A stretch of 36,572 bases of DNA from a virus. This document shows positions 1 through 36,572 of the stretch, one piece after another. The translations under genes and the position numbers were made by a program. How positions within the stretch are numbered: position 1 is the stretch's first letter; each line of letters starts with the position of its first letter. Below the pieces are notes generated by a model. It made no database searches. It was not told where the DNA came from and worked only from the letters and a program-made list of their open reading frames with translations. Location: the IMG/VR virus record IMGVR_UViG_3300043639_000005, positions 1 to 36,572 of that record. The stretch is one strand, 5' to 3'.

Positions 1-7
1 TCGTGAC

Positions 8-238
8 GTGGAGCCGCCGACGATCGACGCGGCGGTGACGGTGCCGAGGATGATCAACGCGGCGCGGGTCGCCTACATCCTCGACATTTCGGAGCGGCAA
101 TTGATGCGGCTGGTGCACGCCGGGACGTTTCCGGCGCCACTGCGGTTCGGCGGGTCGTCGCGTTGGGAAGCGACGGAGGTCGCGGCCTACGTGGAGCGGA
201 TGCGCGCGGCGCGGGCGCGGAGGAAACGCCATGCCTGA
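8..238 (+). CDS. AlpA/MerR-like winged-helix DNA-binding protein
   Basis: Small DNA-binding protein of the AlpA/excisionase (helix-turn-helix 17) kind. Residues about 15-64 show the family pattern: an N-terminal helix-turn-helix (AAYILDISERQLMRLV-like, beginning ARVAYILDIS), then the characteristic FPAPLRFGGSSRW beta-wing followed by an acidic helix (ATEVAAYVERM). Such proteins act as excisionases or as regulators of phage integration genes; which applies here is not visible. The frame stays open to the window edge, so the start could lie further left. Candidates inside the window are GTG at 8 and ATG at 50, neither with a strong ribosome site. Its stop overlaps the next start (ATG at 231), implying translational coupling. 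The basic tail (RARRKRH) fits DNA binding. Fairly sure of the fold, unsure of the role. Confidence 0.7.
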   Translation: MEPPTIDAAVTVPRMINAARVAYILDISERQLMRLVHAGTFPAPLRFGGSSRWEATEVAAYVERMRAARARRKRHA

Positions 239-488
239 CCTGTATCCGGTGACGATCGACGACATGATCGCGGAGGTCGAGCGCGAACTCGCCATGCGTC
301 ATCGCATGTATCCGCAATGGAAACGCAAGGCGAGCAACGGCATGCGCGCCAGGATGGACCGGCAACTCGAGGTGATGACGGCGATCCTCGAACACCTGCA
401 AGGGGAACGATCATGGACGAACGATGGAGCGACGACGGGAAACGCGCGGACGGCCTGCGGATCATCGCGGCCCTCGAGGGCTACGTGA
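231..488 (+). CDS. Small conserved phage protein, unknown function
   Basis: An 85-residue protein with a charged helical N-terminal half (residues 1-58: DDMIAEVERELAMRHRMYP, then a basic stretch and MTAILEHL). I recall this pattern from small early genes of temperate proteobacterial phages but know no function for it. The start is well supported: GGAGGAA at 220-226 precedes ATG 231, which overlaps the stop of the upstream gene. The last 25 residues (Thr/Ser/Ala/Arg-rich) look unlike the rest. They lie inside the next gene, which begins at 413, so about 76 bases would be coding in two frames. The true family domain probably ends near residue 58, and the tail is read-on to the first stop. Confidence 0.6.
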   Translation: MPDLYPVTIDDMIAEVERELAMRHRMYPQWKRKASNGMRARMDRQLEVMTAILEHLQGERSWTNDGATTGNARTACGSSRPSRAT

Positions 489-634
489 TCATGCCAGCGC
501 ACGAGGGCTTGCCGCTCGATCGGTGCCCGTGCTGCGACAAGGCGTTTCCGATCGGCGAGCGTGGATTGCGCGGCGCGCGTCTGGTCGCGGACATGATTTA
601 CCGCTTTCCGGAGGCGATCGATGCCGACGGTTGA
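413..634 (+). CDS. Small Cys-motif protein, unknown function
   Basis: A 73-residue acidic N-terminus followed by a single CPCC knuckle (residues about 36-39, LDRCPCCDKAFP) and a helical end (GARLVADMIYRF). One CxxC alone cannot complete a zinc site, so it may dimerise or simply keep a reduced ribbon. I chose ATG 413 because AGGGGA at 401-406 stands at good spacing; the longer in-frame reading from 317 has arginine-rich filler typical of an antisense or shifted frame. It overlaps the upstream gene by 76 bases and the downstream start by 14. The function is unknown; it is one of several Cys-rich miniproteins in this early operon. Confidence 0.6.
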   Translation: MDERWSDDGKRADGLRIIAALEGYVIMPAHEGLPLDRCPCCDKAFPIGERGLRGARLVADMIYRFPEAIDADG

Positions 635-917
635 GGTGATGCAAGGCCGGGTCGGGATGGCGGCCCTGCTGCGCGCGTTCCTCGACGCCGAACAAGCCTT
701 CGAACTGATGGTCGTCACGGCGGTCGGGGTCGAGGACGGCGGCCAGCGCCTCTTGTTCACGATCGAGAAGACCACGGCGGCGATGACGGTCGGCGAGACG
801 CGATGGCTGTCCGAGATGTTGATCGAGCAATCACGCGCGCCGGAACTGGAGCGGTTCGGACGGTTGTTGCGGACGGTCCTGCGCGACGCCCCCGGCCCGC
901 ACCAGGGGTTGCACTGA
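621..917 (+). CDS. Hypothetical early phage protein
   Basis: A 98-residue protein I do not recognise. Residues 10-50 read as an amphipathic helix followed by beta strands (AFELMVVTAVGVEDGGQRLLFTIEK), and the C-terminal third is helical (RWLSEMLIEQSRAPELERFGRLLRTV). GGAGG at 610-614 stands six bases before ATG 621, making the start convincing. The gene overlaps its upstream neighbour by 14 bases, and the next short gene starts just after its stop. No Cys motif, signal peptide or membrane segment is seen. Confidence 0.55.
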   Translation: MPTVEVMQGRVGMAALLRAFLDAEQAFELMVVTAVGVEDGGQRLLFTIEKTTAAMTVGETRWLSEMLIEQSRAPELERFGRLLRTVLRDAPGPHQGLH

Positions 918-919
918 AC

Positions 920-1009
920 GTGGCGCGGGTCGTCGGTCTGGCGGTGTTGTGCGGCCTCACCTGGACCGCGTTCGGCCTCATGGCGATGGCGCTGGTGCGG
1001 ATGTTGTGA
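920..1009 (+). CDS. Single-pass membrane micropeptide
   Basis: A possible 29-residue peptide, almost wholly one hydrophobic helix (ARVVGLAVLCGLTWTAFGLM then AMALVRML). GTG 920 lies right behind the upstream stop (915-917), with AGGGG at 903-907 as a rather distant ribosome site. A longer reading from 803 exists, but its extra 39 residues are Arg/Ala filler antiparallel to the well-supported gene at 621-917. The function is unknown. In phages such peptides can be superinfection or host-membrane effectors, but nothing specific is visible. Moderate to low certainty that it is expressed. Confidence 0.4.
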   Translation: MARVVGLAVLCGLTWTAFGLMAMALVRML

Positions 1010-1026
1010 CGATGGAGGAGGAAAGC

Positions 1027-1164
1027 ATGCGAAGCCAGATCGAGTTCGCGCTGGCCCATCCGGTGTTCGATCCGGAGCGGCAGATCGTTGCCGGCCATTA
1101 CTGGGTCGCGGATAGGGCGGGCGGCGTGTCCGCGTGCCTGACAGTGAACATCGGCGAGGAATGA
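1027..1164 (+). CDS. Small hypothetical early protein
   Basis: A 45-residue protein (MRSQIEFALAHPVFDPERQI..., ending VNIGEE) that I do not recognise. GGAGGAGGAAAG at about 1015-1025 is one of the strongest ribosome sites in the window and decides the start at ATG 1027 over ATG 1012. The short length and acidic C-terminus give little else to go on. It follows the preceding micropeptide by 17 bases in the same operon. Confidence 0.5.
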   Translation: MRSQIEFALAHPVFDPERQIVAGHYWVADRAGGVSACLTVNIGEE

Positions 1165-1254
1165 GCCGTCTACGCTGGCGGGCGTCCCCTATGGCATTTG
1201 AGCTTGTGCCATCAGGAGCGGACGGGGCCAGTTCCCGTGCTCCGTTGGAGCCGG

Positions 1255-1452
1255 ATGACGGTGCGCCGGATCGAGGCGGTGCGCGATCGGATTATGTCCA
1301 TGTGCGGCACGACGGAGCCGCTGATCGAGGCGGACGACTACCCGCCCGGTCATGTCCGGGTCACGATGCAATGGCGCAAACCACTGTCGATCGAGGAGGT
1401 CGCGCGCTTGGCGCCGACCGTTGAGGTGCGCGAGCGAAGGGGGCGACCATGA
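1255..1452 (+). CDS. Small hypothetical early protein
   Basis: A 65-residue protein beginning MTVRRIEAVRDRIMSMCG, with a middle segment PPGHVRVTMQWRKPLSIEEVARL that predicts beta-strand then helix. I chose ATG 1255 because GGAG at 1246-1249 precedes it; a TTG at 1198 would add 19 residues without a clear ribosome site. The stop overlaps the start of the next gene (ATG 1449, ATGA). The 90 bases between 1165 and 1254 hold an ATG at 1161 in another frame whose product looks like filler, so I assign nothing there. Function unknown. Confidence 0.5.
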   Translation: MTVRRIEAVRDRIMSMCGTTEPLIEADDYPPGHVRVTMQWRKPLSIEEVARLAPTVEVRERRGRP

Positions 1453-1775
1453 TCGATCTCGCGGTGATGCGCCTCGCGGACATGACCCGCGTCGACCCTC
1501 GCCAGGACAATTCGCGCGTCTGCGCAAAGTGCGGCGAAAAGGTCGGGATATATCCTCCCGGCCAGGACGTGCTGCGGCACTGTCGGGACGTGCGGATTGT
1601 TTGCGTCCAATGTCTCGGCCATGCCTTCCCGACCCCCGGCGCGGAACGCGAACCATTCGAGAGCGTGCCCGCATGGAAGGGTCGGCGATGGAACCACGCG
1701 CTGATCTGGCTTTTGATGGCGGTCGTGTTCGCGGTGTTCGCGGTGTTGACGGAGGTCACGCAATGGGCGGGATGA
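1449..1775 (+). CDS. Zinc-ribbon protein with C-terminal membrane anchor
   Basis: A 108-residue protein. Residues 25-55 contain two CxxC knuckles (CAKC and CVQC, about 27 apart), the layout of a zinc ribbon, with an extra Cys between them. Residues about 85-100 form a hydrophobic helix (ALIWLLMAVVFAVFAVL) preceded by positive charges (GRRWNH). The predicted topology is a cytoplasmic ribbon tail-anchored in the inner membrane. ATG 1449 overlaps the upstream stop as ATGA. No family name comes to mind. The combination of metal knuckle and tail anchor in an early phage operon might serve host interference, but that is only a guess. Confidence 0.6.
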   Translation: MIDLAVMRLADMTRVDPRQDNSRVCAKCGEKVGIYPPGQDVLRHCRDVRIVCVQCLGHAFPTPGAEREPFESVPAWKGRRWNHALIWLLMAVVFAVFAVLTEVTQWAG

Positions 1776-1963
1776 GCGACGATCAGATCCCCAGGGCCGC
1801 CCAGCGGCCTCTCGTCATTGAAGTGCGACTAGATGGCGAGGTGATCGCCACGGGAACCTGCTCATCGGAAATACGCGATCTGTCGCGGTCGGTCGGGATG
1901 CCGCTGGTGCCAGCGATGCTCCGGAAGATCGCCGATAAGTGGGAGAGGGACAATGGCCGCTGA
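1763..1963 (+). CDS. Small hypothetical early protein
   Basis: A 66-residue protein beginning MGGMSDDQIPRAAQRP, with a predicted beta-hairpin (VIEVRLDGEVIATGTC) and a helical C-terminus ending KIADKWERDNGR. GGAGGT at 1751-1756 stands six bases before ATG 1763 and supports it over the in-frame ATG 1772. The start lies inside the end of the preceding gene (overlap of 13 bases), and the end overlaps the next start by 11. No domain is recognised. A much longer open frame extends upstream, but its extra part is the shadow of the zinc-ribbon gene. Confidence 0.5.
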   Translation: MGGMSDDQIPRAAQRPLVIEVRLDGEVIATGTCSSEIRDLSRSVGMPLVPAMLRKIADKWERDNGR

Positions 1964-2153
1964 CCCAACGAGCGCCCTTCCGACCGTCCGACAGTGGCTC
2001 CGGGATTGCCGAGACGACCCGGACCAGGCAACACCGAAATGCCCGAGTTGCGGCTGCTACCTCGGGGTCCGCGAAGCGATGTTCAACGAGAGTGGAATCG
2101 ATGAGTGGCTGTGCGACAATGCCTGCTGCGATGAGCGGGTCGACATGCCGTGA
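1953..2153 (+). CDS. Cys-rich zinc-ribbon miniprotein
   Basis: A 66-residue protein with six cysteines: CPSCGCYLG at about residues 30-38 and CDNACCDERV near the end. The paired knuckles about 20 residues apart fit a small zinc ribbon. A GGGAGAGGGAC purine run precedes ATG 1953, and the stop overlaps the next start as GTGA. No known family is recognised. It resembles the many zinc-finger miniproteins that phages encode early, several of which bind host RNA polymerase or nucleases, but no such partner can be inferred here. Confidence 0.6.
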   Translation: MAADPTSALPTVRQWLRDCRDDPDQATPKCPSCGCYLGVREAMFNESGIDEWLCDNACCDERVDMP

Positions 2154-2353
2154 CCCAGAGGCGCCCCAGGACGCGGACGGCGTCGGCGGCGTCGATGGTG
2201 TTGTCCGGTCTGGTCTGCGGCGTCTGCGCCGCCCCGGCGGTGATGGCGATCGCCCCCGGCCACGATCCGGCGATCGAGCGCGCGGAGGCCGACCGGGCGT
2301 GGTGCCAGACGTGCTGGCGGCGGCGGTTCAAGACGGAGAGGAAGCGGCGATGA
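2150..2353 (+). CDS. Small membrane protein with Cys pair
   Basis: A 67-residue protein: a basic N-terminus (TQRRPRTRTAS), one hydrophobic segment at about residues 15-34 (MVLSGLVCGVCAAPAVMAIA) and a basic tail containing CQTC. The hydrophobic segment could be a membrane helix or an uncleaved signal. The start is GTG 2150, overlapping the previous stop (GTGA). The end overlaps the next start by four bases. Function unknown. Confidence 0.5.
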   Translation: MTQRRPRTRTASAASMVLSGLVCGVCAAPAVMAIAPGHDPAIERAEADRAWCQTCWRRRFKTERKRR

Positions 2354-2631
2354 TCGAGGCGATCCCGATCGCGGACCCCGGATATTTCGCGCGCCTCCAT
2401 TGGCGACTGCGGGCGCGGTTGCCGGTCTGGGTCGTTTACCGCCCGATCACCCGCGAATACCCCGGCGCATGGGTCGCGCGGATGCACGTCATCTTGCCCG
2501 AATTGCGACCGACGCGGTTCGTCGTGACCCACGACACGTTGCACGAATTGCGGGCGCTCCTCCCTCCGGGGTTGGTGCTGGCGGCGCGCGACGCGAACGA
2601 CCCGCCCGAGATCGAGGAGGTCTGGCTATAA
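2350..2631 (+). CDS. Hypothetical early phage protein
   Basis: A 93-residue protein with alternating aromatic and beta-rich segments (RLHWRLRARLPVWVVYRP, then AWVARMHVILPEL and FVVTHDTLHELRALLPPG), ending in an acidic EIEEVWL. GAGGAAG precedes ATG 2350, which overlaps the upstream stop. It is the last gene of the first early run: a 301-base gene-free stretch follows. I do not recognise the family. It reads as a compact cytoplasmic beta/alpha protein without Cys, signal peptide or membrane segment. Confidence 0.55.
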   Translation: MIEAIPIADPGYFARLHWRLRARLPVWVVYRPITREYPGAWVARMHVILPELRPTRFVVTHDTLHELRALLPPGLVLAARDANDPPEIEEVWL

Positions 2632-2641
2632 GTGGCGGCGG

Positions 2642-2656
2642 TTGCAATCCATGCAA
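2642..2656. promoter_or_regulatory. Palindrome TTGCA-N5-TGCAA, copy 1 (candidate operator)
   Basis: Perfect 5+5 inverted repeat with a five-base spacer, eleven bases after the stop of the upstream gene. The same half-sites with the same spacing recur at 2858-2872. Two identical dyads in one 300-base gene-free region suggest binding sites for a dimeric regulator. The spacers (ATCCA and CGGTA) differ, as expected if only the half-sites are read. Confidence 0.5.
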
Positions 2657-2680
2657 GCCCAACGCACCACCCATGCGCGT

Positions 2681-2713
2681 TCGCATGATTTCTCGCATGA
2701 TTTCTCGCACGAT
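2681..2713 (+). repeat. 12-bp tandem repeat TCGCATGATTTC, about 2.7 copies
   Basis: Two perfect units (2681-2692, 2693-2704) followed by a degenerate third (TCGCACGAT). Related CGCATGA words occur at about 2902 and 2913. Short direct repeats of this kind can be integrase arm sites, iterons or regulator sites; the sequence does not say which. Confidence 0.6.
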
Positions 2714-2784
2714 GCGCGGCTAACCGTTGTCTCGCAGCCACTTCCGGCATCCGCGCATAGTGTTGTTGATAGTGTCGCATGCAC

Positions 2785-2809
2785 TGACAGGCGGTGACAG
2801 GCGGTGACA
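2785..2809 (+). repeat. Direct repeat TGACAGGCGG x2 plus TGACA
   Basis: TGACAGGCGG occurs twice in tandem and is followed by a third TGACA. Similar words (TGACAGGGGATGACC) appear again at about 2878-2892, close to the second palindrome. Possibly iteron-like or a regulator array; role unproven. Confidence 0.5.
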
Positions 2810-2857
2810 TCGGCCCGCGTTTCCATTGCATTTCCGGCTTTTTTGGTGTCCAAGCGG

Positions 2858-2872
2858 TTGCACGGTATGCAA
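2858..2872. promoter_or_regulatory. Palindrome TTGCA-N5-TGCAA, copy 2 (candidate operator)
   Basis: Second perfect copy of the dyad at 2642-2656, 216 bases further on and about 60 bases before the start of the next gene (ATG 2933), a plausible position for controlling its promoter. A TTTTTTGG run lies just upstream. No repressor gene that would bind it is recognised in the window. Confidence 0.5.
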
Positions 2873-2932
2873 TGCGATGACAGGGGATGACCTCCGGGTT
2901 CGCATGAAAACCGCATGATGAAGGACACTGAC

Positions 2933-3199
2933 ATGACGACGAAACACGACACAGAGGTCTCACTGGTTGGGATGCACCGCACGACGTTTCACGACATCTG
3001 GTTCGACGATCGCGAATTCCGCGAAACACACGGGCGCGCCCCGCGCGGGTTCGGCGGCTGGGCGTTCGAGTTCGAGGGGCTGGACATGGTCTGGGCGCCA
3101 CCGATGAAGTTCTCGGCGGCGAAGGTCTGGATCAGGAAATACATCCGGAACCTCGCGCCCTACGCGACGGGAACAATCCGCGTGAAGGTGTGCACATGA
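2933..3199 (+). CDS. Hypothetical phage protein
   Basis: An 88-residue protein that I do not recognise, rich in aromatic residues (FHDIWFDDREF, FGGWAFEFEGLDMVWAPP) and with a basic C-terminal helix-strand (KVWIRKYIRNLAPYATGTIRVKV). ATG 2933 is preceded by AAGGA at 2921-2925; ATGs at 2915 and 2918 lack a site. It is the first gene after the control region, and its stop overlaps the next start (ATG 3196, ATGA). Probably a small cytoplasmic protein; role unknown. Confidence 0.55.
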   Translation: MTTKHDTEVSLVGMHRTTFHDIWFDDREFRETHGRAPRGFGGWAFEFEGLDMVWAPPMKFSAAKVWIRKYIRNLAPYATGTIRVKVCT

Positions 3200-3492
3200 T
3201 CCGCGCGGCGATCATCGCGGGGGTTCTGGCGATCGGCGCCGTCCCCGCCCAGGCGCTCACGATCGAGGAGGCCCGAACCGCCGCCAGGACGGGCGTCAAT
3301 CCGCTGGTGACGAACGAGGACGCGGACAAGTTCGCGGCGTGCGGCCTTCCCCCCATCGTCCCACAGGCCACGGTCCCACTGATGGAAGCGATCGCGGAGG
3401 CCAAGGCGGCGGGGGTCGAGGTCCGGGTCATGTGGATACGCCACAACCTGAAAGGGATCGAGGCGTGTCTGGCGCGCCCCGGCAATCAATGA
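3196..3492 (+). CDS. Small secreted (periplasmic) protein
   Basis: A 98-residue protein with a clear Sec signal: MIRAAIIAGVLAIGAVPAQA then LTIEE, with likely cleavage after AQA at about residue 20. The mature part is about 78 residues and helical, with two cysteines (FAACGLPP and IEACLARP) that could form a disulphide in the periplasm. The start is ATG 3196, which overlaps the upstream stop and has AAGG nearby; a GTG at 3190 is possible. It is followed directly by a strong terminator. Periplasmic products of temperate phages sometimes block superinfection or modify the envelope. Nothing specific shows that here. Confidence 0.6.
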   Translation: MIRAAIIAGVLAIGAVPAQALTIEEARTAARTGVNPLVTNEDADKFAACGLPPIVPQATVPLMEAIAEAKAAGVEVRVMWIRHNLKGIEACLARPGNQ

Positions 3493-3505
3493 CCCCAACG
3501 AACGA

Positions 3506-3538
3506 CGGGCGCCCTCTGGCGGGGGCGCCCGTTTCTTT
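3506..3538 (+). terminator. Rho-independent terminator
   Basis: Nine-base perfect stem CGGGCGCCC / GGGCGCCCG with loop TCTGGCGG, followed by TTTCTTT. It closes the gene pair upstream. It ends only 24 bases before the integrase start codon, so little room is left for a separate integrase promoter. Confidence 0.85.
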
Positions 3539-3562
3539 ATCTCGACGAAGGAACTCTGACAC

Positions 3563-4903
3563 ATGACCAATACCATTCAGGACGCGGCGCGCCAAGCGGG
3601 AAAGCTGGCGACGGGCGCGGACATCAAAACGGCGAAGGCGGGGGCGCGTCTGCGGTTCGGGGGCGGCCTCTACCTCCTCGTATCCGGCACGGGCACGAAG
3701 TCCTGGCAGGTGCATTACCACGTCGGCGGCAAGCATCAGGCGACGATCGTCGGGCGCTGGCCTGATCTCGGGATCGTCGAGGCGAAGGCGAAGCGCGAGG
3801 AATTCCGGCGCACGATCCGCGAAGGCGGCGATCCGGCGCACGATCGGCACGAGGCGCGCACGGCGCGGCGTGACGGCGACGCGGCGACGGTGCGGATCAT
3901 CGGCGAGACGTGGCTCGATCGCGCGGAGGACGCGCGGGCGTGGTCGCCGCGCTACGCGGTGTCGGTGCGGGCGTTGATGCGCAATCACGTCTGGCCGGTG
4001 ATCGGCGATCGCCCGATCGGGCGCGTCACGGCGCACGAGATCGAGGCGTTGATCGGCGATCTGTGGCGGCGGATGCGCGCCCAGGCGGTGCATGTTCGTC
4101 AGGCGTTGCAACTCCTGTTCGATTTCGCGATCCGGCGCGATCTCATACCCGGCGGCGTCAATCCGGTGCGCAAGATCGCGGAGGATTTACCCCGGCGGCG
4201 GACGGGCACGGAGGCCAACTACGCGCGGGTCACGACGATCGAGGACGCGCGGGCGGTGTTGCGCGCGGTCGAGGCGAGCGGCGGGACGGCGTTCGGCAAG
4301 CTGGCGCATCGCCTGATCGCGCTGACGGCGGTGCGCAAACTGGAGGGCCTCGAGGCGCGGTGGAGCGAGGTCGCGGAGACGGCGGACGGGATGATCTGGA
4401 CGATCCCGGCCTCGCGCATGAAGGGCAAGACGGGACACAGGCGCGAGCATGTCATCCCCCTGGCGCCCCAGGCGGCGGACGTGTTCCGCGCGGCGCGGGC
4501 GTTACAGGCGGCGACGGGCAACGTGTCCGAGCATGTGTTCCCCGGCCAGCGGCGCGACGGCCCGATCGAGCATGCGGCTCCGTGCAGGTTGTTGAACGGC
4601 GCATTGACGCGGATCGGGATGGAGGGGCGGCACACCATCCACGGCTGGCGCGGCACGTTCTCGACGATCCTCAACGAAGCGGACCCCGGCGCGGGGCGCG
4701 TGATCGACGTCATGCTCGCGCATAAGACGTTCGGCGAGGTCGAGGGGCGTTACAACAAAGCGTCCTTCGTGGCGCAGCGGCGGGCGCTGGCGACGGTGTG
4801 GGCGGATCAGCTGCTCGAGGGCGCGGCGTCGGCGATGGCGGTCGCGGGCCTCGAGGACGATCGGCGCGGCGACAACGTCGTTCAGTTGAGGGGGGCGGCA
4901 TGA
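3563..4903 (+). CDS. int: P4-type tyrosine integrase
   Basis: A 446-residue site-specific recombinase that would integrate the phage genome. Residues about 20-95 are the N-terminal arm-binding domain of the P4/DUF4102 family (RFGGGLYLLVSGTGTKSWQV, then a WPDLGIVEAKAKREEFR helix). Residues about 108-200 are the SAM-like core-binding domain, and the catalytic domain follows from about 220. Active-site residues are readable: R258 (TAVRK), a lysine at 287 or 289, H360 and R363 (IHGWR), H387 (LAHK) and the nucleophile Y397 (GRYNK). The set is complete and the length typical, so it should be active. GAAGGA at 3547-3552 precedes ATG 3563. The stop overlaps the next start. No attachment site or tRNA gene is recognisable beside it. 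Confidence 0.95.
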   Translation: MTNTIQDAARQAGKLATGADIKTAKAGARLRFGGGLYLLVSGTGTKSWQVHYHVGGKHQATIVGRWPDLGIVEAKAKREEFRRTIREGGDPAHDRHEARTARRDGDAATVRIIGETWLDRAEDARAWSPRYAVSVRALMRNHVWPVIGDRPIGRVTAHEIEALIGDLWRRMRAQAVHVRQALQLLFDFAIRRDLIPGGVNPVRKIAEDLPRRRTGTEANYARVTTIEDARAVLRAVEASGGTAFGKLAHRLIALTAVRKLEGLEARWSEVAETADGMIWTIPASRMKGKTGHRREHVIPLAPQAADVFRAARALQAATGNVSEHVFPGQRRDGPIEHAAPCRLLNGALTRIGMEGRHTIHGWRGTFSTILNEADPGAGRVIDVMLAHKTFGEVEGRYNKASFVAQRRALATVWADQLLEGAASAMAVAGLEDDRRGDNVVQLRGAA

Positions 4904-5130
4904 TGCGCCCGAACCCCATGGACGACGACGACTTCGACGGGAACGACGACCACATCGACGCGCTGAAGGAAGCGGTTCGGACCTACGCGGAATTGCACGA
5001 TCTGATCTCTGACATGATCGAGGACGGGCGTCTGACGGAGGCGATGATCCCCGACGATTATCGGGCGGTCGTCGAAAGGCTGGTCGAGTGCGTCGCGCTC
5101 AATGTCCGTGACACGCGGGGGGATGAATGA
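4900..5130 (+). CDS. Small acidic protein, unknown function
   Basis: A 76-residue, strongly acidic protein (DDDDFDGNDDHIDALKEAV) with a helical middle (RTYAELHDLISDMIEDGRL) and C-terminal helix (YRAVVERLVECVALNV). The start overlaps the integrase stop (ATG 4900, with a G-run just upstream; 4903 is also possible), so it is translated with int. Highly acidic small phage proteins are sometimes DNA mimics or anti-defence factors. This is only a possibility; I do not recognise the family. Confidence 0.6.
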   Translation: MMRPNPMDDDDFDGNDDHIDALKEAVRTYAELHDLISDMIEDGRLTEAMIPDDYRAVVERLVECVALNVRDTRGDE

Positions 5131-5354
5131 TGGCGAGCGGTGCGCACGGCGAGAGGAACGGTCGCGCGGTCCTGACGGAACGACAGGTCATCGACATCCT
5201 GCTCGCGGAACATGGTCCTGGTTACTACGCTCGCGCGGCGCGGGCGTATGGCGTGGACGCCGCGATGATCAGGCGGATCGTCAGGGGTAATTCATGGCGA
5301 CATCTGCCGCGCGACAAGGACTGGTTGTTGGCGCGAGCGCGGGGGGCCGTCTGA
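5127..5354 (+). CDS. Small helix-turn-helix protein
   Basis: A 75-residue protein. Residues 17-60 read as a helix-turn-helix: LTERQVIDILLAEHGPGYYA, then AYGVDAAMIRRIVRGNSWRHL. The last part resembles the NUMOD/homing-endonuclease-associated HTH in which a recognition helix ends in a W-R-H motif. No nuclease domain is attached. The start overlaps the previous stop (ATG 5127 or 5130), and the stop overlaps the next gene's ATG 5354. It could regulate the int cluster or be a remnant of an HNH endonuclease specificity domain. Moderate confidence in the fold, none in the target. Confidence 0.6.
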   Translation: MMASGAHGERNGRAVLTERQVIDILLAEHGPGYYARAARAYGVDAAMIRRIVRGNSWRHLPRDKDWLLARARGAV

Positions 5355-5818
5355 TGCCCCGCGCATGGTTCATCGACGCGACGAAGCGGACGATCAGCGC
5401 GGTCGAGGTCGCGCACGGATCGGCGATGCTGGTCGACATGCGGCGGTTGATCGGCGGCTACATCGACATCGCGCACGTATGGCCCGGCGGCGATGTCCTC
5501 TACGTCGACGACGAGGGATTGTTGAAGGCGCCCACGGTCGGGTTCCGGTTCGCACTCCGTCTCGACGATCAGCCCCTCGCGGGTTCCGGCGTCGTCGTCG
5601 GGCGCGAGATCGAGGGCGGGGCGGCGGCGCATCATCCAGGCGGATACACGACGGCGGACCCCAGGATCATACTCGCGCAGCTCGTCCCACTCGTGACGTT
5701 CGTCCGTTTCATCCCCAAGCCCTTCGAGTGCCCGCGTTGCGGCGCGGTCAGCGCCAATCCGCGGGACATCGCCGAACACTACTGCGCGCGGTGCCACGTT
5801 TTCGCCGATGATCCGTAG
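5354..5818 (+). CDS. DUF3846-like protein with C-terminal zinc ribbon
   Basis: A 154-residue protein. Residues 1-80 match the DUF3846 pattern as I know it: an N-terminal strand (AWFIDATKRTISAVEV), MRRLIGGYIDIAHVWPGGDVL, then the hallmark YVDDEGLLKAPTVGF and LAGSGVVVG. This domain is common in small phage and plasmid proteins and has no established function. The C-terminus adds two CxxC pairs (CPRCG and CARCH, about 19 apart), a zinc ribbon absent from most DUF3846 proteins I recall. It is the last + strand gene and is followed by a terminator. Confidence 0.65.
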   Translation: MPRAWFIDATKRTISAVEVAHGSAMLVDMRRLIGGYIDIAHVWPGGDVLYVDDEGLLKAPTVGFRFALRLDDQPLAGSGVVVGREIEGGAAAHHPGGYTTADPRIILAQLVPLVTFVRFIPKPFECPRCGAVSANPRDIAEHYCARCHVFADDP

Positions 5819-5854
5819 CGTCCCCCTGGAAGATCCCACACGGCGACGGCGGCG

Positions 5855-5885
5855 ACGGGTGTCCATTCGGGCACCCGTTTTCGTT
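5855..5885 (+). terminator. Rho-independent terminator ending the early operon
   Basis: Stem ACGGGTGTCC / GGGCACCCGT (ten pairs including one U-G) around the loop ATTC, then TTTTCGTTT. It ends the + strand genes where they meet the late operon coming from the other side. The opposite strand has no T-run after the hairpin, so it probably works only for the + strand. Confidence 0.8.
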
Positions 5886-5892
5886 TGGGGCA

Positions 5893-6156
5893 TCAGGGGC
5901 GCGCGGGCGGCGGCGGGTCGGGCGGGGACGGCGGACGCGCGGCCAGCAGTAGCGCCAGCACGGCGGCGAGCGCCTCGGCCCACATGTCGCGGGCCTGTTG
6001 TCCGAAACCGGTGCACGAACCGACCTGCGCCTGTCCGGACAACAGCAGGGCGTAGCAGGTCGCGGCACCCGCCACGATCGTCACGACCTGCGCGAGGATG
6101 ATCGCGCCCAGCAGAAGAAAACATCCGCGCAGCATGGAGAACGGGCGGCGCGCCAC
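5893..6156 (-). CDS. Small two-helix membrane protein
   Basis: An 87-residue protein with a long hydrophobic segment (residues 9-42: CFLLLGAIILAQVVTIVAG and following) and a second near residues 60-73 (EALAAVLALLLAA), then a Pro-rich tail. Two Cys lie between or near the helices. It is the last gene of the late operon, just after the terminal fibre and a small gene. A holin-like role is conceivable by size and topology, but no lysin neighbours it and I do not claim it. The start is GTG 6156, nine bases after the upstream stop; ATG 6135 is an alternative, and neither has a clear ribosome site. Confidence 0.55.
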   Translation of the reverse strand: MARRPFSMLRGCFLLLGAIILAQVVTIVAGAATCYALLLSGQAQVGSCTGFGQQARDMWAEALAAVLALLLAARPPSPPDPPPPARP

Positions 6157-6165
6157 CCGCGGACA

Positions 6166-6387
6166 TCAGGCGGCGTTGTGATCCAGGCCCTTACCGTTCC
6201 GGCGGGCGGGGATGTGTTCGGCCTCGGGCGCGGGCGTCGACTGATACGTCTCGATCGCGGCGACGATCTTGCGGATCAGCGGCGCGGCGACGCGGTGCGG
6301 CGCTTCGTTCAGCGCGCCGAGGACGTTGTTCCATTCGTTGGCGTCGAGTGTGACGGTCAACGGCTGGTTCGGTTCGATCGGGTTCAT
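6166..6387 (-). CDS. Small conserved phage protein
   Basis: A 73-residue protein with the core TVTLDANEWNNVLGALNEAP followed by APLIRKIVAAIETY. Strand-helix-helix proteins of this type are frequent beside tail genes of proteobacterial phages; I know no function. ATG 6387 is preceded by GGAG at good spacing. Longer upstream readings are the antisense of the glycine-rich fibre. The C-terminus is basic and probably disordered. Confidence 0.6.
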   Translation of the reverse strand: MNPIEPNQPLTVTLDANEWNNVLGALNEAPHRVAAPLIRKIVAAIETYQSTPAPEAEHIPARRNGKGLDHNAA

Positions 6388-6412
6388 GCGGGTTGCTCCA
6401 TGTTGTTGCGTT

Positions 6413-7252
6413 TCACCATCTGACGACGACCAGCCCTTGCGCGCCGTTACCTCCGCTCGCGGTCGTCGCGGTGGTTGTATTTCCGCCGCCACCACCGCCG
6501 CCCGGTATCTGGCCGACGTTTCCATTATTCCCCGGCGAACCGACCCCCATGGTGGCGCCCTGGCCGCCACGCGGCGAACTGCCGCCCGCGCCACCAATGC
6601 TAAAGGTCGCGGTTACGAGGAAGCCGTCCACGCCGACACCGCCCGCGATGGCGAGGTCGGCGCCGGTCGCGTTCTGTCCGGACCCAGGGGGTCCCTGGTC
6701 CCCCGCTCCACCGGTGCTTCCCGCCGCACTCAGATAGGAACCAAACGACGACGCACCGCCGTTGCCGCCGGTGCCGGTCGAATTGCCCACGCCGCCCGCT
6801 CCGACGGTCACGGGAATAACCGCCCCCGGCGTGACCCCGGTGATGATCTTGTGAGCCCAGGTTCCACCACCTCCACCCGAGCCCGCCTGATTGGCGAGGA
6901 CGGCGGCGCCACCCGCGCCGCCACCCGCCCAGAGTTCGACTTCAAGCGTGGTGATCCCCGCTGGCACGGTGAAGTTGAACAGCCCCGGCGTCCCAAACGG
7001 CATGAAGTTTTTGCCCAACGCACGGATCGCCTGTAGAACCTGCGTGTTGTTCGCTCCCGTCGTGTCGGGTGTGATTCCGGCGGCGGTCAGCAGCGCGAGG
7101 AGTTCCTCCTGGATCATGTTCAGCCACCAATCGCGCACGATCGTCGGCGCGGTGACGCCCGGAACGCCCCCGGTGAAGTAGCCGGTCGGGCCGGTCAACG
7201 CGGGCGTCGCGGGTAAAGCGGGCGCGGCGGTCGGATCGTGAATGCGTTGCAT
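6413..7252 (-). CDS. Tail fibre with glycine-rich tip
   Basis: A 279-residue probable tail-fibre or adhesin protein. Residues 1-75 are a Pro/Ala-rich head (AAPALPATPALTGPTGYFTGG) followed by a helix (RDWWLNMIQEELLALLTAAG) that I know from phage tail fibres, probably the attachment part. Residues 85-115 are beta-rich (LFNFTVPAGITTLEVELWAGG). From about 107 the chain is full of GGxGG runs, ending in GAQGLVVVRW, the standard close of phage glycine-rich adhesin tips. It follows the gp48 homologue by four bases, the place Mu uses for its fibre gene. No fibre assembly chaperone is visible after it. Confidence 0.85.
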   Translation of the reverse strand: MQRIHDPTAAPALPATPALTGPTGYFTGGVPGVTAPTIVRDWWLNMIQEELLALLTAAGITPDTTGANNTQVLQAIRALGKNFMPFGTPGLFNFTVPAGITTLEVELWAGGGAGGAAVLANQAGSGGGGGTWAHKIITGVTPGAVIPVTVGAGGVGNSTGTGGNGGASSFGSYLSAAGSTGGAGDQGPPGSGQNATGADLAIAGGVGVDGFLVTATFSIGGAGGSSPRGGQGATMGVGSPGNNGNVGQIPGGGGGGGNTTTATTASGGNGAQGLVVVRW

Positions 7253-7256
7253 CGGT

Positions 7257-7868
7257 TCAGGCCCCCTCGAGGTTCCAAATGATCGTTGTGTGCGCGGGCT
7301 TCAGTGCTTCGAACAGGCAAAGCATGGTCTGATCACTGAACGACGCCAGCGGTTCGTTCGCGCGGCTCACCGAGGCGCTGAACCAGGTGATCGCGGCGGT
7401 CGTGGCGGTGACGGTGATGTGCCACGTGAAGGCCCACTCAGGTCCGTAGAGCGGCTGGCCGGCGGCGTTGTGCGACGCCTGGAACGGGCGGAACGTCGCG
7501 ATCGTGATCTCGTAGCCCATCGATGCGGCGATCTGGATGAAGTAGTCCCGCGACGATCCGCCGCGCGCGACGAATTTCGCGCACACCGCGGCCTGCCGTT
7601 GTTGCAAGGTCGAGAGCGGCGGTTGAACGCATGGGTCGGGCAGACCCAGCGTGGCCTCCCATTCCGGCAGGAGTTCGACGGTGGTGCACGGGAAGGCGTC
7701 ACCGACCAGGTCCCCGGCGCGGGCGTCCAGGGCGGCCCAGGTCGGCATGAGGGTCAACAGGTGCGCGTCCTCGATCGTCCCCCAGCCGCGATGCCAGACG
7801 CGCCCACGCGGCAAGAGGCGCTGGAACTGCCACAGGTAGTCGGTCGCGGAATGAAACGGGATCGGCAT
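7257..7868 (-). CDS. Mu gp48-like baseplate protein (DUF2313/YmfQ)
   Basis: A 203-residue homologue of the Mu gp48/YmfQ family, a small baseplate wedge component that joins the tail fibres to the baseplate. Recognisable parts are LWQFQRLLPRGRVW at the N-terminus, LLPEWEATLGLPDPC in the middle, the LQQRQAAVCAKFVARGG helix, then DYFIQIAASMGYEITI and the LFEALKPAHTTIIWNL close. Length and order are typical. The start overlaps the stop of the gp47 homologue, so the two are coupled. Confidence 0.9.
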   Translation of the reverse strand: MPIPFHSATDYLWQFQRLLPRGRVWHRGWGTIEDAHLLTLMPTWAALDARAGDLVGDAFPCTTVELLPEWEATLGLPDPCVQPPLSTLQQRQAAVCAKFVARGGSSRDYFIQIAASMGYEITIATFRPFQASHNAAGQPLYGPEWAFTWHITVTATTAAITWFSASVSRANEPLASFSDQTMLCLFEALKPAHTTIIWNLEGA

Positions 7869-8980
7869 CAGGGCGCCGTCAGCGTGCCCATGACGGGCAG
7901 CGCGGTCCCGGCGACGGTGACGGGGCCGGTCGGCGCGCTCATGGTGAAGTGGTTGATCCCTGGAGTCAGGTTGATCGCGTCATAAAGCTGGGACGGATAC
8001 ACGGTGCCGCCCACCTCCGAGATCGCGAGGAACATGTCCTTGAGGGAGGCGGTGATAGCGGCGCGCGTGTCGGCGGTGTTGGGATCGAGGCCCGACAAGG
8101 TGATGTTGATCGGCGCGGGCACGGGCGCGGCGACGTAGACCAGGACGGGCACCGGCTGCGTCGGCCAGATGTGTTCGGCGACGGCGAGTTGATCGCCTGT
8201 CGCGGTTGGTCCGTTCGACTCCTCGATGGCGCACCCGTTTGTGCCTTGCGGGAACCCGCCGTGCGCGATCTGTGACTCGTCGAACATGACGAACACGACC
8301 ACCGATCCGAGACCGACCCCGTTCGGCGTGATCCATGCGCGCGTGCATCCGGGGACCTCGGTCGCCCATTCGACGTAGTCGGACTCCGATCCGCCTTGCG
8401 GTGGCGCGCGGTATTTCGCCAACATCCGCGTGCGCAATGAGTCGTCGGTTTCCTGGTCGGCGCCCCCGGTGGTCGGACCCACGGTCACGCCCCCGGCGTT
8501 GATGCCCGCGATCGGCGGGTCGAGGGCGATCGGCGTGCCGTCGTCGCAATTGGTGGCGATGCCGTTGACGGCGGCGACCATGGGAACGGTGACGTCGCCG
8601 AAGGTGTCGACCACGGCCTCGGCGGTGACGGTGTAGGGGGTGCCGTCCTGGCGGGTCAGGGTCGCGCCAACGCGCACGATCAGCCCCGTCGTGCCGGTGA
8701 AGGTGGCGAAGCCGGTCGCGGGCGTGCTGTCCTTGCGGTAGATGCCGATCAGGGCGGCCCAGGACTCGAGGAATTCGTCGGTCGCGGTGAAGGGCACCGC
8801 CTCGCGCGCGATCCAGTCGACATACCCGTAGACCGAATAGGCGAGGCCCGACATGACCCAGGCGAGGACGCGCAGCACGGCGTTGCGCAACAGCCCGTCG
8901 AGGCCGGGGACTCCGGAGGTCGTGATGTCCTGCACCGCCTGATTGCGCAGCGCGGTCAGTGGCGGGCGTGCGAAAGGCAT
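7868..8980 (-). CDS. Baseplate J / Mu gp47-like protein
   Basis: A 370-residue baseplate wedge protein of the Baseplate_J family (P2 gpJ, Mu gp47). The pattern includes a YVDWIAREAVPFTATDEFLE helix, GxxRxxxxxATG-like beta segments (STPATGFATFTGTTGLIVRVG), a middle domain ending TDDSLRTRMLAKYRAPPQGG, then SDYVEWATEVPGCTRAWITPNG, which is diagnostic, and a C-terminal beta domain. ATG 8980 is preceded by GAGGT; a longer reading to 9064 is antisense filler. The gene starts two bases after the stop of gp46. Confidence 0.93.
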   Translation of the reverse strand: MPFARPPLTALRNQAVQDITTSGVPGLDGLLRNAVLRVLAWVMSGLAYSVYGYVDWIAREAVPFTATDEFLESWAALIGIYRKDSTPATGFATFTGTTGLIVRVGATLTRQDGTPYTVTAEAVVDTFGDVTVPMVAAVNGIATNCDDGTPIALDPPIAGINAGGVTVGPTTGGADQETDDSLRTRMLAKYRAPPQGGSESDYVEWATEVPGCTRAWITPNGVGLGSVVVFVMFDESQIAHGGFPQGTNGCAIEESNGPTATGDQLAVAEHIWPTQPVPVLVYVAAPVPAPINITLSGLDPNTADTRAAITASLKDMFLAISEVGGTVYPSQLYDAINLTPGINHFTMSAPTGPVTVAGTALPVMGTLTAP

Positions 8981-8982
8981 GA

Positions 8983-9576
8983 CTACCTCACCATGGCGCG
9001 GGGTTGATCGATCGGCGGCGGCGGAACGCGCACGGGCGAGGACAGCACGGCGAGGCCGTCCCACACCCAGCCGAAGGTGAAGCGGGTCACGGAGCCGTCC
9101 GGTTTGACGATCGCGATCCCGATCCCGAGCGCGGTCGATCCGATCGCGGTTCCGAGCCAGGACGTGTTGACGGCGATCTGTTTCGCGACACCGTCATCGA
9201 CGAGCCAGGTCAACGCCTCCTCGGCGTAGCGGCGGGCAAGCCCCAGCGTGTCACGGGTTTTCCGCGCGCGTTCGAGTTGCCAGAGGTTCGATCCGAGCGG
9301 CGCGTCGTTGTAGGGGTCGGCCCACCAGCCGCGACGATCACTCGACCCATCGGTCGGGACGAAGTCGGGCGTTGCCAGCTTATCCGTGAACAGCGAAACG
9401 AGGCATGCGGTCTCGAGGTCCTGGCCGGTTCCGAGATCCCCGGCGGCGAGGGTCCAGTCGCCGCGCGCCTCGCGGTTGTCCCAAAGGATGTAGATGTCCC
9501 CGGTGCACAGCGCGGGCGGCAGCGTTCCATCGGCGGCGGGGACCGGCAATCCGGCCTGTTCGATCCAGCCGGTCAC
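8983..9576 (-). CDS. Mu gp46-like baseplate protein
   Basis: A 197-residue protein of the phage GP46 family, a baseplate wedge subunit equivalent to P2 gpW. Readable family features: GDIYILWDNREARGDW near residue 26, then DLETACLVSLFTDKLATPDF, the RRGWWADPYNDAPLGSNLW block, and RRYAEEALTWLVDDGVAKQI. The C-terminus is Pro-rich. It overlaps the gp45 gene by four bases on one side and abuts gp47 on the other. No anomalies seen. Confidence 0.92.
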   Translation of the reverse strand: MTGWIEQAGLPVPAADGTLPPALCTGDIYILWDNREARGDWTLAAGDLGTGQDLETACLVSLFTDKLATPDFVPTDGSSDRRGWWADPYNDAPLGSNLWQLERARKTRDTLGLARRYAEEALTWLVDDGVAKQIAVNTSWLGTAIGSTALGIGIAIVKPDGSVTRFTFGWVWDGLAVLSSPVRVPPPPIDQPRAMVR

Positions 9577-10073
9577 GATGGCAACGGCACCCCGGAGATG
9601 CCGCCTCCGGGTTGCGTGTCTTTGTGGCGGTGGTTCAGCACGCTAATTTTCGCGCCGTCGCATCCGGCGACGATGTCACCCGTGACCTCGAGGCGCGGCG
9701 TCACCACGCGGACCCTGGTCGGGCAGGTGATCTCGATGTTGCCGTTCGCGGCGAGTTTCACGACGTTGCCACTGTTGTCATACAGCGCGACCTCGCCCGA
9801 TTTGAGCGCGCGCAAGCGGTATTGCTGGTTCCCGGTGGCGATGATGACGCCGTTCGATCGATCGCCCGACGTGAACATCGCGACGGCGTCCGATCCCGGC
9901 ATCGCGTGCGAGGCGAGGCCGTAGATTTGCAACACCGGCATCGCGTCGATCGTTTCGTTCGCGAAGCCGCGCACCTGGGCGCGGTGCACGGGACCGCTGT
10001 CGTCGGTCGACGTGATTTTCATCGCGGCGATGCCCATGCGGATGCGACGGTAGAGGCGATCGGCGGTGCTCAT
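9573..10073 (-). CDS. Mu gp45-like baseplate spike
   Basis: A 166-residue membrane-piercing spike of the Mu gp45/P2 gpV type. It would sit as a trimer under the tail tube and open the outer membrane. Residues 1-75 form the OB-like base (RAQVRGFANETIDAMPVLQIYGLASH), and 80-140 are short beta repeats of the helical shaft (GEVALYDNSGNVVKLAANGNIEI). Residues 146-160 carry LNHRHKDTQPGGG with H148-x-H150, the metal-binding His pair known at the tip of this family. ATG 10073 overlaps the gpP stop (ATGA). Longer upstream readings are shadows. Confidence 0.93.
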   Translation of the reverse strand: MSTADRLYRRIRMGIAAMKITSTDDSGPVHRAQVRGFANETIDAMPVLQIYGLASHAMPGSDAVAMFTSGDRSNGVIIATGNQQYRLRALKSGEVALYDNSGNVVKLAANGNIEITCPTRVRVVTPRLEVTGDIVAGCDGAKISVLNHRHKDTQPGGGISGVPLPS

Positions 10074-11305
10074 GTCGTGATGATCTCGACCTTTGGCGAC
10101 GCGGCGGCGGCGGGCGCCTTCTTGTCCGCGTTCGGCGCGGTCGGGTTGTTCCGGTCCATGCTTTCGTTCGTGACCAGATAGTTCGGCGTCGTCGGTTCGA
10201 CCGAGAACGCTTCCGGCGGGAACAGCGACAGGCGGGCGTGTTGTCCACCTTCGTCGCGCAGGTAGGTCACGGTGCCGATCAGCCATTTCTTGTCCGGATC
10301 GACCTTGAGTTGTTTGGCGACGACGGGGGCGAGTTTGTTCGGTTCCCACAACGCCCCGGCGGCGTCGCGCCAACTGTCGGTCGTCACGGTGAAGTTGAAC
10401 GACTGTCCCCAGCGGCGGTTCTTTTCCCAGAGCGCGCGTTTCGCGGCGAGCGGCATGCCCATCACCGTCTGTTCCGAGATGATGAACAGCTTGCGAAAGC
10501 GCGGCACCTCGGCGTCGCGCACGATCTCGCCGATCCCCGGCGAGTTCACCCCGGCGTCCGTGCCCAGCGCCATCATCGCCATCATGTGTCCCTCATATTC
10601 CGAATAGCGTTGATCCATTGAAAACATGACGTCGGCGGCTTCGATGTTGGCGCCCATCGTGAAGCCAGACGCCATCGACTCGGTGCCCACGGATGCGAAC
10701 ATCACGGAGCCGTCTGGCAGGTCATACGGGATCAGTTCGGAGTAGCGGGTCACGCGGTCGATGATCTCCCAGGCGGTTTCGCCCAGCATGATGTTGAGTT
10801 GTGGCAGGGTCGGAAGCGGTCCCTTGAACGTCGTCTGTATCTCGACGCCGTAAGGTTTCGCGAGTTTCCGCGCGATCGAGATCGCGTCGGCGTTGAGGAT
10901 TTGCAGCCCTTGCGTCTGCGCGCTTCCGGCGCTGGTGTTCTCGACGATCGCGGAACAATCCACGAGGTCCTGTGATTTGCTGCGGCCCTCGACGCGGATC
11001 GTGTGGTGCGCGGCGCTGATCGAGGACGTGTAGCGGTCGACGTATCCGGTCAGCACGAGGGTCGATCCGATCGTGACGGTGCACGGCTGGCCCGCCTTGA
11101 GGTCGATGTCGGCGGCGCTCGGATAGCGTTCCGTCACCTCGATCAAGAACGACGCGGGGATCGAGGCCAGCGGGCGGGTCACGGAGACCCGTTGCCATCC
11201 GGTCAGTTGTTGATTGCCCACGGTCAGGGTCAGCAGATCGCCCGCCCCCGGCGGTGGCCCGCGCGTCGTGATGCCGTGCGCGATCGCACCGGTCGCGTCG
11301 GTCAT
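10070..11305 (-). CDS. Mu gpP-like baseplate hub protein (gp44)
   Basis: A 411-residue hub protein of the Mu gp44/P2 gpD class, linking tail tube to baseplate and spike. It shows the expected start LLTLTVGNQQLTGWQRVSVTR, PASFLIEVTER, QPCTVTIGSTLVLTGYVDRY, then RVEGRSKSQDLVDCSA and ARKLAKPYGVEI, and later WEIIDRVTRYSELIPYDLPDG. The C-terminal 40 residues are Pro/Ala/Lys-rich and probably disordered. ATG 11305 overlaps the stop of the preceding cistron. Length is in the family range. A longer reading to 11755 is filler. Confidence 0.93.
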   Translation of the reverse strand: MTDATGAIAHGITTRGPPPGAGDLLTLTVGNQQLTGWQRVSVTRPLASIPASFLIEVTERYPSAADIDLKAGQPCTVTIGSTLVLTGYVDRYTSSISAAHHTIRVEGRSKSQDLVDCSAIVENTSAGSAQTQGLQILNADAISIARKLAKPYGVEIQTTFKGPLPTLPQLNIMLGETAWEIIDRVTRYSELIPYDLPDGSVMFASVGTESMASGFTMGANIEAADVMFSMDQRYSEYEGHMMAMMALGTDAGVNSPGIGEIVRDAEVPRFRKLFIISEQTVMGMPLAAKRALWEKNRRWGQSFNFTVTTDSWRDAAGALWEPNKLAPVVAKQLKVDPDKKWLIGTVTYLRDEGGQHARLSLFPPEAFSVEPTTPNYLVTNESMDRNNPTAPNADKKAPAAAASPKVEIITT

Positions 11306-11868
11306 TGATTGAGCGCCGGAAACGAGAGCGGCATGAACAGCGGATGCGCGGGATCGGCGGACGCGACCAGCCCCGGTTCGCGCGGCGTGTCGTGATAGAG
11401 GCGCCAGCTTTCGGACAGTGACGGCATCGACGCGCGGGTCTCGACCTCGGTCAGCCACGCGAGGTTGGCGCCGCGCACGGCGAGATCGAGGGCGACGGCG
11501 GCGCGGAGTTCGCGCAGCGCCTGGTATGTCGCGTCCCGACCGACGTCGCCGCAGCGGGTCGCCTCGGCGTCCAGCGCACCGCAGACGACGCGGCGGACCG
11601 CCATGGCGTCTTGATAGGACGCGGGGGCGTAGTCGGTCACGGCCCCGGCCAGGGCGGCGCACGCGGCGCATCGCAGGTTGGACGCGATCGCGTCGGCGGC
11701 GGCGCGGGCGTTGACGGCGAGCGGGCCGGTCCCGCCGATCGGGGGCGGTATCCAACCGGCGAGGGGAAGCAACATGCGGATCGCGTCGGCGGGGTCGTTG
11801 GCGGACGCGGCGAGCGCGTCGGCGAGCGCGACGGCGGCGGCGGCGAAGGCGTCGGACTGCGCACTCAC
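11302..11868 (-). CDS. C-terminal half of DNA circularisation protein (split gpN)
   Basis: A 188-residue protein that I match to the C-terminal part of Mu gpN-type proteins. Key signs are YQALRELRAAVALDLAVRGA followed by LTEVETRASMPSLSESWRLYHD and HPLFMPLSFPAL, the counterpart of the ARGA..LPALVLAHRLYGD..HPGFVPGG close that full-length members carry, as I remember them. The first half is Ala-rich helical. GTG 11868 overlaps the stop of the N-terminal cistron (GTGA), so the two halves should be made together. Together they total about 474 residues, near the usual gpN length. Gene fission, or a sequence error, would explain it. Confidence 0.7.
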   Translation of the reverse strand: MSAQSDAFAAAAVALADALAASANDPADAIRMLLPLAGWIPPPIGGTGPLAVNARAAADAIASNLRCAACAALAGAVTDYAPASYQDAMAVRRVVCGALDAEATRCGDVGRDATYQALRELRAAVALDLAVRGANLAWLTEVETRASMPSLSESWRLYHDTPREPGLVASADPAHPLFMPLSFPALNQ

Positions 11869-12725
11869 AAGAGCTTCGCCAGACGGTTCACGAGGGCGGC
11901 GCCATTCGTCACCAGAGTCCGCGCGGTCGTCGCGGCGCCGAGGGCACTTTGCACGGTCGTCGTCACCTTTTGCAGCGTTGAGCGGTTGCCGCTGGCGTAG
12001 CGTCCATGGAACCCGGCCAGACCGCGCACGGAGTTGAACACGCGGGTCGCGTCGCCGACGATCGAGGACGCGATCGAAGTATATTTCGTCACCGTGCCAA
12101 TGGCGGATTTCGCGATCGATCCGATCGAGGACAGGGTCGAACCCAGGTCGGACGCGGACGCGATCGACAGTTTCGCCATCACCACCTTGACGTTGGCGGC
12201 GGTGGCGAGCGCGGTCGAGGGAAACTTCACATCCCCGGCGACGATGAACGCGAACTGAAACTCGACGACGCGGCCCCGTTCGCGGCGGTCGGACGTCTGG
12301 AATTCCATCAGGACGCATTCGATCGATCCGAGCGTCGGATGCACCAGCGTTCCGGCCCCGGATTGTTCGCACGCGCGGACCATAACGTCGCGCTGCTGGT
12401 AGCAGTCATCGCCGACAACCCACGCCTGGATCGAGAAGCGGCGCGGCAATTTGCCCAGGTCCTCCGCCCAGGTTTCGTCACGATACGGATATTCATGGAT
12501 CGCGACGCGGCGACCGGCGGCGGTGTCGCCAGAGTCCAGGACGAACGGCACCCCGCGCCATGATCCGGGTTGCAATTGTTGCGACCACGAACCCGAGGCC
12601 CACGAGGCGGTCGAGGTGTCGAACATCCGCGACCCGCCGAACGTCTGGCCCAGGCGGGCGACGTCGTTCACCAGCGACCCGCCAGCGGAGACGATCGAGT
12701 TCAGCCCACTGAGGAAGCCGCTCAT
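11865..12725 (-). CDS. N-terminal half of DNA circularisation protein (Mu gpN-like)
   Basis: A 286-residue protein carrying the DNA_circ_N domain (residues about 45-165). WSQQLQPGSWRGVPFVLD, RRVAIHEYPYRDETWAEDLG, RRFSIQAWVVGDD, QRDVMVRACEQSGAGTLVHP and FIVAGDVKFPS are all diagnostic. In contractile and lambdoid phages this protein belongs to the tail/baseplate hub despite its old name. After residue 170 it turns Ser/Thr/Ala-rich, and it stops at RLAKLL, where full-length members continue; the rest is on the next, overlapping cistron. ATG 12725 overlaps the tape-measure stop (ATGA). Confidence 0.9.
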   Translation of the reverse strand: MSGFLSGLNSIVSAGGSLVNDVARLGQTFGGSRMFDTSTASWASGSWSQQLQPGSWRGVPFVLDSGDTAAGRRVAIHEYPYRDETWAEDLGKLPRRFSIQAWVVGDDCYQQRDVMVRACEQSGAGTLVHPTLGSIECVLMEFQTSDRRERGRVVEFQFAFIVAGDVKFPSTALATAANVKVVMAKLSIASASDLGSTLSSIGSIAKSAIGTVTKYTSIASSIVGDATRVFNSVRGLAGFHGRYASGNRSTLQKVTTTVQSALGAATTARTLVTNGAALVNRLAKLL

Positions 12726-14869
12726 ATGTCGGCCATGTTTTGATGTTCGACGCGCACGGGCGCGACGTTGACGGAGCCAGCCCCGGAGGCGGTGACGGCG
12801 GAATTCGGCGGCGCGTTCTTGTGTGTAATCGAGACGTCGACGGACCCGTTGATCGGCGCGGCGGGCGGCACGGTGACGGGCGGACGGAGGTCGAGTTGAT
12901 CCTTCGACAGGGTCTTGTAACCGGCCCCGGGCGCGTTGTTCAGGAGGGCGCGGCGCGCGGCCTCGGCACTCTGGATACCGAAGTGTCCCTGATCGTTCGA
13001 GCGCCACGAATTGCCCGAGACCATGCCCCATTTCTTCGCCAGTTCGTCCTCGAGGCGGGGGTCGAGATGAGGCGCGCGATTACTGCGCACCCCGCGGCCG
13101 ATCTGGTTGATGTCGATCGCGGCACCGACGGGATGGCCGCTCGCGTTGTGCGGGCGCGAACCGAGCGTGCCGCTGTCTGGCCCTATGACGCCACCGGCCT
13201 TTTCATAGTCGTTGATGAAGCCCTGGAAGTTCGGGGCGAAGCGCGCGTCGACCTGGAATTTTCGCCCACTCGCCGACGTGACTGTCGCGAGGCCGGTGCG
13301 CGCGATCGCGGTGCCCGCTGGCGCGGCAATGCCCCCGGAGCCGCCAGCGTCGCCGCCGCCAACGCCTCCGGCGGGTCCAGAGCCGCCCACGCCCCCGGCG
13401 GGGGAGAACGACGCATGCTGCACACCCGGCATACCCCCGCCGCCCCCGGAGGGTCCGCCAGGGGTCGGTGCGCCGACGCCTCGCAGGTGTTCGATCGCGT
13501 CCTCGAAGCCCTTGCGGACGGCGAGGGATAACAGGATGAAAAACTCACCGCCGCCCACGCCAGAGAGCGCGGCGCCGCCGCCATACGAAGCGGGCGTCAC
13601 ACCTCCCGGCAGGTAGCCCCCGGAGGAGGATTGTTGCTGATAGCCGGGGCGGATGTTCGCGGGTCCACCCATGATGCGGTCCCGCAACTTCTCGAAGAAG
13701 TCCGTCACGGCGGGGTTGAGTGCTGGCCCCGGCAGACCATGCCCCGGAACCACGGTCACGGGTTCGTCGTTTTTGGTGATCGGGCGAGTCAGGTCCGCGC
13801 GGCTCTTGATGTTCGCGAGTCGGTTCAGCACGTCGGCGACGCTGTTGCCCTTGTCGACCAGCCATTTGAGGGAGTCGACCAGCGCGACGATGTTGTCGGT
13901 GAGGCTCTTGATGGCTTGCTGGCCGGTCATGTCCCCCGCGACCGACGTCCACAATCTGCCGAAGGAGTCTCCGATCCGCTTCGCCGCGTCGAGGATTTGC
14001 GGGGTGTTCTGTTCGACAAACCCGGAAAAACTGTTGATCATTGGCGTGAAGTGCTCGGCGATCATCAGCGACATTTGCGCGCCCAGGCGATCGAAGCCGA
14101 CACCGAGGCGGCCTTGCGCCTCCGAGAACAATTGCAACGACCGCTTCTGTTCGTCGGTCAGGTCCTTGTAGCGTTCGACATCTTTCAGCCATTGCGCGAA
14201 CGGTTTGGAACTCTGGCGGAAAGCCTCGACCAGCTTGTCGCCCCCGGCGCCCAGCAGCGCGATCGAGGCGGCGGCGCGGTCGGCGGGGTTTTGCATGTCG
14301 GCGAGTTTCTGGATCAGTTCCGGAAACAATTCGTCGGCCTTGCGGACCACCCCGTTCGCGTCGCGCAGATTGATTTTTAGTTGGTTGGCCCATTGCGCGG
14401 TCAGCGCGAAGGCGCCCTGCCCGGTCTTGAAGTCCGCCAGCGTGTCGAACAGTCCCTTGAGGCTCTGGCGCATGTCGGCGGCGTTGCCCCCGGCGAGGCG
14501 GGTCGCGTCCTCGAACCGCTGCAACGTCTGCGTCGTCGTGCCAAGGCTTGAGGCGGTGCGCACGAGTTCCTGGGACCATGCGGCGTAGGACTGCACCAGC
14601 TTGACCATTCCGGCGAGCGTCGCGGCGCCCGTGATCGTGCCCAGCACGGGAACGATCTGCGTCAACGTCCGGAGAACGGACCCCGCGGCTTTCCAGATGT
14701 AGTCGAAGCCTTGCGCGACCTTGCGCAATCCGGAGACGTCGACGAACCGTGAGATCGAGCGCGACATGCGTTCGACGGGCGCGCGCATCTGCGCGATCCG
14801 CTTGTTGATCGCGTCGATCTGTTTCGTCGCGTTGTCGACGACGGAATAGGTGACGGAATACCCGGCCAT
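12722..14869 (-). CDS. Tail tape measure protein with M15-type peptidase domain
   Basis: A 715-residue tape measure that sets tail length. The N-terminal ~330 residues are alpha-helical with a hydrophobic stretch (residues 68-95, TQIVPVLGTITGAATLAGMV). Residues 465-520 are a Gly/Pro linker. Residues about 535-635 look like an M15 (VanY/Ply500-type) metallopeptidase: SRPHNASGHPVGAAIDIN gives H579 and D586 seven apart, and SWRSNDQGHF gives D626 and H629, matching the H...D and D-x-x-H-F signature of zinc L-Ala-D-Glu/D-Ala peptidases. It may open peptidoglycan during DNA injection. The tail (660-715) is Pro-rich and beta. ATG 14869 overlaps the chaperone frameshift stop (TAATG). Confidence 0.9.
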   Translation of the reverse strand: MAGYSVTYSVVDNATKQIDAINKRIAQMRAPVERMSRSISRFVDVSGLRKVAQGFDYIWKAAGSVLRTLTQIVPVLGTITGAATLAGMVKLVQSYAAWSQELVRTASSLGTTTQTLQRFEDATRLAGGNAADMRQSLKGLFDTLADFKTGQGAFALTAQWANQLKINLRDANGVVRKADELFPELIQKLADMQNPADRAAASIALLGAGGDKLVEAFRQSSKPFAQWLKDVERYKDLTDEQKRSLQLFSEAQGRLGVGFDRLGAQMSLMIAEHFTPMINSFSGFVEQNTPQILDAAKRIGDSFGRLWTSVAGDMTGQQAIKSLTDNIVALVDSLKWLVDKGNSVADVLNRLANIKSRADLTRPITKNDEPVTVVPGHGLPGPALNPAVTDFFEKLRDRIMGGPANIRPGYQQQSSSGGYLPGGVTPASYGGGAALSGVGGGEFFILLSLAVRKGFEDAIEHLRGVGAPTPGGPSGGGGGMPGVQHASFSPAGGVGGSGPAGGVGGGDAGGSGGIAAPAGTAIARTGLATVTSASGRKFQVDARFAPNFQGFINDYEKAGGVIGPDSGTLGSRPHNASGHPVGAAIDINQIGRGVRSNRAPHLDPRLEDELAKKWGMVSGNSWRSNDQGHFGIQSAEAARRALLNNAPGAGYKTLSKDQLDLRPPVTVPPAAPINGSVDVSITHKNAPPNSAVTASGAGSVNVAPVRVEHQNMADI

Positions 14870-15338
14870 TATCTCGCCTGTTCGCGCGCGGCGCGTTCGC
14901 GTTCAGCGACGCGGTGCGATTGCTCGGCCCACCAGATCAATTCGGTTCCGGTCAGGTTCCACGCATCATGCGGACCCCAGCCCCAGAACCGTGTCAGGTC
15001 GGCGATCAGGTCTCGCCATCCTTGGGGGAAGGCGCGAGTAACTCGGCCAAAAAATCGAACGCCTCGTTGAGTTGGCTCGAGCGCAGTTCGAGCACGACCT
15101 CGCGCGGCACCTGGGCGACGGCGGAGACCAGCGCGATCTGGTAGCGGCGCATCATGTAGGCGGTCGGGTTGGCGCTGTTCAGTTCGAGCTCGGCGCGTTC
15201 GAGTTGCTTCGCGGTCGGTTCCTCGAAGTGCAGCGAGGTGAAGCGCTTTTTCTGAAACGTGATGTCGATGTCCATGTCGAGCGTGCGAGGAAGGGCTTCC
15301 TCCTCGCCGGTCTCGAACTCACCCGCGATCGCGTCCAT
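14869..15338 (-). CDS. Tail assembly chaperone, -1 frameshift extended product
   Basis: Frameshifted long form of the chaperone upstream of the tape measure, analogous to lambda gpGT and P2 gpE+E'. Ribosomes reading the short form meet TTTTTTG (- strand, 15054-15048); a -1 slip avoids the stop at 15006 and continues without interruption. It gives GRVTRAFPQGWRDLIADLTR, then FWGWGPHDAWNLTGTELIWW and a charged helix, ending TAA at 14869-14871. The product is about 156 residues. The W-R-D-L-I and tEL-W pattern is what frameshift extensions of this class look like. The extension fills what would otherwise be a 135-base gap and touches the tape-measure start. Confidence 0.85.
15006..15338 (-). CDS. 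Tail assembly chaperone, short form (Mu gp41-like)
   Basis: A 110-residue tail assembly chaperone, the zero-frame product. It binds the tape measure and recruits tube subunits in related phages; it is not expected in the virion. Residues 20-75 show the family style (DMDIDITFQKKRFTSLHFEE, then QLERAELELNSANPTAYMMR). NEAFDFLAELLAPSPKDGET forms the end, with the slippery codons at F96-L97. ATG 15338 lies three bases after the tube stop. It sits between tube and tape measure, the invariant place for this gene. Confidence 0.9.
   Translation of the reverse strand: MDAIAGEFETGEEEALPRTLDMDIDITFQKKRFTSLHFEEPTAKQLERAELELNSANPTAYMMRRYQIALVSAVAQVPREVVLELRSSQLNEAFDFLAELLAPSPKDGET
15048..15054 (-). promoter_or_regulatory. 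Slippery heptamer TTTTTTG for -1 frameshift
   Basis: On the - strand, codons GAT TTT TTG give T-TTT-TTG, a classic X-XXY-YYZ slippery site. The -1 frame is open from before it through to 14869, and its product fits a chaperone extension. I see no obvious strong hairpin immediately downstream, but did not fold the RNA. Confidence 0.75.
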
Positions 15339-15341
15339 GCG

Positions 15342-15707
15342 TTATGACTCCGATACGTTGATGCCGTCGAAGCGGACCTGAAACGTCCCCTCGGCGGCGC
15401 GGACCTCGAGGGCGGCGGTGTTCCACATGTTCGATCCGCCAACGACCTTGCCGTTCGCGAGCGACACCAGCACCTCGACGCATCGCATGTCGTTGAAGTC
15501 ACCCACGGCGATCGAACCGCTGTCGCGCAACGTCGCCTCGATGTAGCCCTGGATCGGCACCTCGCTGAACCCGTGCACGGCGTCGAGGCCGACCAGGGTT
15601 TCGCGTTTCCATAGCGCGGGCGACCACGTCACGTCGGAGACGACCATGTAGGCGTTTCCGTCGATCGTCAGGCCGGTGATACCGGCCAGTCGTTCACAAG
15701 CGGCCAT
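15342..15707 (-). CDS. Tail tube protein (Mu gpM-like)
   Basis: A 121-residue tube subunit forming the rigid inner tail channel. Typical of the Mu gpM family are GLTIDGNAYMVVSDVTWSP near the start, then RETLVGLDAVHGFSEVPIQG, IEATLRDSGSIAVGDFND, and the ending FQVRFDGINVSES. Size is normal. It is 12 bases after the sheath stop with AGGAGGAGCGAC-type purines ahead of ATG 15707. Sheath, tube, chaperone and tape measure stand in the order seen in all Mu-like tails. Confidence 0.93.
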   Translation of the reverse strand: MAACERLAGITGLTIDGNAYMVVSDVTWSPALWKRETLVGLDAVHGFSEVPIQGYIEATLRDSGSIAVGDFNDMRCVEVLVSLANGKVVGGSNMWNTAALEVRAAEGTFQVRFDGINVSES

Positions 15708-15719
15708 CGTCGCTCCTCC

Positions 15720-17198
15720 TTATGATTTGCGGAATTGCAGCAGGATCGCGACCTGCCGAAGCTGGTTCACGACATCGACGGGCGCGAGGATTTTCACCAG
15801 CCCGTCGCCCGCGTTCTCGACGACGACGGCGCGCGCGAATTCCCTCGAGTTCTGGACGTATCCGGCGGACTCGAGGGCGCGATACTCGGCGATCACCGAG
15901 GCGCGGATCAGCGGCGCGTTGACGCAATTCGATCCGGCGAGGATCGGGGTCACGTCGCTGACCAGTTTCTTGCGGGCGTAACGGGTCAGCAGGTAGTTCG
16001 ACAGATCGCGGGAGACGAACATCAGGCCGTAGAGCGTTTCGACGTCGAGGTAGGAATTATCCACCGCCCCGGCGGCGTTCTTTTGGTAGGTCGTCGCCAT
16101 GCGCTCGATGATCACGGTGTCGTCGTCACCGACGCGGAACGTGCTCATCCCGTCATAGAGGAGCGTATTGCGTTCCCCCAGTATCCAACGGTCGGCGATC
16201 GGCGGCGCCTGTAGCGTCGTGTTGATGTATTGCAGCGGCAGCCCTGGATCGACGCGGAGGCTGGCGGCGGACGACGCGGTGATCTCGGCCGCCCATACCC
16301 AGGCGGGTTCCGGCGAGCCGTTGAACGCCATGATCGACATGTGCTGATCGTTGCGGCCCATACCGAAGGCGGTGCACTCGCCGAGCGTGCCCCGGAACGC
16401 GGTGAAGCAACCACCGTAGATCATTTCCTGCCACGACCAACGTCCCTGATCGTCGGCGAGGAAGGCTTTCATCGTGTCGAGTGAGGTCGTGTCGGTGTAG
16501 GGCAGACAGATGAAGTCGTAGGGCTGTGACGACAGGTTCGAGAGGCCGAGGGTCAGTGACGGGTTCGCGGTGCCCCCGGTCATGTCCGTGAACGTCACGG
16601 TGATCCCAGGCACCCTGAACTCGCCCCCGGCGGTCCCCCGGTAATTCTGCGCGAGAACGATGTCGTTGCCCGCCTCACCCTTGTTCTTGGCGGTCAGGGG
16701 GATCCCCGATCCGGCGGTCGGGGTTCCGGCGGTGACGGCGAGGTTAGCGTTCGCGACGATCGCGTTGTGCAAGGCGGTGGCGATGGCGGCGGCGTTGTCG
16801 CCAGCGTTGACGATCGACTGCACCCGGATGCCGCCAATGTAGATGTTCAGCGTCCCCGAGGCGGTCGCGGTTCCGGCGATGGTGATCTCCCCGGCGGCGG
16901 GGGCGCTGGCGGCGTTGTCGGCGAGCGGCAGCATGTAGACGGCGCCGAAGCTGTCGCGCTCCAGGTAGCGTTCCAGCATCTGCGCCAGCATCGATCCGGC
17001 GCCGCACTGGATCAGCACCTGGGCGAGGCTTTCCACCAACACGGGATGATCCGGGATCGCGTGACCGGCGGCGGTGATCTGGCCGATCACCAGGGTCTTT
17101 TGCAGCACCGTCGCGGTGTTCGCCTGCGAGGGGTCCATTTCGACGTAAACACCGGGGACCCGGTTCGAGGTCGGGTAGTATGTGAAATTGATCGCCAT
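15720..17198 (-). CDS. Contractile tail sheath (Mu gpL-like)
   Basis: A 492-residue sheath subunit whose contraction drives the tube into the cell. The family start is INFTYYPTSNRVPGVYVEMD; LVIGQITAAGHAIPDHPVLV and FGAVYMLPLADN follow. The middle domain (about 110-230) is Ala/Gly/Thr-rich beta (ITIAGTATASGTLNIYIGG). The conserved C-terminal domain has WILGERNTLLYDGMSTFRVG, DTVIIERMATTYQKN, YLDVETLYGLMFVSRDLSNY and RDLSNYLLTRYARKKLVSD. Its presence defines the phage as a myovirus. Start ATG 17198; the DUF2635 gene ends four bases before. Confidence 0.95.
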   Translation of the reverse strand: MAINFTYYPTSNRVPGVYVEMDPSQANTATVLQKTLVIGQITAAGHAIPDHPVLVESLAQVLIQCGAGSMLAQMLERYLERDSFGAVYMLPLADNAASAPAAGEITIAGTATASGTLNIYIGGIRVQSIVNAGDNAAAIATALHNAIVANANLAVTAGTPTAGSGIPLTAKNKGEAGNDIVLAQNYRGTAGGEFRVPGITVTFTDMTGGTANPSLTLGLSNLSSQPYDFICLPYTDTTSLDTMKAFLADDQGRWSWQEMIYGGCFTAFRGTLGECTAFGMGRNDQHMSIMAFNGSPEPAWVWAAEITASSAASLRVDPGLPLQYINTTLQAPPIADRWILGERNTLLYDGMSTFRVGDDDTVIIERMATTYQKNAAGAVDNSYLDVETLYGLMFVSRDLSNYLLTRYARKKLVSDVTPILAGSNCVNAPLIRASVIAEYRALESAGYVQNSREFARAVVVENAGDGLVKILAPVDVVNQLRQVAILLQFRKS

Positions 17199-17201
17199 CG
17201 C

Positions 17202-17390
17202 TTAGGTCTCCTTGTGCGCGGGCGCGGCGCGGCGCGCGGGCGGATCGGGCGTCTCGACGGTGACATCACCGTCACGAACGCGGCGCACCCAGAACGGATC
17301 GGAGTCGGACACCTCGCGCCCGCCCTCCGGTAGCAATTGCATGTTGCGGGGATCGCGCACGGCGCGGCCCGCCACGGGAAGAACTTTCAT
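17202..17390 (-). CDS. DUF2635 small tail protein (Mu gp38-like)
   Basis: A 62-residue member of DUF2635: MKVLPVAGRAVRDPRNMQLL, PEGGREVSDSDPFWVRRVRD, GDV, then a Pro/Arg tail. In Mu and its relatives it lies directly before the sheath gene, as here; its exact role is unknown. ATG 17390 is chosen because GGAGGG stands just upstream; the longer reading to 17414 adds residues over that ribosome site. Confidence 0.88.
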   Translation of the reverse strand: MKVLPVAGRAVRDPRNMQLLPEGGREVSDSDPFWVRRVRDGDVTVETPDPPARRAAPAHKET

Positions 17391-17400
17391 CGCACCCTCC

Positions 17401-17748
17401 TCAGTTGGCTCCATTGTCGAGTTGTTCGATCGATGCCTGCGCGGCGGTCCAGAACGCGGCCCAGGCGGTGGCGAGCGTGTTCACCGCGTATTCGTAGTTC
17501 GTGCCCTGCGCCCCCGGCGTGGCGGGATCGGGAACGATGCCGAAGTTGTTTGGGACGAACATGTTCCCCGGCACCATCGCGTTGCCCGCCTCATATTGCG
17601 TGCCCAGGACGCCCTCGAAGCCGCTCGAGGCGGTCGCCAGCGCGTCCTTGAGGCGTTCCATGTTCGTATTGAGTGTCAGCAGATTGGAGACGATCCGGTT
17701 CGTCATGCCTCCGAATGACGTCGATTGCGGGATGATGAGAGCGGCCAT
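17401..17748 (-). CDS. Hypothetical virion-region protein
   Basis: A 115-residue protein I do not recognise. Residues 1-50 include PQSTSFGGMTNRIVSNLLTL and a helix NTNMERLKDALATASSG, the middle is Gly/Asn/Pro-rich (VPGNMFVPNNFGIVPDPATP), and the C-terminus is an aromatic helix (YEYAVNTLATAWAAFWTAAQ). AGGAGAA precedes ATG 17748. It lies between the giant fibre gene and DUF2635, so a fibre-attachment or tail role is possible; nothing in the sequence proves it. Confidence 0.65.
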   Translation of the reverse strand: MAALIIPQSTSFGGMTNRIVSNLLTLNTNMERLKDALATASSGFEGVLGTQYEAGNAMVPGNMFVPNNFGIVPDPATPGAQGTNYEYAVNTLATAWAAFWTAAQASIEQLDNGAN

Positions 17749-17762
17749 TTGAGTTCTCCTGG

Positions 17763-20700
17763 TTAAGCACTGCTGTAGGTAAGCCACGCGCCCGCCATCT
17801 TCGTGGCGACGCAACCGGACCCGCCGCCGACCACGGTGAAATTGAAGGCTCCCACGTTGGCGGCCTTACCGTCCTGCACGTAAATTTGCGAGCCATTCAG
17901 AGTGTTGAGGGGAATGTTCGCCATCGTGAACAACCCTGGATACAGGTCACGCAGCAGCACGTAGCTGGAAAAGAAATACCCCGCGCTGCCGAGAAGTGTC
18001 CCTCCCCTGGCGAGAAGCCTGTTGTCGGACACTTGCACATCGGGAGATGACCCGTTGACGTGGATGCCATAGCCGCTGCCACCGACTATGACGACGCGAT
18101 TGTTGCTGATCGTTCCGTTCGCCCCATAGGCGACGAACGCTATCGTGGGTGACCCGGTCATGCTGGAGTTGACGTTGTTGCCAGAGATATCGAAGTCGTA
18201 AAGGTTCGCGCCAGAGCCGCCCGACTGCGGCTGGATCGACACGTGGAACTGAAACGCGGAATTAACAAAGCACGAGAACTGGTTCCCCTGGATTTGGATC
18301 GAGGCGATCACCGTGCCGCCATATTGAGTGACGTAAACGCCGCCGACCTTATGCTCCTCGAAAGAGTTGGAATTTATTATCAGGCTGCCGATGCTGCCCC
18401 TGTTGGCCAGCACATTGATCTGGATATTCGAGCCGAGGAACTTGTTCCCCCGGATCGACCCATACCCACAATGAACCTCGATGCAGCTTGACGACGGCGT
18501 CGTTGGGTTGCCGAAGAATATGTTTTCAACGATATGCCCGTGCGAACTTTCCACCCCGGTGTTGGCGTCATCCGAAAACAGGCCGGTGTAACCGAAAGCC
18601 TGGAAATAATTGTTCCGGGTCATAACGTTTTCAGCGCAGCGTTGCAGACTGATGCCGAACCACATCCCGGAGAATGCACAGTTCTCGATTATCGAACCGT
18701 CGTTGTCCGGTCCGGCTGGAGTGTCCGGCCCGCGAATATGAATGCCAGCGCCGCTGGTCCGAGGGCATGCGCTTTCGTAGCCAAGGGATGGCGCGCCCGC
18801 GATCTGGAACCCACGAAAAACACACTGCGCGAACGTATAGACAAAAAACACATCGCCTGTCGTGAACGTCGATTTGCAGAGAATTTGCGAGCAGTTATTG
18901 TCGAACGTGATGCCGGGGCCGACGCCCGCTCCCATGCCTTCGATGACGATACCGATGTCGTTCGTTGAGTTGACGCTGATCGTCGCGTCAACCACGAACC
19001 GCCCGATTGGGATCAACACGGTTGATCTGCCGCGCATCCCATTTGGCGCGGTCGCTATCGCGGCGTTGACTGTGTTCTGGATCGCGACCGTGTCGACCGT
19101 GACCGCGTCGCCCTTGGCCCCGAACCAGCGAATGTTGTAGGCGGCACCCCCTGTTTCCCGATACCAGCGCCGACCGCTGCCGTCACGGATGATGGTTCCG
19201 CCATTGTCCAGTGAGGTCGTATCGGTTGAAACGTAGACAAAGAACCCCTCGCCGCCGTCAGCCGGACCGTAGTAGCCCTGCACCACGCAGTTGGTGAGCG
19301 CGACCGATCCGGTGTAGGCGCGTAACGTCGCGATGGTGGCGAAGATCAACTGCGTCGTGCGTTGATCGACGTACTGCTTTGTCGTTGCATGTGCGGGGTT
19401 AGAAGGATCGCGTGCCAGCCAGACATCGCCAGCATGTATCGCCAGACCACCATCATCGAAGTGTGCCCAGTCGGTCGCGCCGCTGCTGACCATGTAGACC
19501 GATGAGCCGACGACGTTCAGCCGCCCGCCTGAGATGGTCAGCCCGTAGGCCCCGCCATACATGTTGAGGCCACGAGCCACGTCGTTCGATACGCCGACGT
19601 AGTTGTTCATGTAGATGCCGTTCTGGAACGTCGCCTGTCCGACGTGGGTCGAAGTCGAATTGACGGTGAGCGGTCCACTCAGGGCAATGGCGGCGTTCGT
19701 TCGGCTGATGGTGATTGGGTTGTCAATCGGTGCGCCGCTGTCATTGAACCGAGTGAAAGCGAAGTGATCGCTCGGCGTCATCTGGATGTTCCAGCGGGAC
19801 ACCGTTGACGTATTGAATTGCAGCGTGCGCCATTGGCCGGTCGGGCCGTCAATGTCTATTTGTGTGTTCGTGCCCCTGAACCACGAGTGATCGGCGTTGT
19901 GTATGATCCCGCCCGCGGCATCCATCCTGATCGTGTGCGCGGCTCCGTCGATGCGGATGCCCAGCGCCGAATTGCTCCACGGCATGATCGAGATCGCGCC
20001 CGTGTCCGGTGCGCCCGCGCTCACGAGGATCGCATGGTCTCCGGTCTGAACGATCCCGTTGTAGGCCCCGCCGCCGAGGTTCGGCATGATGGACAGATAT
20101 TTGGCGGCGGCCAGATTATGGACGTTAAACTGGGCGTTGACGGTTACGTCATTATTGAAGGTCGTTGGGACATAGGTGTTGATCGTGTCACTCACGCGAA
20201 GCCGCACGATCCCACCGCTGCGGAAGTCGTGTTTGTCGCCTACATTGTTGACGTTGTAATTCAACGTCGAGTCACTAACGACGATGCTGTAATTCGTTCC
20301 GTTTGGCGAACCCCAGAACGTGATGCCGCGCGAACTGTCAGATGGACCAGACACGCCGTTGTTGAGGTTGATGCCGCCGCTGACGCTGAGGTTCGCCGCG
20401 ACATTTACGCTGGTTCCGACCCAAAGGCCCTGAAGGATCGTCGCGTTGCCAGAAGTGTCGATGATGAACCGGAACGCCTGCACGTTCTCGTCGCTGATGA
20501 TGTAGACGCCATCGTTCCGGGTGCCAGCCGCCCAGGTGCGGACCCCCGTGACGGTTGAGAAGTAGCGCGCCCAGTTCCCGTTTGGGACGGTGATTGAGAC
20601 GGGATCGTTGCCAACGCCATTAACAAGCAAGTTGCGATTGATCGTGACAGGCGTGTCGAAGGTTGTCTGGTTCAATGTGAAACGAACCGCGCGTGTCTGA

Positions 20701-23579
20701 CCCGCGTCTGAGTTGGCGTCGTTCGCGGTGTTGGTCAGCCAGATGTCGACGTGTTCGTAGCCCCATGCGTTCGATACGAAGCCAGACCGGATCGAGGCGA
20801 CATACCGTGGTCCACCGTCCCCTGTCTCAGGTGCGAATGTTCCGCTGAAGCGTATAATGCTTTTCCCAAGAAAGCCTCCCGTGGGGCTCAGCCAGAGTTG
20901 AGCAGATGTGTCGGTCGGCGTGTAGTTGATCCGCAGCCCGCCGCTCATCGTGTCTCCGACCTTGGAGACATAGACGCCGCTGCCCGTCGCGGGTGCAAAG
21001 TTGTTCGTTACCCAGCTTTGAACGGCGATGTTGCCGCTGTCCCAGCCATTGACGATGACGTGGGTGTTGGTGCCGTCCCACTTGAAGCCATACCAGTTTG
21101 TATCACCGAGGCCACGATACATGATGCCGACGGTGCCATCATTGTAGATGTTGTGCGTCGTCGTCTCGCCGCCAACGGAGAGAGGTCCGGAAATAGTTAC
21201 GCCAAGCTGGGTAAAAACCTGCATGTCCGATGGACCGATGCGGACCGTCTCCAGAGAACCATTCCAGAATGAGTGATAAGTATGTCCCGGTTCGGTAACA
21301 ACATAGTTGAGGCGTGCGATGGACACACCGTCCCATGACGTGCTGAAGCCATAGTGATTTCCGACACCTCCGTCATAGAGCCTGATGTGCTTGGAGGTAT
21401 CGGTTGGCGGGACATTGACCTGACCGAAGCGAAGCCCACCGCTGACACTGACACCATTCGCCGCCGTCATACCGATGGTGCCAGACGGGCTGTCGATGCG
21501 TATGCCTATCGGTATGTTACCCCACGTCGTCAGCGTGAGCGCGCCCGTGTCCAGTGAGCCTCGCGTGAACATCAGCACCGTGTCATTGGCCTGGGTGATG
21601 CCGTTCCACGCGCCCTGTCCCGCGCCAGGGTAAATGTTGAGAGATGACCCGAATTGATTGACGCCGATCTGTGCGTTGACGGTCAGTACGCCCGACATAG
21701 TGTCGCCGCTCTTCGCGACGTAGTTACCGAGAGCGCCGGTCGTTGCGTAGTTAGCCCGCAGGTATCTGAGCGTGACCGCTTCCATGTCCAGCACGGGATC
21801 GACGCCAAGCGCGACCGTGCTTGTGAACGCGGCTGTGCCGGTGATGTCGATGTGGTTCGGGTATCTTATGTAAAGGACCGAGGTGCCATCGCGATCAGCG
21901 AACGCGAGATCAGAGTTTGTCCCCGCGCGCCCTCGGAACAATCCTCCCCAGTTCGCATCCGTGTAGATAGACCCTTGGGAGAAGTCACCGCCCGACCATG
22001 ATATGCCGTTCCACGCGTAGAGGTGGCCATAAAAGTTCGTTGTGAGATGGAAACTCTGCGCTGGGTTATCAGTGCGTGCGTAAAAGTCCCAAACGACGGT
22101 GCCGACACCGGCTGCGTTGGTGCTGTAAATTCCGAAATGATTGTCGCTGCCGACAACCATGCGGACGCCAGTTCCGGCGTTGTCATTGAACTGGAAACTC
22201 TGATTGTTGGCGATGCTTAGCTGGCCGGTCATCGTTCCGCCAGCGGTTGGAAGGTAAGCGCCGAGGTCGCCCATCGTCGCCAACGTGCCGACCGGCGTTC
22301 CGTCAACGTAAGCGTGAACCTTGTTCGGCGTCCCCTCCCACTTGAACCCCATGAGGTTCGTTCCGCCGCCGAGATTGTAGCTGATGCCCACTCCTTGAAG
22401 GCTCAGGTTCCCGCTGTTCCCGAGATACATGATCCGCGACCATGTGCTGGCACCGACCTGATACCAACTGAAACCCGCCGAGGCCCAGTTGCATCCGTTG
22501 ACGATGGCCACGTCACCGCCGCCGTCAGTGTTCCACGTCAGAGCGCCGTAGCCGCCCCCTGGCATTGGTCCACCGTTCTGCTCGCTGAACGTGAACCGCT
22601 TGACATCGGTCTGGCCGTTGACCGCGAGGTTGCCGGTGACCGTTCCGCCAGCGATTGGTAAGTATGGGCCACCAAGCGGCTGATGGTTGTCGACGTAGCG
22701 TTTCGTTGCGATGCCAAGCGGGTCGGTTGGATCACCGGCCACGGTCCCCAGACCCGTTGCGCGACTAAAATAGAATGAGTTGAATAACCCCTGACCAGTG
22801 TCGCTGTAAGCGGACAGAAAGAACCCTGATCCCGCGTTTGCCCCGGTCTCACCCGCCGCATCGACACCATAGAGCCAGCGCGTCACCCCGTTGGTCTGGT
22901 AGTAGGTGATGCGGTTCGTCGATGGCCCCGCGTTCATGTAAATGGCGGCATACCCCGCGCCATTAAATCCGAACGTCACGTCGTAACTAACTGACAGCGA
23001 ACCGGGGGACACTATGAGATTGCCCTGGATCGCCAGCGAGCCAGTCATGGTGTCGCCGTTTGTATTGACCCAGCGGGCATCGCCCTGCGCGTTGGTCGAG
23101 TAGTTGTTTTGCAGGTAGCGAAGCGGAACGGCTTCCATCGCGTTGACCGGATCGTGGTCGAGATACAGGCCGACGTCCACGCCAAGGTTGGCCCCGGCAC
23201 CATTGAACGACATCGTGAGCATGCCGCCTGACACGAGGTTCAGGTTGCCCGACGTGACGCTGAACCCGCCCCACCCGTCAAACAGCGAAAGGTGTTGCGT
23301 CAGGTTCAAGGGATTGCCATCGGAGATGACGCGCTGGCCGAAACTTAGTCCGCCTGACATTTGATCGCCGGTTTTCTTGACCCAGCGTCCGTCACCGAGC
23401 GCGGGGAACGCGCCCGACCCGGCGATCGGGATGATCGAGGTCGCGAAGCCGCCCGCGTTGCCCTTGCCATACCAGAGCGTTTCGTCGACCTCATTGAAGG
23501 CGACTTCGGACGCGAGCAGCGACCCAGGCGCCCCGGCGGCGCCAGAGGTTCGGCGTTTCAGGCGAAGGATGTCAGGCAA
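17763..23579 (-). CDS. Giant modular tail fibre/spike with pectin-lyase-like beta-helix
   Basis: A 1938-residue fibre or spike. Residues 1-60 are an anchor domain shared with the adjacent fibre (LRLKRRTSGAAGAPGSLLAS, then FNEVDETLWYGKG). Residues 60-1400 are a shaft punctuated by GDTMSG/GGTVTG boxes, each opening a module that repeats themes such as GFKWxGT and LGIRID. From about 1409 a different block begins: VVQGYYGPADGGEGFF, DNGGTIIRDGSGRRWYRE, then WFGAKGDAVTVDTVAIQ at about 1485, the entry motif of Pectate_lyase_3 beta-helices. Ladder rungs follow (IENCAFSG, IVENIFFG, IRGNKFLG, ISGNNVNS, VSDNRLLA). It probably binds or degrades host polysaccharide. Base composition is visibly less GC-rich than its neighbours, suggesting transfer. 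Confidence 0.88.
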   Translation of the reverse strand: MPDILRLKRRTSGAAGAPGSLLASEVAFNEVDETLWYGKGNAGGFATSIIPIAGSGAFPALGDGRWVKKTGDQMSGGLSFGQRVISDGNPLNLTQHLSLFDGWGGFSVTSGNLNLVSGGMLTMSFNGAGANLGVDVGLYLDHDPVNAMEAVPLRYLQNNYSTNAQGDARWVNTNGDTMTGSLAIQGNLIVSPGSLSVSYDVTFGFNGAGYAAIYMNAGPSTNRITYYQTNGVTRWLYGVDAAGETGANAGSGFFLSAYSDTGQGLFNSFYFSRATGLGTVAGDPTDPLGIATKRYVDNHQPLGGPYLPIAGGTVTGNLAVNGQTDVKRFTFSEQNGGPMPGGGYGALTWNTDGGGDVAIVNGCNWASAGFSWYQVGASTWSRIMYLGNSGNLSLQGVGISYNLGGGTNLMGFKWEGTPNKVHAYVDGTPVGTLATMGDLGAYLPTAGGTMTGQLSIANNQSFQFNDNAGTGVRMVVGSDNHFGIYSTNAAGVGTVVWDFYARTDNPAQSFHLTTNFYGHLYAWNGISWSGGDFSQGSIYTDANWGGLFRGRAGTNSDLAFADRDGTSVLYIRYPNHIDITGTAAFTSTVALGVDPVLDMEAVTLRYLRANYATTGALGNYVAKSGDTMSGVLTVNAQIGVNQFGSSLNIYPGAGQGAWNGITQANDTVLMFTRGSLDTGALTLTTWGNIPIGIRIDSPSGTIGMTAANGVSVSGGLRFGQVNVPPTDTSKHIRLYDGGVGNHYGFSTSWDGVSIARLNYVVTEPGHTYHSFWNGSLETVRIGPSDMQVFTQLGVTISGPLSVGGETTTHNIYNDGTVGIMYRGLGDTNWYGFKWDGTNTHVIVNGWDSGNIAVQSWVTNNFAPATGSGVYVSKVGDTMSGGLRINYTPTDTSAQLWLSPTGGFLGKSIIRFSGTFAPETGDGGPRYVASIRSGFVSNAWGYEHVDIWLTNTANDANSDAGQTRAVRFTLNQTTFDTPVTINRNLLVNGVGNDPVSITVPNGNWARYFSTVTGVRTWAAGTRNDGVYIISDENVQAFRFIIDTSGNATILQGLWVGTSVNVAANLSVSGGINLNNGVSGPSDSSRGITFWGSPNGTNYSIVVSDSTLNYNVNNVGDKHDFRSGGIVRLRVSDTINTYVPTTFNNDVTVNAQFNVHNLAAAKYLSIMPNLGGGAYNGIVQTGDHAILVSAGAPDTGAISIMPWSNSALGIRIDGAAHTIRMDAAGGIIHNADHSWFRGTNTQIDIDGPTGQWRTLQFNTSTVSRWNIQMTPSDHFAFTRFNDSGAPIDNPITISRTNAAIALSGPLTVNSTSTHVGQATFQNGIYMNNYVGVSNDVARGLNMYGGAYGLTISGGRLNVVGSSVYMVSSGATDWAHFDDGGLAIHAGDVWLARDPSNPAHATTKQYVDQRTTQLIFATIATLRAYTGSVALTNCVVQGYYGPADGGEGFFVYVSTDTTSLDNGGTIIRDGSGRRWYRETGGAAYNIRWFGAKGDAVTVDTVAIQNTVNAAIATAPNGMRGRSTVLIPIGRFVVDATISVNSTNDIGIVIEGMGAGVGPGITFDNNCSQILCKSTFTTGDVFFVYTFAQCVFRGFQIAGAPSLGYESACPRTSGAGIHIRGPDTPAGPDNDGSIIENCAFSGMWFGISLQRCAENVMTRNNYFQAFGYTGLFSDDANTGVESSHGHIVENIFFGNPTTPSSSCIEVHCGYGSIRGNKFLGSNIQINVLANRGSIGSLIINSNSFEEHKVGGVYVTQYGGTVIASIQIQGNQFSCFVNSAFQFHVSIQPQSGGSGANLYDFDISGNNVNSSMTGSPTIAFVAYGANGTISNNRVVIVGGSGYGIHVNGSSPDVQVSDNRLLARGGTLLGSAGYFFSSYVLLRDLYPGLFTMANIPLNTLNGSQIYVQDGKAANVGAFNFTVVGGGSGCVATKMAGAWLTYSSA

Positions 23580-25010
23580 TCAGAACGTCCCGCAATCGAA
23601 GGTGACGCCGTCGATCGTGCCGCCCGTGATCGCGACGGCGTTCGCGTTCTGGATCGACATCGTGCCAAGCCCGCTGATCCCGCTCGAGGGGATCGAGGCG
23701 ACGGCGGTGAAAGGCCCGGTCCCGTTGCCCACGAGGTATCCGGTCAGTGACGTTGCCCCGGAGCCACCGCGGGCGACGGCGATCGTCGTCGCGTTCCAGG
23801 TGCCCGACGTGACGTTGCCCACGGTACCGATCGAGGTCTGGCCGACATAGGCGGGGTCGATGTCGACGTTGTCGGGACCCACGGCGATGCGCCCCGGCGT
23901 GCCCACGACGTCGAGGACGCTTCCGGACTTTACGAGGCCCGCGCCACCGCTGACCTGACCGGCGCTGGAAAACTGCGTCCAGGTGATCGGGGTCGTGCCC
24001 AGCGTGCCCCCAGGGTCGACGGTGCAGAGGTAGCCGACGTCGCCGTTGGTCGCGCCGCCCTCGACGAACGTGAACGCGGAAACAAGTTCCGGCCACGTAT
24101 CGGCGTCGGTGGAGCGGACCCAGGCGCCCGCCTGGACGATCCAGATGCCGTTCTGTTGCGGCGCGGTCTGGTCCTTCAGCAACACGCGATCGCCAGCGGC
24201 GAGCGCGACGCCGTCGATCGTCGCGACACCCGACAGGACGGCGACATCCCCCGTCGAGGCGGCGCGGACGGATAGTTTCGCGTCGATCCCTTGCGCGATG
24301 GCATCGACGTATTGCTTGTTCACCGCGTCCTGGCCCTGCGTCGGGTCGGCGAGGCCGGTGATCTTATGGTTCGCCCAGTTGACGTCTGTATTCGGCGCCT
24401 GGAACTGATCGAGGCGCGTCGAGAGGACGTAGGACGTCGTCGCCAGTTGTTGCGTGTTGGTTCCGTTGGCGGGGTTCGGCGCGGTCGGAACGCCCGTGAA
24501 GTTCGGCGAGTCGAGCGGGGCGCGGGTCGTGTCGGTCGGATGGACGTGATCGCCTCGAGACCACGTCGCGAGGGCGCCCGCGTAGGCGACGCCATCCATG
24601 ATCGGCAAACCGCCAGACGGTAGCGGCGTGATCGTCGAGACGAACGCGGTCGTCGCGATCTGCGTCGTCGCGGTCCCCGGCGCGGCGGTCGGCGCGGTCG
24701 GGATTCCGGTCAGCCCCGGCGAAGCGAGCGGCGCGCGACTGATGTCGGTCGGGTGAATGTGATCGCCACGCGACCAGAGGGCGGACGATCCGGGGGTCGG
24801 CGTCCCGTCCATGGCGGGCGAGGCGTTCGAGGCAAGGCCCGATCCGGCGATCGGCACGACGACCGAGGCGGTGCCCCCGGCGCCCCCGGTGCCCTCGCCG
24901 TAGTAGAGCGTGTGATCGATCTCGTTGTAGGCGATCTCGGCGTTCGCGAGCGATGTCGGCGCGCCCGGTGCGCCAGATGTGCGGCGCTTAATCCGTAGGA
25001 CGTCAGCCAT
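23580..25010 (-). CDS. Tail fibre protein sharing the anchor of the giant fibre
   Basis: A 476-residue fibre. Residues 1-55 (LRIKRRTSGAPGAPTSLANA, then YNEIDHTLYYGEG) are clearly homologous to the start of the next gene, reminiscent of the Mtd N-terminal anchor. Residues about 75-200 hold two copies of a module, WSRGDHxHPTDxxRAPLxSP then TGxPTAP and an ATTxxV close. Later come WANHKITGLADPTQGQDAVN and KQYVDAI, typical fibre vocabulary, and a beta-rich end (VARGGSGATSLTGYLVGNGT). It begins overlapping the collagen-like gene's stop and ends one base before the giant fibre gene. Confidence 0.88.
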   Translation of the reverse strand: MADVLRIKRRTSGAPGAPTSLANAEIAYNEIDHTLYYGEGTGGAGGTASVVVPIAGSGLASNASPAMDGTPTPGSSALWSRGDHIHPTDISRAPLASPGLTGIPTAPTAAPGTATTQIATTAFVSTITPLPSGGLPIMDGVAYAGALATWSRGDHVHPTDTTRAPLDSPNFTGVPTAPNPANGTNTQQLATTSYVLSTRLDQFQAPNTDVNWANHKITGLADPTQGQDAVNKQYVDAIAQGIDAKLSVRAASTGDVAVLSGVATIDGVALAAGDRVLLKDQTAPQQNGIWIVQAGAWVRSTDADTWPELVSAFTFVEGGATNGDVGYLCTVDPGGTLGTTPITWTQFSSAGQVSGGAGLVKSGSVLDVVGTPGRIAVGPDNVDIDPAYVGQTSIGTVGNVTSGTWNATTIAVARGGSGATSLTGYLVGNGTGPFTAVASIPSSGISGLGTMSIQNANAVAITGGTIDGVTFDCGTF

Positions 25011-25246
25011 CAGAAGTTTCCCCCGTCGAAGTCGCCGCCGGTTCCAGGCGGTCCAGGCGGTCCAGGTGGTCCGGAGCCACCGGGCGGACCCGGCAGACCG
25101 GCGGCGGCCTCGATGTCGATCGAGATCGGCGGCGCGGGCGCGAATTCGACATCGACGGAGACGACGGGCGCGGGTCCGTCGAACTCGACGTCGATTTCGG
25201 TGATCGCGGGCGGTTCGACGACGACGTCAACGGTGAACTCGGGCAT
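25010..25246 (-). CDS. Collagen-like small protein
   Basis: A 78-residue protein. Residues 1-50 alternate strand-forming segments with acidic and Pro residues (FTVDVVVEPPAITEIDVEFD, then a second similar unit APVVSVDVEFAPAPPISIDI). Residues 50-70 are a run of Gly-X-Y triplets (GLPGPPGGSGPPGPPGPPG), ending in DFDGGNF. Collagen triplets in phage proteins form short trimeric stalks. As the first gene of the fibre cassette, and overlapping the next by one base, it may be a fibre collar or linker; the role is inferred. Confidence 0.7.
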   Translation of the reverse strand: MPEFTVDVVVEPPAITEIDVEFDGPAPVVSVDVEFAPAPPISIDIEAAAGLPGPPGGSGPPGPPGPPGTGGDFDGGNF

Positions 25247-25249
25247 GGC

Positions 25250-25621
25250 TCACGCGACCGCACGCAATTTCGTGCCGACCGGCGGGGTCGAGTCCGTGAT
25301 GTCGGGCGTGACCGCGACGGGACCGGCGAGCGCGGTCGAGACGTCACCGTTCGGGAAGGTCAACTGAAGATCCCAGGCGGCGGCGGTCGGGAGCGCGGCG
25401 CTGGCGTTCGCGTCGAGTTTCGCGGTGATCACGTTCGGCAATTCGACGGCGATGGTCAGGGGCACGATCACCGCGCCTCCGGGTTTGTCGCGGATTTCCG
25501 CTTTCGCGACGACCCCGGTCAGGTCGGCGGGCACGGTTTTGTCCGGATCGGTCCAGAACAGGAACCGCCAGGCATAGGTGTCGCCACGATACAGGTTCAG
25601 CGGGCACTTGCCGGGGGTCAT
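25250..25621 (-). CDS. Beta-sandwich baseplate/fibre-associated protein
   Basis: A 123-residue, mostly beta protein: LNLYRGDTYAWRFLFWTDPD, then DLTGVVAKAEIRDKPGG, ITAKLDANASAALP and AWDLQLTFPNGDVSTALAGP. This order of strands resembles the N-terminal domain of upper-baseplate (BppU-type) proteins that phages use to hang receptor-binding proteins; the match is by eye and loose. ATG 25621 overlaps the tail-terminator stop (ATGA). Position just before the fibres suits an adaptor role. Confidence 0.6.
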   Translation of the reverse strand: MTPGKCPLNLYRGDTYAWRFLFWTDPDKTVPADLTGVVAKAEIRDKPGGAVIVPLTIAVELPNVITAKLDANASAALPTAAAWDLQLTFPNGDVSTALAGPVAVTPDITDSTPPVGTKLRAVA

Positions 25622-26241
25622 GCGGGGTCCTCGGGCCAGGGTCCATCGGTGGGCGGCGGGTAGGGCGGATCGCCGGTCGGGATGACGATGACGGCGGCGG
25701 GGATGTCCCCCGGCACGGCGGGGGCGTTGAAAACGTCGACCTCGATCATGCGGATCGGGATGGAGTCCGGTTGAACCCCGTCCTCGTCGTTGATCTGCCA
25801 GTCGATCGCGAATTCCCATTGATACCAGAGGCGGGCGCGATCGAGGTCGAGGTAGCGGGCGCCCGTGAAGTAGGAACCTTTCGCCATGCGGCATCCGGGA
25901 ATGAACAGGTTCAGCACGGATGCGAATATCTGCGCCTCGATCTCCTCGAATTGCATGGTCGGCGCCTGACCCCGGCGATCGGTCTGCGCGTCGAGTTCGA
26001 CCGCGACGCCCACGAACTTGTGCACCAGTTGTTGAAAGCCGCCCCAGTTGTCGTTCGGAGCGGCGTCCTGCCCCAGCGGGAGGACGTAGGCGGCGGGAAG
26101 CACCATCGAGGTGTTGTAGTTTCGCAAGCCCGCCTGAAACTCGGCGGCGCCCGCGACGCGACCGGCGAAGATCGGGGCGTTCGCGCGCAATTGCGCGATG
26201 AAGGTCGCGAGGATCGAGGGGATCGTCGCGATCGCGTTCAC
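25618..26241 (-). CDS. Tail terminator-like protein (Mu gp37 class)
   Basis: A 207-residue protein I place with the Mu gp37/tail-terminator group: IPSILATFIAQLRANAPIFA, then FAGRVAGAAEFQAGLRNYN, PAAYVLPLGQDAAPND and HKFVGVAVELDAQTDRRGQA, and a beta-rich middle with LWYQWEFAIDWQI. Such proteins cap the tail after the tube reaches length. The C-terminal 30 residues are Pro-rich. It overlaps the neck gene by four bases and lies where the terminator is expected, between neck and sheath genes. Confidence 0.75.
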   Translation of the reverse strand: MNAIATIPSILATFIAQLRANAPIFAGRVAGAAEFQAGLRNYNTSMVLPAAYVLPLGQDAAPNDNWGGFQQLVHKFVGVAVELDAQTDRRGQAPTMQFEEIEAQIFASVLNLFIPGCRMAKGSYFTGARYLDLDRARLWYQWEFAIDWQINDEDGVQPDSIPIRMIEVDVFNAPAVPGDIPAAVIVIPTGDPPYPPPTDGPWPEDPA

Positions 26242-26762
26242 TTCGTCTGTTTCCAGGTCAAACCCTTCTCGAGGGCGGCGCGGACGCGGCGATCGAGTTC
26301 GGGGCCTTGCTGCGCCATCACGCGATCGAGGAACGGGCGCGGCTCGAGGACGCGGATTTGACCGTGCGCGAGGGCGCGGGCGGAACGGTCGGCGACGGTC
26401 ATCCGGCGATGCGTCCGCCGTGCCTTGCCAGACCCCGGTTTGCCGCCTCGCGCGCCGACCTCGAGGAACAGGGCGTAGAATTCACGGGCGCGGACGGCGA
26501 AGCCCTCGGCGGATTTGAACACGTAGGTCCGCAGCGAGGCCCGCAGCGCACCAGAGACCCGCACGGGCGGCGATCCGGGAGATGAGGCGCGGTAGCGCCC
26601 CGCGGGCCCGTAGTAGGTGCGCCCCTCCCCCTGTGAGGCGGCGATCAGGCGCGATGTCTTGGTTCGCACGTCGTTGCCGGCCGCGCGCATCACCTTGCGC
26701 AGTTCGCGCTTGTCGAGCGCGATCTCGCCCCAGTGCGTGACGGTCAATTTTAGGTCGGACAT
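26238..26762 (-). CDS. HK97 gp10-like neck protein
   Basis: A 174-residue protein with features of the HK97 gp10/Mu virion-morphogenesis group: ELRKVMRAAGNDVRTKTSRL, then SSPGSPPVRVSGALRASLRT, FYALFLEVGARGGKPGSGKA and EPRPFLDRVM. These proteins join head and tail. ATG 26762 overlaps the stop of the membrane miniprotein; the longer reading to 26879 is a shadow. Basic overall. Confidence rests on motif style and position. Confidence 0.75.
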   Translation of the reverse strand: MSDLKLTVTHWGEIALDKRELRKVMRAAGNDVRTKTSRLIAASQGEGRTYYGPAGRYRASSPGSPPVRVSGALRASLRTYVFKSAEGFAVRAREFYALFLEVGARGGKPGSGKARRTHRRMTVADRSARALAHGQIRVLEPRPFLDRVMAQQGPELDRRVRAALEKGLTWKQTK

Positions 26763-26929
26763 CACCAAAGTCCCCAGCGGGGACCACCGAGGAGACCGAG
26801 CAACACCACGACCAGGATCACGATCAGGATGATCCCCAGCGGACTGCCGCCGCCGTAGTATCCGGCGCGCCATCCCCAACCGCCGCCAGCGAGGAGGAGG
26901 ACAAGCAGCACGACAAGCAGGATTGTCAC
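26762..26929 (-). CDS. Two-helix membrane miniprotein (DUF3309-like)
   Basis: A 55-residue protein: a first helix (TILLVVLLVLLLAGG), a Gly/Trp/Tyr-rich turn (WGWRAGYYGGGSP) and a second helix (LGIILIVILVVVLLGLLGG), ending RWGLW. This resembles DUF3309, small membrane proteins of proteobacteria with the same helix, glycine turn, helix layout. GTG 26929 overlaps the upstream stop (GTGA), and the stop overlaps the neck gene start (ATGA), so it is locked into the head-tail operon. A membrane protein here is unexpected; its role is unknown. Confidence 0.65.
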   Translation of the reverse strand: MTILLVVLLVLLLAGGGWGWRAGYYGGGSPLGIILIVILVVVLLGLLGGPRWGLW

Positions 26930-27384
26930 GGGGTTGCCTCCGGGGGCGTGTAGGGTTCGGTCAGCATGTCCGAGCGGGTCGCGTCGCTGTCGTCGGGCGT
27001 GACGCGCGAGTGCTCGAGTTCGCATTCCATCTGTAGGAACCGCTTGCGGCCCCCGATCTCTTTCGTCCGCCGCACCCGGTAGAGTTCAGTCCGCATCGAG
27101 CGCGTGTCGGGTCGGATCGTCGAACGCGCGATGACCTCGATCGTCTCGGGATAGTCCCGCCAGCGGATCGTGATCATGTGCGTGATCGGCGCGTCGACCT
27201 GGGTCGAGGCGTAGAAGGTCGAGGCATAGGTCGGCGCGATGTCGGCGTGCACGGTGGCGATCGGGACCAGCTGCTCGACCAGGGCGGTATCCTCGTCGGG
27301 CGTCTGGTCGCGACGATACAGCGTGACGACCCAGCGCAGCGTCCCCAGACCGGCCATGAGGGCGCCCGACGGGTCACGCGGCAC
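26926..27384 (-). CDS. Head closure / head-tail adaptor protein
   Basis: A 152-residue protein of the SPP1 gp16/HK97 head-tail adaptor type. AGLGTLRWVVTLYRRDQTPD at the start is the usual opening, followed by TVHADIAPTYASTFYAST, THMITIRWRDYPETIEVIAR and YRVRRTKEIGGRKRFLQMEC. The protein closes the portal after packaging. GTG 27384 sits three bases after the connector stop; ATG 27357 is an alternative start that matches family N-termini equally well. The C-terminal 30 residues are Thr/Asp/Pro-rich. Confidence 0.82.
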   Translation of the reverse strand: MPRDPSGALMAGLGTLRWVVTLYRRDQTPDEDTALVEQLVPIATVHADIAPTYASTFYASTQVDAPITHMITIRWRDYPETIEVIARSTIRPDTRSMRTELYRVRRTKEIGGRKRFLQMECELEHSRVTPDDSDATRSDMLTEPYTPPEATP

Positions 27385-27387
27385 GGA

Positions 27388-28020
27388 TCATCCGGCGAAG
27401 GTCCAGAGCCGCCAGGGGTCCAGCAGACGGTAAAAGGCGGCGGGCATTTCGGCGGCGACGTCGCCCCGGTTCTCGTAGGCGTTCGCGGCGCCGATCAGGA
27501 TCGCGTGACGGATCGGCGCGGGCACCGAGGCGGGGTCGAGGGGGTCATAGCCCGCCGTGTAGTCGATGATCATCGATTGCTGCGGGATGCGAGGCAGCAA
27601 CGCGGGCTTTACCGCGATATACCCCGGCTCGACACCGAGGTTCAGATCGTAGTCCTCCGGATCGGCGAGGCGCATGTCGTCGAGGGGTCCCCAGGTGATC
27701 TGTTCCACCGACACGGCGGGCGCGCGGGGGAGTTCGATCGGGCGTTTCACCAGGGGAGGCCAGTTGAGCGGGAACACGATCAGCGATTGCGGCACGAGCG
27801 GCGTCGCGGTCGGCGGCGGCGCCCAGGTGATCGAATAGCGCAACTTCTGCGTCACCAGGGCGCGGTTCAGATAGGCTTCCGCCTCGAGGCGCGCGCTCAC
27901 GAGATACATCGCCAGCAGGTCGTCATCGTAACCGGCATCGATGCGGCAATGCGCGCGGGCGAGTTCGACCGACACGGGTTCGGAAGCGGGCGCCTCGACC
28001 ACGCGCAAAGCGGCATACAT
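27388..28020 (-). CDS. gp6-like head-tail connector
   Basis: A 210-residue connector of the HK97 gp6/phiE125 gp8 class. Signature: EPVSVELARAHCRIDAGYDD, LLAMYLVSARLEAEAYLNRA, LVTQKLRYSITW, then a variable beta section and the closing PAPIRHAILIGAANAYENRG with a final helix. It forms a ring under the portal. The gene is followed within three bases by head closure, the standard order. ATG 28020. Confidence 0.88.
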   Translation of the reverse strand: MYAALRVVEAPASEPVSVELARAHCRIDAGYDDDLLAMYLVSARLEAEAYLNRALVTQKLRYSITWAPPPTATPLVPQSLIVFPLNWPPLVKRPIELPRAPAVSVEQITWGPLDDMRLADPEDYDLNLGVEPGYIAVKPALLPRIPQQSMIIDYTAGYDPLDPASVPAPIRHAILIGAANAYENRGDVAAEMPAAFYRLLDPWRLWTFAG

Positions 28021-28024
28021 GCGG

Positions 28025-28243
28025 CTACTTCCTCACCATTCCGGAGGGTTGCCGCACCGGGACGGGGGCGTCCTCGCCCCCGGCGACGGTTGGCACGAAA
28101 AGCTCGAGCGGTTGCGCGAGGCGTTTCGCGTCGAGGTCGCGCGCGGCGTCGAACGGCACCGCGATCAGTTCCCCGGCGTTGTAGTGCGCGAAGCGGCGCA
28201 GCGTCCGCATGTGCACGAGGGTTCCGGGAACGTAGCCACTCAT
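28025..28243 (-). CDS. Hypothetical small head-region protein
   Basis: A 72-residue basic protein: GYVPGTLVHMRTLRRFAHYN, then AGELIAVPFDAARDLDAKRL and a Pro/Gly-rich end. The central AGELIAVPFDAA reads as a beta-hairpin. It overlaps the Ig-domain gene by four bases and precedes the connector by four. I do not recognise the family. Head-completion or decoration roles are possible from position only. Confidence 0.6.
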   Translation of the reverse strand: MSGYVPGTLVHMRTLRRFAHYNAGELIAVPFDAARDLDAKRLAQPLELFVPTVAGGEDAPVPVRQPSGMVRK

Positions 28244-29004
28244 CGGCCACGCCTCCGGGTCTCATGCAGCGCGTCACCCGCTGGCGGTTCGGTGACGACG
28301 ACGCCGTTCGAGGCGGGCGCGGTCGTCGATCCGTGCGCGTTCGTCGCGGTGACGATGCACGTGACCGTCGTCCCCACGTCGGCGGGCGTGACGGTGTAGG
28401 GGGTCGTGCCGTCGCCAATGTCCGTGCCGTCGCGCTGCCACTGGTAGGCGTAGCCGGTGGGTTCCCCCTGCCAGTTCCCCATCGTGCACGTCAGGGTCGC
28501 ATCGTCTTGCTGCACATGGGGAACATCGACGTTGACGGGCGGCGCGGTGGCGGCGCCCCCACCAGGACCGGCGACGCCCAACTCGGCGAGGCGGGCGGCT
28601 TCGTCCTCCGTGAAAGCGGCGACCTCACCCGCGAAATAACTCGCGAACTGTTCCGAGAACGTCACGGGCGTTTCGCGCACGATCGGCTCCGCGGCCTCGG
28701 TTTGACCCGCGACCGGCGCCAGCGGTTGCGGCCCCGCGCCGCGGCGCGGGTCGGGCGTGAAGCGATCGAGGTCCTCGCGGGCGGCGATCCCCGGCCTGTC
28801 GGCGGCGACGTCGCGGGCGGCGCGCTCCAGCTGCACGGAGACGCGCGGATCGTAGGTCTGGGGGATTTCCGGATGTTGCGGGTTCGGCGGATTGATACGC
28901 GGCGGCTCCTCGAGACCGGCGGGAAGCGCGCCGATGCGGGGAACGGGCGGCGGCACGGCGACGGGTTGGGGCGAAGCGGGGTCGCGCGGTTTGTGGTCTG
29001 ACAT
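28240..29004 (-). CDS. Ig-domain capsid accessory protein
   Basis: A 254-residue protein. Residues 1-150 are Pro/Ala/Arg-rich and low in order (PQPVAVPPPVPRIGALP), with an acidic helix near 120-145 (QFASYFAGEVAAFTEDEAAR). Residues about 160-240 form an immunoglobulin-like domain: DATLTCTMGNWQGEPTGYAY, QWQRDGTDIGDGTTPYTVTP, then DVGTTVTCIVTATNAHGSTT, with the Cys pair and the Y-x-W core of Ig folds. Ig-like domains are known on phage capsids and tails, where they bind cell-surface carbohydrate weakly. Lying 12 bases after the capsid gene, it is probably a head decoration. Confidence 0.75.
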   Translation of the reverse strand: MSDHKPRDPASPQPVAVPPPVPRIGALPAGLEEPPRINPPNPQHPEIPQTYDPRVSVQLERAARDVAADRPGIAAREDLDRFTPDPRRGAGPQPLAPVAGQTEAAEPIVRETPVTFSEQFASYFAGEVAAFTEDEAARLAELGVAGPGGGAATAPPVNVDVPHVQQDDATLTCTMGNWQGEPTGYAYQWQRDGTDIGDGTTPYTVTPADVGTTVTCIVTATNAHGSTTAPASNGVVVTEPPAGDALHETRRRGR

Positions 29005-29016
29005 GTGGGCCTCCGG

Positions 29017-30582
29017 TTATGCGGGGTTCGTAAGCGCGGGCGGGGCGTTGGCGCCGGTCGCGGTGGCGGGACGGATCGCACCGGCCTGCGACCAGGTGGG
29101 GTTGAGCGGCTGGGTCGAGTAGGGCGTTCCAGGCGAGCCGGGGACCCCGGCGAAACCCCAGTCGGGGATCAGCAGCACGACAAGCGATTGCAGGTGCCGC
29201 ATGTTGCAATCGTGTTCCGAGATGACGCGGAACAGCGATTGATCCCGCTGGAAGGCGGACACCATCGTCACGCCGTCATTGTAGGCGGCGACGTCGGACG
29301 CATCGACGACGGTGTTGTAGGTGTCGGCGATGACAAAGTCGGCCATGTCGACGAAGTAGACTTCGGTGCCTTTCGTGTTGGCGCCAATCACGAGATTGGT
29401 CGGGATTTGCTGCGTCGTGCGGATCGGGTAGCCCTCGAATTTGAGGCCCTGTAGTTCGTCCTTGAAGTAAAACCCGCCGACCTGATCGCGGGCGGTCGCG
29501 ATGAAGCGGGCGATCGTCGGCGACATGATCCAGGTCGGGCGGATCATGCGCGACATGCCGTTTTGCAGTTGGAGGATCGCGGCGGACGCGCCCGCGAGGA
29601 TCGCGGTCAACTGGTCCCCCGGCGCGGGCGTCGCGGGCATGGCGGGGATCGAGATCAGGTTCGCGGGGAGACAGAGCGAGCGCAGCCCCACCGGCCCCTT
29701 GTCGGTCCCGTTGCCCCGGAGGAACGCGAGGTCCTCGCGGCGGGCGATCGTCTGGACAAGGTCGTCGCGGACGATCTCCTCGACCCCGATCGGAGCGCGG
29801 CGGATCAGGTCGTTCGAGACGGGAACCATCGCCGTCAGTTTCTTGGCGACGAAGTTCACATCGTCGAACCGTTCTTGCGAGACGGCGATGTCGTCGAGTT
29901 CGTTCTGGTAAGAGGCGGTCGCGCCCCCGGCCAGACGCGGGATCGTCAGGTTGCCCATCGGCATGCCGACTTCCATCGGGTTCGCCCCGCGCACGGCGGT
30001 CGTCGCGCGCAACAACTCGATCAGATCGGCCATGAAGTCCTGCGGGATCAGCGCACCGCCCTCGCCGGTCACGGTGCCATTCAGCGCGCGGGCGACGATG
30101 TCATCGCCGAAGCGGGTCGAGACGAATTCGCTCGCTTTCTGCATCGACACTTTGTTGTAGCGGGCATGGAGTAACCCCAGGACATAGCGCGCGGCCTTGA
30201 CGCCCCGCTTGTCCTTCAATCCGGCGTCGGGATCGCGTTTGACGCGCGCCTCGGCCTTTGGTCCGCCCTCGCGGACGCGGAACGAAGCGGAGCGGCGGGT
30301 CGTGTCGCGCAACGCGGCCTCCTCGGTGTCGTCGCCCTCGCCTTCGTCATCGGCGACGTCCTGGGCGCCCTCGGCGGCGGCGGTCATCGCGGCGGCGACA
30401 CGCTGCAAGCGTTCGTCGATCGTGGCGAGTTGCGTCGCGAGTTCGTCGAACGTGTTCGCCTCGGTTTCGTCCATCGGTTTGTCGTCGTCCTCCTCTTTCA
30501 CGAGGGTCGACATTTTCGCGACGATCTCGGCGCGGCGGCGTTTCAGGGAACGATGGCGTTCTGACAAGGTTGGCGTTGTCAT
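29017..30582 (-). CDS. HK97-family major capsid protein
   Basis: A 521-residue capsid subunit. Residues 1-75 are a helical coiled segment (LSERHRSLKRRRAEIVAKMS, then ELATQLATIDERLQRVAAAM), the scaffold-like delta domain that the neighbouring protease should remove. A charged linker follows (DVADDEGEGDDTEE). The HK97 fold starts at about 150 with LNGTVTGEGGALIPQDFMAD and runs through NPMEVGMPMGNLTIPRLAGG, the E-loop region, REDLAFLRGNGTDKGPVGL and FEGYPIRTTQQIPTNL, to FQRDQSLFRVISEHD. The last 45 residues are Pro/Ala-rich. ATG 30582 is preceded by AGGAAA; longer readings cross the ribosome site. Confidence 0.95.
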   Translation of the reverse strand: MTTPTLSERHRSLKRRRAEIVAKMSTLVKEEDDDKPMDETEANTFDELATQLATIDERLQRVAAAMTAAAEGAQDVADDEGEGDDTEEAALRDTTRRSASFRVREGGPKAEARVKRDPDAGLKDKRGVKAARYVLGLLHARYNKVSMQKASEFVSTRFGDDIVARALNGTVTGEGGALIPQDFMADLIELLRATTAVRGANPMEVGMPMGNLTIPRLAGGATASYQNELDDIAVSQERFDDVNFVAKKLTAMVPVSNDLIRRAPIGVEEIVRDDLVQTIARREDLAFLRGNGTDKGPVGLRSLCLPANLISIPAMPATPAPGDQLTAILAGASAAILQLQNGMSRMIRPTWIMSPTIARFIATARDQVGGFYFKDELQGLKFEGYPIRTTQQIPTNLVIGANTKGTEVYFVDMADFVIADTYNTVVDASDVAAYNDGVTMVSAFQRDQSLFRVISEHDCNMRHLQSLVVLLIPDWGFAGVPGSPGTPYSTQPLNPTWSQAGAIRPATATGANAPPALTNPA

Positions 30583-30623
30583 TGTGTTTTCCTGGGTAAG
30601 GGGTGGAGCGGGCGCGGCGCGCC

Positions 30624-31319
30624 TCACTCGATCATTGCGTTCGCGAGTTGGAGCATGCGGCGGCGCCGTGCCCGTGATCTTGTTGATTGTTCATTGTCGA
30701 AGGCGGTCACTTCCTCGCCCGAGACGGGCGGAAGGTCGGACGCGGTTTCCGTTCCCTCACCCGGCGCGGGCGCGTCCATCAGCGCCTCCGGGTTCGCGGG
30801 CACGGTGACGACGGAAAGCTCGACCAGTTCTTGCTCCTGGAAGTCGATCCCCGGAAACCAGTCATCGGCGCCGCGCGCGGCGTCGCGGGTGTAGTCCCAT
30901 TTCAGCGGGCGGAAGCCCACGGAGGTCGCGGCGATGAAACCTGATCGGGCGAGGCGATAGACAGAGTCGGCGAAAGCGCCGCCCTCGAGGATGTCGGTCG
31001 GGATGAACTCAATCGACGCCTTGAGCGCGTCGTCCTCGATCGCGACGTCGAAGGCGCGACCGATCGGCAGGCGCGAGGCGTCGTGTCCCCACAGCACCAC
31101 GGGATTACGGAGGAAGTTCTTTAGATCCCACCCGGCGAGGTCGATGCGGTCCTGTTCGCGATCGATGTCGGCGGTCGAGATCGTGAAGCGGAGCGCGCGC
31201 ATATCGCCGTCGACGACGCGGGCGGGCGTGATCATCTGTTTGCGCACCCCGATCGCGGCGCGCGTGACGTTGCGCGAGCGGTTCAGGCTTTTGAACTGTG
31301 TCGCGCTAAGAATCTGCAT
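30624..31319 (-). CDS. HK97-type prohead protease
   Basis: A 231-residue maturation protease (peptidase family S78/U35) that cleaves the capsid delta domain. Key pieces: RFTISTADIDREQDRIDLAG, WDLKNFLRNPVVLWGHDASR with catalytic H79, FIAATSVGFRPLKW with nucleophile S133, and LVELSVVTVPANPEALM. The C-terminus is charged (RSRARRRR). It overlaps the portal stop by 14 bases, and the capsid gene follows. Both catalytic residues that I can place are present. Confidence 0.93.
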   Translation of the reverse strand: MQILSATQFKSLNRSRNVTRAAIGVRKQMITPARVVDGDMRALRFTISTADIDREQDRIDLAGWDLKNFLRNPVVLWGHDASRLPIGRAFDVAIEDDALKASIEFIPTDILEGGAFADSVYRLARSGFIAATSVGFRPLKWDYTRDAARGADDWFPGIDFQEQELVELSVVTVPANPEALMDAPAPGEGTETASDLPPVSGEEVTAFDNEQSTRSRARRRRMLQLANAMIE

Positions 31320-32676
31320 CGGTCGGTCCCGGTTCCGGTTTGGTGGCGGCGTTTCCTGGCGCGTTCGCGGACTCGGCGGGCGCGGTCGTCGTCTGCGCGA
31401 GGTTGTCGGAGGGAACGGCGGTGTTGAGCGGCACGCGATAGTCGTCGCCGTGGCCGTCCTCGATCGGGTTCATGTTCTCGCGGGCGCGGACTTCGTTGCG
31501 GTTCAGCCAGCCGTTGAGGGTTCCGATCTGGTAGGCTTCGAAGCGCGTTTTGACGTCGCTCCGCGTCATGTCGTCGAAGTCGAACTTACATTCGAGCATC
31601 GAGCGCTCGTCGTCGAACAACAGATGATGATCGAACAATTGCTCGAGCGAGTCGGCGATCGGTTTCAGCGCGCCGTCGACGTATTGCTGGTTCTGTTGCT
31701 CGATGTTGTTGAAAGTCGCCTTGTCGAGTTCACCCAGGCGGTGCGGCGGCACGCCATACAGGCGGGCGATCTCGAGAACCTGGAACCGGCGCGTCTCGAG
31801 GAATTGCGCTTCCTCGTTGGTGATCGCCATCCGTTCAAACTTCATCCCCTCCTCGAGGACCGCGACCTTGTGCGCGTTCTGGACCCCGGCGTGCGCTTCA
31901 CGCCAGGAATTCGCGATGCGATCGGCGGCTTCTTTCGACAATTTGCCGGGATGACTCATGACGCCACCAACCTGTCCGCCTTGACGGAACAGGATGCCAC
32001 CATGTTGCTGCGTCGCCAGCGCCAGCCCAACGATGTCTTGCGCGATCGCGATCGGCGAGGCGCCGACGTAGCCGTCGAGAGAGATGTTCTTGACGTGGAT
32101 CATATCGTCGGGCGGCACGATCAGGCCGTCGCCCAGGCGGCGCGAGTTGATGCGATACCAGAGTTCGCCATCGTCGGTCAGCATGATCGAGCAACGGTCC
32201 GGCGCGATCGGGACCAGTTCGATCGGGTTCGCGTCCTTGTCGCGTTCGACGACGATGAAGGCGTTCCCGCGCAGACAAAGCGACGTCATCATGTAGCTGA
32301 TGAACTCGTAGCGGGTCTGCCAGCGGTTCGGGCGGCGGAACAACTTCGTCAGCGGATGTTGTAGTTCGCGCCGGTATCCACCGCCCACGAGGGCGCGGCG
32401 GACGAACGGCTTTAGCATCGCCATGTCCTGCGAGATCATGCGGATACACGCATAAACCGCAGACGCCTGAAGCGCGGTAAACGGGGTAACGGGAACACCC
32501 GTGTTCGACGCATACCCTCCCAGCGCGGCGTAGAGCATCGGTTGCGGCCACCCCAGGCCGCCCAGCGTCGAGGTCACGGCGGCGCTATCCTTGGTCTCGA
32601 TCGTCGGTTCGGTGCGCGTGGCGGGGGTCGAGGGTCCGCCCAGCAACCATGTTCCGATGCGTTCGCGGACGCTCAT
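31306..32676 (-). CDS. HK97-family portal protein
   Basis: A 456-residue portal, the DNA entry ring. Diagnostic parts: ALQASAVYACIRMISQDMAM, HPLTKLFRRPNRWQTRYEFI, LRGNAFIVVERDKDANPIEL, then the beta region, DMIHVKNISLDGYVGASPIA, LATQQHGGILFRQGGQVGGV, ITNEEAQFLETRRFQVLEIA, RLYGVPPHRLGELDKATFNN and the IEQQNQQYVDGALKPIADSL helix. The last 40 residues are Thr/Ala/Pro-rich. It starts seven bases after terminase. Length is normal. Confidence 0.95.
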   Translation of the reverse strand: MSVRERIGTWLLGGPSTPATRTEPTIETKDSAAVTSTLGGLGWPQPMLYAALGGYASNTGVPVTPFTALQASAVYACIRMISQDMAMLKPFVRRALVGGGYRRELQHPLTKLFRRPNRWQTRYEFISYMMTSLCLRGNAFIVVERDKDANPIELVPIAPDRCSIMLTDDGELWYRINSRRLGDGLIVPPDDMIHVKNISLDGYVGASPIAIAQDIVGLALATQQHGGILFRQGGQVGGVMSHPGKLSKEAADRIANSWREAHAGVQNAHKVAVLEEGMKFERMAITNEEAQFLETRRFQVLEIARLYGVPPHRLGELDKATFNNIEQQNQQYVDGALKPIADSLEQLFDHHLLFDDERSMLECKFDFDDMTRSDVKTRFEAYQIGTLNGWLNRNEVRARENMNPIEDGHGDDYRVPLNTAVPSDNLAQTTTAPAESANAPGNAATKPEPGPTDADS

Positions 32677-32683
32677 GTTCAGG

Positions 32684-34429
32684 TCATCCCAGCGTAATCA
32701 GTCCGCGCGCCTCGTAAGTCGAGGTCGTGTCGACGGTGCTCATGGCGTGCGCCATCGCCATGATCAGCGCGATCGCGGCGTCGATCTTGTTCTCGGGGCG
32801 CGCTTTGCGCGGGTAGACGTTGTCGCGGGCGTCGGTGTGGCCGACGACGTTGCCGACGCACCAGCCCAGCGGGCCGTTCATGTCGTGGCGGATGCGTCCA
32901 CCCCGGATCGCCGCCTCGAGTTCGCGGGTCGGCGGATTGAAGTTCAGCGCGTTCGAGCGGAATTCGTTGCACGGCACGCCATTCGCCATGAGACGTTGCG
33001 CCATGTGAACGGAATTGAACGGGTCGAAGGCGACGGAGAGGACGCGGAAACGCGCGCACATGTCGAGGATGTCGGCCTCGATCGTGGCGAAGTCGGTTTC
33101 GTTCCCCTGCGTGATGATCAGTTCGTTGTTCGCGGCCCATCCGGGATAGGACGGGTTCCTCGCCTCCATCACGGCGGCTTCGTTCAGATAGCAACGGGCG
33201 AAAACGGAGAACAGCAACGCTTCCTTGCCGTTCGCGTCGATCACATGTTCGGGGAAAACAGCGACGACGGCGGCGAGGTCGGCGCGCGAGGCGAGATCGA
33301 CGCCGATGTAGCAGTCGCGGCCCTCGAAAGCGGATATGTGCAGCGCGGGATCGCCGCAGGCGTTCCATGCGCGGGTTGAGAACAGGGCTTCGTCGGCGCC
33401 GACCCAGACGTTGAGGTGACGGGTTCGGGCGGACGCCTCTTGCGAGGGATTGTTGCGGGCCTGTCGCATGATGGCGCGGATCGCGTCCGGTTGGACGGAA
33501 TGGCCCCACCCCGGATTGGCCTTGATCCAGGTCGACTCTTCCCACGGGTCGTCCTGGTCGTCGATCGAGTAGATGATGCCGAACAGGCGATCGTCGTCCT
33601 GCCCGCCGGTCACGACGCGCATCAGATAGTCCCAGACCTGTTTGCCAATCCCGGAACTGTTCGAGGTCGCGGTCGAGATCGACAGGAGGAACGGCTGGCG
33701 GCGTTTACCCATGGCGGTGATCAGCGCGTCATAGACCTCGCTGGTGCGGTGCGATCCGATTTCATCACAGACGGCGACGGCGACGTTCAGGCCGTCCAGC
33801 GCCTTCGCGTCGGACGATATTGGAATGAACTTGCTCGCGGTCGACTCCTGAAAGATCGAGTTCGTCAGGACGCCGACGCGCCACTCTTGTTGCATCTGCG
33901 GGCAGCGGCGGACCATGTTTTGCGCGGTGTCGAACAGGATGCGCGCCTGATCGCGGGTCACGGCGGCGGCGTAGCCTTCCGCTCCACCTTCGTTCTCGCC
34001 GAACGTCATATACATCGCGAGCGGCGCGGAGATCGTTGTTTTGCCGTTTCCTTTTGGCACATAGACGACGGCCTGACGAAAGCGGCGCGTGTCGGGATGT
34101 TCGCGTTCCTTGAAACCGAAGATGTTGGCATACGCGAACTTCTGCCAGTCCATCAGGCGGATCGGTTTGTTCGCTTCCGGTCCCTTGATGTTCGGCATCT
34201 GGGTAGCGAACAGCATCGCGCGGGTCGCGGCGGTTTCGTCGAACAGCCAGCGCGTGTCGCGTTTCTTCGCTTCGCGGTGATCGCGGAGGAAACGCTCGCA
34301 CGCCATGCGGGCGTGGATCGAGGCGGCGGTCGGGTCGTCGGCGATCCGGCGCGCGTAGTCGAGCGCGTCGCGCACGAAGGCGCGGGGGTCGTCTCCGGGA
34401 GGGGAAGCGGGTCGTCTACTTCTTGCCAC
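32684..34429 (-). CDS. terL: Terminase large subunit
   Basis: A 581-residue packaging motor and nuclease of the HK97/P27-associated Terminase_1 type. Residues 124-131 hold the Walker A (YVPKGNGKTT) and 216-223 the Walker B (VAVAVCDE). The nuclease domain shows D378 (CYIGVDLASRADL), D469 (VAFDPFNS) and D550 (ENKIDAAIALIMAMAHA), the expected acidic trio. I take GTG 34429 as start since it falls inside the end of the small subunit gene (overlap 14 bases); a longer reading to 34543 is a Pro/Arg shadow of that gene. No ribosome site is strong, consistent with coupling. Confidence 0.93.
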   Translation of the reverse strand: MARSRRPASPPGDDPRAFVRDALDYARRIADDPTAASIHARMACERFLRDHREAKKRDTRWLFDETAATRAMLFATQMPNIKGPEANKPIRLMDWQKFAYANIFGFKEREHPDTRRFRQAVVYVPKGNGKTTISAPLAMYMTFGENEGGAEGYAAAVTRDQARILFDTAQNMVRRCPQMQQEWRVGVLTNSIFQESTASKFIPISSDAKALDGLNVAVAVCDEIGSHRTSEVYDALITAMGKRRQPFLLSISTATSNSSGIGKQVWDYLMRVVTGGQDDDRLFGIIYSIDDQDDPWEESTWIKANPGWGHSVQPDAIRAIMRQARNNPSQEASARTRHLNVWVGADEALFSTRAWNACGDPALHISAFEGRDCYIGVDLASRADLAAVVAVFPEHVIDANGKEALLFSVFARCYLNEAAVMEARNPSYPGWAANNELIITQGNETDFATIEADILDMCARFRVLSVAFDPFNSVHMAQRLMANGVPCNEFRSNALNFNPPTRELEAAIRGGRIRHDMNGPLGWCVGNVVGHTDARDNVYPRKARPENKIDAAIALIMAMAHAMSTVDTTSTYEARGLITLG

Positions 34430-34931
34430 CCGGTATGACCTGGAGCGCGGCCCATGGGTTCTTGACGGGGTCGATCTCGGGCGGCGCGGCGTCGGCGTGC
34501 GCGTGGAGTTTGAGGCGTGGGCGGGCGGCGGGGGAGAAGCCAAGTTCCTGCGCGGCGCGGAACAGCGTTTGCGCGGTTTTGTCGAGGATCGAATTATAGG
34601 GCGAGGGTTCGAGACCGTTCGGACCCTTCACCAATAGTTTCAGTTTCGTATCTTGATCGAGCAAGGCTTGCATGAGCATCGCGGTGCGGTGGCGGTCCTC
34701 CGCGTCGACCCAGACGCGCAACATGGTCCGATCGATCAGCTTCACCACGCCTTTCGGCATGTGGGCGATGGCGTAGCGCCATCCGGCTTCCTGGCTGTCG
34801 GTCAGGTCGGGCGGGGGTTCCTCGAGGTCGCCGAGCGGCAACGGCTCGAACTGGCGGTCGCGGCCATGGTTGGTCGCGTTGTAGGTGCCATGGAGTTTGT
34901 GCAACGCGGTCGGCTTCGGGCGTCGGCCCAT
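34416..34931 (-). CDS. terS: Terminase small subunit (P27 family)
   Basis: A 171-residue DNA-recognition subunit. The opening GRRPKPTALHKLHGTYNATN is the signature of P27-type small terminases, followed by PPPDLTDSQEAGWRYAIAHM, a helical region, YNSILDKTAQTLFRAAQELG and FSPAARPRLKL, also typical. The end is VIPGGKK. ATG 34931 overlaps the preceding stop (ATGA). In known P27 systems it binds phage DNA and hands it to the large subunit encoded just downstream. Confidence 0.92.
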   Translation of the reverse strand: MGRRPKPTALHKLHGTYNATNHGRDRQFEPLPLGDLEEPPPDLTDSQEAGWRYAIAHMPKGVVKLIDRTMLRVWVDAEDRHRTAMLMQALLDQDTKLKLLVKGPNGLEPSPYNSILDKTAQTLFRAAQELGFSPAARPRLKLHAHADAAPPEIDPVKNPWAALQVIPGGKK

Positions 34932-35164
34932 CAGCGATCACCAAACCCGATCGGGGCGAGCGGATGAAAGCGCCCCAATTGTTCCCAGAATTGCCGGGAG
35001 GCTTCGTGGAGCGCGAGGCCATCCGGGATCACGACCTCGCCCGTCGCCAGGTTGATCCGCAGGCCGCACGACGCGAACGTCAGCCATTGCGTCGGCTCGA
35101 TCGCATTGAGCAAGCAAAGGGAGCCATCCGTGGTGGCCCAAGGTGATTTGGTGATGTCACTCAT
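34931..35164 (-). CDS. Hypothetical small protein between glycosyltransferase and terminase
   Basis: A 77-residue protein. It has a mainly beta first part (SPWATTDGSLCLLNAIEPTQ, then WLTFASCGLRINLATGEVVI) and an amphipathic helix (LALHEASRQFWEQLGRF). Two Cys, no knuckle. ATG 35164 is chosen with GGAG about a dozen bases ahead; a TTG at 35176 would overlap the upstream stop. I do not recognise it. Position suggests co-expression with the DNA-handling genes. Confidence 0.6.
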   Translation of the reverse strand: MSDITKSPWATTDGSLCLLNAIEPTQWLTFASCGLRINLATGEVVIPDGLALHEASRQFWEQLGRFHPLAPIGFGDR

Positions 35165-35165
35165 G

Positions 35166-35915
35166 TCAGTTCCCAATCTCCACGTTCCATTGCGATCCGG
35201 CGCGTTCGACGGCGCGCACGAGGCCCGGATAGGTTTTGCACAGGCGGCGGATGCAATCGCGTTCGATCGATTGCGTGCGGTAATCGTGACAACCGCCCTT
35301 GTCGTGCCAGTGCGAATTCGTCCAGTTGAGATATTGCGCGCAGACGACGGCGCCGTCCTCGGTGATGCAACGGGCGCAGAGTTCGTAATCCTCTTTGACC
35401 GCGTAACTTTCGTCGAAGCGGACGCGACCGTCGTTCACGATCCCCATGCACGAGGCGGTGATATAGGAACGGAAGCGAAACGGGTAATACGGATACACGG
35501 AACGGGTCGCGCCGTCCGTCGAGACGCCGAAGATACGCAACTTCAATTGTTCCGTTATGGCAAACAGTTTCTCGAATTCGTGCAACCATGTGAATTCGTC
35601 GAGGGACACGCGCATCGACTGACGGGCGAGGAGTTTCGTGTAGCCCTGCATCCTGACGTCGTCGTCGATCATCACGATCCGGGTCGATCCGGCGTTGTCG
35701 AGGATGTAGTTCCGGGTCGCGGTGATGCCGCGCACGGTGTCGGGCACGGGGACCACGTTGCGGGCGCCAGCGGCCCTGTAAGCGGGCGCCTCGAGTGCGG
35801 GCACGTAGACGTGACACGAGGGGAGGACGTCCTGCGTGCGCACCTTCCCGGCGCGGCCCTTGGACGGAACGGCGATGTGGACTCTACCGGCGGGCGGTTT
35901 GCGCGGCGCGGTCAT
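35166..35915 (-). CDS. GT-A glycosyltransferase, TET-associated (TAGT)-like
   Basis: A 249-residue protein with a nucleotide-sugar transferase fold. VHIAVPSKGRAGKVRTQDVL (S-K-G-R at 18-21), ALEAPAYRAAGARNVVPVPD and GITATRNYILDN (R68, N69) match the opening of TET/JBP-associated glycosyltransferases as I know them. IVMIDDDVRM places the metal-binding DDD at 84-86. SYITASCMGIV and FDESYAVKEDYELCARC (E175-D176) give the acceptor-side acidic motif. In phages and fungi this family is predicted to glycosylate modified cytosine in DNA. ATG 35915 overlaps the ParB-like stop. Cys-rich (six) in the second half, perhaps a zinc site. Substrate is unproven. Confidence 0.75.
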   Translation of the reverse strand: MTAPRKPPAGRVHIAVPSKGRAGKVRTQDVLPSCHVYVPALEAPAYRAAGARNVVPVPDTVRGITATRNYILDNAGSTRIVMIDDDVRMQGYTKLLARQSMRVSLDEFTWLHEFEKLFAITEQLKLRIFGVSTDGATRSVYPYYPFRFRSYITASCMGIVNDGRVRFDESYAVKEDYELCARCITEDGAVVCAQYLNWTNSHWHDKGGCHDYRTQSIERDCIRRLCKTYPGLVRAVERAGSQWNVEIGN

Positions 35916-36550
35916 CGATCGAGCATCGCGAGGAGGTCGCCGGCCCGCACGACGCGCTGCGTTCCGACGTCGTCGAGGATCGATCCCTTCTTGTATCCGC
36001 CACGGCGCACGGGGGTCAGGGACAGCGCGACCTTGAGGCGTTCCCATTCGTCGAGGTCGGCGCACATGATCACGCAATACTCGCGGGCGGGTTCGAGTTG
36101 GAGCGCTTGCGGCAGGTCGTCGGGCGCGTCGCGGGCGGCGAGGTCGGCGGCGTCGAACCCGATCGTCTCGAGGTCGAGACCGTGTTGCGCGAGGTCGGCG
36201 AGTTCGACGCGGAGGAGTTCTTTGTTCCAGGTCGAGTGCGTCGCGATTTCGTTGTCGGCGATCATGTAGGCGCGTTTTTGCGTGTCGGACCATCCGCGCG
36301 CGACGACGACGGGAATCTCGCCAATTCCGAGTTGACGGGCGGCGAGGACGCGACCGTGACCGGCAATGATGCCGTCGCCTTCGTCAACAAGCACGGGAAC
36401 GGTCCAGCCCCATTCGCGGATCAGTCCGGCGATCTCGGCCACCTGCGCGGCGGTGTGACGGCGCGCGTTGCGGGCGTGCGGCACGAGCGCGTCGACGGCG
36501 CGGCGTTCGATCTGGTCGGCGGGCCACGCGGGGGCCTCAGTTTCGCCCAT
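35912..36550 (-). CDS. ParB/Srx-fold protein
   Basis: A 212-residue protein. Residues 15-100 are a ParB-type N-domain: VDALVPHARNARRHTAAQVA, LIREWGWTVPVLVDEGDGII, AGHGRVLAARQLGIGEIPVV (the G-H-G-R box) and RAYMIADNEIATHSTWNKEL. In phages this domain is often fused to an adenine methyltransferase. Here it is followed instead by about 65 residues (EYCVIMCADLDEWERLKVAL, then GYKKGSILDDVGTQRVVRAG) with no methylase motifs. ParB-fold phage proteins can be CTP-binding or nuclease-like. It is the first gene of the late run seen here; more may lie past the window edge. ATG 36550. Confidence 0.85.
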   Translation of the reverse strand: MGETEAPAWPADQIERRAVDALVPHARNARRHTAAQVAEIAGLIREWGWTVPVLVDEGDGIIAGHGRVLAARQLGIGEIPVVVARGWSDTQKRAYMIADNEIATHSTWNKELLRVELADLAQHGLDLETIGFDAADLAARDAPDDLPQALQLEPAREYCVIMCADLDEWERLKVALSLTPVRRGGYKKGSILDDVGTQRVVRAGDLLAMLDR

Positions 36551-36572
36551 AGCCTAACCGTAAAAAATCAGT

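Follow-up and report, generated by a model that had tools for sequence, protein, structure and literature searches.

The TAGT glycosyltransferase of phages T2 and T6 puts sugar on DNA cytosines (PMC13216743, PMC13390438), and all characterised TAGTs use acceptors derived from hydroxymethylpyrimidines (PMC13216743). The known DNA TAGTs adjoin a gene for dCMP hydroxymethylase or thymidylate synthase. Solitary phage TAGTs, found in 288 of 753 genomes, have been flagged as potential novel transferases, and the α-GT of T4 is recruited by the gp45 sliding clamp (PMC13216743). In ParB-fold proteins, the arginine of Box II is required for the binding of CTP, ATP or GTP, and a survey of this fold describes fusions to methylases and DUFs with no coupling to a glycosyltransferase (PMC12704722). 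No paper in the literature that we searched, the scope of which did not include Iyer et al. 2013, links ParB to DNA glycosylation. Here, we describe a TAGT gene coupled to a ParB-like gene at the right edge of a viral DNA stretch of 36,572 nucleotides (IMG/VR record IMGVR_UViG_3300043639_000005; hereafter the window).

Layout of the locus and the genome end

The TAGT and ParB-like ORFs were both confirmed on the minus strand (Table 1). They overlap, as the preliminary description had reported, and share 4 nt (ATGA). The gene order is ParB-like, TAGT, 77-aa ORF, TerS, TerL, portal, protease and capsid. The pair had been said to run straight into terminase; TerS and TerL do lie downstream, but the small 77-aa ORF intervenes. 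This ORF gave no match in a Pfam search, and its homologues were found only in a few close relatives. Elsewhere in the window, a 1938-aa minus-strand ORF (17763-23579) lies in a part of lower G+C content (56-61%). Its counterpart in the relative G002 has 1583 aa and is only 47% identical.

Table 1. Features of the locus (window coordinates) and contigs with common termini
Feature	Position	Strand	Remarks
ParB-like gene (P0002)	35912..36550	minus	212 aa; first gene at the left genome end
TAGT gene (P0001)	35166..35915	minus	249 aa; GT-A fold
Small ORF between TAGT and TerS	34931..35164	minus	77 aa from ATG at 35164, stop at 34931
Terminase small subunit (TerS)	34416..34931	minus	PF05119 E 4e-6, phrog_83 E 5e-17
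Terminase large subunit (TerL)	32684..34543	minus	PF20441 E 3e-40, PF03354 E 5e-25, phrog_9 E 2e-146
ParB/NTP-binding fold, residues 13-138	36137..36514	minus	Box II-like GHGR at residues 64-67
ParB-like C-terminal domain, residues ~148-205	35936..36109	minus	invariant positions; TAGT-linked
DDD motif, D84-D86	35658..35666	minus	presumed metal/nucleotide-sugar site; invariant in a 23-sequence alignment
KEDY motif, residues 174-177	35385..35396	minus	predicted GT2-like ED catalytic motif, from alignment
22-nt leader, 5'-ACTGATTTTTTACGGTTAGGCT-ATG	36551..36572	minus	window edge, probable cos end
Contigs sharing the window terminus			L002-L004, L006, L009, L011, L012, L017, L075, L076, L078, L079
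Loci with the second-lineage terminus	position 1		L106, L107, L110, L112, L113, L115, L118, L119, L122, L123

At least 12 contigs from different metagenomes start within a few bases of the right edge of the window. The terminus they share lies 22 nt before the ParB start, with the consensus ~RNNGATTTTT and the joint CGCGCCCCA. Contig L004 starts with CCGATCT, abutting the shared terminal base. We take this heptamer to be the 3'-terminal bases of an Illumina adapter, a remnant as expected from a read that begins at a physical DNA end. In relatives whose sequence runs across the joint, GAC-CGCGCCCCA stands on one side of it and ACTGATTTTT on the other. The relative G002 (43.4 kb) terminates precisely with GAC at its opposite end, CGCGCCCCA being absent there. 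Because the contig termini coincide, L004 carries the adapter remnant and G002 stops at GAC, we conclude that the right edge is a genome end, probably a cos end whose 3' overhang of ~9 nt was lost during library preparation. ParB and TAGT are therefore the first and second genes of the linear genome.

A second lineage has its own common terminus (GGTTAAGCGACCTAGAGC / GGTTGCGAGACCT), located ~55 nt before ParB in 10 loci. The window matches G002 up to ~34.6 kb of the 43.4 kb and does not include the other genome end; the far part absent from it amounts to roughly 7-9 kb. In the relatives G003 and G009, the two ends repeat each other exactly over 98 and 127 nt, respectively, a feature of circularly assembled complete genomes.

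Families and conservation of the pair

The glycosyltransferase of the window is a member of the TAGT family. It scores 40.6 bits against Pfam PF20691 (curated cutoff 27.5; profile positions 2-205 of 205), similar to the 37.2 bits of the T6 enzyme, and matches phrog_842 (beta-glucosyl-HMC-alpha-glucosyltransferase) with E 3e-22. The T6 enzyme was aligned to the profile by hhalign with 96.7% probability over 209 columns, and the PF20691 cutoff is also passed by the other members tested, the TAGT of Fireman excepted. The AlphaFold2 model (pLDDT 82, pTM 0.82) adopts a GT-A fold, and its top BFVD matches are TAGTs (TM ~0.75) and a beta-glucosyl-HMC-alpha-glucosyltransferase. Its structural neighbours in the PDB are general GT-A/GT2 enzymes (WrtF, TarP/TarS, GalNAc-Ts), and a profile search against PDB sequences gave no significant match. 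Family profile, PHROG, hhalign and viral fold matches thus agree with the class proposed in the preliminary description. The three motifs it had picked out are present as SKGR (residues 18-21), DDD (84-86) and KEDYE (174-178). Most of their positions are invariant or near-invariant among homologues as low as 34% identity, a conservation that also extends over 92 non-redundant loci (97% cut). In the TAGT alignment, D176 is invariant and K174, E175 and Y177 are near-invariant. A TAGT tree was tried as a test of a single origin of the ParB association, and it stayed unrooted as the outgroup branches were too long.

The ParB domain called earlier in the upstream gene is upheld by concurring PHROG families (phrog_620, E 7e-42; phrog_498, a ParB-methylase fusion, E 2e-41), by profile matches to Spo0J/ParB/Noc structures and by Foldseek matches to Noc/ParB. 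Pfam ParB_N scores 22.6 bits, below its cutoff of 26.3. Among 19 sequences, G64 of the Box II-like motif is invariant and R67 is present in 90% or more. The C-terminal domain of ~60 aa, with the pattern QxLQLxPxxEY...EWxxLK...VRRGGYKKGSxxD..G.xRV, has no match of its own in Pfam or PHROGs. In cultured phages, its only hit was the Alt gene of Acinetobacter phage Ac42 (E 0.04), which we treated as chance.

The window TAGT, used to search viral contigs, yielded 60 loci. A second search, based on alignment, turned up 346 relatives, 80 of which were kept. A ParB-like gene lies directly upstream of the TAGT in 123 of the 126 loci that have more than 550 nt upstream of it, some contigs being counted twice. 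The three exceptions are L064 and L065, with distantly related actinophage TAGTs, and L126, where an HNH-like ORF takes the place of ParB. The loci range from 29 to 67% G+C with TAGT identity as low as 34%, so that the co-inheritance goes beyond close kinship. Conversely, when the ParB C-terminal domain alone served as the query, 80 loci were returned, every one of them with a TAGT. The ParB-TAGT pair is an evolutionary unit, coupled in both directions. It is carried by hundreds of uncultured or environmental viral contigs, with no single-ORF ParB-TAGT fusion among the loci examined, and a scan of bacterial genomes with strict peptide patterns gave one match, a Planctomycetota MAG contig.

Across the 92 non-redundant loci, divergence of the C-terminal domain follows that of the TAGT (partial rank correlation 0.68 with ParB-N controlled), and divergence of ParB-N follows it only weakly (0.36). 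We read this covariation of sequences as a sign, supporting rather than proving, that the C-terminal domain may contact the TAGT or share its substrate; shared ancestry contributes too.

One record of 83,470 bp (G005; L150-L152) holds two different ParB-TAGT copies ~42 kb apart, each with a TAGT 72% identical to that of the window. It consists of two related genomes joined at cos, which could reflect prophages in tandem or an artefact of assembly.

Gene neighbourhoods and searches for an acceptor-making enzyme

The link between ParB genes and DNA-modification genes, which the preliminary description had drawn, is indeed seen ahead of terminase in several phages, with ParB proteins from the same PHROG families. 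In Myoviridae sp. ctOK67, the ParB (62% identical over residues 8-132) is fused to an N6/N4 methylase. In Moraxella phage Mcat8 (L069:4470-6192), a ParB-like gene is followed by a C5-methylase, a second methyltransferase-like protein and terminase. In Gordonia phage CaiB, ParB leads an operon of TET and amino-acid:DNA transferase, again followed by terminase. Streptococcus prophage Javan291 has ParB and TAGT and then TerL, and terminase follows the TAGT in 7 of 10 diverse loci tested. Other placements occur as well: the AT-rich L031 carries the pair among tail genes, and in Microbacterium Metamorphoovirus it lies near the right end, away from terminase, adjoining a GT2 enzyme and a gene of the UDP-glucose/GDP-mannose dehydrogenase family. 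In Microbacterium phage Fireman (L063:4561-5346), this dehydrogenase-family gene directly follows the pair, hinting at a uronic-acid donor in that lineage.

The gap between ParB and TAGT seems to be a site where small genes insert, holding a phrog_1761-like gene in L011 and L017 and a GcrA-like gene in L012. In L009 (671-920), it holds an Acb2/Tad1 hairpin-domain gene (PF24729, 59.6 bits). Acb2/Tad1 is a cyclic-nucleotide sponge acting against CBASS and Thoeris, fitting an anti-defence locus. Gordonia phage NHagos (L161:630-2470) encodes ParB, an ATPase+GNAT protein, a formyltransferase-like protein and terminase. This set occupies the position of ParB-TET-ADDT in its relative CaiB and is possibly another modification system.

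No C5-cytosine methylase was detected in the window or in any of 37 relatives, and 13 further ParB-TAGT records gave one partial match (G047, near the pair). TET/JBP dioxygenases had no match in the window and the relatives searched, the control CaiB being detected weakly (E 6e-6). A homologue of dCMP hydroxymethylase or thymidylate synthase was likewise not found in the window, 18 relatives, Javan291 and Fireman, with LuckyBarnes detected as a control. Together with searches for N6/N4 methylases and for a 2OG-Fe(II) oxygenase family (PF13640), these searches revealed no conserved acceptor-making gene. PF13640 missed the control CaiB and so carries little weight for TET-like enzymes. N6/N4 methylases occur in three of 25 virus records (G003, G035, G040); the G035 match has internal stops, and the G003 gene lies across the genome end from the pair and is not conserved. 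A scan of the non-structural ORFs of G002 and G003 identified RecT, integrase, an excisionase-type HTH protein, GapR and one N6/N4 methylase, and no oxygenase. Given this gene content, including the integrase, these phages are probably temperate.

The methylase and TET genes had been expected just past the right edge. This expectation fails, as the edge coincides with the left genome end and the relatives searched are without TET, without thymidylate-synthase-type hydroxymethylase and, apart from the one partial exception, without C5-methylase. Since both enzymes are missing, the pair, if it modifies DNA, does so by a route other than phage-encoded TET/5mC.

Possible functions and comparison with known systems

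The ParB-TAGT pair is probably a self-contained phage module for DNA glycosylation, serving anti-restriction, with a putative substrate and mechanism. We favour this reading because the TAGT family, the coupling to ParB and the slot before terminase are all shared with DNA-modifying enzymes. By analogy, the ParB-like protein would be an NTP-controlled, clamp-like DNA-binding partner and not a partition protein, and its C-terminal domain would recruit the TAGT to phage DNA as gp45 does for the T4 α-GT. The TAGT would transfer sugar from a host nucleotide-sugar onto phage DNA that has been replicated but not yet packaged. Candidate acceptors are an unmodified base, a modified base that comes from the host, or one that an unrecognised enzyme has hydroxylated. 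Against such a module speaks that no acceptor-making enzyme was found in the relatives searched, and the GT2 and dehydrogenase neighbours in Microbacterium phages are compatible with a different substrate too. The placements away from terminase in those phages and among tail genes in L031 also count against it. More specifically, the pair might sugar unmodified DNA directly, with no prior hydroxymethylation and with the ParB-type NTP-gated clamp as the targeting subunit, a version that we regard as doubtful.

The TAGT may instead use hydroxymethylated pyrimidines in a T-even- or TET-like manner, with a hydroxylase from the host or from an unrecognised or unsequenced phage gene. This alternative is possible, if on the unlikely side. 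It agrees with the acceptors of every characterised TAGT (PMC13216743), the 7-9 kb at the far genome end leave room for such a gene, and G047 has its partial C5-methylase near the pair. However, the complete genomes of G002, G003, G009, Javan291 and Fireman contain no TET or thymidylate-synthase homologue, the first three contain no C5-methylase, and the detection of CaiB (TET) and LuckyBarnes (thymidylate synthase) shows that the searches were able to see a true case. The absence of a base hydroxylase from the relatives searched would also suit a pair that glycosylates a virion or host protein or a cell-surface glycan, with ParB as regulator or adaptor. GT-A/GT2-like folds mostly act on glycans or proteins, and WrtF, TarP/TarS and GalNAc-Ts are the PDB neighbours of our model; the sugar-related neighbours of the Microbacterium pair point the same way. 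We nevertheless consider a target of this kind rather improbable. The closest viral structures are TAGT and beta-glucosyl-HMC-alpha-glucosyltransferase, the obligate ParB and the pre-terminase slot resemble the DNA-modification genes of other phages, and, judging from the gene map, the membrane-protein context of serotype conversion was not seen at the locus. That the ParB-like protein is a genuine partition protein beside an unrelated TAGT is very improbable, despite its fold and its temperate, integrase-carrying relatives. A ParA-type ATPase was found in none of 18 records with all 14 controls detected, the protein scores 22 bits against TIGR00180, far below the cutoff of 58.45, no HTH domain was recognised in it, and the pair is kept across very divergent phages.

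Solitary TAGTs are an acknowledged puzzle, and a large group of them now forms half of a conserved ParB-fold pair. Our analysis also names the TAGT-linked C-terminal domain of ParB and removes the assumed TET and methylase partners. Should the pair add sugar to DNA, it would constitute a compact anti-restriction system, would possibly permit DNA glycosylation in vitro without hydroxymethylated bases, and would give the ParB fold a role beyond segregation. Direct sugaring of unmodified DNA, if true, would bring to DNA modification a chemistry and a principle of targeting that are both new.

Among known systems, the beta-glucosyl-HMC-alpha-glucosyltransferase of T2/T6 belongs to the same PF20691 and has the DD, ED and GGC motifs and the GT-A fold in common with the window TAGT. 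The T6 enzyme has DDT where the window has DDD, and the two are ~26% identical. In addition, T6 has an adjoining dCMP hydroxymethylase and no ParB, whereas the window pair has ParB and no thymidylate-synthase-type hydroxymethylase. The solitary TAGTs described previously lack an α- or β-GT, as does the window; that report (PMC13216743) makes no mention of ParB, whereas here the solitary TAGT comes with a conserved partner. The phrog_498 fusions and the ParB plus C5-methylase of Mcat8 share the ParB fold (40-62% identity) and the slot upstream of terminase, but their effector is a methylase, and tblastn similarity ends before the TAGT-linked C-terminal domain. In the Gordonia DR-cluster (CaiB), ParB is the first gene, beginning at nt 1 of the genome, and overlaps the modification genes that precede terminase, an arrangement similar to that here. 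The effectors of CaiB are TET and an amino-acid:DNA transferase, whereas that of the window is the TAGT alone.
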